Positions 1 through 60,592 of a stretch of 60,592 nucleotides of DNA are shown in pieces. The position numbers and the translations under genes were made by a program. Position 1 is the first letter of the stretch, and each line of letters starts with the position of its first letter. The notes under the pieces are model-generated. The model was not told the origin of the DNA. It made no database searches and saw nothing but the letters and a program-made list of their open reading frames with translations. This stretch comes from Erysipelotrichaceae bacterium (GTDB lineage Bacteria > Bacillota_I > Bacilli_A > Erysipelotrichales > Coprobacillaceae). Where the stretch lies: positions 1 to 60,592 of the forward strand of contig JAJQFG010000104.1 of the NCBI GenBank assembly GCA_021201315.1, written 5' to 3'.

Positions 1-51
1 AAATATAAATATGATCATTATGCGTCAAGTGAATCAGATGGTCTAGCATAA
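1..51 (+). CDS. Possible C-terminal end of an upstream gene (partial)
   Basis: Frame 1 is open from the window edge to a TAA at 49-51 and would encode a 16-residue tail ending in SDGLA. No family can be named. Frame 2 is also open to a TAG at 41-45, so the reading frame is uncertain. No convincing terminator separates it from comGA; there is only a weak ACGC/GCGT hairpin near 60-76. Confidence 0.25.
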   Translation, partial: KYKYDHYASSESDGLA

Positions 52-100
52 AAAAGAAAAACGCAAAAAAATGCGTATATAAATATTAGGAGGGTTTATT

Positions 101-1087
101 ATGGATGAAATTTTTGACAAAATGATTTATCGTGCATTACAAAGAAAAGCAACTGATATTCATTTGACTTTAAAAAAGAATTTAAGCATTCGTTTTCGTG
201 TTTTTGGTGATTTAGAGGATTATGATATGATGGATTTAGAAATTGGTGGTAAGTTAATGAATTACATTAAGTATCGAGCATTAATTAATACAAATTATCG
301 TTTGTTACCACAAACTGGTGATTTCAATATTGTGATGGACAATAAAACATACTTTTTAAGAATATCTTATTTGCCTTCACCGCAATTTGAAAGTATTGTT
401 ATAAGAATTTTGAATAATCATGAAATACATAGTATTGATGATTTAACCTATCAAGATGATATAAAAAAATATTTATATTGGCTTGCTAATCAAAATAATG
501 GATTGTTTTTGATTAGTGGAGCAACAGGTTCAGGAAAGTCTACAACATTATATACAATTCTTAGCGAAATCATTAATCATAATAATAAGAATATTGTAAC
601 TATTGAAGATCCTATTGAGGTTCATCTTGATCAATGTCTACAAATCGAATTAAATGAAAAACTTGGTATTACCTATCAAGACACTTTAAAACAAATTTTA
701 AGACATGATCCTGACATTATTATGATTGGTGAGATTAGAGATAGCCAGACAGCTAAAATTGCGATTACATGCGCCTTAACAGGCCATTTGGTGCTTACTA
801 CAATTCATGCAAGCAATTCTTTATTATCTCTTAAGAGATTAATCAACTTAGGTGTTAATGAAATAGATATTCAAGATGTTGTCATTGGTTCCATGTCTCA
901 AAGAATCAAATATGATGCTATTCATAAACGTGTTGTTGTGTTATCCGAATTAATGAATAAACAAGATATTATGAATTATTTTGATTTTGGAGAAATACAA
1001 TATATGAATTTTCATGATCAAGCATTAAAACTTATAGATAAGGGTTTTGATTCAAGTTTGTTTAAAGGAGAAATTGACTATGAATAA
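101..1087 (+). CDS. comGA: ComGA: competence pseudopilus assembly ATPase
   Basis: Secretion-superfamily (GspE/PilB) ATPase that powers assembly of the competence pseudopilus for DNA uptake, acting at the inner face of the membrane. Walker A GATGSGKST lies at residues 140-148. The Walker B/Asp-box region DPDIIMIGEIRD starts at residue 203, and a TGHLVLTTIHA segment follows. At 328 aa it has the usual ComGA size, lacking the long N-terminal domain of PilB. AGGAGG sits just upstream of ATG 101. It is the first gene of the comG operon and overlaps comGB by 8 nt. The family call is very secure. Confidence 0.93.
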   Translation: MDEIFDKMIYRALQRKATDIHLTLKKNLSIRFRVFGDLEDYDMMDLEIGGKLMNYIKYRALINTNYRLLPQTGDFNIVMDNKTYFLRISYLPSPQFESIVIRILNNHEIHSIDDLTYQDDIKKYLYWLANQNNGLFLISGATGSGKSTTLYTILSEIINHNNKNIVTIEDPIEVHLDQCLQIELNEKLGITYQDTLKQILRHDPDIIMIGEIRDSQTAKIAITCALTGHLVLTTIHASNSLLSLKRLINLGVNEIDIQDVVIGSMSQRIKYDAIHKRVVVLSELMNKQDIMNYFDFGEIQYMNFHDQALKLIDKGFDSSLFKGEIDYE

Positions 1088-2078
1088 AGATTATATGTTT
1101 TTAAAAAATTTGTATACATTGCTTGAATCTGGTTATAACATGGAAGAAGCTTTAACTATATGTGATCATATTATGCATCATGATTTTATCAGTAACATGC
1201 TTCAACAAATGCAAATGGGTGAAGATATACAAACGATTATTCTACAAAGTAATTTACCAAAACTCTTTTTAGAATATTTTCGTTTTTTCAAAAACAAAAA
1301 CACTTTATCTGAAGCCATTTCTAAAAGTTTAGATATTTGTATCATGAACGAAGAATATCGCCAAAAACTCAAATCAAAACTTACATATCCACTTATATTA
1401 TTAACCTTCCTATTTCTATTTTCCATTTTTGTTGTCTTCTTTTTACTTCCTCAAGTTAATCAATTATTTACTTCTTTTGGTATAAAGAAGAGTCTAATGA
1501 TTACTATTATGTTCACATTTTTTAATCTCTTGCCCATTATTATTATTTTAATTAGTGGTTCACTTATCTTTTTAGTTATTCGTATATTAATTGCATTAAA
1601 GAAAAAGTCATATCGAATTATTGAATGGTATTTAAAACTACCAATATTTGGTATATGTTTACAAAAATATTTTTCTTTAAAATTTGCTTTATACTATCAA
1701 GAATTATTAAATGAAGAAATTGACAGTGCTACAATCATCACAATGTTAAATGAACAAATGACCGAAACTGATTTAAAAATCGTATTATATGAAATATTTA
1801 ATCGATTATCAGAAGGTGAAGCATTAGAAGATATACTAGAAGATTTCGAATATTTTGATTCTTTATTCATCAGCTTCTTTCAAATGTATATTAGTAATCC
1901 AACTCAAAAAGATTCTTTATCACATTATATTAATCTTACTTATGAACAAATCGATTTTTGGATAGCACAATTACTCAAATATCTTATTCCTGCAATTTAT
2001 GCTTTTGTTGCGATTTTTGTTATTACAATTTATATTTCTATTATTATTCCAATGATGAATGTTATTTCAGATATTTAA
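1080..2078 (+). CDS. comGB: ComGB: pseudopilus inner-membrane platform protein
   Basis: GspF/PilC-type integral membrane platform of the competence pseudopilus. About 332 aa. Strongly hydrophobic segments lie near residues 100-125 and 140-175 and at the C-terminus, separated by the two cytoplasmic helical repeats typical of the family. I place the start at ATG 1080, where AAAGGAG precedes it at good spacing, rather than at 1047. The gene starts inside the last codons of comGA, so the two are probably translationally coupled. Confidence 0.88.
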   Translation: MNKDYMFLKNLYTLLESGYNMEEALTICDHIMHHDFISNMLQQMQMGEDIQTIILQSNLPKLFLEYFRFFKNKNTLSEAISKSLDICIMNEEYRQKLKSKLTYPLILLTFLFLFSIFVVFFLLPQVNQLFTSFGIKKSLMITIMFTFFNLLPIIIILISGSLIFLVIRILIALKKKSYRIIEWYLKLPIFGICLQKYFSLKFALYYQELLNEEIDSATIITMLNEQMTETDLKIVLYEIFNRLSEGEALEDILEDFEYFDSLFISFFQMYISNPTQKDSLSHYINLTYEQIDFWIAQLLKYLIPAIYAFVAIFVITIYISIIIPMMNVISDI

Positions 2079-2091
2079 TGAAGGAGAGATT

Positions 2092-2400
2092 ATGATGAAA
2101 AATGAAAATGGTTTTACCCTTATTGAAATGATATTTTGTATTTCAGTTATATTAGTTATACTGCTGCTAGTTATACCTAATGTTACCAGCAAAAATACTG
2201 TTGTTAAGAATAAAGGATGCGATGCCCAAATAGAAGTTGTTAATTCGCAAATACTTCTTTATGAAATAGAAAATGGTGAATTACCTACAAGTATTTCAGA
2301 TTTAACAAGTGGTAGTCATCCATATTTAACAGAAAGTCAAGGTACATGTCCTAATGGTAAAAGTATTTATATAAGCGATGGCCAAGCTTATGTTAATTAA
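2092..2400 (+). CDS. comGC: ComGC: major competence pseudopilin
   Basis: Major pseudopilin, processed by the ComC prepilin peptidase. The type IV pilin signature GFTLIEM follows a short basic leader (MMKNENG), then a hydrophobic helix. Two Cys residues in the globular part (GCDAQ and GTCPN) could form a disulfide, as in other Gram-positive ComGC proteins. The start is set at ATG 2092, which has AAGGAGAG just upstream; the open frame also extends into comGB. 102 aa, the normal ComGC size. Confidence 0.9.
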   Translation: MMKNENGFTLIEMIFCISVILVILLLVIPNVTSKNTVVKNKGCDAQIEVVNSQILLYEIENGELPTSISDLTSGSHPYLTESQGTCPNGKSIYISDGQAYVN

Positions 2401-2785
2401 TAAAAATGCTTTTACGCTAATCGAAACTTTATTTGTATTATTTATTATGTGTATATTATTTTCATTGTCTTGTAACTTGCACATGCCTACAATTAATGAT
2501 CAACTTATTTTAGATGAAGCAACTCAGTTTTTAAATGAAGCAAAAATAGTTGCCATGACAACAAAAGAAACCGTCACTGTAAAGGTAAGTGGTCACAATC
2601 TAAGTTATACTAGCAATGATCATAATAGTAATTTAACATTGGAAGAAATAACATTTGATACATATCAATTTACATTGAATAATATGGGTAATATTAAAAC
2701 GGCAAAAACAATTAATTGTAAAGTTCATCAAAATAAATATAGTTTTGTTTATCAATTAGGAAGTGGCTATTTTTATGTTAAATAA
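2378..2785 (+). CDS. comGD: ComGD-like minor pseudopilin
   Basis: Minor pseudopilin with a type IV prepilin leader: basic start, then NAFTLIET and a hydrophobic helix (about residues 10-35), followed by a globular domain of about 100 aa. It overlaps the end of comGC by 23 nt, or 11 nt if translation starts at ATG 2390. Assignment as ComGD rests on position (fourth gene) and length; sequence alone supports only a minor pseudopilin. Confidence 0.78.
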   Translation: MAKLMLINKNAFTLIETLFVLFIMCILFSLSCNLHMPTINDQLILDEATQFLNEAKIVAMTTKETVTVKVSGHNLSYTSNDHNSNLTLEEITFDTYQFTLNNMGNIKTAKTINCKVHQNKYSFVYQLGSGYFYVK

Positions 2786-2984
2786 TAAAGGTACAACACT
2801 TATTGAAGGTTTATTGGCGTTTGAGATATTTATCACTGTATTAGTCATATACACATCATTATTAACGACGCTTTATCAGCGAGAATCACTTATATATCAT
2901 AATTATGAAACACTCTTAGAACAGGAAAGTGATGTCACATATATAAACGATTTTACCGAAATCATCAAGCAGGTTTTACCTTAG
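2763..2984 (+). CDS. comGE: ComGE-like minor pseudopilin, short
   Basis: Short prepilin-like protein: basic leader (MLNNKG), TTLIEGLLAFEIF motif and one membrane helix, then only about 40 further residues. 73 aa from ATG 2763, or 69 aa from ATG 2775; B. subtilis ComGE is about 115 aa. It overlaps comGD by 23 nt. Its 3' end overlaps the open frame that encodes the prepilin motif of the next gene, so the comGE/comGF junction is unusual (see comGF). Confidence 0.68.
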   Translation: MAIFMLNNKGTTLIEGLLAFEIFITVLVIYTSLLTTLYQRESLIYHNYETLLEQESDVTYINDFTEIIKQVLP

Positions 2985-3409
2985 TTGAAGTTTTACTTAC
3001 GTTAAGCATTACATTGATAATTGTAAGTGGTGTTGTTGGCATGTATCGTCTCATAGTACATGCTTATGATGTACAAGACTATAATGAAGATCTCTATATA
3101 GCAGCCAAACAAGTTAGCCAATATACAATGGGAACTTATTGTATTAGTATTGATGATAGTTATACGTATCTAGATTATGATGAACAAGAAAACATATTTA
3201 TTTTAGATGATAATCGTTTAGTTAAAAAACCAGGTTTTGAAATATTAGTGAGTAATATTGATGATGTGTCTTTTAGTATTAATGATAATATGATTTATAT
3301 GACATTAGAAAGAGATGAGAAGGATTATACATTTATGATTGGTTATTATAGAGAGAAGAATGAAGAGGAAGAAATAGATGAAGAAATTACTGAAGAATCG
3401 AGTGAATGA
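2939..3409 (+). CDS. comGF: ComGF-like minor pseudopilin; start codon unresolved
   Basis: ComGF-type minor pseudopilin by position between comGE and comGG. The open frame after the TGA at 2930-2932 contains a perfect prepilin motif (HQAGFTLVEVLLTLS, codons 2963-3007), but no ATG, GTG or TTG occurs before TTG 3014, which lies after the motif and has no Shine-Dalgarno. I therefore begin the feature at the AUA at 2939, preceded by AGGA at 2923-2926. The alternative is ATG 2932 with the same AGGA followed by a +1 shift near 2944. The C-terminus is very acidic (EEEEIDEEITEE). Confidence 0.62.
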   Translation: MYKRFYRNHQAGFTLVEVLLTLSITLIIVSGVVGMYRLIVHAYDVQDYNEDLYIAAKQVSQYTMGTYCISIDDSYTYLDYDEQENIFILDDNRLVKKPGFEILVSNIDDVSFSINDNMIYMTLERDEKDYTFMIGYYREKNEEEEIDEEITEESSE

Positions 3410-3773
3410 AAAAGGATCAGTTTTGCAAATAACACTTATTGCATTTTTAGTATTTACTTTTTCTTTAACTGTTGCTTTAACATCCATTAAGCAAAATGTT
3501 ACTTTATATCATTATACTCATATAATGATGACACAAAAGAATTTAGAAATTATGTTAGTACGTTATTATTTAGATGAAATGGAAAATAGTATTTTATTAA
3601 GTGATTCTTACGATAATGATCAATATTCAATATCAAGTTTAGTAGACAATATGGGTGATTATTATGAAATTACTACACATATTGAATCTACTGATTTTGA
3701 TTATAGCTTTAAAATTAATATTACATTGGATTCACTTAATGTAACAGAATTTGAATATATGGAGGAAAATTAA
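3378..3773 (+). CDS. comGG: ComGG-like minor pseudopilin
   Basis: 131-aa protein with a basic N-terminus (MKKLLKNRVNEKGS), one hydrophobic helix at about residues 15-37 (VLQITLIAFLVFTFSLTVAL) and a mixed alpha/beta soluble part. The KGS-hydrophobic junction resembles the degenerate prepilin site of ComGG proteins. It overlaps comGF by 32 nt in another frame. The name rests on order in the operon (seventh gene) and topology. Confidence 0.65.
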   Translation: MKKLLKNRVNEKGSVLQITLIAFLVFTFSLTVALTSIKQNVTLYHYTHIMMTQKNLEIMLVRYYLDEMENSILLSDSYDNDQYSISSLVDNMGDYYEITTHIESTDFDYSFKINITLDSLNVTEFEYMEEN

Positions 3774-3923
3774 ATGATATTTTTATGCTTTGCTATATTA
3801 CTTGTAAGCTTAATATTAGTATTATACGCCAATAGCTTAGATGAAAAGAATCAGCAAAAAAAATTAAAATATTTCGCATATGGAATCGCTATTTTTGATA
3901 TCTTAATAGCATTCTTTATCTAG
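3774..3923 (+). CDS. Small two-helix membrane protein at the end of the comG operon
   Basis: 49-aa ORF beginning directly after the comGG stop codon, with GGAGG at 3761-3765 at ideal spacing before ATG 3774. Two hydrophobic helices (residues 2-19 and about 33-49) flank a short charged loop (DEKNQQKKLK). It is followed after 4 nt by the operon terminator, so it is the last gene of the comG transcript. No family recognised. Confidence 0.6.
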   Translation: MIFLCFAILLVSLILVLYANSLDEKNQQKKLKYFAYGIAIFDILIAFFI

Positions 3924-3927
3924 TGAT

Positions 3928-3963
3928 AAAGCACAAGATAAGCTTTATCTTGTGCTTTTTTTT
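3928..3963 (+). terminator. Rho-independent terminator of the comG operon
   Basis: About 14-bp near-perfect stem (AAGCACAAGATAA pairing with TTATCTTGTGCTT), 3-nt loop and an eight-T run ending at 3963. It closes the comG operon before nusB. Confidence 0.85.
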
Positions 3964-3972
3964 ATCATCTGT

Positions 3973-4000
3973 TTCATTTTAAGTTTAATTATGCTAAAAT
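3973..4000 (+). promoter_or_regulatory. Probable sigma-A promoter of the nusB operon
   Basis: Extended -10 TGCTAAAAT with its hexamer at 3995-4000 and a weak -35 (TTCATT) 16-17 nt upstream. It lies between the comG terminator and the nusB ribosome binding site (GGGGAGG at 4020-4026). Confidence 0.45.
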
Positions 4001-4033
4001 AGGGTTAATTTAAGATATTGGGGAGGTTATAAA

Positions 4034-4438
4034 ATGGGAAAAACTTATCGCAGACTTGCACGAGAAAAAGCAACAATCGCTATATATCAAAATTTATTAG
4101 TAGATGCCTCTATAGATGATTTAGTATTATTTATAAAAGAAGATCAAAAAATTGTTGATAGTGAAAAAACTTTAGAATTTTGTCAAACGCTAATTGAAAC
4201 AACATTGAATAATAAAGAATCATATATCAGTTTAATAAATAAGCATTTAAAAAAAGGATGGACTTTTGAACGTTTAGGAATGATGGAAAAAGCAATTTTA
4301 CTGATAGCAACGTGTGAGATGCTTGAATTTGAAACTCCTAAACAAATTGCTATTAATGAAGCTGTTATTAATGCCAAAAAGTTTTGTGAAGATGATGCTT
4401 ATAAATTAATTAATGGTGTTTTAAGTAAGGTTATCTAA
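4034..4438 (+). CDS. nusB: NusB transcription antitermination factor
   Basis: NusB binds boxA RNA with NusE/S10 in antitermination complexes on rRNA operons. All-helical protein of 134 aa, the standard length. The C-terminal signature IAINEAVINAKKFCEDDAYKLINGVL is typical of the family. A strong GGGGAGG precedes ATG 4034. It heads a cluster in the B. subtilis order nusB-(folD)-xseA-xseB-ispA-dxs, with folD missing; xseA begins at the base after its stop codon. Confidence 0.93.
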   Translation: MGKTYRRLAREKATIAIYQNLLVDASIDDLVLFIKEDQKIVDSEKTLEFCQTLIETTLNNKESYISLINKHLKKGWTFERLGMMEKAILLIATCEMLEFETPKQIAINEAVINAKKFCEDDAYKLINGVLSKVI

Positions 4439-5683
4439 ATGAAATATTTAAGTGTTTTAGCATTAAATCGTTATATAAAAGCACAAATGGATCAGGATAT
4501 CTATTTGCAAAATATTTATATAAAAGGTGAGGTTTCTAACTATAGAGCACATCCAAGTGGACATCTATATTTTACATTAAAAGATGAGCATGCAAAAATC
4601 AGTGCAATTATGTTTGCTTCTGCTGCTAGACGATTAAACTTTAAACTTGAAAATGGTATGCAGGTTCTTATTCAAGGATACGTATCAGTATATGAAACAT
4701 CAGGACAATATCAATTATATGTCCAATCTATGCAACAAGATGGTATAGGCTTACTACATGAAAAATATGAAATCCTAAAAAAGCAATTGGAAAAAGAAGG
4801 TTTATTTGATAGCCTGCATAAAAAGAAAATACCACCATATCCACATACAATTGCTGTATTATCGGCAAAGCAAGGTGCAGCAGTTCAAGATGTTGTTCAA
4901 ACAATCCAATTACGTTTTCCTATAGCTAAAGTTATTATTTTTCCTATTCCTGTACAAGGTAAAAATGCATATATGAAAATTATGGAAATATTAAAATCTG
5001 TTGATAAAATTGGCTTTGACACAATTATTATTGCCCGTGGTGGTGGCTCAATAGAAGATTTATGGAATTTTAATGAAGAATCTTTAGCACGCTGTATTTA
5101 TAATTGTCAGACACCGATTATTACTGGAATAGGTCATGAAACAGATTTTACAATATGTGATTTTGTAAGTGATTACAGAGCTGCTACGCCAACAGCTGCT
5201 GCTATTAAAGCTACACCAGATCAAGTTGAAATGAAAATATATATTAATCAACTCAATGAACAACTAGTATATAGAATGAAACAATATTTAAGGTTCAAGC
5301 AAAAAGAACTTGAAAGATTACAAAAATCGTATTATTTAACGAATCCTGAAACATTATATTCTCAAAAAATATTAGAATTAATAAATTTACAAGATCGATT
5401 ATTACATTATTCTAAAGTTTTCGAAATCAATAATCGTCAAAGATTAGATAATAATACGTATTTATTACAAGAAAATTTCAAAAAATTAATTTTAAATAAA
5501 GAGAATCAATTAAAACAATACATTATTTCTTTAGATGCTTTAAGTCCTTTGAAAGTTATGCAAAGAGGTTATGTATTGGTACATCATCAAGATAAAATGA
5601 TTAAATCAGTAAAGGAATTAAAAGAAAATGATGAAATAAATATACAATTCTATGATGGTAATATCAAAGCACAAGTAAAGTAG
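4439..5683 (+). CDS. xseA: Exodeoxyribonuclease VII large subunit
   Basis: Catalytic subunit of exonuclease VII, which degrades single-stranded DNA to oligonucleotides. N-terminal OB-fold at about residues 1-100 (IYIKGEVSNYRAHPSGHLYFTLKD), then the catalytic core with the conserved motifs ARGGGSIEDLWNFNEE, GIGHETDFTICDFVSD and RAATPTAAA, and a coiled-coil C-terminus (about 270-370) that binds XseB. 414 aa is normal for Firmicutes. It abuts nusB with no gap and is followed by xseB after 8 nt. Confidence 0.94.
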   Translation: MKYLSVLALNRYIKAQMDQDIYLQNIYIKGEVSNYRAHPSGHLYFTLKDEHAKISAIMFASAARRLNFKLENGMQVLIQGYVSVYETSGQYQLYVQSMQQDGIGLLHEKYEILKKQLEKEGLFDSLHKKKIPPYPHTIAVLSAKQGAAVQDVVQTIQLRFPIAKVIIFPIPVQGKNAYMKIMEILKSVDKIGFDTIIIARGGGSIEDLWNFNEESLARCIYNCQTPIITGIGHETDFTICDFVSDYRAATPTAAAIKATPDQVEMKIYINQLNEQLVYRMKQYLRFKQKELERLQKSYYLTNPETLYSQKILELINLQDRLLHYSKVFEINNRQRLDNNTYLLQENFKKLILNKENQLKQYIISLDALSPLKVMQRGYVLVHHQDKMIKSVKELKENDEINIQFYDGNIKAQVK

Positions 5684-5691
5684 GTGATTTT

Positions 5692-5907
5692 ATGAATAAC
5701 ATGACATATGAAAAAGCTATTAATCGTTTAGAAAAAATTGTTGAACAATTAGAAAATAATGAGATTCCTTTAGAAGATAGTATTGCCTTATTTCAGGAAG
5801 GTGTACAATTATCACAATATTGTGATAAAAAATTAAAAAATATACAAACTCAAGTAGCTAAAATTTATGAAAATGGCCAATTAAAAGAATTTCAAAGTGA
5901 GGAATAA
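5692..5907 (+). CDS. xseB: Exodeoxyribonuclease VII small subunit
   Basis: 71-aa helical partner of XseA. Family signature MTYEKAINRLEKIVEQLENNEIPLEDSIALFQEG covers most of the chain. The start could be ATG 5692 or ATG 5701 (MTYEKA); GTGATTTT upstream gives little discrimination. Packed between xseA and ispA. Confidence 0.92.
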   Translation: MNNMTYEKAINRLEKIVEQLENNEIPLEDSIALFQEGVQLSQYCDKKLKNIQTQVAKIYENGQLKEFQSEE

Positions 5908-5909
5908 TT

Positions 5910-6758
5910 ATGGATATATTAAAAGATGAAGTTAATCAAAGACTAATTGAACTATTAAACCCAATTAAAGAAGGTAAAGTTAAAGAAGCTATGAATTATT
6001 CTTTAATGGCACCTGGAAAAAGATTAAGGCCACTATTATTTCTAACAACATTAAAAGCTTATGGTATGGATTATCATCCTTATTTAGATATTGCTTGCGC
6101 TATTGAAATGATTCATACTTATTCATTAATTCATGATGATTTACCTGGTATGGATAATGATGATTTAAGAAGAGGTAGACCAACATGTCATAAGCAATTT
6201 GATGAAGCAACTGCCATATTAGCTGGAGATGCCTTGTTGAATTATGCTATGAGTACTGTTTTAAATGTAAAAATGGATAATGAATTAAAAATTGACATTT
6301 TAACAAGATTATTTGATGCTAGTGGCGTTAATGGTATGATTTACGGTCAACAACAAGATTTATATTTCGAAAACAAGCAAGCAAACGTTATTGAATTACA
6401 AGATATTCATAAACATAAAACTGGTGAACTGATAGCTGTTGGCATGCAATTAGCTGCGCTAATTGCTAAAAAAAGTGATTATGAAATATGGAGTAAGGTA
6501 GGTTTTGATTTAGGTTTAGCATTTCAAATCCAGGATGATATATTAGATGTTACTAGTGATAGTAAAACATTAGGGAAAAATATTGGTAGTGATATAGAAA
6601 ATAATAAATCTACTTATGTAAGTTTATTAGGTATTGAAGAATCACAAAAAAGAGTGGATGAATTATTTAAAAAATGTTATGAAAATATATATGCTATGCA
6701 AATCAATCATGGGGTAATCCTAGAATTAATAACAATTATTTTGAAAAGGGTGAATTAA
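5910..6758 (+). CDS. ispA: Polyprenyl (farnesyl/geranylgeranyl) diphosphate synthase
   Basis: Trans-prenyltransferase condensing IPP with allylic diphosphates to make C15/C20 precursors of quinones and undecaprenyl phosphate. The first Asp-rich motif is DDLPGMDND and the second is QIQDDILD; PGKRLRPLL lies in the N-terminal part. 282 aa is slightly below the usual 290-297. The gene lies directly before dxs, so precursor supply and chain elongation are co-transcribed. Chain length of the product cannot be read with certainty. Confidence 0.9.
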   Translation: MDILKDEVNQRLIELLNPIKEGKVKEAMNYSLMAPGKRLRPLLFLTTLKAYGMDYHPYLDIACAIEMIHTYSLIHDDLPGMDNDDLRRGRPTCHKQFDEATAILAGDALLNYAMSTVLNVKMDNELKIDILTRLFDASGVNGMIYGQQQDLYFENKQANVIELQDIHKHKTGELIAVGMQLAALIAKKSDYEIWSKVGFDLGLAFQIQDDILDVTSDSKTLGKNIGSDIENNKSTYVSLLGIEESQKRVDELFKKCYENIYAMQINHGVILELITIILKRVN

Positions 6759-8630
6759 ATGAATTTAGATAAGATTGAAAATCCAAATTTTATCAAAGAA
6801 TTAAATCAAGATGAATTAAAAGATTTAGCTAATGATATCAGGCAATTCATCATTAAAAATGTATCAAAAACAGGTGGACATTTTTCTAGTAATCTAGGCA
6901 TTGTAGAATTAACTATAGCTTTACATTATGTTTTTGATTCTCCTAAAGATAAAATGATTTTTGATGTCGGACATCAATCTTATGTACATAAAATTCTGAC
7001 AGGTCGTGCAAAAGATTTTAATACATTACGTCAATTTAATGGCTTAAGTGGTTTTCAAAAACGTTATGAAAGTGAACATGATTGTTGGGAAGCAGGACAT
7101 TCATCAACTGCTATATCTGCAGGTACTGGAATGGCTATTGCACGTGATCTAAATCATCAAAATGGTGAGATTATTTGTATTGTTGGTGATGCGGCTATTA
7201 TGAGTGGTGAATCATTTGAAGCTTTAAATTATTTAGGTTCTATTAACTCTAAAGTTATTGTTATATTAAATGATAATGAAATGTCTATTTCTAAAAACGT
7301 TGGTGGATTAAGCAATTTCTTTTCTAAAATTCGTATGTCTACAAGATATCGAAAAGCACGCGATAATTACGCAAAAATTTTAGGTCGTAATAAATTTGGA
7401 AATATTATATATCAAAAAACTAAAAAAATTAAAGATTATGTTAAAGAAGATGTTATTGAAGATAATATTTTTGGTGAATTTGGTTTAGACTATATTGGAC
7501 CTGTGGATGGTCATGATTTTAATGATTTAATTGAAGCATTAAATATGGCAAAACAAATGACTCATAGTGTTGTTGTTCATGTGCACACCATTAAAGGAAA
7601 AGGTTATTCATTAGCTGAAAAAGATCATGAAGGACGTTACCATGGTGTTTCACCATTTGATTATCATGTTGGTATCATCAAAAATAACACTGAAATCCAA
7701 TCATGGAGTGCAATTGTCACTTCTCACATTCAAAATTTTATGCGTCAAGATGAAGACATAGTAGTAATTACTCCAGCAATGACATATGGTAGTTGCTTAA
7801 ATGAAGTCTTTAAAGAGTTTCCTCAAAGATGCTTTGATGTTGGTATAGCCGAAGAACATGCTATGACCTTTGCTGCGGGACTTTCCAATGCTGGCAAAAA
7901 ACCTTATATTACTATTTATTCATCATTTTTACAAAGGGCTTATGATCAAATAAATCATGATATAGCGCGAATGAATTTACCATGTTTAATCGGTGTAGAT
8001 AGAGCTGGTCTAGTAGGACCTGATGGTGATACACACCATGGTGTTTTTGATATAAGTTTTCTATCATCTATTCCTAATATAGTCATGATGACACCTTGTG
8101 ATGCTTATGAAGCTAAATGTATGATCAATACTGCTTTTAATCATTTTGATAAACCATATATTTTAAGATTTCCTAAAGGTTCAGTACAAAATATAAATGT
8201 TGGTTTTAAACAAGAAATAGAAATCGGAACTTGGGATAAAATTATTTATAGCACTGATAATTTTCTAACTATTATTACATATGATATTAAAGTTCTGGAA
8301 GTCAAAAAAATGATAAAAGATAATAATTTACATGTTAATCTTATTAATGCGAGATTTATCAAACCAATGGATATTACAATGCTTCATCAATTATATAATG
8401 ATAAGCAAAAACTTATCATATATGAAACTGACATCATGATAGGTTCACTTGGAACAATGATTGCTTATTACTATTCCAACAATCATATGTCAATGGACAT
8501 TGATTATTTTGGTATTAACGACCATTATACACCACAGGGGAGTATTGAAACATTATTAGATTACGAACATATCAATATAAATGATTTATATGAATTAATT
8601 AAGGAGAAGTATGAAGAAAGAAAGAGTTGA
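6759..8630 (+). CDS. dxs: 1-deoxy-D-xylulose-5-phosphate synthase
   Basis: Thiamine-diphosphate enzyme joining pyruvate and glyceraldehyde 3-phosphate, the first step of the MEP isoprenoid pathway. N-terminal TPP domain with GHFSSNLGIVEL and FDVGHQSYVHKILTGR; middle domain with the DVGIAEEHAMTFAAGL glutamate; C-terminal transketolase domain. 623 aa is normal. The usual TPP motif GDGxxTGGxxFEALN here reads GDAAIMSGESFEALN, so the second Gly is Ala; the metal-binding Asp and the distal Asn remain. It starts at the base after the ispA stop and overlaps tlyA by 20 nt. Confidence 0.93.
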   Translation: MNLDKIENPNFIKELNQDELKDLANDIRQFIIKNVSKTGGHFSSNLGIVELTIALHYVFDSPKDKMIFDVGHQSYVHKILTGRAKDFNTLRQFNGLSGFQKRYESEHDCWEAGHSSTAISAGTGMAIARDLNHQNGEIICIVGDAAIMSGESFEALNYLGSINSKVIVILNDNEMSISKNVGGLSNFFSKIRMSTRYRKARDNYAKILGRNKFGNIIYQKTKKIKDYVKEDVIEDNIFGEFGLDYIGPVDGHDFNDLIEALNMAKQMTHSVVVHVHTIKGKGYSLAEKDHEGRYHGVSPFDYHVGIIKNNTEIQSWSAIVTSHIQNFMRQDEDIVVITPAMTYGSCLNEVFKEFPQRCFDVGIAEEHAMTFAAGLSNAGKKPYITIYSSFLQRAYDQINHDIARMNLPCLIGVDRAGLVGPDGDTHHGVFDISFLSSIPNIVMMTPCDAYEAKCMINTAFNHFDKPYILRFPKGSVQNINVGFKQEIEIGTWDKIIYSTDNFLTIITYDIKVLEVKKMIKDNNLHVNLINARFIKPMDITMLHQLYNDKQKLIIYETDIMIGSLGTMIAYYYSNNHMSMDIDYFGINDHYTPQGSIETLLDYEHININDLYELIKEKYEERKS

Positions 8631-9417
8631 TGTTCTATGTGTAGAACAAGGATTATTTGAATCAAGAGAAAAAGCTAAACGAGCAATCATGGCTGGAATT
8701 ATTCATAGTGACCATGAAAGATTGGATAAACCAGGTATGAAAATAGATTATAATACACCACTATATATTAAAGGTGAAAAACTTAAATACGTCTCTCGTG
8801 GTGGCTTAAAGCTTGAAAAAGCTATCACTTACTTTAACCTTGATCTTCATAATCTCATAATGGTTGATATTGGTTCTTCAACGGGTGGTTTTACTGATTG
8901 TGCATTACAAAATGGTATAAAGGAAGTCTATGCTATTGATGTCGGAACAAACCAATTAGATTGGAAAATACGAAATAATCCATCTGTTCATGTTTATGAA
9001 CAAACAAATTTTCGCTATGTTAATTCTTCATTATTTACATACGGTCAACCTGATTTTGCAAGTATAGATGTTTCGTTTATTTCTTTAAAACATATTTTTC
9101 CACCATTATCTTCTATACTAAAACCTAATGGTTATATTGTTGCTTTAATTAAACCTCAATTTGAAGCTGGCAGAGAAGAGGTAGGAAAGCATGGTATTAT
9201 TCATGATAAAGATATTCATGTAAAAGTTATACAACAAGTTATTGAATATGCCCATGATAATCAAATAGCTTTAATGGATTTAACATATTCACCTATTACA
9301 GGTGGTTCTGGTAATATAGAATTTTTAGGATTATTTCAAAACAAAAGTGAATTATCAAACTATATAGATATCAATAAAATTGTCAACGAAGCACATCAAC
9401 ATTATGAAAAGGGGTGA
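8611..9417 (+). CDS. tlyA: TlyA-family rRNA 2'-O-methyltransferase / hemolysin-like protein
   Basis: N-terminal S4 RNA-binding domain (about residues 5-65, with RVDVLCVEQGLFESREKAKRAIM) followed by an FtsJ/RrmJ-like SAM methyltransferase domain (VDIGSSTGGFTDCAL as the SAM loop). In mycobacteria TlyA makes 2'-O-methylcytidines in 16S and 23S rRNA; the target in Firmicutes (YqxC) is less certain. 268 aa. GGAG precedes ATG 8611, inside the end of dxs. In B. subtilis ahrC follows; here recN follows directly. Confidence 0.88.
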   Translation: MKKERVDVLCVEQGLFESREKAKRAIMAGIIHSDHERLDKPGMKIDYNTPLYIKGEKLKYVSRGGLKLEKAITYFNLDLHNLIMVDIGSSTGGFTDCALQNGIKEVYAIDVGTNQLDWKIRNNPSVHVYEQTNFRYVNSSLFTYGQPDFASIDVSFISLKHIFPPLSSILKPNGYIVALIKPQFEAGREEVGKHGIIHDKDIHVKVIQQVIEYAHDNQIALMDLTYSPITGGSGNIEFLGLFQNKSELSNYIDINKIVNEAHQHYEKG

Positions 9418-9422
9418 TAATA

Positions 9423-11063
9423 GTGCTAAAAAGTTTATATATTTCTTCATTTGTCATCATCGATAAAATGCATGTAGAATTTGATGAGGGTATGAGTGTA
9501 TTAACTGGTGAAACTGGTGCAGGAAAATCTATTATAATAGATGCCCTTTCACAATTATGTGGCGCACGTGCTTCTACTTCTCTAATAAAAAAGAATTGTC
9601 CAAAAGCAACAATTGAAGGTGTTTTTGATGTTTTTATAACGAAAGAATTAGAAGATTTATGTAATCAGCTACATATTGAAATAGATGAACAATTCGTAAT
9701 TAGTAAAGAAATATATCAATCTGGTAAAAGCAGTATTAAAATTAACTATCAAAATTCTACTAACGCTGCTTTAAAACAACTTTCGCCTTATTTCATAGAT
9801 ATACATTCACAATTCGAAACACAAAAAATATTTAATGAAAAAAATCATATTTTATTATTAGATGAATACGCAAGTAAAGAATTAGATAATTATATGAATG
9901 AATACCATCAATTATATCAACAATATAAAAAATTAACACAACAACTTCATCAAGCGATTGAGGAAGATATGTCAGATGAACAACTTGATTATTTATTAAG
10001 TCAAGCCAGTGAAATTGATAATATAAATTATACAGATGAAGAAATTGATGAATTATCTGATGAATTAAAAATTTTACAAAATCACGAAAAAATTAGTCAA
10101 ATCATTAATGAATATCATCAATATATGACAAATAGTATTTCATCTTTTAATGATGCTTTGCATTGCTTAAATCGTTTATCTGATTTTGAAGACTTTAATG
10201 AAGCATATGAATCACTATATGATATGTATTATAATATCAAAGATCAAAATGATGAAATAATGAATATCTATCGAGAATATCAATTTGATGAATATCGTTT
10301 TAATGAATTACAAGAGATATTATTTCAAGTTAATCGTTTAAAAAGAAAATATGGTTTTACAATGGAAGCCATTCAGGAATATCGTCAAAACCTAGATGAA
10401 CAAATTAATAAAATAAAAAATCGTGAAGAATATATTGATGATCTCAAAAATGAGATACAAAAATATCATGATAAATCTCTTCATTTAGCTCATCAAATTC
10501 ATGATATACGACTTCAAAAAGCTAAAGAATTCGAAAAACAAATCCATCATGAATTACAAGATCTTTATTTAGAAAATGCTATCTTTAAAATAAATATTTC
10601 AGAAACTGAATTATCAAATAATGGTATTGATGAAGTAAAATTTATGGTATCCATTAATAAAGGACAAAATTTAAGCTTGCTAAATGAAAGTGCCAGTGGT
10701 GGCGAAATATCACGTATTATGTTAGCCATAAAAATTATTATATTACAATATAAGCCAATTGATACAATTATCTTTGATGAAGTAGATGCTGGTGTAAGTG
10801 GTAAAGTAGCAACTAGCATAGGAGAAAAGTTGCATCTATTAGCCATAAAAAAACAAGTTATATGTATTACTCATTTACCTCAAGTAGCTTCACTAGCTGA
10901 TCATCACTACAGTATTGAAAAAACAATGGATGAAGAAGAATCTATTAGTTCTATTAAATATCTTAATCAAAAAGAGAGAATATACGAAATAGCTAAAATG
11001 CTTTCAGGTGAAATTGTGACAGATGAAGCCATAGAAAATGCAAAAAAATTATTAAATGTATAA
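9423..11063 (+). CDS. recN: RecN DNA repair ATPase (SMC-like)
   Basis: SMC-family ATPase recruited early to double-strand breaks. N-terminal Walker A GETGAGKS, long central coiled coil (about residues 150-370), and C-terminal ABC signature SGGEISRIMLAIK plus Walker B TIIFDEVDAGVSG. I choose GTG 9423, because the protein then begins MLKSLYISSFVIID as in other RecN proteins and AGGGG lies at suitable spacing; GTG 9414 would add three residues. The start falls just past the tlyA stop, which suggests coupling. 546 aa. Confidence 0.92.
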   Translation: MLKSLYISSFVIIDKMHVEFDEGMSVLTGETGAGKSIIIDALSQLCGARASTSLIKKNCPKATIEGVFDVFITKELEDLCNQLHIEIDEQFVISKEIYQSGKSSIKINYQNSTNAALKQLSPYFIDIHSQFETQKIFNEKNHILLLDEYASKELDNYMNEYHQLYQQYKKLTQQLHQAIEEDMSDEQLDYLLSQASEIDNINYTDEEIDELSDELKILQNHEKISQIINEYHQYMTNSISSFNDALHCLNRLSDFEDFNEAYESLYDMYYNIKDQNDEIMNIYREYQFDEYRFNELQEILFQVNRLKRKYGFTMEAIQEYRQNLDEQINKIKNREEYIDDLKNEIQKYHDKSLHLAHQIHDIRLQKAKEFEKQIHHELQDLYLENAIFKINISETELSNNGIDEVKFMVSINKGQNLSLLNESASGGEISRIMLAIKIIILQYKPIDTIIFDEVDAGVSGKVATSIGEKLHLLAIKKQVICITHLPQVASLADHHYSIEKTMDEEESISSIKYLNQKERIYEIAKMLSGEIVTDEAIENAKKLLNV

Positions 11064-11086
11064 ATTAAAGCATATATGCCAAATTA
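11058..11086 (+). promoter_or_regulatory. Candidate forespore (sigma-G/sigma-F type) promoter of spoIVB
   Basis: GTATA at 11058-11062, a 17-nt gap, then CAAATTA at 11080-11086. This resembles the sigma-G consensus gnATr-N18-CATnnTA, with one mismatch in the -10. It overlaps the recN stop codon. spoIVB is sigma-G/F dependent in B. subtilis, which supports the assignment; the match alone is weak in AT-rich DNA. Confidence 0.35.
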
Positions 11087-11089
11087 TAA

Positions 11090-11109
11090 TGTAATCATTA
11101 ATGATTACA
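11090..11109. repeat. Perfect 20-bp palindrome abutting the spoIVB ribosome binding site
   Basis: TGTAATCATT followed at once by its reverse complement AATGATTACA, then GGAGGTG. The position between a putative -10 (CAAATTA or the nearby TATAAT-like AATTATAAT) and the Shine-Dalgarno suits an operator, or an RNA hairpin next to the ribosome binding site. The arms are directly joined, so a DNA-binding dimer is the better guess. Confidence 0.6.
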
Positions 11110-11125
11110 AGGAGGTGTATATGCT

Positions 11126-12118
11126 TTGCTTTTAAAAAAGTTAAGTATATCACTTATCATTGTCGTTTGTAGTATATGTTCAATTGTTGATGTTTATGCT
11201 ATAGAAGTTATTTTGGGTGGTCAATCTATTGGTATTCAATTAAATTATAATGGTGTCATGATTAGTGGAACATATGATATTATGGTTGATAATATAAGTT
11301 ACAATCCATCACAGGATGGTTATCAAGCAGGTGATCTTATCACTCATATTAATAATATCAAAGTTGAATCATTAACCGATTTATCTAATGAAATTGAAAA
11401 ACTAATTGAAAACCATCAAGAAATAGAATTAACAATTCAATCTAACAACAAAACTATCAACAGAAAACTTAAATATCAACAAAATAATGAACAATATTCT
11501 ACAGGGCTATATGTTACCGATAGTTTAACTGGTGTTGGTACTATGACCTATTATAATCCTGTCACTAAACATTTCGCAGCACTAGGCCATATGATGTATG
11601 ATGTAACATTATCTAGTGATGTCATCATAAAAACAGGTAGTATTTATTCATCATATGTTCAAAACATTATACCTTCTAAAAATGGAAATCCAGGAGAAAA
11701 GATTGCTGAGATAGACGATATTAAAATAGGTACTATCAAAGAAAACAATAATTATGGTATCTATGGAACATATACATTATCCATAAATGATTATCAAACT
11801 ATTTCAACCGCTTCTATGGATGAAATAGAACTAGGTGATGCATATTTCTTAACCGTTTTAGAAGGTGATACTATTGTCAAATGTTCCATAGAAATCACAA
11901 ATCTAAAAAAGCAATCCTCTCCTTCAATCAAAGGTATATGTTTCAAAATAACCGATGAAAAAGTTTTGAATAAAACAAATGGCATTGTTCAAGGTATGAG
12001 TGGCTCACCAATTATTCAAAATGGTAAACTAATCGGTTGTGTTACACATGTAGATGTCAACAATGTCGAATGTGGATATGGATTGTTTATTGAATGGATG
12101 TTAAATAACGACAATTAA
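11126..12118 (+). CDS. spoIVB: SpoIVB: forespore serine peptidase (S55) triggering pro-sigma-K processing
   Basis: Secreted from the forespore into the intermembrane space, where it cleaves SpoIVFA and frees SpoIVFB to process pro-sigma-K. N-terminal signal/anchor helix (residues 5-25), PDZ domain (about 30-120, with QAGDLITHINNIKV), then the S55 peptidase with catalytic His155 in ALGHMMYD and Ser292 in GMSGSPIIQNGKLIGCVTH. 330 aa versus about 425 in B. subtilis, mainly a shorter N-terminal region. The start is TTG 11126 after a strong AAGGAGGTG; the nearby ATG 11121 runs into a stop after four codons. The order recN-spoIVB-spo0A is classical. Confidence 0.92.
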   Translation: MLLKKLSISLIIVVCSICSIVDVYAIEVILGGQSIGIQLNYNGVMISGTYDIMVDNISYNPSQDGYQAGDLITHINNIKVESLTDLSNEIEKLIENHQEIELTIQSNNKTINRKLKYQQNNEQYSTGLYVTDSLTGVGTMTYYNPVTKHFAALGHMMYDVTLSSDVIIKTGSIYSSYVQNIIPSKNGNPGEKIAEIDDIKIGTIKENNNYGIYGTYTLSINDYQTISTASMDEIELGDAYFLTVLEGDTIVKCSIEITNLKKQSSPSIKGICFKITDEKVLNKTNGIVQGMSGSPIIQNGKLIGCVTHVDVNNVECGYGLFIEWMLNNDN

Positions 12119-12152
12119 GGAAAAGAATATGATTATTCTTTTCCATTTTTTA
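12119..12152 (+). terminator. Rho-independent terminator after spoIVB
   Basis: 11-bp perfect stem (GGAAAAGAATA with TATTCTTTTCC), 4-nt loop, then ATTTTTT. It starts at the base after the spoIVB stop codon and separates it from spo0A. Confidence 0.8.
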
Positions 12153-12231
12153 AATTCTAACATTATTTTATTATTTTCATAAACAATACATACAAATTTA
12201 AATTTTTTTAGATAATTTTTAAAAAAAATCT

Positions 12232-12259
12232 AGGAAAATTAAATAAAACAATATATAAT
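12232..12259 (+). promoter_or_regulatory. Possible spo0A promoter elements
   Basis: A sigma-A-like TATAAT at 12254-12259 is preceded by AGGAAAAT at 12232-12239, which fits the sigma-H -35 consensus (RnAGGAwWW), but no GAAT-type sigma-H -10 sits at the right distance. No good TTGACA-like -35 is seen. The region 12153-12295 is otherwise plain AT-rich DNA. Confidence 0.3.
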
Positions 12260-12295
12260 AATGGTGCTGATAAGATAAAAATTGGAATTTAGAAA

Positions 12296-13114
12296 ATGAA
12301 CACTTATATTGTAAGTGAACAAGTTAATTTACTAGAAAATCTTAAAAACTCTTTAGAAAAAACAAATTATTTTCGTATTGTTGGAACTAGTAATAGTGGA
12401 AAAGAATGTATACAATATTTTAGCAAGCATTCTTGTGATTTATTAATATTGGATTTACTAATATCTGATATTGATGGTATAGGTATTTTATATCAATTAA
12501 AAGAAAATAATAATAATCCCTATAAAAAAGTTATATGTATTTCGCATTTAACAAATCAAGCTATCTTTAATTCATTGGATGAATTAAATGTAGATTATTG
12601 TTATAAATATCCATTAGATATGGGACATTTTATCAATAGTTTAATTCTTATAACATCTGACATTGATAATAATGACTCAATTAATCATGAAGAATCTGAA
12701 AAATACAAGAGGGTAAAAATTGAAAATGAAATTACTGAAATTCTTCATGAAGTTGGTATTCCAGCTCATATTAAAGGATATATGTATTTGAGAACTGCTA
12801 TTTTAACAACTTTTTATAATGCTGATATATTGGGTCAAGTAACAAAAGTTCTATATCCTGATATTGCTCGTGCTTATAATACAACATCTTCACGTGTGGA
12901 GAGGGCTATTAGGCATGCAATTGAAGTTGCATGGAATAGGGGTAATACAGACGCAATTAATGCTATATTTGGCTATACTGTCTCAGCTATTAAAGCAAAA
13001 CCAACCAATTCAGAATTTATAGCAATGATAGCTGATAAATTACGTTTGGAACATAAAACAGATAATGCTAAAAAAGAAAGTCTTTATAACTATCGTAATT
13101 ATATGTTAAAATAG
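12296..13114 (+). CDS. spo0A: Spo0A: sporulation master response regulator with atypical receiver
   Basis: The C-terminal Spo0A DNA-binding domain (about residues 145-260) is very well conserved: [63 protein letters not shown]. The N-terminal receiver (1-120) is divergent. The phospho-acceptor Asp is kept (D53 in LILDLL), but the acidic pair that binds Mg2+ (DD at positions 10-11 in B. subtilis) is replaced by Ser7-Glu8. The usual MP after the Asp is LI-S, and the conserved KP is shifted (KYP). It lies between spoIVB and spoIIM as expected. ATG 12296 has only a weak GGA upstream, so translation may be inefficient. Confidence 0.93.
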
Positions 13115-13345
13115 TTTAAAGTGATATTTATTTTTCATATTAATCTTAACGGATTCATTGCAAATATGGTATTTATTCTGTTATGCTTATTTGGTAAAAG
13201 AAAAACCTTTAGTATCATGCAATATTAGTATAACTCTAAAATATAATCTTAATCATTATTATCCAATGATTCTACTGATCAGTAAGCTCAAGGATAATTT
13301 CAATGCTAATAGCATTTCAATTATTAAAAAAGTAACATAAAAATA

Positions 13346-13392
13346 AAAAACACTCATAAAATTATAAAGAGGTGATTTTAATGAGTGTTTTT
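13346..13392 (+). promoter_or_regulatory. Inverted repeat covering the spoIIM start codon
   Basis: AAAAACACTCAT (13346-13357) is the exact reverse complement of ATGAGTGTTTTT (13381-13392), which is the start of the spoIIM reading frame. The 23-nt loop contains the Shine-Dalgarno AGAGGTG (13368-13374). In mRNA the 12-bp helix would sequester the AUG. Between 13115 and 13345 I see no gene and no terminator. Confidence 0.6.
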
Positions 13393-13950
13393 ATTCATCA
13401 TGTTTTACACTATAAAAAAAATATTATTATGATGATGTTTATGACCATTATATGTGGATTTTTATTTGGATTCTACCAATATCATCTTTGTTCAAATACT
13501 ATATTAGATTATATGAAAAATCTTTTCTATTTGAATGATGAATCTTATACAAATCACTATAGTCTGTATATGATAGAAAGTATATTATTCATAATTATTT
13601 GTACATATTTAAGTACTAGTTATATTGGTTTTATAGGAATTCTAATAATTCTTTTTTTTAAAGGATTACAAATAAGTTTTTCATTAATTTATGTATATAC
13701 AAGTATTTCTTTAAATATATCTATAATTATTTCTTTATTGATAGAACTATTTATAGAAATAATCTATATCTTTATTTATGCTTTAAATTGCTTGCATTTA
13801 TCTTTGTATGTAACTTATGTTACCTTTTATTCAAAGCAGTTGCTTGATATAAAAAGTATTACTAATTATTTATTGAATTATTTAATTATTTCATTTATTC
13901 TATTAACCATATCTCTTTCTTTTCGTATTTATATCATTCCAATGTTTTAA
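13381..13950 (+). CDS. spoIIM: SpoIIM-like stage II sporulation membrane protein
   Basis: 189-aa polytopic membrane protein with about five hydrophobic segments, including residues 16-35 and 60-95 and two C-terminal helices. SpoIIM is part of the SpoIIDMP peptidoglycan-remodelling machine that drives engulfment. The sequence is divergent; the assignment relies on topology, length (B. subtilis about 214 aa) and the conserved position just before xerD (B. subtilis spoIIM-ripX/xerD-drm). ATG 13381 is preceded by AGAGGTG; ATG-like starts upstream lack this spacing. Confidence 0.68.
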   Translation: MSVFIHHVLHYKKNIIMMMFMTIICGFLFGFYQYHLCSNTILDYMKNLFYLNDESYTNHYSLYMIESILFIIICTYLSTSYIGFIGILIILFFKGLQISFSLIYVYTSISLNISIIISLLIELFIEIIYIFIYALNCLHLSLYVTYVTFYSKQLLDIKSITNYLLNYLIISFILLTISLSFRIYIIPMF

Positions 13951-14008
13951 TGAGAAGATATGTTGTTTTTTAAAAATAAAAAAGTTATAATGTAAAAGGT
14001 GATAAACA

Positions 14009-14914
14009 TTGAAGTTAAGGGATGCAATAAATGAGTATAAGCAGTATATGATTGTAGAAAAAAATTATAGTCCAAGAACAATTGATAGCTATACTAGAGA
14101 TTTAAATAAATTTGCTAAATTTATAAATCAATTAAGTATCGAGCAAGTAGAAGATATAAATAAAGATCATATTTATTTATATCTAAAAGATTTACGAAAT
14201 CATCTATCAGCTAATTCTGTGGATCGTCATATGGTAACATTAAGACAATTTTATCTATTTTTAAAAAGAGAAAAAATCGTTGATATTAATATTATGAGTT
14301 CATTTGATATGGCAAAAAAAGAACATCCATTACCAGAAGTATTGAGCGAAGAAGAAATCGATGAATTAATTTCTTCTATAGAAATTGTTGATTTCATTAC
14401 TTCAAGAAATAGATGTATGTTAGAACTTTTATATGGCACAGGTTTACGTGTAAGTGAATTATGTTCTTTAACAATGAATCAAGTTAATATTAAAAAGCAA
14501 TTGATTAAATGTATTGGTAAAGGAAATAAAGAGCGAATGATTCCTATGAATCAACAATGTAGTATTTTACTTAAAGATTATATAGAGAATTACCGTAATC
14601 AATTTAAGCCTAAATGTCAAAACCTCTTTTTAAATCAACATGGTAAAGCACTTTCTAGAAACAATTTTTACCATATTTTGCAAACAATTGTCGATAAATC
14701 CCAACTGCAGAAACATGTTACACCACATACACTAAGGCATACTTTTGCAACGCATTTATTAGAGCATGATGCAGATTTGCGTTCTATTCAAGAAATGCTT
14801 GGACATAGTGATATTTCAACAACGACAATATATACTCATGTTTCTCAAAACAAAGCAATTGAGGAATATCAAAAATTGCATCCTAGAAGTCAGAAAGGAA
14901 GAAAGAAAAGATGA
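14009..14914 (+). CDS. xerD: XerD site-specific tyrosine recombinase
   Basis: Tyrosine recombinase that with XerC resolves chromosome dimers at dif. N-terminal SAM-like core-binding domain (about residues 1-85), then the catalytic domain with the conserved Arg in GTGLRVSELC, HTLRHTFATHLL, LGHSDISTTTIYTHV and the Tyr nucleophile. 301 aa, standard. The start is TTG 14009 after AAAGGTGATAA; it gives the typical MKLRDAINEYKQYM N-terminus. It overlaps deoB by 4 nt (ATGA), as in the B. subtilis xerD-drm pair. Confidence 0.93.
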   Translation: MKLRDAINEYKQYMIVEKNYSPRTIDSYTRDLNKFAKFINQLSIEQVEDINKDHIYLYLKDLRNHLSANSVDRHMVTLRQFYLFLKREKIVDINIMSSFDMAKKEHPLPEVLSEEEIDELISSIEIVDFITSRNRCMLELLYGTGLRVSELCSLTMNQVNIKKQLIKCIGKGNKERMIPMNQQCSILLKDYIENYRNQFKPKCQNLFLNQHGKALSRNNFYHILQTIVDKSQLQKHVTPHTLRHTFATHLLEHDADLRSIQEMLGHSDISTTTIYTHVSQNKAIEEYQKLHPRSQKGRKKR

Positions 14915-16095
14915 AGAAATACAAACGTATATTTTTAATTGTATGCGATTCCATGGGTGTTGGAGATGCACATGATGCTAAGAAATTTGGTGATGATGGA
15001 GCAAATACTTTAGGTCATATTTGCGAAACAGTAGGGGGATTAAATGTACCAATAATGGAAGGTATGGGTCTTGGCTCTATTGGTGATTTTAAGGGAATTC
15101 CACCTCTAAAACAACAATTAGCTTATACAGCAAGATGTGAAGAAGTATCTAATGGCAAAGATACGATGACTGGTCATTGGGAAATGATGGGTTTAAAAAT
15201 TACACATCCGTTTAAAACTTTTACTGAAACTGGTTTTCCTGATGAATTTATTAAATTATTTGAAGAAAAAACGGGAAGAAAATGTGTAGGTAATTATGCT
15301 GAAAGTGGTACTAAGATATTAGATGATTGGGGCGAATATCAAATGCAAACAGGAGAATGGATTGTTTATACATCAGCAGATTCAGTTTTCCAAATCGCTG
15401 CTCATGAGGAAATCATACCTTTAGAAGAACTTTATAAAGCATGTGATATCGCCAGAGAAATCGCTATGGATGATCGTTGGAAAATTGGTCGTGTTATAGC
15501 TAGACCATATATTGGTAATGGTAAAGGAGCTTTTACTCGTACAGCAAATCGACATGATTTAGCATTAGAACCATTTGGAAAAACAGTATTAGATAGCTTA
15601 AAGGAAAATGGTTTTGATGTTATTGGTGTTGGTAAAATTCCTGATATTTTTGTTGATAAAGGAATTACACGTAAAGTCAAAACAGTATCAAATCATGATG
15701 GTATGATTAAAACAACTGAAATAGCAAAAGAAGATTTTACTGGACTAGCATTTATTAATTTAGTGGATTTTGATGCTGTATATGGTCATCGTCGAAATCC
15801 AGAAGGTTATGGAAAAGCTATTGAAGAATTTGATGAACAATTAAATGATTTATTAGCACAATTAAAAGATGATGATTTACTTATGATAACAGCTGATCAT
15901 GGTAATGATCCAACATACAAAGGAACTGATCATACAAGAGAAAATGTACCATTAATAATCTATAGCAAATCATTAGAAAAACCACATCATTTAGGGTTAT
16001 TAAAGAGTTATGCAGTCATGGGTGCAACAATTGCTGATAATTTTGAAGTTGAAAATCCAGGCATTGGTGAATCTTTATTGGATGTGATTATATAA
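14911..16095 (+). CDS. deoB: Phosphopentomutase
   Basis: Alkaline-phosphatase-superfamily metalloenzyme that interconverts (deoxy)ribose 1-phosphate and 5-phosphate in nucleoside salvage. CDSMGVGDAHDAKKFGDDGANTLGHI at the N-terminus, DTMTGHWEMMG in the middle, and ADHGNDPTYKGTDHTRENVPLI at the C-terminus supply the two-Mn site. 394 aa, the usual length. Coupled to xerD. The window also holds a BMP-nupOPQ nucleoside importer and mtnN, giving partial nucleoside salvage. Confidence 0.95.
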   Translation: MKKYKRIFLIVCDSMGVGDAHDAKKFGDDGANTLGHICETVGGLNVPIMEGMGLGSIGDFKGIPPLKQQLAYTARCEEVSNGKDTMTGHWEMMGLKITHPFKTFTETGFPDEFIKLFEEKTGRKCVGNYAESGTKILDDWGEYQMQTGEWIVYTSADSVFQIAAHEEIIPLEELYKACDIAREIAMDDRWKIGRVIARPYIGNGKGAFTRTANRHDLALEPFGKTVLDSLKENGFDVIGVGKIPDIFVDKGITRKVKTVSNHDGMIKTTEIAKEDFTGLAFINLVDFDAVYGHRRNPEGYGKAIEEFDEQLNDLLAQLKDDDLLMITADHGNDPTYKGTDHTRENVPLIIYSKSLEKPHHLGLLKSYAVMGATIADNFEVENPGIGESLLDVII

Positions 16096-16096
16096 T

Positions 16097-16366
16097 ATGG
16101 ATGAAAAAACAAGAAAAGTCATTATTATGTCTTTAGCAGGCATGCTTGTTGGTAGTTTATTATTTATATTTGGAATATCAATAACATATAGTAGCATACC
16201 ATTATTAATATATTTTATCATTGCTGAAATGTTATATATTAGTGCTTTTTTATCAGTTTATAATAATAATAAAAATAATCATGCTAAGATATATGTTTAT
16301 TTAATGGTATTATCAATTGTATTAGCCATCATTTGCCTATATGCTACACTTCAAAGGATTATATAA
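16097..16366 (+). CDS. Small three-helix membrane protein of unknown function
   Basis: 89 aa with about three hydrophobic helices (residues 8-30, 33-53 and 65-88) and a short charged loop (NNNKNNH). It starts one base past the deoB stop, so it is probably co-transcribed with xerD-deoB, and is followed by the operon terminator. No family recognised. Its own ribosome binding site is poor, so it may rely on coupling. Confidence 0.6.
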   Translation: MDEKTRKVIIMSLAGMLVGSLLFIFGISITYSSIPLLIYFIIAEMLYISAFLSVYNNNKNNHAKIYVYLMVLSIVLAIICLYATLQRII

Positions 16367-16417
16367 AATTTACATAATATATATTTTGCGAAGTTAAATA
16401 TATAAAATTATACTAAT

Positions 16418-16451
16418 AGAGAAGAATATGTATCCATATTCTTCTCTTTTT
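16418..16451. terminator. Bidirectional terminator between the deoB operon and purF
   Basis: 13-bp perfect stem (AGAGAAGAATATG with CATATTCTTCTCT), 4-nt loop TATC, then TTTT on the + strand. The converging purF gene ends at 16454, so the same hairpin serves it, though the - strand tail (TATTAG) is poor in T. Confidence 0.8.
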
Positions 16452-16453
16452 GT

Positions 16454-17845
16454 CTATTTTCCATCTTTATTAGCTCGATCAAATGAATCATATAAAGGTG
16501 TAGCATAATCACCGTTAAAACAAGATAAACATAAACCACTTGTATGAATAGATTGTTCTAATCCTTCTTCACTAATAAATGCTAACGAATCAGCTTCAAT
16601 ATACTTACATAATTCATCATTATTTAAATGATGCGAAATTAATTCTTCTAAAGTTGAAGTATCAACGCCATAAAAACATGGAAATCTTATCGCTGGTGAA
16701 GCAATACGTACATGTACCTCTTTAGCGCCAGCTTCCTTTAATAATCTAACAATTCTTTTAGAAGTAGTTCCTCTTACAATAGAATCATCAATCATAACAA
16801 CACGTTTATCTTTAACTATAGAAGATACAGCAGATAATTTCATACGTACGCCTTGTTCTCGCATTTGTTGTGTAGGTTGTATAAAAGTTCTACCAACATA
16901 TTTATTTTTAATCAATCCCATTTCATAAGGTATACCAGATTCTTCTGAATAACCAATAGCTGCTGAAATAGATGAATCAGGTACACCTATAACAACATCA
17001 GCCTCAACAGGTGACTCCTGATAAAGCATTTTTCCAGCTAACTTTCTAGAAGTATGAACATTAATACCATCAATATTACTATCTGGTCTGGAAAAATAAA
17101 TATATTCCATTGCACATATTTTATTTGTAATATTCTTACTTGTATATTTCATAGACAACATCTGTTCATCTTTAATTCTTACTATTTCTCCAGGTTCAAC
17201 ATCACGAATAAACTTTGCTCCAACAATATCTAAAGCACAAGTTTCTGAAGTAAAAACATATGCACCATCACTCATTACTCCAATAGACAAAGGTCGAAGG
17301 CCATAACGATCTCTGGCAGCATATAAACGATCCTCTATCAAAATCAAGAACGCAAAAGCACCATCCAAACGATCTAACGAAGTACAAATACGATCTATCA
17401 TTCTCCCTTTTGAACGTTTTAATAAATGTCCTAAAACTTCAGTATCAGATGATGAAGAAAAAATACTTCCCTTCTCTTCTAATTCCATTTTTAAAACATT
17501 AGCATTCACCAAATTTCCATTATGACAAATTCCCATTGAACCATTCAAAGTTTTAAACAAAAATGGTTGAACATTTAAAATACCACCGCCACCAGCAGTC
17601 GAATAACGTACATGACCTATAGCTGCATTACCCTCTAATGATTTTAACTTATCATTATTAAAGACTTCTGTTACCAATCCTTCACCCTTATGTATAAACA
17701 TACGTTCACCATTAGTAGTCATAATGCCTGCTGCTTCCTGGCCACGATGTTGCAAACAATGTAAACCATAATAACACATATTGGCTGCATTTTCATGTCC
17801 AATAATGCCAAAAACTCCACATTCCTCATGCATTTCGTCTAACAT
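16454..17845 (-). CDS. purF: Amidophosphoribosyltransferase
   Basis: First committed step of purine synthesis: PRPP plus glutamine to 5-phosphoribosylamine. N-terminal glutaminase with nucleophile Cys9 (MHEECGVFGIIGH) after an 8-residue propeptide, as in the Bacillus enzyme. The PRPP-binding motif is VVMIDDSIVRGTTSKR. Cys residues in NKICAMEY, RFPCFYGVD and GLCLSCFNGD match the four 4Fe-4S ligands of the B. subtilis type. 463 aa. A strong AAGGGGGG precedes ATG 17845. No other pur gene lies nearby, unlike the B. subtilis pur operon. Confidence 0.95.
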   Translation of the reverse strand: MLDEMHEECGVFGIIGHENAANMCYYGLHCLQHRGQEAAGIMTTNGERMFIHKGEGLVTEVFNNDKLKSLEGNAAIGHVRYSTAGGGGILNVQPFLFKTLNGSMGICHNGNLVNANVLKMELEEKGSIFSSSSDTEVLGHLLKRSKGRMIDRICTSLDRLDGAFAFLILIEDRLYAARDRYGLRPLSIGVMSDGAYVFTSETCALDIVGAKFIRDVEPGEIVRIKDEQMLSMKYTSKNITNKICAMEYIYFSRPDSNIDGINVHTSRKLAGKMLYQESPVEADVVIGVPDSSISAAIGYSEESGIPYEMGLIKNKYVGRTFIQPTQQMREQGVRMKLSAVSSIVKDKRVVMIDDSIVRGTTSKRIVRLLKEAGAKEVHVRIASPAIRFPCFYGVDTSTLEELISHHLNNDELCKYIEADSLAFISEEGLEQSIHTSGLCLSCFNGDYATPLYDSFDRANKDGK

Positions 17846-17885
17846 GGTTATCCCCCCTTTAAGAAAACATTATTATTCCAACTAC

Positions 17886-17914
17886 ATTTTATTAAATAAT
17901 CATATTGAAGTCAA
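17886..17914 (-). promoter_or_regulatory. Sigma-A promoter of purF
   Basis: On the - strand, TTGACT (17909-17914), a 17-nt spacer, then TAAAAT (17886-17891). It overlaps the end of the upstream gene and leaves a leader of about 35 nt, too short for a purine riboswitch. Confidence 0.65.
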
Positions 17915-19602
17915 TATATTTCATTCATAAAACGCTGGTTATCTAAAGCATCAGATTCTTGCTGATTTGACATCATTTCTATATAATATTTTTTATCTTC
18001 ATTTAAAATAACATTTAAATCCGTATAAATAAAAACATTTTGTCCATTAAAATAGGATAACATCTTTTTGATTGAATTATTTATATATATTATTTCGCTT
18101 ATTTCGATATAATCTTTATGAATATGATAAATCATATAGCCTAAATCTTCTAAAATAACGATTTCATCTTTAAAAGCTCGACATCTATCAATAAGTAATT
18201 CAAAATAATGTTCATCTCGTATACGATAATCATTAAAATTTTGTGTATATATATCATAATATTTTTTTAATAAAGTATAATCATCACTTATTTTTAAATC
18301 ATCACAATCATAATAAGGTTGAATATTAATTACTTGTAAATAATGTGAAATATTAAAGCCAAATTTTCTATATATATCTACATTATAAGCTTGTAAATAT
18401 ATAGGATAATCATGATATATATTAAGAACATCATTCATTAAAATTTTCATCAAACCTTGACCTTGTGCATTAGGATGCGTACAAACACCTAATATAAAAT
18501 AACATACCTGCAAATGATGATTATGCATAACATTCATTGGTACAATTTGCAAAGCAGATAGTATATCTTCATTATGCTTTAATAGATAAGTGTTCTGATA
18601 ATTATAAAGATGATTAAAATAAAATGATGTTGAATTTTCATCTTCATCATCAAAGCATAATTGCCATAAAGATTTGATACAATCTGTATCACCCTGACGA
18701 GCTTTGAATACTCGGATATCATTTTCATAAATACGATATTTATGAATCATTTTAACTGGATGTAAAGATAACTTAGATTTTCTTAAATTTTCTAAACCCA
18801 TATCTTCTTCACGATTGATATATTGATATTCTTTAAAATGATGTTCTAATAGCTCTTTTAATATAGCAGGATAAAGTCCCCTTATATCTTTATTAGCTTT
18901 CTCAACATGAATTTGGATTGTTGAATGATTAAGCCCTGAAGCAATAATAAAAGCTTCCAACTGATTATCAATAAAAATACCACCCATTTTAATATCAAGA
19001 ACATCATGAAAAGATAATAAGCTCATAATGCCTCTTACTTCACTCGTCATAGATTCACTCATTTTATCTTTATCTGTTTCCCATTTTTCAAGACATGATA
19101 AAATAGTATCAAAATCAGCTGTAGGATCTAAATCACGATAAACATAATCACTATGTTCGCGTTTAAAAGCATTATAGTGATTGCGTCTTTTTTGCATTTT
19201 CTTACCAGATAGACTTTCATGCATTACTCTATCATAAATATAATCATCGTTATAAGGTGTTTTTATATATAATAGTTTATCTTGATAAATTGTTTTGATT
19301 TGATTTACAAAATCCTCTATAGCACAATCTATCATAAATTCAAATTGATGATCATGACTATACTGAATCATATAATCGATAGCTTCCTTATAATTATCTT
19401 TACTAGTGAAAGGCATAGCCCAATATTTCAAACCTTTATAATTATGCAACATAACCATATAGTTATCATGAATTTCATATTCAATATGATATTCATGATT
19501 CCACATAACCATTGTTACGAAATTAGAATTATATCCTTCATAATCAGCCATATCTAAATATGGCTGAATAATTGAATAGTCTTCGATTTCAAATTTTTTC
19601 AT
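17911..19602 (-). CDS. Fusion of a DUF2156 (LPG-synthase-C-like) domain and a GNAT acyltransferase
   Basis: 563 aa in two halves. Residues 1-290 match the DUF2156 fold, the acyltransferase-like domain also found at the C-terminus of MprF (MSGKKMQKRRNHYNAFKREH and the DMGLENLRKSKLSLHPVKMIHKYRI ending are typical). Residues about 295-420 are a GNAT domain with the acetyl-CoA loop HPNAQGQGLMKILMND; a poorly defined tail follows. No membrane segments. The substrate is unknown; transfer of an aminoacyl or acetyl group is inferred. It overlaps the preceding DUF815 gene by one base, so it sits in the 22.5-17.9 kb operon. Confidence 0.8.
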   Translation of the reverse strand: MKKFEIEDYSIIQPYLDMADYEGYNSNFVTMVMWNHEYHIEYEIHDNYMVMLHNYKGLKYWAMPFTSKDNYKEAIDYMIQYSHDHQFEFMIDCAIEDFVNQIKTIYQDKLLYIKTPYNDDYIYDRVMHESLSGKKMQKRRNHYNAFKREHSDYVYRDLDPTADFDTILSCLEKWETDKDKMSESMTSEVRGIMSLLSFHDVLDIKMGGIFIDNQLEAFIIASGLNHSTIQIHVEKANKDIRGLYPAILKELLEHHFKEYQYINREEDMGLENLRKSKLSLHPVKMIHKYRIYENDIRVFKARQGDTDCIKSLWQLCFDDEDENSTSFYFNHLYNYQNTYLLKHNEDILSALQIVPMNVMHNHHLQVCYFILGVCTHPNAQGQGLMKILMNDVLNIYHDYPIYLQAYNVDIYRKFGFNISHYLQVINIQPYYDCDDLKISDDYTLLKKYYDIYTQNFNDYRIRDEHYFELLIDRCRAFKDEIVILEDLGYMIYHIHKDYIEISEIIYINNSIKKMLSYFNGQNVFIYTDLNVILNEDKKYYIEMMSNQQESDALDNQRFMNEIY

Positions 19603-20828
19603 TATTTAGTTCCTAGTAATGTATGCAAAAATTGTTTTGCCGTACGACCAGAGAATCCTCCATTTCTAATTTCCCATTGCATAGCTAAAGCATGAAGCTC
19701 ATCCTTATCCATTTCAAGACCATAGCTTTCTGCCAAGCCATCAACAATATCAAGATAACGTTGTTTATCAGGATGAATATACATGATTTTTACACCAAAA
19801 CGAGATACTAATGATAATTTTTCTTGTTTTGCATCATTATTATTAACTTCTTCATCATGAGCACGATCATTCCATGTTTCTTTGATAAGATGTCTACGAT
19901 TACTTGTAGCATAAATTAATACATTTTCTGGTTTCTTTTCTAATCCACCTTCAATAACTGCTTTTAAATACTTATATTCTACTTCAAACTCTTCAAAAGA
20001 TAAATCATCCATAAAAATAATAAAACGATAATTTCTATTTTGTAATTCGTTAATAATTTGTGGTAAGGCAATGAACTGATGTTTATATACTTCAACCATT
20101 CTTAAACCATCTTTATAATATTCATTAAGTAATGCTTTAATACTCGTTGATTTTCCAGTACCACTATCACCATATAATAAAACATTATTAGCTTTCTTAC
20201 CTTTAAGAAAAGCTTCAGTATTAGCACGTAAACGTTCTTTCTGACTTTCGCCACCAATAAGTTGTTCTAAAGTATTATTACCAATATGATCAATTGGTAT
20301 AATCTTATTCTCATGATATCTAAAGGCTTTATTTAAACCATATTTTCCAACACCATATTGCTTATAATGATGATAAAGTACTTGATAAAATCCTTCAATT
20401 GAAGATGCATTGGCTAATGAATTTTGTAAAACTGATAATAAATCATAGATTTCTTGATTAATTATTGGTTTACTATGAGGATAATTCATAAATAAATCTT
20501 TATATAAAATATTTAATGCAGAAAAATCATAATGATATAGTTTATAAATGGTTTCTAAATCATGTAAAATAACTTTTTTTAAATGATCATTGATTTCTAT
20601 TTTTCTTTCAAGTGATAATGTAAAAACATTTTCATGCCAAGCTAATAAATAAGTCAACAAACCTTGAAATAAATGACCATGTAAATCATATCGTTCTGAT
20701 AAAACAAGCATTTTAGAAACAAACGTTTCTTCATCAATTGCCTCGTTTTCTACAAAGCTTAAACAATCTAAAACATCTTTATCATTTGATAAATCACGAT
20801 AAACAATTAAATCTTTTAACATTTTCAT
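19602..20828 (-). CDS. DUF815-family AAA ATPase
   Basis: 408 aa. Walker A LLYGDSGTGKSTSIKALLNEY at about residues 215-235, Walker B FIIFMDDLSFEEFE, and the sensor/Arg-finger region ATSNRRHLIKETWNDR. This combination is diagnostic for DUF815, an uncharacterised bacterial AAA family. The N-terminal 190 residues are helical and variable. Encoded between the PFL protein and the DUF2156-GNAT fusion with gaps of 8 and -1 nt, so all are probably one transcript. Function unknown. Confidence 0.88.
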   Translation of the reverse strand: MKMLKDLIVYRDLSNDKDVLDCLSFVENEAIDEETFVSKMLVLSERYDLHGHLFQGLLTYLLAWHENVFTLSLERKIEINDHLKKVILHDLETIYKLYHYDFSALNILYKDLFMNYPHSKPIINQEIYDLLSVLQNSLANASSIEGFYQVLYHHYKQYGVGKYGLNKAFRYHENKIIPIDHIGNNTLEQLIGGESQKERLRANTEAFLKGKKANNVLLYGDSGTGKSTSIKALLNEYYKDGLRMVEVYKHQFIALPQIINELQNRNYRFIIFMDDLSFEEFEVEYKYLKAVIEGGLEKKPENVLIYATSNRRHLIKETWNDRAHDEEVNNNDAKQEKLSLVSRFGVKIMYIHPDKQRYLDIVDGLAESYGLEMDKDELHALAMQWEIRNGGFSGRTAKQFLHTLLGTK

Positions 20829-20836
20829 CCTTCTTC

Positions 20837-22201
20837 CTAATTTTTAAAACTATGAATTGGTGCAGGTATACGACCACCACGATCAATAAATTCATCACAT
20901 GAAAACTCATTAACGCTCATAATTGGTGCATACCCTAAAAGACCTCCAAACTCCACAGTATCGCCAACATCTTTACCAATCACTGGAATAACACGAACGG
21001 CTGTTGTTTTTTGATTAATCATACCAATAGCCATTTCATCAGCTATAATGCCCGCAATTGTTTTAGCACTTGTTTTTCCAGGTATCGCAATCATATCTAA
21101 ACCAACAGAACAAACACAAGTCATTGCCTCTAATTTTTCAAGTGTTAATGAACCTGCTAAAACAGCATCTATCATGCCTTGATCCTCACTAACAGGAATA
21201 AAAGCACCTGATAAACCTCCTACATATGAAGAAGCCATGACACCACCTTTTTTGACTTGATCATTTAAGATGGCTAAAGCAGCAGTCGTTCCTGGAGCTC
21301 CTACCCTTTCCAAGCCCATTTCCTGCAAACAATCTGCAATACTATCTCCAACAGCAGGTGTAGGTGCTAAAGATAAATCAATAATACCAAAAGGAATATT
21401 CAAAGCTTCACTAGCTTCTAAAGCAACCAATTGACCAACGCGTGTGATCTTAAATGCAGTCTTTTTTATAATTTCACATAACTCACCAAAATTCTTTCCT
21501 TTAGCTTCTTTAATAGCATTTCTAACAACACCAGGACCACTAACACCAACATTGATAACAGCATCAGCTTCACTCACGCCATGAAAAGCACCAGCCATAA
21601 AAGGATTGTCATCAGGTGCATTACAAAAAACAACAAATTTAGCACAACCAATTGAATCTTGATCTGCAGTCATCTGTGCAGTTAATTTAACTGTTTCACC
21701 AACAAGTTTAACAGCATCCATATTTAAACCTGTTTTTGAAGAACCAACATTAACACTACTACAAACAAGTTCTGTCTCTTTCATTGCTTGGGGAATAGAT
21801 TCAATCAATAACCTCTCAGCACTAGTCATACCTTTAGACACAATAGCACTATATCCACCAATAAAATTAACTCCTATTTCATGAGCACACTTATCCAATA
21901 CCTTTGCTATCTTTACAAAATCATCAATACTATGACAACTACTAGCACCTATTATGCTAATAGGCGTTACTGATATACGTTTATTAACAATAGGAATACC
22001 ATACTTTTTTTCAATATTCTCGCCAGTAACAACCAAATTACTAGCAATCCTTATAATTTTATCATAGATATTTTGGCATAAAATATCAACATTAGAATCT
22101 ATACAATCTAATAAACTAATACCAATTGTAATAGTGCGAACATCTAAATTTTCTTGTTCAATCATCTTATTCGTTTGAGCAACTTCATAACTATTAATCA
22201 T
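20837..22201 (-). CDS. PFL family protein (UPF0210 / DUF711)
   Basis: 454-aa protein of the UPF0210 family, distantly related in fold to pyruvate formate-lyase but of unknown activity. Motifs include [48 protein letters not shown] and [34 protein letters not shown]. Full family length. It follows the ACT-domain gene by 11 nt; the ACT (UPF0237) and UPF0210 pair is widely conserved, suggesting that the ACT protein senses a ligand for it. Confidence 0.9.
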
Positions 22202-22212
22202 TTCAGTTCCTC

Positions 22213-22485
22213 CTAAATTCTGTGCATCATATCAAATATTTCTTCATGTTGAAGTTTAATTGTTACACCAATATCCTGGCCTAATGATTCTAACTCATCA
22301 GCAACTAAAGAAAACTGTGATGAAACTTCTTGTACATCAACAATCATCATCATATTAAAATATCCTTGTAAGATTGTTTGTGATATATCTAAAATATTTA
22401 TTTTATTATCAGCAAGATAAGTACATACTTTAGCAATAATACCAACTTGATCTTTACCAACAACAGTAATAATCGCTCTTTCCAT
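22213..22485 (-). CDS. ACT domain protein (UPF0237)
   Basis: 90 aa, a single ACT domain ([43 protein letters not shown]), matching the UPF0237 family. ACT domains bind small ligands such as amino acids. It is the first gene of the four-gene set continuing with UPF0210, DUF815 and DUF2156-GNAT. GGGGG precedes ATG 22485. Confidence 0.9.
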
Positions 22486-22513
22486 TTTTAACCCCCACTT
22501 ATATTTTTTTCAT

Positions 22514-22542
22514 ATTATAGCAAAGCTTACCTAAAAAGAAAA
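22514..22542 (-). promoter_or_regulatory. Extended -10 promoter of the ACT-PFL operon
   Basis: On the - strand TGCTATAAT with hexamer at 22514-22519; the -35 (TTTTCT, 22537-22542) is weak. It lies between the EIIB terminator and the ACT gene. Confidence 0.5.
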
Positions 22543-22570
22543 GAAAAAAAGGAGCATTTGCTCCTTCCTC
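22540..22570 (-). terminator. Terminator of the first EIIB gene
   Basis: Stem AAGGAGC / GCTCCTT with a 4-nt loop (22549-22566), followed on the - strand by seven T. It lies 11 nt past the stop codon. Confidence 0.8.
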
Positions 22571-22576
22571 GATGAA

Positions 22577-22897
22577 TTATTCTTCACCTAATAATTTTAA
22601 AGCTGTGTGGAAAACTTTTTCACCATTCATAGTTCCATAATCTCTCATATCGATTACGTCTACAGGGATAGGTCCAGCTTTTCTACCTGCTGCTAATTTT
22701 TCAATTTCAGCTTTTTGGAATCTTACTTGTGGGCCAAGTAAAATACAATCAACTTCTTCTAATACTCTTGGTGCATCAGAAAATGGTAATGCAAAGATTT
22801 TTGCTTCAATTCCTTCAGCTTTAGCAGCTTGTTCCATCTTAGTTACTAATAAACTAGTAGACATACCTGCAGAACATACTAATAAAATAGTTTTCAT
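22577..22897 (-). CDS. PTS lactose/cellobiose-type EIIB protein, copy 1
   Basis: 106 aa, a single EIIB(Lac/Cel) domain: phospho-acceptor Cys8 in ILLVCSAGMSTSLLV, then DVIDMRDYGTMNG near the C-terminus. In a complete system it passes phosphate from EIIA to the sugar at EIIC. No EIIA or EIIC is encoded in this window. It is a tandem duplicate (about 84% identical protein, similar promoter) of the gene at 23073. It has its own promoter and terminator, so it is a single-gene unit. Confidence 0.9.
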   Translation of the reverse strand: MKTILLVCSAGMSTSLLVTKMEQAAKAEGIEAKIFALPFSDAPRVLEEVDCILLGPQVRFQKAEIEKLAAGRKAGPIPVDVIDMRDYGTMNGEKVFHTALKLLGEE

Positions 22898-22938
22898 ATT
22901 TTTTGTTACTCCTTTTCTTATTTAATTTAACTATAATT

Positions 22939-22967
22939 ATTTTACCAACTTTTACGATAAATGTAAA
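22939..22967 (-). promoter_or_regulatory. Promoter of EIIB copy 1
   Basis: On the - strand TTTACA (22962-22967), 17-nt spacer, TAAAAT (22939-22944). Spacer and 5' leader resemble those of copy 2. Confidence 0.6.
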
Positions 22968-23029
22968 CAATAACTTGAGTATTTTTTTCCGATTTAGAAA
23001 ATAGTTACACATCCTATATGTATAATTAA

Positions 23030-23060
23030 AAAATAAAAGCACAATGATTAACATTGTGCA
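23030..23060 (-). terminator. Terminator of EIIB copy 2
   Basis: Stem GCACAATG / CATTGTGC with a 5-nt loop (23039-23059), followed on the - strand by TTTTATTTTTT. Confidence 0.75.
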
Positions 23061-23072
23061 CATTATTAATTA

Positions 23073-23393
23073 TTACATATCACCTAATAATTTTAAAGCT
23101 TTTTCAAGAACAGCCTTACCATTCATAGTTCCATATTCTCTCATATCAATAACATCAACAGGAATAGGTCCAGCTTTTCTACTTTGAGCTAATTTTTCAA
23201 TTTCAGCTTTTTGGAATCTTACTTGTGGGCCAAGTAAAATACAATCAACTTCTTCTAATACTCTTGGTGCATCAGTGAAAGGTAATGCAAAGATTTTTGC
23301 TTCGATTCCTTTTTCTTCAGCAGCTTTTTCCATTTTAGTTACAAGTAAACTTGTAGACATACCAGCAGCACATACTAATAAAATAGTTCTCAT
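23073..23393 (-). CDS. PTS lactose/cellobiose-type EIIB protein, copy 2
   Basis: 106 aa, phospho-acceptor Cys8 in ILLVCAAGMSTSLLV. It differs from copy 1 at about 17 positions, clustered in the helix at residues 23-28 and the last 15 residues; the core including FALPF-DAPRVLEEVDCILLGPQVRFQKAEIEKLA is essentially identical. AAAAGGAG precedes ATG 23393. It lies upstream of copy 1 with its own promoter and terminator. A stand-alone EIIB either serves an EIIC encoded elsewhere or has a regulatory role. Confidence 0.9.
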   Translation of the reverse strand: MRTILLVCAAGMSTSLLVTKMEKAAEEKGIEAKIFALPFTDAPRVLEEVDCILLGPQVRFQKAEIEKLAQSRKAGPIPVDVIDMREYGTMNGKAVLEKALKLLGDM

Positions 23394-23431
23394 TCTTTTT
23401 TCTCCTTTTCTGTTAAATTTTAACTATTACT

Positions 23432-23460
23432 ATTTTAACAACTTTTTGGATAAAAGTAAA
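23432..23460 (-). promoter_or_regulatory. Promoter of EIIB copy 2
   Basis: On the - strand TTTACT (23455-23460), 17-nt spacer, TAAAAT (23432-23437), homologous to the copy 1 promoter. A short palindrome GTTAAA-ATTTAAC lies in the leader downstream. Confidence 0.6.
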
Positions 23461-23548
23461 TATATTAGTTCATTAATCATGCTTTAATTTAAAAATATAT
23501 TTCATATTAGCAATATTTTATGTTATGATTATAAAGAAAAGAGATGAT

Positions 23549-24106
23549 ATGATGAAAATATTGGTAGTTAGTGATAGTCATCGATTTGATGATGATTTGA
23601 TAAGAGTAGTGAATAAGTATAAAAATAAAGTTGATTTAATGATTCATTGTGGTGATTCATCCTTACCTATAGATGATCCGTTAATTAATGAATTTGATAT
23701 AGCCGTACAAGGTAATCATGATTTTGATCCATTTCCAAAATACGTTGTTAAAGATAATATACTTGTAACACATGGTCATTATTATAATGTTTATAGTGGT
23801 TATGAGACACTTAGTCAACTATGTCATGAAAATCATACTTCAATTTGCTTTCATGGTCATACACATGTACCAACACATCAAATTTATAAGGGTATTCACT
23901 TTATTAACCCAGGATGTTTAATGATGAATCGTGGTAGTTATGGTTATGGTACATATGCGATAGTAGAAACAAACCCTTTACAAGTTCATTATTATCATCA
24001 TCATACAGATGAACAATGTGATCAAATTATTGAAGAAGGTTTAGAATTATTAGAAGAATTTAAAGAAATTGTTAAAAGTTATGAACAAAGTAAAAAACAA
24101 GGCTAA
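23549..24106 (+). CDS. YfcE/MJ0936-family metallophosphodiesterase
   Basis: About 185 aa of calcineurin-like phosphoesterase. Metal-binding motifs: VVSDSHR near the N-terminus, HCGDSS, GNHD (VQGNHDFDPFP), THGHYY and FHGHTHVP. Family members hydrolyse phosphodiesters; the physiological substrate is unknown. I choose ATG 23549 or 23552 after AAGAGATG rather than ATG 23525, which lacks a ribosome binding site and would add eight residues. Its stop codon abuts that of the convergent XRE gene. Confidence 0.88.
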   Translation: MMKILVVSDSHRFDDDLIRVVNKYKNKVDLMIHCGDSSLPIDDPLINEFDIAVQGNHDFDPFPKYVVKDNILVTHGHYYNVYSGYETLSQLCHENHTSICFHGHTHVPTHQIYKGIHFINPGCLMMNRGSYGYGTYAIVETNPLQVHYYHHHTDEQCDQIIEEGLELLEEFKEIVKSYEQSKKQG

Positions 24107-24124
24107 TCAAACCTTGTTTTTTTC
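24094..24124. terminator. Convergent terminator at the phosphodiesterase/XRE gene ends
   Basis: AAAACAAGG / CCTTGTTTT stem (24094-24102 with 24112-24120) spanning both stop codons, followed by T on the + strand and also by T on the - strand. Confidence 0.65.
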
Positions 24125-24442
24125 CTCAACTCTTTTACGCTTATACTCAATGATAAACATAACCTCTTTTAAATCCTCATCAGGTAGCTCTGTTAAAAGA
24201 CGTGCGATATTCGCTATATTATAATAGTCATATTTCTTGCCACTAATAATTTCTTCAACACCACGACCATATAAATGCGATAATACTTTAAGTTCACTTA
24301 CAGTAACATCACGTTTTCCATTTTCGATATCAGATATTGCTGAATGGGGAACATTGAGATGCGTTGCCACTTCTTTTTGGGTAAGATGTTTAAAATTACG
24401 ATAACCCTTTAAACGTTTTGCTAAATCCATATCAATTGCCAT
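24107..24442 (-). CDS. XRE-family HTH transcriptional regulator
   Basis: 111 aa. HTH_3 domain at about residues 7-62 (LAKRLKGYRNFKHLTQKEVATHLNVPHSAISDIENGKRDVTVSELKVLSHLYG), then a helical tail of about 45 residues. GGAGG precedes ATG 24442. Monocistronic with a good promoter; likely a DNA-binding regulator, target unknown. The ImmR-like layout does not go with any peptidase or integrase here. Confidence 0.85.
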   Translation of the reverse strand: MAIDMDLAKRLKGYRNFKHLTQKEVATHLNVPHSAISDIENGKRDVTVSELKVLSHLYGRGVEEIISGKKYDYYNIANIARLLTELPDEDLKEVMFIIEYKRKRVEEKNKV

Positions 24443-24463
24443 AATGCTACCTCCATGAAATAT

Positions 24464-24492
24464 ATTATAGCATTTTTCTAAACCGATATCAA
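24464..24492 (-). promoter_or_regulatory. Sigma-A promoter of the XRE gene
   Basis: On the - strand TTGATA (24487-24492), 17-nt spacer ending in TGC, TATAAT (24464-24469). Confidence 0.7.
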
Positions 24493-24519
24493 TTTAGAAT
24501 TTTAAAAAATTAGTTTTGT

Positions 24520-24540
24520 GAAAGCCATAAACAATGGCTA
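24520..24540 (-). terminator. Weak terminator hairpin after the U32 peptidase gene
   Basis: AGCCAT / ATGGCT stem with a 5-nt loop (24523-24539), overlapping the stop codon. Only three T follow on the - strand. Confidence 0.4.
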
Positions 24541-26850
24541 CTCATAATAATAACCTTTCGTTAATGAAAAAGTATTTTTTATATGCTGTAAATCTGCATC
24601 TTTATAATAAAAATAATCCATAATCATTTCAACTTCATACGAATCTTCATTTGTAAAATGTATATAACTATTTTTAACATTAGAAAAAACATTTTTATCA
24701 AGCAAAAGAGTATGACTATTTAATAAATGTATACGACAATAATCATCACATATAATATCAAATTTTTCTCCTTTTCTATCTATTAATGAATATTGATAAT
24801 TTCGACATAATTGACAATTCTTTTTTAAATATCCAAAAAAATAATTTGAAATCGGACAATATTCACTCACCATATTTTCTATTTTTCCAAAGACTTGTAT
24901 CATACATGTTGATAGATCAGTTTTTAATTCATTAATATTTTTTAAATCCATTTCAACAGATAATATTTTCATTTGTGAATACATTGATGCTGATAAAGAA
25001 TTATATATATTCATACTACTACCTAATATATAATTCTTATCATTGAACGCTTCATAAGCGCCATAATTATCTATTAATAAGGTATCGACAAGCGAATATA
25101 TTTTTGAATTTTTAAGATCTTCTATTTCTTTTGATTTTAGAATTCTTGGGGTTGCTAAAATCATATTTGGATATTTTTGATAGGCATCTATAACATCATG
25201 ACTATATGGATAGATAATTTTAATGTTTGGATATTTTCTAACAATATCTAACTGTTCAATATTTGATACATGAACATATAATTGATGATCGTTAGATAGT
25301 TGTTGTTTTGGATAAATAATGTTTTGTTTGGTTAAATGATGAATCTTTTTATGTGCTAATAAAGATTCTAACTTTTCACAAGCCTCTCTTCTTAATGCGT
25401 TAATTTCCTTAATAGGTATAGATATATCATCATCCATATCTATTAGTATTTCATTAAGATCAAACGGTGTTTGTCCTAGTTTAGAAAGTTGTACACGAAT
25501 TCGCTCTTTTGTTGTAGAGACATGTTTAGCTTTTTCAACAATTGATGAAGATTGAGATGTAACCTTTACCTCATCAAGTATGATGCAAAGTTTAGCATGT
25601 AAACCTATTTTTGCTTCAAAAGCCATTGTAACAGATTGTTTATAGTTAGGGTTACTATAAAAATGCTGAAGATGATTTTTAATCTGTGTATCTATCGTTT
25701 TACGTACATTTCCATCTTTAACAAAATCATTAAATTCTATTTCTATAATATCATTATTATAAGCATGATGAATAAGTTGCCCATTTTTATACATTTTGTT
25801 AATGGGTCTACCCTTATCAATACTTTCAAAAACGATACTATCTCCTTGAACTACCTCATCAACAAGTTTTATTCTAACGCGTTTTAATTTTTGGTTATAA
25901 GATAAAACATGACCAATAATAATACCTTTATTACCAGAATAATCACCATCAACAATATGTTTATCATTAAATAAATATCCATTTGTATAATTACGATTAA
26001 ACATTGCTAGCATATAGTATTTTTCTTTTTTTAAATCAACTCTTTGATGATTATAATAAGCATCAATGGCTTGTCGATAAGAAAACACAGTACTAGCCAC
26101 ATATTCTGGTTTTTTCATGCGTCCTTCGATTTTAAGAGAATGAACTCCTACTTCTATGAATTGACTCACATAATCAATAGTATTTAAATCACGAGGTGAT
26201 AAAAGATAAGGATATTTATCTTCTAGTAGATTATCATTCTGCATTAAACGATATCTTAGTCTGCACGGCTGTGCACAATCTCCCCTATTGCCACTTCTTT
26301 TACCAATCATACTACTCATTAAACATTGTCCTGAATAACAAACACATAGAGCTCCGTGAACAAATATTTCAACTTCAATTTGTGTATTATCAATGATTTC
26401 TTTAATTTCATTTAAAGTGTTTTCTCGTGCTAAAACAACACGTTTTGCACCTTTTTTTTCAAAAAATTTAGCTGCTTGTTTATTCATAATACTAGCTTGT
26501 GTACTCATATGAAGCTCAAAATCAGGATAAATTTGATGAACCAAAGAAAACAATCCAAAATCCTGAATAATAAGTGCATCAATTTGTATATTATATAAAA
26601 AATCAATATATGACAAAACTTGTGTAAATTCATCATCTTTATACAATATATTAACTGTCACATATACTTTAACACCAAAAACATGTGCATATTCTACAGC
26701 CCATTTCATATCTTCATTATCAAAATTAGAAGCATGTTTGCGTGCACTATATGCTTTACCACCAATATAGATAGCATCAGCACCACTATGAACTGCTGCT
26801 TTAAAACATTCTTTATCTCCTGCTGGGGCTAATAATTCGATTTTTTTCAT
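24538..26850 (-). CDS. U32 family peptidase-like protein, long form with C-terminal DUF3656-like region
   Basis: 770 aa. N-terminal U32 domain: MKKIELLAPAGDKECFKAAVHSGADAIYIGG and the diagnostic VHGALCVCYSGQCLMSS-(x)6-NRGDCAQPCR. Some U32 proteins (RlhA, TrhP/YegQ) are RNA hydroxylation factors rather than peptidases; the Cys pattern (CYSGQC, CAQPCR) fits such a metal or cofactor site, and a late cluster of Cys occurs near residues 665-690 (CPISNYFFGYLKKNCQLC). The extended C-terminal half (about 390-770) is as in long Firmicute U32 proteins. It overlaps mtnN by 4 nt and ends the yqeH operon. Confidence 0.88.
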   Translation of the reverse strand: MKKIELLAPAGDKECFKAAVHSGADAIYIGGKAYSARKHASNFDNEDMKWAVEYAHVFGVKVYVTVNILYKDDEFTQVLSYIDFLYNIQIDALIIQDFGLFSLVHQIYPDFELHMSTQASIMNKQAAKFFEKKGAKRVVLARENTLNEIKEIIDNTQIEVEIFVHGALCVCYSGQCLMSSMIGKRSGNRGDCAQPCRLRYRLMQNDNLLEDKYPYLLSPRDLNTIDYVSQFIEVGVHSLKIEGRMKKPEYVASTVFSYRQAIDAYYNHQRVDLKKEKYYMLAMFNRNYTNGYLFNDKHIVDGDYSGNKGIIIGHVLSYNQKLKRVRIKLVDEVVQGDSIVFESIDKGRPINKMYKNGQLIHHAYNNDIIEIEFNDFVKDGNVRKTIDTQIKNHLQHFYSNPNYKQSVTMAFEAKIGLHAKLCIILDEVKVTSQSSSIVEKAKHVSTTKERIRVQLSKLGQTPFDLNEILIDMDDDISIPIKEINALRREACEKLESLLAHKKIHHLTKQNIIYPKQQLSNDHQLYVHVSNIEQLDIVRKYPNIKIIYPYSHDVIDAYQKYPNMILATPRILKSKEIEDLKNSKIYSLVDTLLIDNYGAYEAFNDKNYILGSSMNIYNSLSASMYSQMKILSVEMDLKNINELKTDLSTCMIQVFGKIENMVSEYCPISNYFFGYLKKNCQLCRNYQYSLIDRKGEKFDIICDDYCRIHLLNSHTLLLDKNVFSNVKNSYIHFTNEDSYEVEMIMDYFYYKDADLQHIKNTFSLTKGYYYE

Positions 26851-27536
26851 ATAGCTGCAACTAAATCATAACACATTTTTGCACTAGCAGCTGAAGCCTT
26901 CTTAACAAAAGCATCAAACTGAACTTGATTATCACCTTTATTAAAAATATCACTAAGTGATCTTGTGATTATAAATCTTGTCTTAAATACATAACAAACT
27001 TGAGCAATTGAAGCTGCTTCCATTTCTGTACATATAGTTTCAGGAAAATGATTTAAAATATTTTCAACCTGATCTTTACGACAAATAAATTGATCACCAG
27101 AAGCAATAAGACCAATGTGATAATTAATATTTTGCTGGCTTAAAATAGCTTTGGTTTTAGTAAGCAATGAAGCATCTGATTCATAAAAAGTAGGCATATT
27201 CGGAATTTTACCATATTCATAACCAAAACCTTCAACATCAACATCGTGATGAACAACACTAGAAGAAATAATTACATCACCAACATTTTGTGACTCAAGA
27301 ATACCTCCAGCCGTACCTATATTGATAACGCAATCAATATCAAAATTAGATAATAACAAAGTTGCAGAAATAGATGCATTAACTTTACCAATGCCTCCTT
27401 GTACAACAACGACATCTTTATCATGCATCTTTCCTTGATAAAAAGTATAATCTAAAATATGATTCTTATTTTCAATCATCATCAATTTCAACAATTCAGC
27501 AACTTCTTCTTCCATTGCACCAATAATTCCTATCAT
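26847..27536 (-). CDS. mtnN: 5'-methylthioadenosine/S-adenosylhomocysteine nucleosidase
   Basis: Cleaves adenine from MTA, SAH and 5'-deoxyadenosine, recycling SAM by-products. MIGIIGAMEEEVAEL at the N-terminus (catalytic Glu in AMEEE), GTAGG in NIGTAGGILESQNVGD, MEAASIAQVCY, and the catalytic Asp in RSLSDIFNKGD. 229 aa, normal. Seven nt after yqeM and overlapping the U32 gene; its SAH substrate is the by-product of the neighbouring methyltransferase. Confidence 0.95.
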   Translation of the reverse strand: MIGIIGAMEEEVAELLKLMMIENKNHILDYTFYQGKMHDKDVVVVQGGIGKVNASISATLLLSNFDIDCVINIGTAGGILESQNVGDVIISSSVVHHDVDVEGFGYEYGKIPNMPTFYESDASLLTKTKAILSQQNINYHIGLIASGDQFICRKDQVENILNHFPETICTEMEAASIAQVCYVFKTRFIITRSLSDIFNKGDNQVQFDAFVKKASAASAKMCYDLVAAI

Positions 27537-27542
27537 TTTTTA

Positions 27543-28253
27543 TCATCCTTTCTGACATACAAAAATAACACGTTCACAATCAGTATAATAATTTACAAAA
27601 TCACTATAAAAATCAATTTTATTAAAGCCCGCCTCTTTTAACCATTGAGTATATTGATTTACATCATAAGTTTTTTGATAATGTGTTTCATTAACAACAT
27701 CATTTTCTAATTTATCTTCAATATAAACAGCATGTTTTACAAATCCATCATCAATCAATTCAACAGACCAATCAAAAACAAAATCATCATCTTCATTATG
27801 TTCATGATACTGATTTAATATATGATTCACCTTATATAAACTATCAACATCAAAAATAAACGTACCCTCTTGTTTTAAAGAAGCATAAACATTTTTAAAA
27901 GTCTGCTTGATATCACATTTATCCAGTAAATAATTAATTGAATCACATAAACATAAAATTAAATCAACTTCACGATTTGTTGTAAAATCAGTCATATCAA
28001 CTCTTTGTAATATGATATTCACATCTTCATCCATAGCTTTCAATTTAGCAACTTCTAACATATCCATAGATAAATCCGAAGCAAAGACTTCTTTATTCAT
28101 TTTAGCTAAACGAATAGCTATTTCACCAGTACCACAAGCTAATTCAAAAACCTCATTAAACTTAGCATGATTTAAAATAAATTCAAGATAATCATCATAA
28201 AACTTTGAATCCATTAAACTATCATAATAATAGCTAAAGTTTTCATAACTCAT
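27543..28253 (-). CDS. yqeM: YqeM-type SAM-dependent methyltransferase
   Basis: 236 aa class I methyltransferase. SAM loop FELACGTGEIAIRLAK at residues about 35-50; acidic residue after strand 2 (FASDLSMDMLEVAK); DLILCLCDSINYL for motif IV. The position after rsfS matches yqeM in B. subtilis, whose substrate remains unknown. It overlaps rsfS by 4 nt. Confidence 0.87.
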   Translation of the reverse strand: MSYENFSYYYDSLMDSKFYDDYLEFILNHAKFNEVFELACGTGEIAIRLAKMNKEVFASDLSMDMLEVAKLKAMDEDVNIILQRVDMTDFTTNREVDLILCLCDSINYLLDKCDIKQTFKNVYASLKQEGTFIFDVDSLYKVNHILNQYHEHNEDDDFVFDWSVELIDDGFVKHAVYIEDKLENDVVNETHYQKTYDVNQYTQWLKEAGFNKIDFYSDFVNYYTDCERVIFVCQKG

Positions 28254-28597
28254 TGATGTAACATTCCTTCAATATCAATACGTGGTAAATCTCCCCATAA
28301 TTTTTCTAAATTATAATTTTTTCTTTCATCATCTTGAAAAATATGACATACAATATCACCACAATCAATTAAAATCCATTTAGAGCCTCGTAAACCTTCA
28401 ACGCTTTTAATTTCTATACCATTAATTTCACATTGTTCTTTAATATTATCTTTTATAGCATTCATTAGTCTTTCATTAGAAGCACTACATAATACAAACG
28501 TATCAAATAAAGGACTAACTTCCTCCATATTAATAGCGACAATATTAGTTGCTAATTTATCATCCATTGCTTTTACAATAATTTCTAATTCACTCAT
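28250..28597 (-). CDS. rsfS: Ribosome silencing factor RsfS
   Basis: 115 aa. RsfS binds uL14 and blocks joining of the ribosomal subunits when nutrients are scarce. Motifs VAINMEEVSPLFDTFVLCSASNERLMNAI, GSKWILIDCGDIVCHIFQDDERKNYNLEKLWGDLP are diagnostic. I set the start at ATG 28597, which has AAAGGAG; longer in-frame starts run into nadD. It overlaps the 3' end of the nadD-yqeK fusion by 8 nt. Confidence 0.94.
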   Translation of the reverse strand: MSELEIIVKAMDDKLATNIVAINMEEVSPLFDTFVLCSASNERLMNAIKDNIKEQCEINGIEIKSVEGLRGSKWILIDCGDIVCHIFQDDERKNYNLEKLWGDLPRIDIEGMLHQ

Positions 28598-29693
28598 TTG
28601 TTTCTCCTTTTTTACAATATTGTTCATATATATTAAAAAATACTGGATCAATTTCTCGTCCTTTTTCTTTAGAAAAACAATAAAAATCTTCTAAAGCATC
28701 TCTAAATCCTTGATGAATATCTTTTTTACATACTTCTATTTGCTTAGAAGAATCATAACCTCTTAAAGGATCGAGCTTATCTGCGCAATAAAGACATTTT
28801 CCAATTGCAGACATCGATGTTGAAGCAGTAGTATGATCTTCAATAGCTTTTAAAATAACTTCATCATCTACTAAATAATCATTTTTAGCCATATAAGAAG
28901 ATAAATATTGATGCCATATAGCTTCATTCATATTAACATGTTCTGGATAATATTTTTGCATAAGCTCTAATGCTTTATCATGATTCATTTCCTTTGCGAC
29001 ATCATGTAAAATACCAGCTATATAAGCTTGCTTTCCATTTAATTGATTAGCAAGCGCAAATTCCCTTGCTAAAGTAGCAACTGAAAGAGAATGTTTCCAG
29101 CGTTTTTCTTTCATATGAATCTGAATCATCGTATCTAAATAAATACCATGCGATGAAATGTAACGTAAAACATCATCATCCAACATTTCAATATGTCCTT
29201 TTCTAGCTTCACTACTACTAGCTTTAATAGGTTTATTTTTAAGTTTTATAAAATGATATTTTTTTAATATCTTCTTATCACTTTTAAAACCACCTCTTTT
29301 AAAGGCAACAAGTTGCACCATTTTAGAAATCCTTTTTGGATGTTTCCATTTATAAAAGAGATTAGCTTGGTCCATTCCCATAATATAATAATATTCATTT
29401 TCACTATTTTCATTGACTATGTCAGTAATTGTTTGATAAGTATAATTTTTATCATTATTTTCACGTTCAATTTCAATACAATTAATCGTAATATTTTCGC
29501 TCTTACTTAGAGCTATTTCTAACATATTAAGACGATCTTCTTTACTAGAATATGTCTTATCCTTCCATGGATTATGAGCTGTTGGAATCAACTGAACTTC
29601 ATCTAAATCTAATTGCTCTAAAGCACTTTGAGCAATATCTATATGAGCCTTAGTAACAGGATCAAAACCACCTCCAAATAAACCTATTTTCAT
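28590..29693 (-). CDS. nadD: Fusion of NadD (nicotinate-nucleotide adenylyltransferase) and YqeK (HD-domain Ap4A hydrolase)
   Basis: 367 aa. Residues 1-188 are NadD, which makes deamido-NAD: GLFGGGFDPVTKAH (nucleotidyltransferase HxGH site, first His replaced by Thr14), PTAHNPWKD, SSSEARKG. Residues about 189-367 are YqeK, a symmetrical diadenosine tetraphosphatase, with HD ligands His201 (KRWKHSLSVA), His230-Asp231 (ILHDVAKEM) and later HTTA and ADKLDP. In B. subtilis these are separate adjacent genes; here one frame joins them. Flanked by yhbY and rsfS as in B. subtilis. Confidence 0.93.
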   Translation of the reverse strand: MKIGLFGGGFDPVTKAHIDIAQSALEQLDLDEVQLIPTAHNPWKDKTYSSKEDRLNMLEIALSKSENITINCIEIERENNDKNYTYQTITDIVNENSENEYYYIMGMDQANLFYKWKHPKRISKMVQLVAFKRGGFKSDKKILKKYHFIKLKNKPIKASSSEARKGHIEMLDDDVLRYISSHGIYLDTMIQIHMKEKRWKHSLSVATLAREFALANQLNGKQAYIAGILHDVAKEMNHDKALELMQKYYPEHVNMNEAIWHQYLSSYMAKNDYLVDDEVILKAIEDHTTASTSMSAIGKCLYCADKLDPLRGYDSSKQIEVCKKDIHQGFRDALEDFYCFSKEKGREIDPVFFNIYEQYCKKGETNE

Positions 29694-29974
29694 ATATGAT
29701 ATAACTCCTTTTCACTTGCTTTATATAAAACGACAACATGACCAATAATTTGTACAATTTCAGATCCAGTACGTTGACTCAATTCTAATGCAATATGATG
29801 AATATCATCACTACAGTTTTTAAGAAGCTTTATTTTAATTAATTCATGAGCATCTAAAGCATCTATAATACTATTAACCTGACTATCTGTAATACCAGCC
29901 TTACCAATTTGAAATATAGCATTTAAATCATTAGCTTCATTTCTTAAAAATCTTTTTTGCTTTCCTGTTAACAT
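29690..29974 (-). CDS. yhbY: YhbY-family CRM-domain RNA-binding protein
   Basis: 94 aa, single CRM domain (MLTGKQKRFLRNEANDLNAIFQIGKAGITDSQVNSI with the conserved GK-G loop), a ribosome assembly factor associated with pre-50S particles. It overlaps the nadD start by 4 nt and follows yqeH by 9 nt. AGGAGG precedes the start. Confidence 0.93.
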   Translation of the reverse strand: MLTGKQKRFLRNEANDLNAIFQIGKAGITDSQVNSIIDALDAHELIKIKLLKNCSDDIHHIALELSQRTGSEIVQIIGHVVVLYKASEKELYHI

Positions 29975-29983
29975 AACTTCCTC

Positions 29984-31087
29984 CTAAATAAGTGCTTCTC
30001 TTAACAAAACATTCACACGTGGTGGTACATAAACAATAATATGATCTCCTTTATGTCCATGTATCGTTACAAATCCTAATCCTGAAATAACAATATCTAT
30101 CTTCTTTTCAGATAAATGAAAATCATATTTCTTAAAATTCGAAACGGTCTTCATGTCATCCACTTCATGTTGAAATGTCATATGACGATTATATAAATCA
30201 TCTGCTTTACTTGTTTTACAACGATGTATTTTTAAGTTTTTAGAAAAATAATTAATAAATCTTGTTTGTTTACCAGCTACAAAATCCATACGTGCTAAGC
30301 CATCAAAATAAAGCGTTTGATCACTATTAAGATTAAAACTTATTGGTCTTAATTCACTTTGTGGAATGACTTGTTTTAATTCATTAAGCTTTAATAAATG
30401 AGTTATTTGATGATCATTAATAATACCTGGTGTATCATATAAATATGTATGTTTATCTAAAGGTATTTCTATAAAATTTAATGTTGTACCTGGATATTCA
30501 GAAACTGTAATGAGATTTTGATCATTTATTGAAGCATAATGCTTTAATAAAGCATTAATAAATGTGGATTTACCAACATTGGTAACACCTACAACATATA
30601 CATCTCTACCTTTACGATAGTGTTGTATTTCATCATAGATACGATCTAGTTGCATATTCTTTTTAGCACTTGTAATAATCACATCTAAAGGTTTAATACC
30701 CTCTTCTTTAAGCTGACGTCTTATCCAATGTTCAATTTTTATATTGTTGCATGATTTAGGTAATACATCACGCTTATTAGCCAATACTAATATATCATTA
30801 TAACCCACATGTCTTTGTATACCTTGAATCATACTACCATGAAAATCAAATAAATCTATCATATATACTACTAGACAATCTTTATCGCCAATCGATGATA
30901 TTAAACGTAAATAATCATCTTTTGTAAGATTAGCTTGTTGTAATTGATGATAATTTTTCAATTGAAAACATCGTTTACACAATATATTGTCTTTTTCTAA
31001 TGCATTTTTAGGAACGTAGCCAATATTTTTTTTATTTTCACTTTGAATAATTGCCCCACATCCAAAACATTTTATAACTTTATCCAT
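29984..31087 (-). CDS. yqeH: YqeH ribosome biogenesis GTPase (circularly permuted)
   Basis: 367 aa. N-terminal zinc finger (CFGCG...CKRC, residues 8-40), then a circularly permuted GTPase: G4 LANKRDVL, G5 TSAKK, G1 GVTNVGKSTF and G3 YDTPG in that order, and a C-terminal treble-clef-like RNA-binding region. YqeH acts in 30S assembly. First gene of the seven-gene operon yqeH-yhbY-nadD/yqeK-rsfS-yqeM-mtnN-U32 and divergent from sigK. In B. subtilis yqeG and aroE flank it; neither is present here. Confidence 0.94.
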   Translation of the reverse strand: MDKVIKCFGCGAIIQSENKKNIGYVPKNALEKDNILCKRCFQLKNYHQLQQANLTKDDYLRLISSIGDKDCLVVYMIDLFDFHGSMIQGIQRHVGYNDILVLANKRDVLPKSCNNIKIEHWIRRQLKEEGIKPLDVIITSAKKNMQLDRIYDEIQHYRKGRDVYVVGVTNVGKSTFINALLKHYASINDQNLITVSEYPGTTLNFIEIPLDKHTYLYDTPGIINDHQITHLLKLNELKQVIPQSELRPISFNLNSDQTLYFDGLARMDFVAGKQTRFINYFSKNLKIHRCKTSKADDLYNRHMTFQHEVDDMKTVSNFKKYDFHLSEKKIDIVISGLGFVTIHGHKGDHIIVYVPPRVNVLLREALI

Positions 31088-31137
31088 TTGTTACCTTCTT
31101 TCTTGCCTATTTTACCTTATTTTTATTCATATGAAAA

Positions 31138-31165
31138 GCATAAATCACTGCTATTTTCATATAAT
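31138..31165 (+). promoter_or_regulatory. Candidate sigma-E promoter of sigK
   Basis: GCATAAAT (31138-31145) and CATATAAT (31158-31165) fit the sigma-E -35 (ATA) and -10 (CATAnAnT) elements with about 15 nt between them. sigK is sigma-E dependent in B. subtilis. A sigma-A reading (TATAAT-like within the same -10) cannot be excluded. Confidence 0.45.
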
Positions 31166-31182
31166 CATCAATGAGGTGAAAT

Positions 31183-31857
31183 ATGTTTATTTTAACACTT
31201 TTACAACAATTATTTTTTGTATCATATATCAAAACTCAAGCCTTTAAACCACCACTTAGTAAAACCCAGGAACAAGAATTATTAAGTGCCTATGAATCAG
31301 GTGATCAAAAAGCCCGAAGTAAACTTATTGAACACAATTTAAGACTTGTTGCTCATATCGCTAAAAAATATGAAAATAATAAAGACTTAACTGAAGATTT
31401 AATTAGTATTGGTACTATTGGGCTTATAAAAGCTGTTGATAGCTATAAGCCAGGTAAATCCACAAAACTCTCCACTTATGCTGCAAAATGCATTGAGAAT
31501 GAAATTCTCATGCATTTAAGAGCTGGTAAAAAAACAAATCTTGATGTTTCACTAAATGAAACAATAAGCATCGATAATGATGGCAGTGAAATGTCTTTAA
31601 TTGATATTATTCCTAGCAACGAAAAACCTTTTATTGATACAATTACGACTAATGATTCTCTTAATCTTTTACAGGTTTATTTTAAAATTTTAAGTCCAAG
31701 AGAACAAACTGTTTTAATCCAACGTTATGGTCTTAACAATCAAAAAATCAAAACACAAAAAGAAATTGCCAAAGAATTGCATATATCTAGATCCTATGTT
31801 TCACGCATCGAAAAGCGTGCATTAATTAAATTATTAAAAGCATATCTTAATCAGTGA
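31183..31857 (+). CDS. sigK: Pro-sigma-K, mother-cell late sporulation sigma factor
   Basis: 224 aa, intact single frame. The pro-sequence MFILTLLQQLFFVS precedes YIKTQAFKPPLS, matching the cleavage region of B. subtilis pro-sigma-K but about six residues shorter. Region 2 (LIEHNLRLVAHIAKKYE, EDLISIGTIGLIKAVDSYKPGKSTKLSTYAAKCIENEILMHLR) and region 4 (KTQKEIAKELHISRSYVSRIEKRAL) are strongly conserved. GAGGTG precedes ATG 31183. No skin-type element interrupts the gene. SpoIVB, which starts its processing, is encoded in this window. Confidence 0.95.
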   Translation: MFILTLLQQLFFVSYIKTQAFKPPLSKTQEQELLSAYESGDQKARSKLIEHNLRLVAHIAKKYENNKDLTEDLISIGTIGLIKAVDSYKPGKSTKLSTYAAKCIENEILMHLRAGKKTNLDVSLNETISIDNDGSEMSLIDIIPSNEKPFIDTITTNDSLNLLQVYFKILSPREQTVLIQRYGLNNQKIKTQKEIAKELHISRSYVSRIEKRALIKLLKAYLNQ

Positions 31858-31884
31858 AAAAGAATATGAAAAACTCATATTCTA
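31855..31884 (-). terminator. Terminator of parC
   Basis: AGAATATGA / TCATATTCT stem with a 5-nt loop (31861-31883), followed on the - strand by TTTTT. It overlaps the parC stop codon and faces the end of sigK. Confidence 0.7.
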
Positions 31885-34386
31885 AAAATTATCACCAAAT
31901 AAATCATTAAAACTAATAGGCTCAAACTTATCCGTTTTTTCTTCTTTTTTATTTTCTAATTGACCTTCATAAAGATCAGTAGAAAAAGATAATGGATTAT
32001 AAATTTGCAAAAGTTGCTGTCCTTTTAAAGCTGATATATCTTTTGGCTTAGTATTTAATTGACTGTAACTATAATCTTTTATAGAAATAGTTAAATATTG
32101 TTGATCAGTAATGATATCCAAAGTATCATGCACGCCTTCTACAAAGGAAGCATATGTATAGATTGGCTTATTTTTAGTAGATTTATATGCCAAATGACCT
32201 TTCGTATTTCGATTACAACTTGGTATATCACTCATATGCATACGTTTTATGCCTAGTGAATCACTTATCAAAATATAAGAATCGTTCTTTAATGGATTAA
32301 AAATATTCATTGATACAATTTCATCATTCTTTAAACTCATACCTTTAATACCAGCTGCTTTTAAACCAAGAATTGAAATTTCTTGTTCACTATACAAAGA
32401 AACATAACCCAACTTACTTGTTAAAATAATACCTTGTTGCCCATCACTTAAACCAACCTGTAATAAATTATCATCTTTTTTAAGATTCATACATTTCAAT
32501 GGCTTGCTGTAACGTGATACTTCAAAGTCTTTTAATGAAACACGCTTAATTTGACCGTTTTTTGTTACAAGCGTCACATATAATGGCTTTTGAAAATCTT
32601 TTACTAAAATAGAAGCAATCATTTTTTCTTCTGGTGAAACTTTAATAAGATAACTAATATGCTTTCCTAATTCACGCCATCTAAATTCTTCTAATTTATG
32701 TATTGGTATATAAAGATAATTTCCTTGATTTGTAAAGACTAATAATTTATCAATCGTATTTGCTTTATGAATATCAAGAAGACAATCATCATCTTTCTTA
32801 CCAATACGTGCATCTCCTCTAGCATTATATGAACGCATAGAAATTCGTTTAATATAACCATCTCTAGATACAGATACGTAAACATCTTCATTTAGAATCA
32901 TTGCTTCTTCATTAATAGATACTTCTTGCACCTCATCTTTTATTTGAGTTAAACGAGGCATAGGATATTGTTTCTTTATTTGTTTGAGTTCAGATATAAT
33001 AACATTTCTTAAGACTTTATCACTATCTAATATTTCATTAAGTTTATGAATAGTATTTTCTAATTCATTACGCTCATTTTGTAAAGCAACTATATCAGTA
33101 TTTGTTAAACGATATAATTGCAATGTCACAATTGCTTCTGCTTGTTTTTCACTAAAACCAAATTGTTGAGAAATATTATGTTTAGCATCACTCTTATCTT
33201 TAGAATGACGAATCGTATAAACAACATCATCTAAAATAGAGACTGCTTTCATTAATCCATCAACAATATCTTTTCTATCTTGAGCTTTTTGTAAATCATA
33301 TAAAGAACGCTTTGTCACTGTTTCTATGGCATGATCAATATAGCCATCAATAATATCAATAATACCCATACATTCAGGTCTTTTATCGCGAATAGCGACC
33401 ATATTATAATTATAGTTCTTTTGTAAATCAGTATTTTTATAAAAATAGTTTAAAGTATTTTGAACATCTGCATCTTTCTTTAAATCAACCACAATACTTA
33501 ATCCATTACGATCAGATTCATCTCTTACTTCAATAATACCATCAATTAATCGATTAACTCTTATTTCATCCATCTTTCTGACTAATTCCGCTTTATTAAC
33601 TTCATAAGGAATTTCGCTAATCACAATCTGATTCATATTCTTTTTTTCAACAATCTCACATTTTGATCTAACAACAACTTTTCCTCTACCTTTACTAAAA
33701 GCTGTCTTAATACCATCCTTACCTTCTACAATAGCTCCTGTCGGAAAATCTGGGCCTTTAATAAATTCCATGATTTTATCTAAAGAACAATGAGAATGTT
33801 GAATACGATAAATAGTTGCATCTATAACTTCACCTAAATTATGTGGTGGAATATCAGTCGCATAACCACTTGAAATACCTGTAGCTCCGTTGACCAACAA
33901 ATTTGGAAACTTAGCAGGTAATACTGTTGGTTCATATTCTGTATCATCAAAGTTCAAAGCCATTTGAACCGTATCTTTATCTAAATCTTTTAATAATTCT
34001 AAAGCAATTGGTGAAAGTCTTGCTTCAGTGTAACGCATAGCAGCAGCAGGGTCATTATCAATAGAACCATTATTACCTTGCATATCCACAAGTGGCATAC
34101 GCATCTTCCATTGTTGCGATAATCGTACCATCGCTTCATAAACAGATGTATCACCATGGGGATGATAATTACCAATAACATTTCCAACTGTTTTAGCTGA
34201 TTTTCTATATGGTTTTAAATGCGTATTACCATCCTTATACATGGCATATAAAATACGACGTTGAACTGGTTTTAAACCGTCTCTAACATCTGGTAAAGCA
34301 CGATCTTGAATAATATATTTTGAATATTTACCAAAGCGATCTCCCATAATTTCATCAAGAGATTCAACAACAATATTTTCACTCAT
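31882..34386 (-). CDS. parC: DNA topoisomerase IV subunit A
   Basis: 834 aa. Breakage-reunion domain with catalytic Tyr119 (AAAMRYTEARL) and the quinolone-determining segment GNYHPHGDTSVYEAMVRL; C-terminal beta-pinwheel (about 500-790). It lacks the QRRGG(R/K)G GyrA box, so it is ParC rather than GyrA. Residue 80 is Thr where many ParC have Ser; Glu84 is retained. It follows parE by 10 nt, and plsY lies divergently upstream of parE, the plsY-parE-parC neighbourhood of B. subtilis. Confidence 0.93.
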   Translation of the reverse strand: MSENIVVESLDEIMGDRFGKYSKYIIQDRALPDVRDGLKPVQRRILYAMYKDGNTHLKPYRKSAKTVGNVIGNYHPHGDTSVYEAMVRLSQQWKMRMPLVDMQGNNGSIDNDPAAAMRYTEARLSPIALELLKDLDKDTVQMALNFDDTEYEPTVLPAKFPNLLVNGATGISSGYATDIPPHNLGEVIDATIYRIQHSHCSLDKIMEFIKGPDFPTGAIVEGKDGIKTAFSKGRGKVVVRSKCEIVEKKNMNQIVISEIPYEVNKAELVRKMDEIRVNRLIDGIIEVRDESDRNGLSIVVDLKKDADVQNTLNYFYKNTDLQKNYNYNMVAIRDKRPECMGIIDIIDGYIDHAIETVTKRSLYDLQKAQDRKDIVDGLMKAVSILDDVVYTIRHSKDKSDAKHNISQQFGFSEKQAEAIVTLQLYRLTNTDIVALQNERNELENTIHKLNEILDSDKVLRNVIISELKQIKKQYPMPRLTQIKDEVQEVSINEEAMILNEDVYVSVSRDGYIKRISMRSYNARGDARIGKKDDDCLLDIHKANTIDKLLVFTNQGNYLYIPIHKLEEFRWRELGKHISYLIKVSPEEKMIASILVKDFQKPLYVTLVTKNGQIKRVSLKDFEVSRYSKPLKCMNLKKDDNLLQVGLSDGQQGIILTSKLGYVSLYSEQEISILGLKAAGIKGMSLKNDEIVSMNIFNPLKNDSYILISDSLGIKRMHMSDIPSCNRNTKGHLAYKSTKNKPIYTYASFVEGVHDTLDIITDQQYLTISIKDYSYSQLNTKPKDISALKGQQLLQIYNPLSFSTDLYEGQLENKKEEKTDKFEPISFNDLFGDNF

Positions 34387-34396
34387 ACTTTACCTC

Positions 34397-36325
34397 CTAA
34401 CCATTTGTAATAAAAAATGAATCTTCCAAAGAGAATTGAACATTCTCTTCAATCCATGCACGTCTAGGTTCAACTTTATCACCCATTAATACACTTACAC
34501 GTTTTTCCACAGTAGCTGCATCTTCAATAGAAACTTGAATTAATGTTCTGGTTTCTGGATTCATCGTCGTATCCCATAATTGACCTGCATTCATTTCTCC
34601 TAAACCTTTATATCTTTGAATCGTATAACCTCTACCAATTTTAGCTTTAGCTTCTTCTAATTCATTATCATCCCAAGCATAAATAGAATTCTCTTTCTTA
34701 CCATTTTTCTTAGACACCTTATATAAAGGTGGCATTGCAATATAAACACGTCCAGAAGTAATCAAACCACGCATATAACGATAAAAGAATGTTAATAATA
34801 GAACTTGAATATGAGCTCCATCTGTATCAGCATCAGTCATAATAATAACTTTAGCATAATTGGAATTATCAGCGTTAAAATCATCACCAAAACCTGCACC
34901 AACAGTATTGATAATAGTTGCTATTTCTTCATTTTTCAACATATCATTTAAAGATGTTTTTTCAGCATTTAAAACTTTACCTCTTAAAGGTAATATAGCT
35001 TGATATTTACGATCTCTACCTTGTTTAGCACTACCACCTGCAGAATCACCTTCAACTAGATATAATTCTTTATGTTTTTTATCCTTACTTTGAGCAGGTG
35101 CTAATTTTCCGCTTAGTATCTTTTCATTTTTACTTTTACCTTTACGAGCAGCTTCACGGGCTTTACGGGCAGCACTACGTGCCTGAGCCGCTTTAGACAT
35201 TTTTTGAATTAATGTATTAGCAATATCTTTATGCTCTTCTAAATAATATGTAATCTGCTCATAAACTACGTTTTCAACAATTGTCTTAGCATCAGCAGTA
35301 CCTAATTTGGATTTTACCTGACCTTCAAATTGTAACAGTGATTCAGGAATTTTAACAGAAATAATTGCTGTTAAACCTTCTCTAACATCACTACCCTCTA
35401 GTTTTTTATCCTTCCCCTTCAACAAATTATATTTCTTAGCATATTCATTAAAAACCTTAGTTAAACCTGATTTAAAGCCAGTTTCATGCGTACCACCATC
35501 ACCAGTTCTTACTAGATTAACAAATGAAATCAAATTTTCATGATAACCATTCGTAAATTGCATAGCTACTTCAACTTCAATAGCACGTGATGTATCATCA
35601 AAAGAAATTGTCGGATGAATCACACTCTTATCTTCATTTAAATAAGCAATAAACGCTTCCAATCCATCATTATATTGAAAACTCTCTTGTTGACCAGTTC
35701 TTTCATCTATAACAATAATCTCAATACCCTTAAGTAAAAAAGCACTTTCTCTCATACGTTCGCATATTGTTGTATAATTAAAATTAATGGTTGTAAATAT
35801 ATCTTTATTAGGCAAAAAATGAATAATTGTTCCAGTTTTATTCGTTTTCCCTAAAGTTTTTAAAGGATATATCTTTTTAGCCCCATCTTCAAATCTTTGA
35901 CTAGTGATTTTTCCATCACGATACACTGTAACTTCCAGCCAATCACTTAATGCATTAACCACTGAAGAACCAACACCATGTAAACCACCTGAAGTTTTAT
36001 AACCACCATCTTCATTAAACTTACCACCAGCATGTAAAACTGTCAAAATAACTTCAGTAGTTGGCTTACCTGAAGCATGCATTCCCACAGGCATACCTCT
36101 TCCTTCATCTTCTACTTTAATACTATTATCACTACCTATAGTTACAGTTATTTTTTTACCATAACCAGCTATAGCTTCATCAATGGCATTATCTACAATT
36201 TCCCATACCAAATGATGCAAACCTCTTTGATCAGTTGATCCAATATACATACCTGGTCTTTTTCTAACAGCCTCTAAGCCTTCAAGAATAAGAATATCTT
36301 CTTCACCATAATGATTTTTTGGCAT
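34397..36325 (-). CDS. parE: DNA topoisomerase IV subunit B
   Basis: 642 aa. GHKL ATPase domain (EIVDNAIDEAIAGYG, DEGRGMPVG, HAGGKFNEDGGYKTSGGLHGVGSSVVNALS), transducer domain, then TOPRIM (ELYLVEGDSAGGSAKQGRDR, MTDADTDGAHI) and the C-terminal RYKGLGEMNAGQLWDTTMNPETRTL. I set the start at ATG 36325 after AGGAGG; the open frame reaches 36370 but without a ribosome binding site. Decatenates daughter chromosomes together with ParC. Confidence 0.93.
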   Translation of the reverse strand: MPKNHYGEEDILILEGLEAVRKRPGMYIGSTDQRGLHHLVWEIVDNAIDEAIAGYGKKITVTIGSDNSIKVEDEGRGMPVGMHASGKPTTEVILTVLHAGGKFNEDGGYKTSGGLHGVGSSVVNALSDWLEVTVYRDGKITSQRFEDGAKKIYPLKTLGKTNKTGTIIHFLPNKDIFTTINFNYTTICERMRESAFLLKGIEIIVIDERTGQQESFQYNDGLEAFIAYLNEDKSVIHPTISFDDTSRAIEVEVAMQFTNGYHENLISFVNLVRTGDGGTHETGFKSGLTKVFNEYAKKYNLLKGKDKKLEGSDVREGLTAIISVKIPESLLQFEGQVKSKLGTADAKTIVENVVYEQITYYLEEHKDIANTLIQKMSKAAQARSAARKAREAARKGKSKNEKILSGKLAPAQSKDKKHKELYLVEGDSAGGSAKQGRDRKYQAILPLRGKVLNAEKTSLNDMLKNEEIATIINTVGAGFGDDFNADNSNYAKVIIMTDADTDGAHIQVLLLTFFYRYMRGLITSGRVYIAMPPLYKVSKKNGKKENSIYAWDDNELEEAKAKIGRGYTIQRYKGLGEMNAGQLWDTTMNPETRTLIQVSIEDAATVEKRVSVLMGDKVEPRRAWIEENVQFSLEDSFFITNG

Positions 36326-36388
36326 CTTGATTCCTCCTTCTAAGCATCTTATTTTATCAAAAAAATACATTTAAAACAATATGTACTA

Positions 36389-36417
36389 AATATAATATCT
36401 TTCATTTTAATTGTCAA
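36389..36417 (-). promoter_or_regulatory. Sigma-A promoter of parE-parC
   Basis: On the - strand TTGACA (36412-36417), 17-nt spacer, TATATT (36389-36394); a consensus -35 with optimal spacing. Confidence 0.7.
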
Positions 36418-36430
36418 CTTATGTTTATCA

Positions 36431-36468
36431 TTGATTTTTTTTGTCAATTATGTATAATTGACAAAAAA
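36431..36468 (+). promoter_or_regulatory. plsY promoter overlapped by a 14-bp inverted repeat
   Basis: TTGATT (36431-36436), 16-nt spacer, TATAAT (36453-36458). The -10 lies inside a perfect inverted repeat: TTTTTTGTCAATTA (36437-36450), loop TGTA, then its complement to 36468. A repressor bound there would block plsY; in RNA the 3' half would pair only if transcription began upstream. Confidence 0.6.
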
Positions 36469-36480
36469 GGAAGTGAATAT

Positions 36481-37089
36481 ATGAAATATTTTATATATAT
36501 ATTATTAATTTTCATGAGTTATCTCTATGGATCTATACCTTTTGCTTTGGTTATTGGAAAAGTTTTTTATCATACAGATGTTAGAAATAGTGGTTCTGGT
36601 AACTTAGGTGGTACTAATGCAGGAAGGGTACTTGGTAAAAAGGCTGGTCTAGCAGTTATTATTTTAGATGCTTCAAAATGTTGTATTTCTATTTTAATTT
36701 CATCTATGATAGCCAATTATTTCAATCTTAATGGTGATATTATCTATCTATCTGCATTAGCTTGTGTGATTGGTCATTGTTATCCTATTTTTGCTGATTT
36801 TAGAGGTGGTAAAGCTGTTTCAGTAGCAATTGGATATGCCTTAATGACTAATCGAATTGCTTTTATCGTAGCATTAGTAATTTTCTTAATAACCTTAAAA
36901 TTATCAAAATATGTTTCTTTATCATCAATTTTAGCTTCAGTATCAATTGCCGTTATTTCTCCTTTTATAGGTTATAGTACAATAGGAATCATTACAAACA
37001 TTATAATTGTTGCTTTACTTGTATATAAACATACACCGAATATTCAAAGACTAATGAATGGAACGGAAAACAAAATCACTTGGATGTAA
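36481..37089 (+). CDS. plsY: Acyl-phosphate glycerol-3-phosphate acyltransferase PlsY
   Basis: 202-aa integral membrane enzyme that acylates glycerol 3-phosphate with acyl phosphate, the first membrane step of phospholipid synthesis. Signatures SYLYGSIPFALVIGK, DVRNSGSGNLGGTNAGRVLGKKAG, GHCYPIFADFRGGKAVSVAIG, and KHTPNIQRLMNGTENK at the C-terminus. Start ATG 36481 with AAGGAAGTG; an upstream in-frame ATG at 36421 would add 20 residues and lies before the promoter. Divergent from parE. Confidence 0.94.
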   Translation: MKYFIYILLIFMSYLYGSIPFALVIGKVFYHTDVRNSGSGNLGGTNAGRVLGKKAGLAVIILDASKCCISILISSMIANYFNLNGDIIYLSALACVIGHCYPIFADFRGGKAVSVAIGYALMTNRIAFIVALVIFLITLKLSKYVSLSSILASVSIAVISPFIGYSTIGIITNIIIVALLVYKHTPNIQRLMNGTENKITWM

Positions 37090-37112
37090 AAAAGACCAAA
37101 TGGTCTTTTTTA
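37088..37112. terminator. Convergent terminator of plsY and the phosphatase gene
   Basis: AAAAAAGACC / GGTCTTTTTT hairpin with a 4-nt loop over the plsY stop codon; A and T runs on both sides let it work in both directions. Confidence 0.75.
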
Positions 37113-37745
37113 ATTATAAATATCTTCCATTTTATGAGGTAAATAATCGTGTTTGTTGTAATATTTAAGATGATAATCATCATCAAATTCAACAAATGTT
37201 AATGAACAACCATCCACAACAGGATGATTAATTTTTACATAATCTTTTTTATCTAAATGTAACATTGTTGCTAATAAGACAATAAAAAACATACCATGAG
37301 TTATGATCAAAACAGTTGAATTCTTAGAAAGATGCTCAATATCATCTAAAAAGCTTTGACAACGTTCAATCACCTCATCATAAGACTCACCATGAGGAAT
37401 ACGATCAAATCTTTCAGGATGATTCCATAAATCATCATAAATAATTTTTTCATTATCTTTTAACTCATGTATTTTCTTACCTTCTAAATCACCAAAATCC
37501 ATTTCCATTAAACGATTATCTTTAATAATTCTTGATTCATCAAACAATAAACAAGCAGTATGATAAGAACGTTTAATAGGACTTGAATATATATAATCAA
37601 AATCCAAGTTTGAATCATTTAAATACTTTTTTAATGCTAAAGCATTAAGAATACCATCATTCGTTAAAGGAGAATCTCCCCTACCTTGTAATCTAAGTTC
37701 ATTATTCCAAATAGTTTTAGAATGACGAGTTATATATATCTTCAT
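37110..37745 (-). CDS. Histidine phosphatase family protein (phosphoglycerate mutase-like)
   Basis: 211 aa. N-terminal YITRHSKTIWNNELRLQGRGDSPLTNDG with the nucleophilic His in TRHS (most relatives have RHGE/T), IYSSPIKRSYHTA, LMEMDFGDLEGKK, and the second His in LIITHGMFF. Broad-specificity phosphatase or cofactor-dependent mutase; substrate unknown. Ten to twenty nt downstream of the yneF terminator hairpin. Confidence 0.88.
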   Translation of the reverse strand: MKIYITRHSKTIWNNELRLQGRGDSPLTNDGILNALALKKYLNDSNLDFDYIYSSPIKRSYHTACLLFDESRIIKDNRLMEMDFGDLEGKKIHELKDNEKIIYDDLWNHPERFDRIPHGESYDEVIERCQSFLDDIEHLSKNSTVLIITHGMFFIVLLATMLHLDKKDYVKINHPVVDGCSLTFVEFDDDYHLKYYNKHDYLPHKMEDIYN

Positions 37746-37749
37746 AACA

Positions 37750-37770
37750 ATAAAAAAAGGGAATACCCTT
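37750..37770 (-). terminator. Short hairpin terminator after yneF
   Basis: AAGGG / CCCTT stem with a 4-nt loop (37757-37770), followed on the - strand by a T run. The stem is only 5 bp (GC3), so it is probably leaky, and the phosphatase gene may be read through. Confidence 0.5.
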
Positions 37771-37972
37771 ATTTGCTATATTGATCTTCGACACTCTTCA
37801 TGATTCTCTTGATTTGTGCTTCAGAAGGCTTACGTCCCATTTCCATAAACATGGCACGAATCATTTTCTCATTAATAGGTGGATTCTTTTTTAATTGTCT
37901 TTTAAATAAATAACGTGACAAAAAGAAACCTATAGCCATACCAGCAATGGCACCAATAAATCCATATATCAT
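37769..37972 (-). CDS. yneF: YneF-family (UPF0154) small membrane protein
   Basis: 67 aa: one N-terminal membrane helix (IYGFIGAIAGMAIGFFLSRYLF), then the family signature NPPINEKMIRAMFMEMGRKPSEAQIKRIM. Function unknown. The order tkt-sirA-yneF is the same as in B. subtilis. Confidence 0.93.
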   Translation of the reverse strand: MIYGFIGAIAGMAIGFFLSRYLFKRQLKKNPPINEKMIRAMFMEMGRKPSEAQIKRIMKSVEDQYSK

Positions 37973-38002
37973 TTTTCAATCCTCCATTTCAAATTCCAAA
38001 CT

Positions 38003-38031
38003 ATTATAACAAGTTTCTTTTCATTTGTAAA
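38003..38031 (-). promoter_or_regulatory. Sigma-A promoter of yneF
   Basis: On the - strand TTTACA (38026-38031), 17-nt spacer ending TGT, TATAAT (38003-38008). It overlaps the last codon of sirA. Confidence 0.7.
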
Positions 38032-38032
38032 A

Positions 38033-38389
38033 CTAATTATCAAAAATCATATAAAAGTTACAAGAAAACTGCTTTAAAATGTCAAAAATATCATGTTTTT
38101 CATCGTTTTCTTTAACTTCTATATCATATTCATTCATTTTTATATGAATAATCTCATCAGTCAATAAATTATGTAATATATGAACACCATGATAATATTG
38201 ATAATCTTCTCGTTTTTCTAATATTTTTAATAAATACTTTTTCCCTTCTTGAATAGGTTCAAATAATAGTTCAATTTGTTTTGATGTATAAGTATCTATA
38301 GGTGTTGTATAGATCCATTCAATAAAATGAGGATAATAATTCAATAAATCTAAATAATCATCTTTTAAATATACAACCTTATATTTCAT
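38033..38389 (-). CDS. sirA: SirA-like inhibitor of DNA replication initiation (divergent, short)
   Basis: 118 aa; B. subtilis SirA (YneE) is 148. SirA is induced by Spo0A~P and binds DnaA domain I to stop new rounds of replication at sporulation onset. Evidence is mainly synteny: tkt-[this]-yneF matches tkt-sirA-yneF. Weak similarity supports it: TSKQIELLFEPIQ against the SirA TEKQIQYITQPIP segment, and EYDIEVKENDEKHDIFDILKQFSCNFYMIFD against its IEIV...ETIFFEVLKKVSPCFLAMDF segment. The chain ends where the last 17 residues of SirA would follow. The call is good but not certain. Confidence 0.68.
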   Translation of the reverse strand: MKYKVVYLKDDYLDLLNYYPHFIEWIYTTPIDTYTSKQIELLFEPIQEGKKYLLKILEKREDYQYYHGVHILHNLLTDEIIHIKMNEYDIEVKENDEKHDIFDILKQFSCNFYMIFDN

Positions 38390-38436
38390 ATAACATCACC
38401 CATTAATATAATACATGTTAAAAAAAGAAAAATTTG

Positions 38437-38471
38437 TAAAAAAAAAAGAAATGTAATTGAATTACATTTCT
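38437..38471 (-). terminator. Terminator of tkt
   Basis: 12-bp arms AGAAATGTAATT / AATTACATTTCT (38447-38458 with 38460-38471) followed on the - strand by ten T; the hairpin includes the tkt stop codon. Confidence 0.85.
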
Positions 38472-40435
38472 AAATATTTTTCAACAACATGATCAACAGT
38501 AAAACCATAATTTTCTATCATTTTACTAGCAGGTGCACTTTTACCAAATTCATTGACACACATCATTTGTCCATCTAACCCAACATATTTATACCAACCA
38601 AAATCACTGCTCATTTCAATACCTAAACGTTTACGCATAGATGTAGGTAAAACACTTTCTTTATATTCATTTGATTGTTGATCAAATAAATCCATAGAAG
38701 GCATTGAAACAACACGAACATCATGACCTTTTTCTAATAAAATCTTTTGAGCTTTAATGGCTAAAGCAACTTCACTTCCACTAGCAATCAAAATACCATC
38801 TAATGTCTCTTTTTCACTTGATACGATATAAGCACCATGGCATACATCATCATAAGTAGCATGTGTAATATTTTCAACGTTTTGACGTGTCAATATCAAA
38901 GCTGTTGGTTTGTCTTTTGTCTCAATGGCTTTCTTCCAAGCAGCACACATTTCATAAGCATCAGCAGCTCTAATCACTTGCAAATTAACCATTGAACGAA
39001 GCATAGCAAGTTGTTCAATTGGTTGATGCGTTGGCCCATCCTCACCTACAGCAATAGAATCATGTGATAAAGGTAATATAATAGGTAACTTCATTAAACA
39101 TGACATTCTTAAAGCAGCTTTAAAATAATCACTAAAAACAAGGAAACCTCCAGAGGCTACTTTTAATCCCTTATGCAAAGTAATACCATTCATGATACAA
39201 ACCATCGCAAACTCACGAATACCAAAATAAAGGTTTCTACCTGCATAATTATCACAACCAAAACGTCCACCATCTTTAATGACGGTTTTAGTAGAAGAAG
39301 CTAAGTCAGCTGTACCGGATAAGAAATTAGGATTCTGTTTAGCAATTTCATTAATGATTTTTTCGCTAGTTACACGTGTAGCTTCACTTGTCCCCTCAGG
39401 AAATTGTTTCATCAATTCATCATAATCTAAATGATATTGATCATTAATCGCATCTTCTAATTCTTTTGCTTCAGCAGTATATTTTTGTTTATAGTTATTT
39501 ACTAGTTTTTGCCATTTTTTATATTGTTTTTGCCCTCTTAAAGCAACTTTACTATTAAAATCATCATATACTTCATCAGGAACATAGAAATCCTCATGAT
39601 CAAAACCATAAGACAACTTAGCATTTTTGCCATCTATTTCTCCTAAAGGAGCTCCATGAACTGTATTAGTACCTTGATTTATAGAACCATAACCAATAAC
39701 TGTATCCATAATAATTAGTGTTGGCTTAAAAACATCTTTCTTAGCTTTTTTAATAGCTTTTAAGATTGCTTCAGTATCATTGCCATCATTAACATTAATC
39801 ACTTGCCATCCCATAGCTTCAAATCTTTTTTTCACATTTTCACTAAATGCTAATTCTAATGGACCATCCAATGTAACATGATTTGAATCATATAATACAA
39901 TAAGCTTACCTAAAGATAAATGACCAGCTAAAGAAGCACCCTCATAAGTCACGCCTTCTTCCATATCACCATCTCCACATAAAACATACGTATAATGATC
40001 GATAATATTATAATCCTTTTTATTATAACGATTCGCTAAATAACGTTCTGCTAAAGCCATCCCCACAGCAGTAGGTATACCTTGACCTAAAGGACCACTA
40101 GAAGCATCAACGCCATCAGTTACATGATATTCAGGATGACCTGGAGTCCTACTATTCCATTGTCTAAATTGTTTCAAATCATCCATTGATAAATCAAAAC
40201 CAGATAAATGAAGTAAACTATATAATAATGCAGAAGCATGACCACTTGCAAGTACAAAACGATCACGATTAAACCATGAAGAATCCTTAGGATTCACTTT
40301 TAGTTCATTCGTAAATAAAGTATATAAAGCCGGTGCAGATCCTAAAACCATACCAGGATGTCCTGAATTGGCTTTATTAATCATATCAATTCCTAAAGAT
40401 CTAATAGTTGCAATTGATAATTCTGATTGATTCAT
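38462..40435 (-). CDS. tkt: Transketolase
   Basis: 657 aa. TPP-dependent transfer of two-carbon units in the pentose phosphate pathway, supplying ribose 5-phosphate and erythrose 4-phosphate. N-terminal NKANSGHPGMVLGSAP, ASSGPLGQGIPTAVGMALAE, GDGDMEEGVTYEGASLAGHL (TPP motif); middle RNLYFGIREFAM; C-terminal HDSIAVGEDGPTHQPIEQLAMLR. Full length. GGAGGAAG precedes ATG 40435. Preceded by a T-box leader, which ties its expression to an amino acid; the B. subtilis gene is not known to have one. Neighbour order DUF896(ynzC)-tkt-sirA-yneF is conserved. Confidence 0.96.
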   Translation of the reverse strand: MNQSELSIATIRSLGIDMINKANSGHPGMVLGSAPALYTLFTNELKVNPKDSSWFNRDRFVLASGHASALLYSLLHLSGFDLSMDDLKQFRQWNSRTPGHPEYHVTDGVDASSGPLGQGIPTAVGMALAERYLANRYNKKDYNIIDHYTYVLCGDGDMEEGVTYEGASLAGHLSLGKLIVLYDSNHVTLDGPLELAFSENVKKRFEAMGWQVINVNDGNDTEAILKAIKKAKKDVFKPTLIIMDTVIGYGSINQGTNTVHGAPLGEIDGKNAKLSYGFDHEDFYVPDEVYDDFNSKVALRGQKQYKKWQKLVNNYKQKYTAEAKELEDAINDQYHLDYDELMKQFPEGTSEATRVTSEKIINEIAKQNPNFLSGTADLASSTKTVIKDGGRFGCDNYAGRNLYFGIREFAMVCIMNGITLHKGLKVASGGFLVFSDYFKAALRMSCLMKLPIILPLSHDSIAVGEDGPTHQPIEQLAMLRSMVNLQVIRAADAYEMCAAWKKAIETKDKPTALILTRQNVENITHATYDDVCHGAYIVSSEKETLDGILIASGSEVALAIKAQKILLEKGHDVRVVSMPSMDLFDQQSNEYKESVLPTSMRKRLGIEMSSDFGWYKYVGLDGQMMCVNEFGKSAPASKMIENYGFTVDHVVEKYLEM

Positions 40436-40464
40436 TCTCTTCCTCCTTAAACTATACCATAAAT

Positions 40465-40735
40465 AAAAAAACTCTCATCCATAAGGGCGAGAGATATCAT
40501 CTTCGTGTTACCACCTTAATTCATCTATATATCACTATATAGACCTTACCGAGTACGCCATATTGGTTCATACTCTGATGCTTTAACGGGCATAACCGGA
40601 CAAGCCTACTTTTATTTCAGTTGCCAACTCCAAGATGAATTCAACTATCTCCTAACATTTCTTTACACCAACCAGAAACTCTCTAAGCTTATTCGATAAT
40701 CTACGCTTCTTTTCACAGTATTTAATAGTAGTTTA
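40465..40735 (-). promoter_or_regulatory. T-box riboswitch leader upstream of tkt
   Basis: Transcribed from the - strand. The T-box/antiterminator core AAGGTGGTAACACG (40504-40517) matches the consensus AGGGTGGnACCGCG. It is followed by the terminator CTCTCGCCC...GATGAGAG and seven T (40464-40493). Upstream there is Stem I (AGAGAGTTTCTGGTTGG; then TTGAATTCATCTTGGAG near 40630-40645). The best specifier is TTC (Phe) at 40637-40639, followed by the usual A; the UGGU bulge would pair with tRNA ending ACCA. Uncharged tRNA would allow read-through into tkt, which starts 29 nt past the terminator. Confidence 0.85.
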
Positions 40736-40742
40736 TGTCAAT

Positions 40743-40771
40743 ATTTTATGCTGAACAACAACATTTGTCAA
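40743..40771 (-). promoter_or_regulatory. Sigma-A promoter of the T-box-tkt transcript
   Basis: On the - strand TTGACA (40766-40771), 17-nt spacer, TAAAAT (40743-40748). Transcription should begin near 40736, giving a leader of about 300 nt. Confidence 0.75.
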
Positions 40772-40784
40772 CTTATTTTAAATA

Positions 40785-41012
40785 TTAATTAATGTTTTTC
40801 TCTCTCTTTAATTTTTCAGGTGTAATATCATTACCCTTTTCATCCACAACTTTAATTGATTTCAATTGTTGCTTAAAACCACTTCTAAAAGCTGTTAAAT
40901 ATTCCTGACGCAAAACCTGTTGTCTAGTCTTCTCTTTCTCAGTTAAACCAACAGTTTTGCTTTTATGTGCCAATTCATTTATTTCTGCGATTAATTTTTC
41001 ATCAATAGCCAT
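40785..41012 (-). CDS. DUF896 (YnzC/UPF0291) protein
   Basis: 75 aa: MAIDEKLIAEINELAHKSKTVGLTEKEKTRQQVLRQEYLTAFRSGFKQQLKSIKV is the UPF0291 signature. B. subtilis ynzC lies at the same place before tkt, near the lexA-yneA SOS genes, which are not seen here. Start set at ATG 41012 after GGAGG; an in-frame ATG at 41054 has no ribosome binding site. Function unknown. Confidence 0.9.
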   Translation of the reverse strand: MAIDEKLIAEINELAHKSKTVGLTEKEKTRQQVLRQEYLTAFRSGFKQQLKSIKVVDEKGNDITPEKLKREKNIN

Positions 41013-41096
41013 ATTTCCTCCATAATTTACAATAATAGCATAACCATTTATCAAAAAAAGTCAAGTAAAAATAAAGCAAAACTCTTACTGTAAATT

Positions 41097-41125
41097 AAAA
41101 AGTATTGATAAAATCAATACTTTTT
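41097..41125 (-). terminator. Terminator of the 6S-like RNA
   Basis: 13-bp perfect stem AAAAAGTATTGAT / ATCAATACTTTTT with a 3-nt loop, directly after the closing stem of the RNA, with TTTTT on the - strand. Confidence 0.85.
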
Positions 41126-41129
41126 CAAA

Positions 41130-41283
41130 CCTAAGAGTGTTTTAGATTAACCCCTGTTACATGCAGGTGGGTATCTTGTGTCTAATTTTAGGATTCCTAT
41201 TCAACGAAAGGCCTTCAACACCACTAAACAACAATCAGATTCCCGTATCTATAGCGTAGGAAATACATATATTCTCTTAGGTC
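41130..41283 (-). ncRNA. ssrS: Structured small RNA, probably 6S RNA
   Basis: No reading frame. The transcript would start about 7 nt after a consensus promoter and end at a strong terminator, about 153 nt plus terminator. Its ends pair perfectly (CCTAAGAG at 41274-41281 with CTCTTAGG at 41130-41137). The inner part forms a terminal arm (CTGATT with AATTAG, GAAGGCCTTTC loop region) and a large central bubble with a small hairpin CCTGCATGTAACAGG on the 3' side. Closing stem, open central bubble and terminal arm are the 6S RNA plan, in which the bubble mimics an open promoter and binds sigma-A RNA polymerase. It is shorter than typical 6S (about 190 nt), so the name is tentative. Confidence 0.6.
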
Positions 41284-41289
41284 AATTTC

Positions 41290-41317
41290 ATTATATCATA
41301 ATTTAAAAAGATGTAAA
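41290..41317 (-). promoter_or_regulatory. Sigma-A promoter of the 6S-like RNA
   Basis: On the - strand TTTACA (41312-41317), 16-nt spacer ending TGA, TATAAT (41290-41295). The rest of 41318-41371 shows nothing else. Confidence 0.7.
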
Positions 41318-41371
41318 CAAACTTTAGGGGTAGGATTTTAAAAAAATAAAAGTTTATTAACATAAGAAAAA

Positions 41372-42010
41372 CTAAGATTTAAGAATTTGTCTTAATATTT
41401 TTCTCTTCATCTTATCATTTTCTATAGAGTAATACATTCTTAGCATTTTATTAATATTTTCAGGACATTCATGAAAAATATGAAGAATCTCATCTTTACA
41501 GAAACAATAAAATTGAATATTATCACATAATTGATATATATTAAGATAATCCTGTGTTTCTAATATATCTTTTTTAACCATATCATGAAATATTAATTCA
41601 CATTCATAATCATTTAAGACTTCTTTATGATGATACTTATTATAAGTTTCATCTATTTCATAATAACGTCTTTTAGCGATTATATAAGCTTCATCATATG
41701 GTTTAAGCATATAAAAGCTATAATCAAGATTATGGACATATTTCTCATATACTATATGATTTTCTATCAAAACATCAATTTTATGAGATATATCTTCTTC
41801 TTTAAATATATTATAAATACCAGAGCCTTTTGTATAACGAATATCCACATGTAATTGTATTTTTGTCCCTCGCATAGCTTGAATAATAGCTTTACGCGTG
41901 ATGCATTCTTCATTTTCAACTATAAATAAACATAAATCATGAATCATTCTATCACCATATAACATTGGCATTTTTGTTGAGTGATTTATCATTTCCCTTT
42001 TGATAATCAA
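41372..42010 (-). CDS. Unrecognised 212-aa protein, fourth gene of the MoxR-VWA operon
   Basis: No family recognised. Mixed alpha/beta, soluble, rich in Tyr, His and Ile, with six Cys (two in FYCFCKDEILHIFHECPE). The basic C-terminus is KMKRKILRQILKS. TTG 42010 is taken as start because AGGAAAG lies eight bases upstream; the next in-frame ATG (41992) is too close to its AAGGG. Fifty-six nt after the 503-aa gene with no terminator between, so probably co-transcribed. Confidence 0.7.
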   Translation of the reverse strand: MIIKREMINHSTKMPMLYGDRMIHDLCLFIVENEECITRKAIIQAMRGTKIQLHVDIRYTKGSGIYNIFKEEDISHKIDVLIENHIVYEKYVHNLDYSFYMLKPYDEAYIIAKRRYYEIDETYNKYHHKEVLNDYECELIFHDMVKKDILETQDYLNIYQLCDNIQFYCFCKDEILHIFHECPENINKMLRMYYSIENDKMKRKILRQILKS

Positions 42011-42066
42011 TTTGATACTTTCCTATAAAATCTAATAATTCATATTTTATATTATGACACCATCTA

Positions 42067-43578
42067 TCATAATCCTCTTTGTAGCATCCCCCCATCCAAG
42101 ACATATGTTTGTTGTAATAACATATCACCATAACAAATCATAGTCTTTCCATATAACAAACCTTTTCCTTCTATATAACTCATCATCTTTAAATCTATAT
42201 TCAATTCATGAAACAAACTATAAAGATAACTCTTTGCTTCTACATAGGCTTGTTGTAAGTAATCATTCAGTATTATCTCTATTTCATGATTCATAACAAT
42301 TTCACCATTACAACAAACACCATAAATATTTTTATCATAAATAACTTCTAAATCATTTAATAATTTATATTTAGGCTTATCATTATCTTGCTTGTATAAA
42401 CCATTTATTAAAGGATCAACCATTTGATTATAAGTTAAATCAAACGCTGATAAAGTAGACTTATCATAAGATTCTTGAATAAAAGGAATGCAAGATAATT
42501 CAGATAAAGTCATATTAATAAATTGATTCATTTCTTTATCATTATTAATAACAATATCATAATTATAATATCCATTATATATTTCTTCTTTTTGAATACT
42601 ATAAATTAAAGGATTTAACTTCTCTAAAATATGATATTCTGCTTTATACATACAATTCTCATAGACAAAAGATATATGGTGATATTCTATTACCAATAAT
42701 ACATCAAAATGCTGATTAATCATTTTATTTAAATATTGCAATATCAAATAGGACTCATTATCTTTAGCAAATAATTTTGTATAATGATTATATTTATCCC
42801 TATATCCTAACATTTTCTTATCAATTTCATTGATCAATATTGATGCAATATCATCTTTAACATGTTCATTAGACATTAAAGCAGCAAGTTCTTTTTGATT
42901 GATTTTAGCTTTAAATGAATGCGAACAAAATGTATATGATAATTTAAGTTCATGATTCTCATAAGTTAATTTTTTAATATGCATACCTATAAAAGACATA
43001 TATTTAGGTTCAATAAGAGCTATAATGTCCTTCCCATGCTCAAATAAATAGGATACACATATCAACTCATTTTTATCATCACGTCTTGTTTCATCCATCA
43101 ATAAATTAAACAAAGTTTCGAACATAGAATTATCTTTTTGCAACGCTGATTTTGATAAACTGATAGAATCACGCATACCATAACAAGTTATTGTATCACG
43201 ATTATCATAAAATATTTTTTGAATAACAGATATTGGTTGAGGAGAAAAATGCTGTTGCATATAATTTAAAAGTAATTGAAAATTATTTTGCATAGATAAA
43301 GTTAATATTATTTCTATTGGTTTTTTATTTTCAATAGATTCCACATCAGTTATGTCTGTTTTAGGACATGTTATAACATTAAATAATTTTTTTACATCAG
43401 TACTAACTGTTTGCTTATTTATACATATTTCTTCTAAATCACCTACTAAAATATAATTACCTTTCAAACTCATTCTTAAAGCTACAATATTCATATTATA
43501 AGCTTCTTCAACGAATGAAATGATTGCTTTATATTTTTTTCTTAAGCTCTTTGTAATTGTATATTGCGTTTTAGCCAT
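42067..43578 (-). CDS. Unrecognised 503-aa protein, third gene of the MoxR-VWA operon
   Basis: No family recognised and no membrane segment or signal peptide. The N-terminus is basic (MAKTQYTITKSLRKKYKAI); the rest alternates predicted strands and helices. GYYNYDIVINNDKEMNQF and IYGVCCNGEIVMNHEIEIILNDYLQQAY are its more distinctive stretches, and no catalytic motif stands out. Good ribosome binding site (GGGAGG). Starts 12 nt after the VWA gene. Neighbourhood suggests it is a substrate, adaptor or effector of the MoxR-VWA pair. Confidence 0.75.
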   Translation of the reverse strand: MAKTQYTITKSLRKKYKAIISFVEEAYNMNIVALRMSLKGNYILVGDLEEICINKQTVSTDVKKLFNVITCPKTDITDVESIENKKPIEIILTLSMQNNFQLLLNYMQQHFSPQPISVIQKIFYDNRDTITCYGMRDSISLSKSALQKDNSMFETLFNLLMDETRRDDKNELICVSYLFEHGKDIIALIEPKYMSFIGMHIKKLTYENHELKLSYTFCSHSFKAKINQKELAALMSNEHVKDDIASILINEIDKKMLGYRDKYNHYTKLFAKDNESYLILQYLNKMINQHFDVLLVIEYHHISFVYENCMYKAEYHILEKLNPLIYSIQKEEIYNGYYNYDIVINNDKEMNQFINMTLSELSCIPFIQESYDKSTLSAFDLTYNQMVDPLINGLYKQDNDKPKYKLLNDLEVIYDKNIYGVCCNGEIVMNHEIEIILNDYLQQAYVEAKSYLYSLFHELNIDLKMMSYIEGKGLLYGKTMICYGDMLLQQTYVLDGGMLQRGL

Positions 43579-43590
43579 AGAACAGCCTCC

Positions 43591-45339
43591 CTATATAAGA
43601 TTTTGTATAAATTGGATAAGATCTTTTGCATTTAACATTTCATGCATATTAAAATATTTTCCATATAAAGAAGCTAACGAATCAGCTGTATTCCATTTAT
43701 TATAAGATTCAGTATTCAACCAATAAGCTTTTTTAACACGTCTAGCTATGTTTTTCATGATTTCTTCTCCAGTAGGATTATGATTATTACGAGCATCACC
43801 AATAACTATAACAATACTATCAGAAGTAAAAATTTGTCGGTGTTCATTCCAAATACTATTGAATGGAACAAAATAATTGGAATAAACACCATGACGTGGA
43901 ATAAGATTCAATGTTTTTTCAATAGATGTAGCTATATTGTCAGAATCCATAATGGTTGAAATATCAAAAAGTGAATCTACAAAAGCAAAAGTTTGGCATC
44001 CTCTAGGAAAAATAGATTTAAGAATATACATAAAAGTTAGCATCATTTGTGACGCATCTTTGCATGAACCAGAAACATCTAAAATCAAAATAATATTGGT
44101 TTTATTTGCTTTTGGTTTTAGATAAGAAATTTCAAGTGGTAATCCACCAGTTTTTAAAGCATGTTGAATTGTTGTCTGCATATCAATTTTTCTTATCTCG
44201 TTTGTTTGAATATGACGCGAAAAACGAGTCTTAAAATTCACAACATTCTTTTTAATAAAATAATATATATCTTCTTTTTCATTTTCAGATAAAGTATTAA
44301 ACTTTTTATCAAGTATATCTTGCATATGATCAATAGTACAATCATATGCTTGAACTGAATTTTTACCTATAAATTCATCTCTATGACAAAGACTTTGATC
44401 TTTTTCAATAATCATGTGATTCTTATAATTAATCTGCTCATTAATTTCTTTTAATCTATTTTGGATAAGCTCATGTTTCTTTTTTAGTTCTTTTAACTGA
44501 TTATGATATATTTCTATTTGTTTATCATAGTTTAATCGCACATCTTTTTGTTTTTCTCTAATAATTAAATCTAAATGATTTTGAATATCTTCGTTATATT
44601 TAATATCTAAATGATTTTGAAAATGTTTTTGTTTGATGAGTTTATCAATTAACTTAAAAAAATTATTCATCTTATCAAATAATTCCAAATCATTATTTTC
44701 TAGAGCCTCTTCACTTAATTTAACAATATTCATTTTTATATTTTTAAATAATGATTCATCACATTCATACAAAATACTTTCATTATACTCTTTAAAAATA
44801 TCTATCATCATTTCTTTTTCACATATTGATAAGGAAAACTCATATGATTGATTATTATCTAATATTTTGTCAATCAAAGATTGTTCTTTTTTAGTAAATT
44901 TAATTGGTTTGATTGGAGGCATTTGAATATCGATATATTTATCCTGATGTTCATATATTTCTTTTTCAATGGCTTTTAATTCATTAGCCATAAGTTGCTG
45001 TAAATGATTCAAGGTTTCTAAATAATTATGGTAAGATTTATAACATACATCATATTGATCTTGCCAATGTTGTTTTTGCTTTGTTAGCAAAGAAATACTT
45101 TCATAATTTTGTTTATCATACCAATAGCTTTTGAAATAATCATCAATAAGTATATATTGTTGATAATTACTACAAAACACAGCTTTCATAATACCTAATA
45201 CATCATCAGTATTGGTAAAATCCAAATCATCATCAGCCATTATCTCAAAAAAACGTTTAATTTTATCACTCATAATAGCAAAGCCATCATCATGAGCATT
45301 CAAATATGAAGAAAAATCAACAATATAATCTGTAATCAT
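43591..45339 (-). CDS. VWA domain protein of the CoxE type
   Basis: 582 aa. N-terminal CoxE-like helical part (FSSYLNAHDDGFAIMSDKIKRFF, FCSNYQQYILIDDYFKSYW), a long charged coiled coil (about residues 85-320, e.g. QIEIYHNQLKELKKKHELI), and a C-terminal VWA domain (about 405-582) whose MIDAS motif DVSGS begins at Asp421, followed by GDARNNHNPTGEEI. VWA proteins of this type work with MoxR ATPases in metal insertion or complex remodelling. Thirteen nt after the MoxR gene. The large coiled coil inserted between the two CoxE halves is unusual. Confidence 0.83.
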   Translation of the reverse strand: MITDYIVDFSSYLNAHDDGFAIMSDKIKRFFEIMADDDLDFTNTDDVLGIMKAVFCSNYQQYILIDDYFKSYWYDKQNYESISLLTKQKQHWQDQYDVCYKSYHNYLETLNHLQQLMANELKAIEKEIYEHQDKYIDIQMPPIKPIKFTKKEQSLIDKILDNNQSYEFSLSICEKEMMIDIFKEYNESILYECDESLFKNIKMNIVKLSEEALENNDLELFDKMNNFFKLIDKLIKQKHFQNHLDIKYNEDIQNHLDLIIREKQKDVRLNYDKQIEIYHNQLKELKKKHELIQNRLKEINEQINYKNHMIIEKDQSLCHRDEFIGKNSVQAYDCTIDHMQDILDKKFNTLSENEKEDIYYFIKKNVVNFKTRFSRHIQTNEIRKIDMQTTIQHALKTGGLPLEISYLKPKANKTNIILILDVSGSCKDASQMMLTFMYILKSIFPRGCQTFAFVDSLFDISTIMDSDNIATSIEKTLNLIPRHGVYSNYFVPFNSIWNEHRQIFTSDSIVIVIGDARNNHNPTGEEIMKNIARRVKKAYWLNTESYNKWNTADSLASLYGKYFNMHEMLNAKDLIQFIQNLI

Positions 45340-45352
45340 GATAAAACACTCC

Positions 45353-46258
45353 TTATGTTAAATCATGCTTTAAATCATCCAATATATTCATATTTAATAC
45401 AACATCCTGATCCTGTTTATTTTTCAACAATGCACATATGGAATGATCAAGATCATCCATATTATTTTGATCATAGTTTTCATAAATATATTGTGCCCAA
45501 TCAATAGCTTCTGATATAGAAGGTGTTTGTTTTAGGGATAATTTTTGTATTTTAGTTAAACAATTAGCAACGCCTAAACATAATTTTTCAGATACATGAG
45601 ATTGCATCTTTAAAATTTCAAACATTTCTTCTTTTGTTTTAGATTGAATATACAAAAAATTACATCTTCTTTTTAAAGCATCCGACATTAAACGATAATT
45701 ATTAGAAGTTAAAAATACAATAGGTTTCTTATCATCATTACAACAAATTGTTTTATATTGTGGAATGCTTATACTATAGGTATCCAGGAATTCTAATAAT
45801 GTATATTCAATTTCCTCAGAAGCTTTATCAACTTCATCCAATAGTAATACACAACGCTTATCAGATAAAATTGATTTTAAAATTGGTCTTGCGATAATAA
45901 AATCCTTACCATAAAAATCAATACATTTAGCTATATTAAAAGCATCATCCATATTCTTATCCTTTAACAAATTTTCTAACGTACTTTTAATTGCTTCAAT
46001 AGTTAATAATTGACGCTGATAATCATAATCATATAATATCTTATCAGCAGTCAATCCTTCATAAAATTGAACTCTGAGTAATGGTGCATCAATCATTTTA
46101 GCAGTAGCAATTGCTAAACTTGTTTTACCTACACCTGGGTCACCTTCAACAAGTAATGGATAATGATTATTAATCGCACCAGACAAAGCATATACTATTT
46201 CTTTAGAAGGTAGATAATTATAATCTTTTAATCCTTGTTTAATTTCATTAATTCTCAT
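45353..46258 (-). CDS. MoxR-family AAA+ ATPase
   Basis: 301 aa. Walker A LLVEGDPGVGKTSLA (Lys45), Walker B CVLLLDEVDKASEEIEYTLLEFLD, sensor 1 IVFLTSNNYRLMSDALKRRCNFLYIQ with the Arg finger. MoxR ATPases remodel partner complexes together with VWA proteins. First gene of a four-gene operon. AAGGAGA precedes ATG 46258. The TTACCGGTAA palindrome near its promoter suggests regulated expression. Confidence 0.9.
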   Translation of the reverse strand: MRINEIKQGLKDYNYLPSKEIVYALSGAINNHYPLLVEGDPGVGKTSLAIATAKMIDAPLLRVQFYEGLTADKILYDYDYQRQLLTIEAIKSTLENLLKDKNMDDAFNIAKCIDFYGKDFIIARPILKSILSDKRCVLLLDEVDKASEEIEYTLLEFLDTYSISIPQYKTICCNDDKKPIVFLTSNNYRLMSDALKRRCNFLYIQSKTKEEMFEILKMQSHVSEKLCLGVANCLTKIQKLSLKQTPSISEAIDWAQYIYENYDQNNMDDLDHSICALLKNKQDQDVVLNMNILDDLKHDLT

Positions 46259-46316
46259 CGCAAATCTCCTTTGTTAAAAATTTAATTCAAACAATATCAT
46301 TTTTGATGTATTCAAT

Positions 46317-46336
46317 TTACCGGTAATTAGATTATA
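46317..46336 (-). promoter_or_regulatory. Promoter and palindromic operator of the MoxR-VWA operon
   Basis: On the - strand TGCTATAAT with hexamer at 46331-46336; the -35 is weak. Immediately downstream, over the expected start site, lies the perfect 10-bp palindrome TTACCGGTAA (46317-46326), GC-rich against an AT-rich background. Confidence 0.5.
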
Positions 46337-46399
46337 GCAAATCAAAGACGTTAAATAAAGGTAGATTTGGGAATTTCGTATCTATTCCAAAAATTTTTT

Positions 46400-46432
46400 T
46401 AATAAATTAAAAGAGCAGTTCTCACTACTCTT
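46400..46432 (-). terminator. Terminator of ymfH
   Basis: AAGAGTAGT / ACTGCTCTT on the - strand (one G-U pair, 4-nt loop; 46411-46432) followed by TTTAATTTATT. It overlaps the ymfH stop codon. Confidence 0.6.
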
Positions 46433-47705
46433 TATTAATCAAAAATGAACTTGTATATTCTTTATTAAACAATGATTGACATTCATAAATATCATCTAAT
46501 GTTAAATCATTCAATGTATGAATTAAATCAAATATAATACTACCTTCAAAATAATAACGACTAAACATACTAGCAATACTTTCTGGCGAATTAAAGATAC
46601 CAATTAATTGACCAATATTCTTCTTTTTAACACGTTCAAAATCATTTTGGTCAATCTTATAAGAATCCATATGATCAATTAAATCATATATTCTTTTCTT
46701 TAATTCATCTACGCTATCACTATCACCACCAATTTGAATAAATGAATAATCCCTTTCTTGTGTAAAATTAGCAGAAAAACTATCATTAATAATACCTTCT
46801 CTACTCCATGATTCAAAAATATTTGAACTCTTCGCAAATAAGAGATCTAATAAAACATTCATAGCCAATTCTCTTTTAAGTTTCAATTTAGGATCTTTTA
46901 AAATATCATTAACTTTAATAGATACAATTAATTTTGGCATTATAACATCCATATGCAATACATTATCTTTTATAGGTACTGTATCATCTTCTTTAACTTC
47001 TTTACGAATAATTTCTTGTGGATTATCAAAATGCTTCTTATCTTGATTATTTCTAATCAGTTTCATTGTATCTTCTGCGTTGATATTACCCACTACAAAT
47101 AACATCATATTATTTGGATGATAAAATGTATGATAACACTTTTCTAATATTTCTTTATCAATTTGAGCAACTGTCTCAACCGTACCAGCAATATCTATTT
47201 TGACAGGATGATTATTATATAAATTTTGGATACTGCCAAAATAACAACGCCAATCAGGATCATCATCATACATACCAATTTCCTGATTAATAATCCCTTT
47301 TTCTTTTTCTACATTTTCATCCGTTAAATATATATCTTGAACAAAATCAAGTAACAACTCAATACATTCATTTTCATGACTCGTTGTATTAAATAAATAA
47401 GCGGTACGCGTTGATGAAGTAAAAGCATTGGTTTGTGCACCCAAAGCAGCAAACTTATCACTAGCATCACCATCACTCATTTCAAACATCTTATGTTCAA
47501 GAAAATGTGCAACACCATCAGGAACAGTTATCATTTCTGTTTCATTTAGAGGTATAAAAGTAGTATCAATTGATCCAAATCTTGTAGAAAATAAACCATA
47601 AGTCTTAGAAAAGCCTGGTTTAGGAAGTAAATATACTTTCAAGCCATTTTTCATTTCTTCAAAATATAAATTCTCCTGTAAATTATCATCTCTAATGATT
47701 TCCAT
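46425..47705 (-). CDS. ymfH: YmfH-type M16 metalloprotease
   Basis: 426 aa. M16 peptidase with inverted zinc motif His67-Phe-Leu-Glu70-His71 (GVAHFLEHKMFE) and the downstream Glu in EKGIINQEIGMYDDDP. Pairs with YmfF; in B. subtilis the ymfF-ymfH pair has been linked to modification of elongation factor P. It overlaps ymfF by 14 nt. Active-subunit features are complete. Confidence 0.9.
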   Translation of the reverse strand: MEIIRDDNLQENLYFEEMKNGLKVYLLPKPGFSKTYGLFSTRFGSIDTTFIPLNETEMITVPDGVAHFLEHKMFEMSDGDASDKFAALGAQTNAFTSSTRTAYLFNTTSHENECIELLLDFVQDIYLTDENVEKEKGIINQEIGMYDDDPDWRCYFGSIQNLYNNHPVKIDIAGTVETVAQIDKEILEKCYHTFYHPNNMMLFVVGNINAEDTMKLIRNNQDKKHFDNPQEIIRKEVKEDDTVPIKDNVLHMDVIMPKLIVSIKVNDILKDPKLKLKRELAMNVLLDLLFAKSSNIFESWSREGIINDSFSANFTQERDYSFIQIGGDSDSVDELKKRIYDLIDHMDSYKIDQNDFERVKKKNIGQLIGIFNSPESIASMFSRYYFEGSIIFDLIHTLNDLTLDDIYECQSLFNKEYTSSFLINKE

Positions 47706-48966
47706 AATACTCCTTTCCAGTTAAGAAGAATATGGTATCTAATTGAACTTTTTGAGATACTTTAATAAGGTCTTCTTTACTCACTTGCATTAGCTTATCA
47801 ATATATTCTTCATTGCTTTCCTTTTTACCAACAATATCACGATTATATGCTAAAGAAATAATACTATTAGGTTCATCCCTTGTTTTCATAAGTGAATTTT
47901 TAAGCATCATCTTAGCTAAATCTATTTCTTCGTCTTCAATATGACCAGATTTTAAATCATCAAGTTGTTGTTGTATCAATGATTTAGTCTTTTCATAATC
48001 ATCAGCTTCAATACCAGCATTAACAATCATAATACCATTAAAAGCATCATAACTAGAGGAAACATAATAACATAAACTATTTTCCTCTCGCACAACCTTA
48101 AACAACCTAGATTGTGAAAAGCCACCAAATATTGCATTAAAAACAGTAAAAGCATAATGATATTTAGAATTAAAATCTATATCAATACTATAACCCATAT
48201 TCAATTTTGATTGTGTAATATCTTGGGTTTCAATGACTTCTAATACTTCTTCTTTGTTATTCTCATAAATATATGATGAATCATAAATCACATTATTATC
48301 AGGAAATCTTAAATACTGATTAAATAAATCAACAATATTTTCATCAATATCTCCAATAACATAAACTTCTTTTTTATCATAATTAATACAATCTAAAAAA
48401 TATTGATATAAAACAGAACTCGTAATTTCATCAATCTTATCTTCATAACCCGTATTAGGAATACCCAATACACAATCTTTACCCATATAATCAAACAACT
48501 TATCCAAAGAATAAGTAAACTTATCATCTTTATCCATCTGTAATCTTGCTTTTAACTCTTTTTTCTTTAATTCAACGATTTCTTCATCAAAAGCATTATC
48601 TTTTACATATGGATCAAATAAAATATCACTTATAAGTTCAATCATATTTTTTAATAAATTTTCTTGATTAGGTAAATAAACATCATTCACAAAGCTTGTA
48701 TGAAGATTAATAACTTGTGATTTTCCTTTCGTATTAATATTTGTTGATAATCTTGCACCATAGTTATCATCTAAATAAGAAGCCAAATCTTTCGTTGTTG
48801 GATACTTATTTGTAGCTGCAATCAATACAAATGTTAACAATGTCCTTAATGTTGTATTTTCTTTTGTTAAAGGACTCTGTAAGCGTAATGATATATTGAT
48901 TGTCTTAAATTTTTTTGTAGGAATAAGATGCAAAGTATATCCCTGCATTTGATAACTTGAATTCAC
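47692..48966 (-). CDS. ymfF: YmfF-type M16-like protein (non-catalytic partner)
   Basis: 424 aa of M16 fold (FNAIFGGFSQSRLFKVVREENSLCYYVSSSYDAFNGIMIVNAGIE) but no HxxEH motif, so it is the inactive partner of the heterodimer. The start is GTG 48966 after GGAGGA. The order importer-ymfF-ymfH and ftsK upstream matches B. subtilis. Confidence 0.9.
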   Translation of the reverse strand: MNSSYQMQGYTLHLIPTKKFKTINISLRLQSPLTKENTTLRTLLTFVLIAATNKYPTTKDLASYLDDNYGARLSTNINTKGKSQVINLHTSFVNDVYLPNQENLLKNMIELISDILFDPYVKDNAFDEEIVELKKKELKARLQMDKDDKFTYSLDKLFDYMGKDCVLGIPNTGYEDKIDEITSSVLYQYFLDCINYDKKEVYVIGDIDENIVDLFNQYLRFPDNNVIYDSSYIYENNKEEVLEVIETQDITQSKLNMGYSIDIDFNSKYHYAFTVFNAIFGGFSQSRLFKVVREENSLCYYVSSSYDAFNGIMIVNAGIEADDYEKTKSLIQQQLDDLKSGHIEDEEIDLAKMMLKNSLMKTRDEPNSIISLAYNRDIVGKKESNEEYIDKLMQVSKEDLIKVSQKVQLDTIFFLTGKEYYGNH

Positions 48967-48993
48967 ATAAATCCTCCTTTTTTGTATACTCCT

Positions 48994-49021
48994 ATTATAC
49001 TCTTATTTCATCAAAGTTAAA
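48994..49021 (-). promoter_or_regulatory. Sigma-A promoter of ymfF-ymfH
   Basis: On the - strand TTTAAC (49016-49021), 16-nt spacer, TATAAT (48994-48999), just after the nupQ terminator. Confidence 0.55.
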
Positions 49022-49049
49022 CAAAAAAGGTCAAGAAATATCTTGACCA
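49022..49049 (-). terminator. Terminator of the nucleoside importer operon
   Basis: GGTCAAGA / TCTTGACC stem with a 4-nt loop (49029-49048), followed on the - strand by TTTTTTG. Confidence 0.85.
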
Positions 49050-49050
49050 A

Positions 49051-50013
49051 TTATCTCGATGATTTATCGTAAGGAACACCACTGGCTCGCGGTCCTTGAG
49101 AATCCTTAGAAGTAACAACTAAAACTATTAAAGTTGCGACATATGGAATAAGCTTATAAACAACACCAGGCATATTTAAAGCATTCAAGAAGCCAATTGA
49201 TGTATATGAATAAGATAATGTTTTCATTAAACCAAAGAAGAAAGCAGCACCCGCAATTCTCCATGGCTTCCAGTTACCAAAGATAAGTACAGCCATAGCC
49301 AAGAAACCATAACCAGCAACATCACTTTCAAATTCAGTGGCAATTGGGATAACATAAATTAAACCACCAATACCACCTAAGATACCAGAAATGATAACTG
49401 AAATATATCTTGTTCTATAAACATTGATACCAGCAGCATCAGCAGCAGATGGATTTTCACCACATGCTCTTATTCTTAATCCAAATTTAGTTTTATACAT
49501 TACAAACCATGAACCAACTAAAATGATTACACCTAATAAAGTTGTAACATAGCAATTCTTAAAGAACAAATCACCAATCACAGGAATACTACTTAATCCT
49601 GGCACCGCTGTAATTCTAAATTCATTCGTAAATAAAACTTGTGAAACACCATCCAAAGTAGTTTTTGCAAAGAATAAACCAAAAGCTGGTGCAAGCATAT
49701 TTAAGGCAGTACCAGAAATTGTCTGATCGGCCTTCAAGGTAACAGAAGCAAACGCATGTAGTAAACCAAATATACCTCCAACGAAACCTGCAACCAATAA
49801 AGCACAAAACAATAATGTCATACCACTCATTGTACCATTCAATTGCATTATATGAATAAAGTAAACACCAAAGAAAGCACCAAAAATCATAATTCCTTCT
49901 AAAGCAATATTAACAACACCACTACGTTCACTAAACATACCAGCTAAAGCCACAATCATTAATGGAATAGCGAAGTATAAAGTTTGTCTAAATAAGAAAT
50001 AAATCAATGACAT
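49051..50013 (-). CDS. nupQ: Nucleoside ABC transporter permease NupQ
   Basis: 320 aa, about eight membrane helices; family signature MFSERSGVVNIALEGIMIFGAFFGV and LRIRACGENPSAADAAGINVYRTRYISVIISG. Permease of the BPD_transp_2 class, forming the channel with NupP. Its ATG shares one base with the nupP stop (TAATG), giving tight coupling. Confidence 0.92.
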   Translation of the reverse strand: MSLIYFLFRQTLYFAIPLMIVALAGMFSERSGVVNIALEGIMIFGAFFGVYFIHIMQLNGTMSGMTLLFCALLVAGFVGGIFGLLHAFASVTLKADQTISGTALNMLAPAFGLFFAKTTLDGVSQVLFTNEFRITAVPGLSSIPVIGDLFFKNCYVTTLLGVIILVGSWFVMYKTKFGLRIRACGENPSAADAAGINVYRTRYISVIISGILGGIGGLIYVIPIATEFESDVAGYGFLAMAVLIFGNWKPWRIAGAAFFFGLMKTLSYSYTSIGFLNALNMPGVVYKLIPYVATLIVLVVTSKDSQGPRASGVPYDKSSR

Positions 50014-51116
50014 TATTCGCTACCTCCTTCGTTTTCTATTTTCTTTTGATCTTTTTTACTAGGATGTTTATCCATAAATTGATCTATGAATGATTTAATT
50101 AATAATGAGAATGAACTAAAATAAATAATAACAGCTACAATAACATCAATAATTTCAACTGGAATATTGCATGCTTGCATATATGTACCACCTAAATCAA
50201 TGTAAGCTATAAATATTGAAGCTGCAATACATCCTAGTGGACTGTTTGCACCTAACAATGCAACCGGTATACCATTAAAACCTTCAGCTAAAGTTGTTTC
50301 TGTAATTGCTAAAGCTTTACCTGATCCAGCAATATATGTCAAGCCTCCACCAAGTCCAGCAAAAGCACCAGCCAAAACCATAGACATAATTGTACATGTT
50401 TTTTCATTCATACCTGCATATTTACTAGCATCAACATTATGACCACAAGCTTTTAATTCATAACCAAATGTTGTTTTATTTAAAATATACCAAGCTAAAA
50501 TACAAACTAATATTGCAATAATAGTACCACCATTAATACTAGATCCACCAAATATCTTATCTAAACCAAATTTAGGAACAGCAATATTGGCAGTATAAGA
50601 ACGAGACTTGCCTTGATCAAAGATAAAACGCTTAACCCAGTCAACTGTTAACAACATACCAATATAATTAAGCATAATACCTGAGATAACGACATTAACA
50701 TTTTTGTAAGCTTTCATTACAGCAGATATAAATGCCCACAGTGCTCCAGCCGCAGCAGCAGCAAGTAAACAAATGATCCATAAAATAGCACTAGGGATAA
50801 CACCTTCTAGTTTAATGGCTAAGAATAATGCTGTAAAAGCGCCCATCGTATATTGACCAGTAACACCAATATTGAAGTTACCACATTTAAATGCAAATGC
50901 CACAGCTAAACCAGTCATCATAATAGGTACTGCATAATATAAAACATCTCCTGTACTACGTAAGCCCTTATAAAAACCACCTTGAGCCAATATACCAAAA
51001 GCTCTCAAACCTTGTGATGGATTTGTTACCATAATAATGATAAATCCTACTAACAAACCAACAGCTATGGCAATAAGAGATGATAAAAATACTTTAAATC
51101 CTGGTCTATTTCTCAT
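50013..51116 (-). CDS. nupP: Nucleoside ABC transporter permease NupP
   Basis: 367 aa, about nine membrane helices; KCGNFNIGVTGQYTMGAFTA and YELKACGHNVDASKYAGMNEKTCTIMSMVLAG are the family signatures. It overlaps the ATPase gene by 11 nt. The C-terminal tail is charged and cytoplasmic. Confidence 0.92.
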   Translation of the reverse strand: MRNRPGFKVFLSSLIAIAVGLLVGFIIIMVTNPSQGLRAFGILAQGGFYKGLRSTGDVLYYAVPIMMTGLAVAFAFKCGNFNIGVTGQYTMGAFTALFLAIKLEGVIPSAILWIICLLAAAAAGALWAFISAVMKAYKNVNVVISGIMLNYIGMLLTVDWVKRFIFDQGKSRSYTANIAVPKFGLDKIFGGSSINGGTIIAILVCILAWYILNKTTFGYELKACGHNVDASKYAGMNEKTCTIMSMVLAGAFAGLGGGLTYIAGSGKALAITETTLAEGFNGIPVALLGANSPLGCIAASIFIAYIDLGGTYMQACNIPVEIIDVIVAVIIYFSSFSLLIKSFIDQFMDKHPSKKDQKKIENEGGSE

Positions 51117-52638
51117 ATCCTACACCCCTCTTACTTCCAGACATATATAAACCTAATTCCTGTTCTGTTGTTTCTTCAGGTTTAACATCAGCCACAATTT
51201 CGCCTTCACTCATAACCAAAATACGATCACTAACAGATAATACTTCACTTAATTCTAATGAAATTAATAATACGGCCTTGCCTTCATCTCTTTGTTTGAC
51301 AATTTGAGAATGAATAAACTCGATAGCACCAACATCCAAACCACGTGTTGGTTGAACACAAATCAAAACATCGGCACCGCTTTCAATCTCACGTGCAATA
51401 ATTGCTTTCTGCTGGTTACCACCAGACATACCACGAGTGATAGAATATGCACCTTCACCAGATCTCACATCATATTTTTCAATTAATTCATTAGCATGCT
51501 CATAAATCTTATTGAAATTTAAAATTCCTTTATTAGAATAAGGACTTTGGAAATAATTCTTTAAAACTATATTTTCAGCCAAATTATAATCCAAAACCAA
51601 ACCATGTTTATGTCTATCTTCAGGAATACAAGCCATTCCATCCAATGTTCTTTGGCGAATAGATTCATTAGTTATATCTTTACCATTCATAATGATTTTA
51701 CCTTCAGTAGGATTAATCAAACCATAAATCGCATAAACTAATTCCGTTTGACCATTGCCATCAATACCAGCAATACATGTGATTTCACCCTTATGCGCTT
51801 CAAAAGAAACATTATTTAAAACTTTCTTAGTAGCATGTCTAGGTAAATAAGACACATTCTCTAACTTCAATGCAGTTTCCCCAATATGGGCTTCTCCCTT
51901 TTCTACATTAAAGTTAACTTTACGTCCAACCATCATTTCAGACATTTTCTCTTTACTAGTTGTAGCTACATCAACCGTATCAACGTATTGTCCTTTACGA
52001 ATAATTGTACAACGATCAGCTGCTTCTTTAATTTCATCAAGCTTATGAGTAATAAATATAATAGACTTACCTTCAGCTTTTAATCCCTTCATAATCCCCA
52101 TTAACTCTGTAATTTCTTGAGGTGTTAAAACTGCTGTAGGTTCATCAAAAATAAGAATTTCATTGTCCCTATATAACATTTTCATGATTTCAACACGTTG
52201 CTGCATACCAACAGTAATATCAGAAATCAATTTATCAGGTTCAATATTTAAATGATATTGATCAGATAAAGCCATTACTTTTTTGCGTGCATTATCCAAA
52301 CTCAAAACACCATTCTTTGTTTCCTCTACTCCCAAAACAATATTTTCTAGTACCGTAAAATTATGAACTAGTTTAAAATGCTGATGTACCATCCCGATAT
52401 TATATTTATTAGCATCATTAGGATCATTAATTGTAACTTTTTCACCATTGATACGTATTTCCCCAATATCAGGTTGATATAAACCAAATAGAATACTCAT
52501 GAGGGTTGATTTTCCTGCTCCATTCTCACCTAATAAAGCATGAATTTCACCGCGTTTCACTTGTAAAGTGATGTTGTCATTTGCTTTAATACCTGGAAAT
52601 TCTTTCGTGATATTAAGCATCTCAATTGCATACTCCAT
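51106..52638 (-). CDS. nupO: Nucleoside ABC transporter ATP-binding protein NupO
   Basis: 510 aa with two ABC domains. Domain 1: Walker A GENGAGKST, signature TVGMQQRVEIMK, Walker B ILIFDEPTAVLTPQE. Domain 2: GIDGNGQTE as a degenerate Walker A, RGMSGGNQQKAI, LICVQPTRGLDVGA, typical of the sugar/nucleoside importer class. Start set at ATG 52638 after AAAGGAGTGAG; the in-frame ATG at 52668 overlaps the promoter. Confidence 0.93.
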   Translation of the reverse strand: MEYAIEMLNITKEFPGIKANDNITLQVKRGEIHALLGENGAGKSTLMSILFGLYQPDIGEIRINGEKVTINDPNDANKYNIGMVHQHFKLVHNFTVLENIVLGVEETKNGVLSLDNARKKVMALSDQYHLNIEPDKLISDITVGMQQRVEIMKMLYRDNEILIFDEPTAVLTPQEITELMGIMKGLKAEGKSIIFITHKLDEIKEAADRCTIIRKGQYVDTVDVATTSKEKMSEMMVGRKVNFNVEKGEAHIGETALKLENVSYLPRHATKKVLNNVSFEAHKGEITCIAGIDGNGQTELVYAIYGLINPTEGKIIMNGKDITNESIRQRTLDGMACIPEDRHKHGLVLDYNLAENIVLKNYFQSPYSNKGILNFNKIYEHANELIEKYDVRSGEGAYSITRGMSGGNQQKAIIAREIESGADVLICVQPTRGLDVGAIEFIHSQIVKQRDEGKAVLLISLELSEVLSVSDRILVMSEGEIVADVKPEETTEQELGLYMSGSKRGVGYEK

Positions 52639-52659
52639 TATCTCACTCCTTTCTTCACC

Positions 52660-52704
52660 ATTATACATGAATTTACAATATTTGAAAATAATAAATTCAA
52701 ATAT
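52660..52704 (-). promoter_or_regulatory. Internal nupO promoter with a 9-bp dyad
   Basis: On the - strand TTTTCA (52683-52688), 17-nt spacer ending ATG, TATAAT (52660-52665). A dyad ATATTTGAA / TTCAAATAT (52678-52686 and 52696-52704) straddles the -35. Confidence 0.5.
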
Positions 52705-52706
52705 CG

Positions 52707-52740
52707 AAAAAAGGATTGTTTAATCAAAACAATCCTTTTT
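52707..52740 (-). terminator. Terminator between the BMP gene and nupO
   Basis: AAAAGGATTGTTT / AAACAATCCTTTTT stem with a 5-nt loop; six T follow on the - strand. It lies 10 nt past the BMP stop, so it would leave the binding protein in excess over the transporter. Confidence 0.85.
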
Positions 52741-52749
52741 ATAAGTATA

Positions 52750-53811
52750 CTAAGATTGATAATTAACTGTAACGTTAGATAAATCAATATAAGTAGAAGG
52801 ATCACTACTGTTTTCAGTAATATCATCACAAGAATATAAGTCAATTTCAGAATTTTGAATCTTAGCTAAAATTGCTTCGTAATCTTCTTGAGTAAATGTA
52901 GTGAATTTATCTGCATTATAAACCATATCACCAGAACCAGTTAAAGTAACAACTTTTCCACCTTCAAATGAATCATTATAGAATGCTTCTAAAGCTTCAG
53001 TAACAGCTGCTCCAACACCTTTTAATGCAGAAGTTAAAACTGTAGTTGATTCATCACCTTGATCTACGTCAACACCAATACTCATAGCGCTATTTTCTTC
53101 AGCTGATGCGAAAACATTAGAACAAATTTGTCCACCACAAGAGAATACGATTTCTACACCATCATTAACATACCAGTTATCACAAGCAGTCTTAATAGAT
53201 GGATCAGCACTATATGTACCAGTATAATAATAGTTAACAGATACTTCTACGCCTAATTCTTCAGCTGCATCATTAGCACCTTGTAAGAATCCAACACCAT
53301 AGTTTACAACTGAATCTCCAGCCATACCACCCATGAATCCTAATTTAGTATAACCTTCTTTAACAGCAGCATAACCTACTAAGTAACCAGATTCATTTTC
53401 AGCGAAAATATAACTAATCGTATTAGATGTAGGTTCCAAATCAGTTTGATCGATAGCAACAAATGTTGTATCAGGGAAATCGGCTTCAGCTTGAGTTACA
53501 GCAGTTGTAAAGTTAAAACCAGGTGTAACAATAATTTTTGCTCCATTGTCGATAGCTTGTTCAATTGTAGCATAAAGACCATCATCATCAGTTGATTGAG
53601 GTGCATAATACTTGTAAGTAATATCTTCACCACAATAAGCTTCAATAGCTTCATAAGCAGATTGGTTGAATGATTTGTCAGTAACAGAACCAGAGTCAGT
53701 AATTAAAGCTACTTCAAAACCATCAGTTGATGAAGAATCATCATCACTACCACTACCGCATCCAACAAGCAACAAAGATAAAGCTACTAAAGACGCAAAC
53801 AATTTTTTCAT
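52750..53811 (-). CDS. BMP-family nucleoside-binding lipoprotein
   Basis: 353 aa. Lipoprotein signal peptide MKKLFASLVALSLLLVGC with lipobox Cys18, then a Ser/Asp-rich linker and the BMP fold (VALITDSGSVTDKSFNQSAYEAIEAY, LGFMGGMAGDSVVNYGVGFLQG, SIGVDVDQGD). Substrate-binding subunit delivering purine or pyrimidine nucleosides to NupOPQ (the B. subtilis counterpart is NupN/YufN). AGGAGG precedes ATG 53811. First gene of the importer operon. Confidence 0.93.
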   Translation of the reverse strand: MKKLFASLVALSLLLVGCGSGSDDDSSSTDGFEVALITDSGSVTDKSFNQSAYEAIEAYCGEDITYKYYAPQSTDDDGLYATIEQAIDNGAKIIVTPGFNFTTAVTQAEADFPDTTFVAIDQTDLEPTSNTISYIFAENESGYLVGYAAVKEGYTKLGFMGGMAGDSVVNYGVGFLQGANDAAEELGVEVSVNYYYTGTYSADPSIKTACDNWYVNDGVEIVFSCGGQICSNVFASAEENSAMSIGVDVDQGDESTTVLTSALKGVGAAVTEALEAFYNDSFEGGKVVTLTGSGDMVYNADKFTTFTQEDYEAILAKIQNSEIDLYSCDDITENSSDPSTYIDLSNVTVNYQS

Positions 53812-53842
53812 TTTTACTTTTCCTCCTTAAATTTATGTAACC

Positions 53843-53871
53843 ATTTTAACATTAAATTAACAAAATTAAAA
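53843..53871 (-). promoter_or_regulatory. Promoter of the BMP-nupOPQ operon
   Basis: On the - strand TGTTAAAAT (extended -10, hexamer at 53843-53848); the -35 17 nt upstream is weak (TTTTAA). Confidence 0.4.
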
Positions 53872-53902
53872 GGGAGTTTAGTAAATTATGGTAAAAAAAG
53901 TA

Positions 53903-53931
53903 GAAAAGAAGATGCTTTATACATCTTCTTC
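53903..53931 (-). terminator. Terminator of ftsK
   Basis: AAGAAGATG / CATCTTCTT stem with a 7-nt loop (53906-53930) covering the ftsK stop codon; TTTTC then CTTTTTTT follow on the - strand. Confidence 0.7.
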
Positions 53932-56205
53932 ATTATATTGACGAATATACACTTCTCTAGGCTTACTTCCAAGTTGAGGTCCAATAACCCCTTCTTCTTC
54001 TAATCGATCAATGATACGAGCTGCTTTATTATAACCAATTCTAAATTTACGTTGTAATAAAGACGTACTTGCTTTTTGAGCTTGAATGACAAATTGACGA
54101 CATTCTTCATATTCTTCATCTTCTTCATCGTCATCGTTGTGGCTTGAAGATGTATCAACAGCTTTAATCGTATCCAATGATTTTTCATATTCAACTTCCT
54201 GTTGATTTTTAATATAATCAACAATAGCTTGTACTTCTTCATCAGTTACATAGCATCCTTGAACACGTGTTGGGGAAGAAGAACCCATTGGAGAGAATAA
54301 CATATCCCCTCTTCCTAGTAGTTTTTCTGCACCTGTAGTATCTAATATGGTTCGTGAATCCACACCAGAAGATACTGCAAAAGCAATACGTGAAGGAATA
54401 TTGGCTTTAATCACACCCGTAATAATATCTGTTGAAGGTCTTTGGGTAGCCACTATCATATGAATACCAGCTGCTCTAGCCATTTGTGATATACGCATGA
54501 TACAATCTTCTACTACTTTACTAGCTACCATCATTAAATCTGCTACTTCATCTAATATTACAACTTTATAAGGCATTAAAGCCAACCAATCATTAGGATC
54601 TTTATTCATATTTTGTTTTTTAATATATTCATTATACGTTTGAATATTTTTAGCATTTACTTTCGCAAACTTTTCATAACGATCTTCCATATCAGAAACA
54701 ACTTCTTGTAAAACACCAGCTGCTTTTTTAGCATCTGTGACCACGGGAAAAGCCAAATGAGGTACATCATTATAGATAGATAACTCTACCTTCTTAGGAT
54801 CAACTAAAATAAGTTTTACTTCATCAGGTTTTGCTCGCATCAATATCGAAGTAATAATCGTATTAATACATACTGATTTACCTGAACCAGTTGCCCCAGC
54901 AACAAGTAAATGAGGCATTTTATCTAAATGTGCATAAACAGGATTACCTGATACATCTTTACCTAAGGCTACAACTAATTTATCATCTGTGTATTTTGGA
55001 TTATTCATTAATGATTTATAAACATCTTTAAAAGCTACAACAGCAGGCGTAGAATTAGGTACTTCAATACCTACATAAGGTTTACCAGGTATTGGTGCTT
55101 CAATACGTATATCAGCAGTTGCTAAAGCTAATTTAATATCATCTTGAAGTTGTAATATTTTATTGACTCTAGTACCTGTTTCTAGTTTTAATTCATATTT
55201 TGTAATAGCTGGACCAATGAAAGCATTTTCTATTGTTGCATTAACCCCAAATTCCTGCAATACGTTAGTTAAACGAATACCATTATTTTTGGCAATATTT
55301 TTTTCTTTAGAAGCATGATTAGTAGAACGTGTTTGTAGTAATGAAATTGGTGGAAGTTTATAGTCATCACTATGAACTGGCTTGATTTCTTCTTTGTTTT
55401 GTTGAACTTCTTTTTTTTCATCACTATCAACAATATCTATTTTCATTTTCTCTTCATTAATTTCAAAAGCTTTAGTTTTTTCCTTAACTGGTTTTTTCTC
55501 TATCGGATCATCAAAAACTTCATCAGGAAATATAATGGTATCCTTAGGTTTACCAAATGGATCAAAGAATCGTGGTTTTTCTCTAAGAATGATGACATTA
55601 TCTTCTTTTTCAGGTTTTTCTTCAATAATCTTCGGTTCTTTAATCTTTGGCTCTTTCACTTTTTTTGGTTTGGGCTTTTTCTTAGCAGTAGATTTATATT
55701 TAAAATAAACACGCGAAAAAACTAAAACACAACCAATAATCAAAATAATACCAGCTACAATTAAAGTTCCTAAAATATCAAACAAACTACTCAAAATTCC
55801 AAACAATAGCATCCCAATCATACCACCCTTATTCCAAGTACCACTTTGAATATAAGTATTAATCATTCCCATACCTTTAGCATCTTGATTGGCTGGAACA
55901 CATGCAATAATCGATATACTAACCAATATCAAATATAAACCAACAGCTTGAGGGCTTGCTAATCTAGGCAACATAGCTTTATATATTGTATATATACAAC
56001 CTATCAGTAATCCTAAATAAACAACACCATAAAGATTTCCAACCAAAAAAGTGACACAACTATTCATAGCTATACCAATAATTCCTAATCTCATTGCTGC
56101 AATAATAATACAAGCTACAACAATTAAAGAAATAATTCTTATTTTAAGGTTTTCTTCAAATATATCTTTCTTGCTTTTTCTTTTTCGTTTTGTTTTAGCC
56201 ATCAA
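53917..56205 (-). CDS. ftsK: DNA translocase FtsK/SpoIIIE
   Basis: 762 aa. Four N-terminal membrane helices (about residues 25-180), a Lys/Glu/Pro-rich linker (180-290), then the RecA-like motor with Walker A LLVAGATGSGKSVCIN, Walker B KVVILDEVADLMM and VATQRPSTDIITG, and the C-terminal winged-helix gamma domain (LLQRKFRIGYNKAARIIDRLEEEGVIGP) that reads orientation sequences. Pumps the chromosome through the division or sporulation septum. The neighbourhood rnjB-ftsK matches B. subtilis spoIIIE, but tepA and ylzJ are missing between them. Confidence 0.94.
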   Translation of the reverse strand: MMAKTKRKRKSKKDIFEENLKIRIISLIVVACIIIAAMRLGIIGIAMNSCVTFLVGNLYGVVYLGLLIGCIYTIYKAMLPRLASPQAVGLYLILVSISIIACVPANQDAKGMGMINTYIQSGTWNKGGMIGMLLFGILSSLFDILGTLIVAGIILIIGCVLVFSRVYFKYKSTAKKKPKPKKVKEPKIKEPKIIEEKPEKEDNVIILREKPRFFDPFGKPKDTIIFPDEVFDDPIEKKPVKEKTKAFEINEEKMKIDIVDSDEKKEVQQNKEEIKPVHSDDYKLPPISLLQTRSTNHASKEKNIAKNNGIRLTNVLQEFGVNATIENAFIGPAITKYELKLETGTRVNKILQLQDDIKLALATADIRIEAPIPGKPYVGIEVPNSTPAVVAFKDVYKSLMNNPKYTDDKLVVALGKDVSGNPVYAHLDKMPHLLVAGATGSGKSVCINTIITSILMRAKPDEVKLILVDPKKVELSIYNDVPHLAFPVVTDAKKAAGVLQEVVSDMEDRYEKFAKVNAKNIQTYNEYIKKQNMNKDPNDWLALMPYKVVILDEVADLMMVASKVVEDCIMRISQMARAAGIHMIVATQRPSTDIITGVIKANIPSRIAFAVSSGVDSRTILDTTGAEKLLGRGDMLFSPMGSSSPTRVQGCYVTDEEVQAIVDYIKNQQEVEYEKSLDTIKAVDTSSSHNDDDEEDEEYEECRQFVIQAQKASTSLLQRKFRIGYNKAARIIDRLEEEGVIGPQLGSKPREVYIRQYNEEDV

Positions 56206-56214
56206 ACTCCCACC

Positions 56215-56245
56215 TTTTTAAAAAAGGCAAGATATATCTTGCCTA
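56215..56245 (-). terminator. Terminator between rnjB and ftsK
   Basis: 20-bp palindrome AGGCAAGATA / TATCTTGCCT (56225-56244) followed on the - strand by TTTTTT; it covers the rnjB stop codon. Confidence 0.75.
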
Positions 56246-57937
56246 TATTTCTACAACTACCCCAATAAATACAGGTTTCTTTCCTGTTTCTTTCACAATA
56301 TATTTCATGGATTGATCTTTCATCATATAACGTATATCGCTAATTTCTATGGTTGGGTCTTCTTTTAATTTACCAACAACTTCTTCACATATATCAATCA
56401 CATGTTTAATAACATATTCTGAATCCTTTAAATAAACAAATCCTCTAGTTTGACAATCTGTTTGAGCCACAATTTCTTTAGTTTCTTTAGAAATTGTTAA
56501 GCCTACAATAACCACACCATCATTGGCAAGTTGAATACGATCATCAATCACTTTTTCGCCAACATCACCAATACCGCTACCATCTATCATAACATCTTCT
56601 ATATCAAAAATATCTCTTTCTTTTGATAATTCTCCATTTTCAAATGTAATACGTTCACCATTATCTAATAAGATAATATTTTCATCTTCAATACCCATAT
56701 CTAAAGCAATCTGACGATTAAAAATAAAATGCTGATATTCACCTTTTATAGGAATATAATACTTTGGCTTAAAGATTTGAATAATAACATTTATATCTTC
56801 TTTAGAAGCATGCATTGAAAATAAATCCTTATTTTTTAATAAATACACATGAGCATCGGTTTTATATAAACCATTATGAGCTTTATTTGCAATTTTTTCA
56901 GTCCCTGGTAAAACTGGTGAAGCAACAATAAAAGTATCTCCTTCTCTGATTTTTAAAAGCTTATCACCACCATCAATAATATCGCAAATATCATGATAAA
57001 TACGTGTTGGCGAGCCACTTAATAAAATAACATAATTACTATCATAAACAGGATTACCAATTTTATCTTTATCTCCTAATAATTTATCAGGAACATCAAT
57101 CACTGGTTTCTTTAATTCTTTACCAATTCTTAGTAAACTATTTGTATTATCATACTTATCTCTACCATAAAAAACAATTTGACGTTTATATTTCTTCGTT
57201 AACTCAACAATTTCTTTAGTACGGAAAACATTTTGTGCAAAACTAGAAATAATAATACGTTCACTACTATCTTCAAAGATTCTTTCAATTTTATTCGTTA
57301 ACTTATGGCTAGGAGACGTATATCCCTCATGTCTAGCACTTGATGATTCAACCATCAAAGCCAATACACCTTTTTTACCAATCTCCATCATCTTTTGAAT
57401 ATCACATCTAAAGCCTTCAGGAGCACCAAAATCTATTATAAACTCACTGCCATAAACAATATAACCACTATCAGTCCAAAAAGCCACACCAACACTACCT
57501 GGAATAGAATGTGTCACAGGGAAAAATTCCACTTGTACACCTTCAATATCTAAAGAGGCATTACGATTCACACGTCTTAAATCTAAATCAATATTAACAT
57601 TGCGATTATGTCTTAAATAACGATTAATCATTTGTTCTATCAAATCACCCGTTAAACTAGGTGCATATACAGGTGCATTAATCGATTGTAATAAATAAGG
57701 AAGTCCTGCCATCACATCATCATGTCCATGTGTAATAATGATTGCAGCAATCCTATCTTTTCTTTCTTCTAAATATGTAAAACTAGGAATAATAACATCT
57801 ACACCTAGTTTATCTGAATCTGGAAATCTAAAGCCTGAGTCTATTATAAATATTTTTTCATTAATTTCTAAACAATACATGCTTTTTCCCATTTCAGCCT
57901 GTCCACCTATTGGAATTAATTGAATTTTATCTTTCAT
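56243..57937 (-). CDS. rnjB: RNase J2-like protein with degenerate active site
   Basis: 564 aa with beta-lactamase, beta-CASP and C-terminal domains of RNase J. The metal motif HxHxDH reads H70-G-H72-D-D74-V75, so the last His is Val. The TGDFKFD Asp motif reads YGSEFIIDF, and the HxSGHxS motif keeps only its second His (FSMHASKED). B. subtilis RNase J2 has a similar weak site (HGHDEN) and acts mainly as partner of RNase J1. Position next to ftsK and dpaAB matches rnjB. Probably a structural subunit. Confidence 0.88.
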   Translation of the reverse strand: MKDKIQLIPIGGQAEMGKSMYCLEINEKIFIIDSGFRFPDSDKLGVDVIIPSFTYLEERKDRIAAIIITHGHDDVMAGLPYLLQSINAPVYAPSLTGDLIEQMINRYLRHNRNVNIDLDLRRVNRNASLDIEGVQVEFFPVTHSIPGSVGVAFWTDSGYIVYGSEFIIDFGAPEGFRCDIQKMMEIGKKGVLALMVESSSARHEGYTSPSHKLTNKIERIFEDSSERIIISSFAQNVFRTKEIVELTKKYKRQIVFYGRDKYDNTNSLLRIGKELKKPVIDVPDKLLGDKDKIGNPVYDSNYVILLSGSPTRIYHDICDIIDGGDKLLKIREGDTFIVASPVLPGTEKIANKAHNGLYKTDAHVYLLKNKDLFSMHASKEDINVIIQIFKPKYYIPIKGEYQHFIFNRQIALDMGIEDENIILLDNGERITFENGELSKERDIFDIEDVMIDGSGIGDVGEKVIDDRIQLANDGVVIVGLTISKETKEIVAQTDCQTRGFVYLKDSEYVIKHVIDICEEVVGKLKEDPTIEISDIRYMMKDQSMKYIVKETGKKPVFIGVVVEI

Positions 57938-57978
57938 TATTTCACCCTTTCACTATAAATAATCATTGTCCCATACAG

Positions 57979-58014
57979 TATGTTAATCATAACATATAAA
58001 TCAATGTCATTCAA
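57979..58014 (-). promoter_or_regulatory. rnjB promoter with dyad over the -10
   Basis: On the - strand TTGAAT (58009-58014), 17-nt spacer ending TGT, TATGAT (57986-57991). The inverted repeat TATGTTA-TGAT-TAACATA (57979-57996) is centred on the -10. Confidence 0.5.
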
Positions 58015-58026
58015 ATTATTTTTAAC

Positions 58027-58602
58027 CTACATTTTCTTGTAACCTAACAAAAATGGTTGAATTTGTTGATGATTTAATGCTTCTCGAATCGTTTCTTTTA
58101 CTTTCTCTTTACAGGCTGTGACACTATTTGGTTTTTGTTTATAGTTATCTTGATAGATTGGTACAATATAATAGTTTTTACGATTATATAATGTTAACAA
58201 ATGTTTTCCACTTAAAGATAATACATCATTAGAATAAATACCTATAATAATTGGTATGGCATTACGTAAGCATGATTTAACAAGCATCGTAATTACATTA
58301 TCATTGATTCCTAATGCAAGTTTAGCAAGTGTATTACTGCTACATGGATATATCAATAAAGCATCTAACAAATGATTAGGTCCATATATTTCAGCTTCAT
58401 TAATCGTATGATGAATTTCACAAGATATAATTTGATATATTTTGTCTTTTAACTCTTGTGCACTATTAAATCTAGTATCCATCATATCAACATGATCACT
58501 CATAAACAAGTCAATATCATAATCATTTTTTAATTCTTCTAAAACATACAACAAATCATCCATACTACAAAAAGATCCTGTTATAGCTACACCTAATCGC
58601 AT
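58027..58602 (-). CDS. dpaB: Dipicolinate synthase subunit B
   Basis: 191-aa flavoprotein-like subunit (LGVAITGSFCSMDDLLYVLEEL; IYPCSSNTLAKLALGINDNVIT) that with DpaA oxidises dihydrodipicolinate-level precursor to dipicolinic acid, the spore core chelator. Overlaps dpaA by 10 nt. In B. subtilis asd-dapG-dapA follow; here rnjB follows directly. Confidence 0.94.
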   Translation of the reverse strand: MRLGVAITGSFCSMDDLLYVLEELKNDYDIDLFMSDHVDMMDTRFNSAQELKDKIYQIISCEIHHTINEAEIYGPNHLLDALLIYPCSSNTLAKLALGINDNVITMLVKSCLRNAIPIIIGIYSNDVLSLSGKHLLTLYNRKNYYIVPIYQDNYKQKPNSVTACKEKVKETIREALNHQQIQPFLLGYKKM

Positions 58603-59387
58603 AATAACACATCCTCTAATATATCACATATCATTTTAGAAGCATAACCATAAGCATAACGGCAAGGAATGGATGGTAATATTTGACTATTAAGATTAAG
58701 TTTTAAAGCAGTATGGTGATCAATTCCATAAGGATATGATGCAATATCCACAATCATAATATTTCTATTAGCCCTATTTAATAGATTTTCATCAATAATA
58801 ACATGAGGAATAGTATTAATCAATATATCCGTATCAATCAAATCAATATCTTGCAAAGAAATATAATGACAACCTTTTAATTCTATATCATCTTGAAGAT
58901 TTTGATTTCTTACCGCTACAGTAACCTCAGCATGAAAACCCTCTAATAAATCAACAATAGCTTTTCCGCAATGACCATAACCAGTAACCAATATATGACT
59001 CTCATATAATGGATATCGACGATGACTAATTAAATAACTTATAACACCTTCGGCAGTTAAAATACTATTATTTCTTATAAAATCTTTATTATCTAATAAA
59101 GCAATATAATGAAAATCATAATCATTGGCTAATTTTAACATATAATCATTATGCATAAGTGTAAAAACAAAAGTACCTTTTTTAATCATTTGACCAATAT
59201 CATCAATAACTATTGTATCCTGGTGCGTATGCAAACAATGCTTTAAATCAATCCCTTTACACCCTAAATAAATAGCATCAGCATACTTCATATCACGTAA
59301 ATTATCTGTAACATAATAACCTTTCTTAGTTAAATCATCCATCAATTGAAGAGATCGCATATCATCATGATTTACATATATCAACAT
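58593..59387 (-). CDS. dpaA: Dipicolinate synthase subunit A
   Basis: 264 aa. C-terminal Rossmann domain with the NADP loop HILVTGYGHCGKAIVDLL and LINTIPHVIID; the ending PSIPCRYAYGYASKMICDILE is the conserved DpaA tail (usual PGKVAPKTAG variant replaced). The N-terminal domain is about 30 residues shorter than in B. subtilis (297 aa). Expressed late in the mother cell; a sigma-K promoter lies just upstream. GAGGTGG precedes ATG 59387. Confidence 0.92.
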   Translation of the reverse strand: MLIYVNHDDMRSLQLMDDLTKKGYYVTDNLRDMKYADAIYLGCKGIDLKHCLHTHQDTIVIDDIGQMIKKGTFVFTLMHNDYMLKLANDYDFHYIALLDNKDFIRNNSILTAEGVISYLISHRRYPLYESHILVTGYGHCGKAIVDLLEGFHAEVTVAVRNQNLQDDIELKGCHYISLQDIDLIDTDILINTIPHVIIDENLLNRANRNIMIVDIASYPYGIDHHTALKLNLNSQILPSIPCRYAYGYASKMICDILEDVLLCD

Positions 59388-59402
59388 ATATCCACCTCAA
59401 TA

Positions 59403-59429
59403 TAAATTATGTCAAATATCATAAAAGGT
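59403..59429 (-). promoter_or_regulatory. Sigma-K promoter of dpaAB
   Basis: On the - strand AC (59428-59429), exactly 16 nt, then CATAATTTA (59403-59411), matching the sigma-K consensus mACm-N16-CATAnnnTA. dpaAB is sigma-K dependent in B. subtilis, and the upstream terminator makes a separate promoter necessary. Confidence 0.65.
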
Positions 59430-59430
59430 G

Positions 59431-59453
59431 AAAAAAACAGTTCAAAGAACTGC
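59431..59453 (-). terminator. Terminator of dgkA
   Basis: CAGTTC / GAACTG stem with a 3-nt loop (59438-59452) followed on the - strand by seven T; it overlaps the end of dgkA. Confidence 0.8.
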
Positions 59454-59804
59454 TAATAAATGAGGTATAAAAATCATTAATCCAATAATAGCTGCAGCTA
59501 TTGCACTTACTAAAACAGCACCTGCACCACAATCTTTAGCAATTTTCGCAAGCGGATGATAAGAAGGTGAACATAAATCAACAATAGCTTCAATCGCAGT
59601 ATTAAGTATTTCTAATGAAATAACTAAAGCAAACAATAAAATACAAATCATCCATTCAATCTTTGTAAGAGAAAAAATAAAACCACATATTATAACCAAA
59701 ACCATCATAACCAAATGTATTTTAATATTTCTCTCTTTTTTAATACATGTCAATATACCTTCAAAAGCATATTGAAAACTCTTATTTATTGGTTGTTTTG
59801 CCAT
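59442..59804 (-). CDS. dgkA: Undecaprenol/diacylglycerol kinase, DgkA family
   Basis: 120-aa membrane kinase with three helices and the family signature EILNTAIEAIVDLCSPSYHPLAKIAKDCGAGAVL. In Gram-positive bacteria it phosphorylates undecaprenol for cell-wall synthesis. Start set at ATG 59804 after GGGGTGAT; ATG 59822 would add six residues but has no ribosome binding site. A TATAAT lies at about 59828-59833. Confidence 0.92.
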   Translation of the reverse strand: MAKQPINKSFQYAFEGILTCIKKERNIKIHLVMMVLVIICGFIFSLTKIEWMICILLFALVISLEILNTAIEAIVDLCSPSYHPLAKIAKDCGAGAVLVSAIAAAIIGLMIFIPHLLAVL

Positions 59805-59892
59805 ATCGATCACCCCATACAATGATTATATCATATATTTTAGATTTTGATATGGAAATTAATATAAAGATTATCGAGAAATATAAAATATA

Positions 59893-60414
59893 TTATTCTT
59901 TATTTATTATATACTCTCTACATTTTTCCTCTAATAACTTAAAATCACAACATCGTTGTGCAACACGACTATAAGGATTTAATGTAACAAACTCAAACAA
60001 TTTCTTAGCATTATGTATTATGAAGCATTCATCAATAAAGGATAGCTCTTTTTGCAACAATTTCCAATACTGATTTAATTCTCTTTTATTTCTAAAAATT
60101 CGCAAAAAGCGCAGATTTTCTTTGGTAACTTCAAAATATTCTGAAGCAGGAACAGGAATCATATTATTAATTGCAATCGCACCCAGTATTCTACCATTAT
60201 CATCAACAATTTTATAAAAATCTATGTCATTATGCATAAAATTAAACTTAGGTTTATACGAAGTCAAAGGTGCAAAATAATCAAAGCCATCATCACTTTT
60301 GAATATAATTCCTAAAAAACACTTTAATCTGCCTGTATAATCTATATTAGGAACTAAAGAATCAAATTGCTTAAGATAGTTAACATATTCTTTATTTAAT
60401 GCATACCATTTCAT
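59893..60414 (-). CDS. ToxN/AbiQ-family type III toxin endoribonuclease
   Basis: 173 aa. Family hallmarks in order: MKWYALNKEYVNYLKQFDSLVPN (N-terminal KFY..YL..D), FLGIIFKSDDGFDYFAPLTSYKPKF, RILGAIAINNMIPVP, LLQKELSFIDE and the C-terminal RCCDFKLLEEKCREY. ToxN and AbiQ cut RNA and are held inactive by a repeat RNA antitoxin (ToxI), giving plasmid maintenance and phage abortive infection. GGAGG precedes ATG 60414. The antitoxin repeats are not visible before the window ends, but a terminator lies between, as in known loci. Confidence 0.85.
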   Translation of the reverse strand: MKWYALNKEYVNYLKQFDSLVPNIDYTGRLKCFLGIIFKSDDGFDYFAPLTSYKPKFNFMHNDIDFYKIVDDNGRILGAIAINNMIPVPASEYFEVTKENLRFLRIFRNKRELNQYWKLLQKELSFIDECFIIHNAKKLFEFVTLNPYSRVAQRCCDFKLLEEKCREYIINKE

Positions 60415-60473
60415 AATTCAAAACCTCCATCAAAAATTTTACACAAAACAATATCATAATAAAATATATATTC

Positions 60474-60510
60474 TTAAAAACATAGCGTCCACGGAGGGAC
60501 TATGTATTTT
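60474..60510 (-). terminator. Terminator upstream of the ToxN-like gene
   Basis: CATAG-TCC / GGA-CTATG hairpin with a 2-nt bulge (60481-60504), A run before and TTTTT after on the - strand. In type III systems such a terminator sits between the antitoxin repeats and the toxin and sets their ratio. Confidence 0.6.
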
Positions 60511-60541
60511 TAAAAAAGCATCTAATCTATCAATTAAATAA

Positions 60542-60570
60542 AGGATGTATATTCACAAAATATACATCCT
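60542..60570 (-). other. 12-bp hairpin near the window edge
   Basis: AGGATGTATATT / AATATACATCCT with a 5-nt loop, followed on the - strand by TTTATTTAATT. It may be the terminator of a gene beyond the window or part of the antitoxin RNA; too little sequence remains to tell. Confidence 0.5.
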
Positions 60571-60592
60571 CTTCTTTTAATATCACTTTTGA

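Follow-up and report, generated by a model that had tools for sequence, protein, structure and literature searches.

A phenylalanine-type T-box leader, paralogous to that of the aroF-pheA operon, upstream of a transketolase gene in an Erysipelotrichaceae bacterium

The transketolase gene tkt1 of an Erysipelotrichaceae bacterium is directly preceded by a full T-box leader with its own promoter and terminator (Table 1), as we confirmed in the 60,592-nucleotide stretch of DNA that was analysed (the window). Very probably, this leader is a canonical transcriptional T-box that responds to tRNA-Phe and controls tkt1 in concert with the phenylalanine operon, having been recruited after a duplication of tkt. 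We also favour, with distinctly less assurance, the broader reading that a duplicated central-carbon gene joined an amino acid regulon in one step, by transplantation of a regulatory cassette, and became a transketolase induced by phenylalanine starvation, dedicated to erythrose 4-phosphate and equipped with a retuned, weaker terminator.

Table 1. Positions, in window numbering, of the leader elements, tkt1 and neighbouring features.
Feature	Position	Strand	Description or evidence
6S RNA	41286-41124	-	Rfam, 51 bits
DUF896 gene	40785-41054		
Promoter	40743..40771	-	-35 TTGACA 40771-40766, -10 TAAAAT 40748-40743, 17-nt spacer, 11/12 consensus matches
T-box leader (Stem I, Stem II/III region, antiterminator)	40480..40725	-	RF00230, 109.1 bits
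Specifier codon UUC (Phe) in bulge GAAUUCA	40637..40639	-	Rfam alignment and structure mapped onto the sequence
Antiterminator	40482..40518	-	lower helix UAAGG...CCUUA, upper helix CGA...UCG; Rfam alignment, pairs counted
T-box core AAGGTGGTAACACG	40516-40503	-	sequence
UGGU of T-box bulge	40510..40513	-	sequence; complementary to ACCA of tRNA-Phe
Intrinsic terminator	40465..40493	-	hairpin 40493-40472 and seven T; folding
tkt1, transketolase, 657 aa	38462..40435	-	TIGR00232, 868 bits, cut-off 682
AT-rich hairpin and T-run at tkt1 stop codon	38470-38441		read by eye

The element matches the Rfam model RF00230 over its complete length (model positions 1-219, E = 3e-23) and, with 109.1 bits (gathering score 93), passes the curated threshold that defines a T-box riboswitch. 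The consensus promoter, Stem I, T-box core and terminator, all announced for positions 40465-40735 in the original prediction, were recovered by the full-model match, by the agreement of the promoter with consensus and by the hairpin with its run of seven T, and both the coordinates and the strand proved right. The antiterminator and the terminator have CUCUCGCCCUUA in common and are therefore mutually exclusive structures; folding gives -9.7 kcal/mol for the terminator and -4.0 kcal/mol for the forced antiterminator. Between the leader and tkt1 there is neither a gene nor a further terminator, and a ribosome-binding site precedes the tkt1 start at 40435. The hairpin and T-run at the tkt1 stop codon suggest a monocistronic transcript that ends there.

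When the covariance alignment is mapped on the sequence, GAAUUCA is left unpaired in the Stem I specifier bulge and, by the usual rule, which reads the codon at bulge positions 2-4 as numbered from the 3' side (PMC7778990), it is UUC, for phenylalanine; the model thus puts the expected Phe codon, and no other, at the specifier position. UUC is invariant in the aligned Phe leaders (10/10), and the same column holds, among paralogues of the same genome, UUC in the aroF(1) and pheS leaders and UAC in the aroF(2) leader. The tRNA-Phe gene of this genome, with anticodon GAA and a 3' end A73-CCA, fits both UUC and the UGGU of the bulge. Codon and tRNA are as expected of a member of a Phe regulon, and regulation of tkt1 by phenylalanine is what these sequence features predict.

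The genome holds 26 T-boxes. The tkt1 leader is 86.8% identical to the C28 DAHP synthase leader, 66% to its Tyr-type paralogue and 45% to the pheS leader (86-88% to the aroF-Phe leaders of the genus overall), and its promoter is homologous to that of the aroF-Phe leader. The parent operon has the gene order aroF-aroB-aroA-aroC-pheA-aroK, that is, five genes of the shikimate/chorismate pathway and pheA, which encodes chorismate mutase and prephenate dehydratase. The earlier statement that the leader lies before tkt only is correct within the window; elsewhere in the genome, out of that statement's view, this close paralogue heads the aroF-pheA operon. In the leader tree, the four tkt leaders form a single clade (99/99), joined to the four aroF-Phe leaders of the genus (joint branch 94/90). 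BLAST comparison of the tkt1 and parent leaders gave one block (window 40772-40459), which begins just 5' of the -35 box and ends at the T-run of the terminator; the regulatory cassette was therefore copied whole. Since DAHP synthase is associated with T-boxes throughout the family, the aroF leader appears to be older than the tkt1 leader.

The leader was found before tkt1 in all the species of the genus examined (4/4), in every case at a 6S-DUF896-tkt locus. This gene order, which in the window comprises a 6S RNA upstream of the DUF896 gene and tkt1, recurs without a T-box in other genera and is the ancestral locus of the family. A second transketolase, tkt2, is present in each species of the genus, 80% identical to tkt1 (in G003 it is a fragment); the two transketolases form sister clades in the tree, and no T-box precedes tkt2 in any of the four species. 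The named relatives by tkt, at 77% identity, are Candidatus Stoquefichus and Longibaculum muris. Genome-wide T-box searches in two genomes of neighbouring genera (G008 and G009) gave 23 and 24 matches, none near tkt; among 80 tkt loci, the T-box core motif is present only in three congeneric genomes, and no T-box was detected before tkt outside the genus by Rfam on 20 of those 80 loci, nor in 30 class-wide loci (with Clostridia thinly covered) or 19 further loci of the family. The original prediction had counted as adverse the case of relatives carrying this leader on a synthetase gene instead of tkt; in other genera a closely related leader sits on DAHP synthase, a consumer of erythrose 4-phosphate, and not solely on a synthetase. 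Neither this distribution nor the codon placed by the covariance model, the other adverse case named there, refutes the prediction.

We hypothesize that, when phenylalanine is short, uncharged tRNA-Phe(GAA) would pair with the UUC of Stem I and with the UGGU of the antiterminator bulge, and that this pairing would stabilise the antiterminator and allow RNA polymerase to read on into tkt1. As aroF-aroB-aroA-aroC-pheA-aroK carries the same, parental leader, both units should answer the same signal, and tkt1 would provide erythrose 4-phosphate at the time when the Phe branch and DAHP synthase are being induced. The idea that control of transketolase by tRNA-Phe is a logical form of precursor supply is in fact supported by the position of the parent leader at the head of the aroF-pheA operon, the regulation itself being predicted. 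Regarding the order of events, tkt would have been duplicated in the ancestor of the genus, where the 6S-DUF896-tkt copy would have gained from the Phe operon its cassette of promoter, T-box and terminator, the other copy, tkt2, keeping a plain promoter for housekeeping or routine needs.

A single U to C change in the strand shared by the two structures is present in all tkt leaders (4/4), which deprives the terminator of one pair and the antiterminator of the lowest pair in its upper helix (now A-C). The folding energy of the terminator is -9.7 kcal/mol in the tkt leaders, versus -17.2 to -17.4 kcal/mol in the aroF leaders of the genus. This weaker predicted terminator may result in higher basal read-through into tkt1, so that regulation may be leaky, and the higher basal expression predicted by the folding model would be sensible for a central enzyme. 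The same difference in energy, found in the four species, also makes it conceivable, although unlikely, that tkt1 is largely constitutive through its weak terminator, with a small rise on phenylalanine starvation, and that the benefit lies mainly in a strong promoter. Nevertheless, the antiterminator is weakened as well, the terminator still has 6 + 2 pairs with six or more T, and the riboswitch part equals the remaining leader in conservation, all of which speak against this reading.

Erythrose 4-phosphate, made by transketolase, is joined to phosphoenolpyruvate by DAHP synthase. Transketolase acts one step before DAHP synthase, and its tie to phenylalanine synthesis is plausible and indirect. 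Glucose-6-phosphate dehydrogenase was looked for in the genome and not found, and transketolase would thus be needed for erythrose 4-phosphate; a transaldolase-family protein, which is present and could also yield this compound, counts against such a need. The arrangement suggests that erythrose 4-phosphate can be the limiting aromatic precursor in bacteria that lack the oxidative branch of the pentose-phosphate pathway. As no glucose-6-phosphate dehydrogenase was found, transketolase would also make pentoses, and phenylalanine control of tkt1 could then serve pentose/nucleotide supply or general carbon flow and not the erythrose 4-phosphate of aromatics. We consider this improbable, because the sensor before tkt1 is the one controlling DAHP synthase and pheA, and because the T-box-free tkt2 is on hand for general needs.

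The tkt1 leader is clearly a transplanted copy, and the T-box before cstA1 in Bacillus methanolicus has been argued to be a relic (PMC4342826). That the tkt1 leader is likewise a relic of rearrangement, placed before tkt1 by accident and without regulating it, is very improbable, given that promoter, terminator and ribosome-binding site are kept with it in the four species and that nothing intervenes before tkt1. Between these species, identity from T-box to terminator reaches 93.3% (97.0% in the antiterminator-terminator part), against 49.8% at the fourfold-degenerate sites of tkt1, 71.6% in the terminator-to-start stretch and 79.0% 5' of the promoter. A leader identity of 93% beside 50% at fourfold sites argues that it is not a relic, and this reading was rejected as the main one. 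Over the ten Phe leaders, 94.3% of the cells of the structure are paired and seven pairs are changed on both sides; the Stem I helices are conserved, some of their pairs with double changes. Most double changes come from the two outer aroF leaders and are therefore better evidence of a common fold than of selection acting on the tkt copies in particular.

That the leader works but reads another tRNA (Ile, by AUU in frame -1, or Ser, by UCA in frame +1) or several aromatic tRNAs is hardly credible: some T-boxes are known to use alternative specifier frames (PMC7778990), but both frames were rejected here, since the covariance alignment puts UUC at the canonical position, paralogous leaders vary precisely this codon (UUC or UAC) along with their operon, specifiers ending in U, such as AUU, are rarely matched by a tRNA (PMC7778990), and the tRNA-Ser(UGA) found in the genome has a discriminator G, which pairs with UGGU by wobble only.

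Other loci of this genome were also noted. The two DAHP synthases (L151 8231-7215 and 13967-12951 (-), G000:C28) have almost identical C-terminal parts and different N-terminal parts, a pattern suggestive of gene conversion between the copy under Phe control and the one under Tyr control. A Phe (UUC) T-box (L152 1244-1468 (+), G000:C100), approximately 6 kb from tkt2, precedes genes for an ABC-type substrate-binding protein, a permease and an ATPase (TrpX-like), which probably constitute a phenylalanine importer. An Ile T-box (AUC, 103 bits; L263 6907-6678 (-), G000:C99) immediately precedes a gene resembling acetate kinase, after which come ORFs similar to subunits of a 2-oxoacid:ferredoxin oxidoreductase; this locus looks like an Ile-controlled route from 2-methylbutyrate to isoleucine by reductive carboxylation, and the other three species of the genus also have T-boxes of like length and score.

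The published lists of T-box targets that were consulted (PMC11477304, PMC4342826) name synthetases and genes of amino acid synthesis and transport, and a full-text literature search for T-boxes with transketolase or erythrose gave nothing relevant, the main T-box surveys being beyond its reach and an earlier mention being possible. Transketolase is, as had been anticipated, an unusual target: the RNA and its mechanism are ordinary, and the novelty, within the reach of this search, lies in the target gene and in how it was recruited. In this small set of gut-type bacteria, the tkt1 Phe leader would carry T-box control beyond amino acid genes to the supply of central-metabolic precursors, and it provides a clean, recent example of riboswitch regulon growth through cassette duplication, in which the copy can be compared with its parent leader, with a sister gene that has no T-box and with relatives that lack this control. 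The T-box of the aroF-aroB-aroA-aroC-pheA-aroK operon (G000:C28:17586-17835) shares with the tkt1 leader UUC, structure, 87% identity and homologous promoter and terminator, and differs in its stronger terminator, in having the Phe operon as target and in its family-wide occurrence, whereas the tkt1 copy is limited to one genus. The Tyr-type leader of the second DAHP synthase gene (G000:C28:23302-23535) is paralogous to the tkt1 leader and differs by UAC and by an identity of 66%. With the transcriptional T-box class in general (RF00230; pheS and tyrS leaders) the tkt1 leader has in common the Stem I specifier bulge, the core, the antiterminator/terminator switch and the match to both anticodon and acceptor end; while the usual targets of this class act in aminoacylation, amino acid synthesis or transport, that of the tkt1 leader is a pentose-phosphate enzyme.
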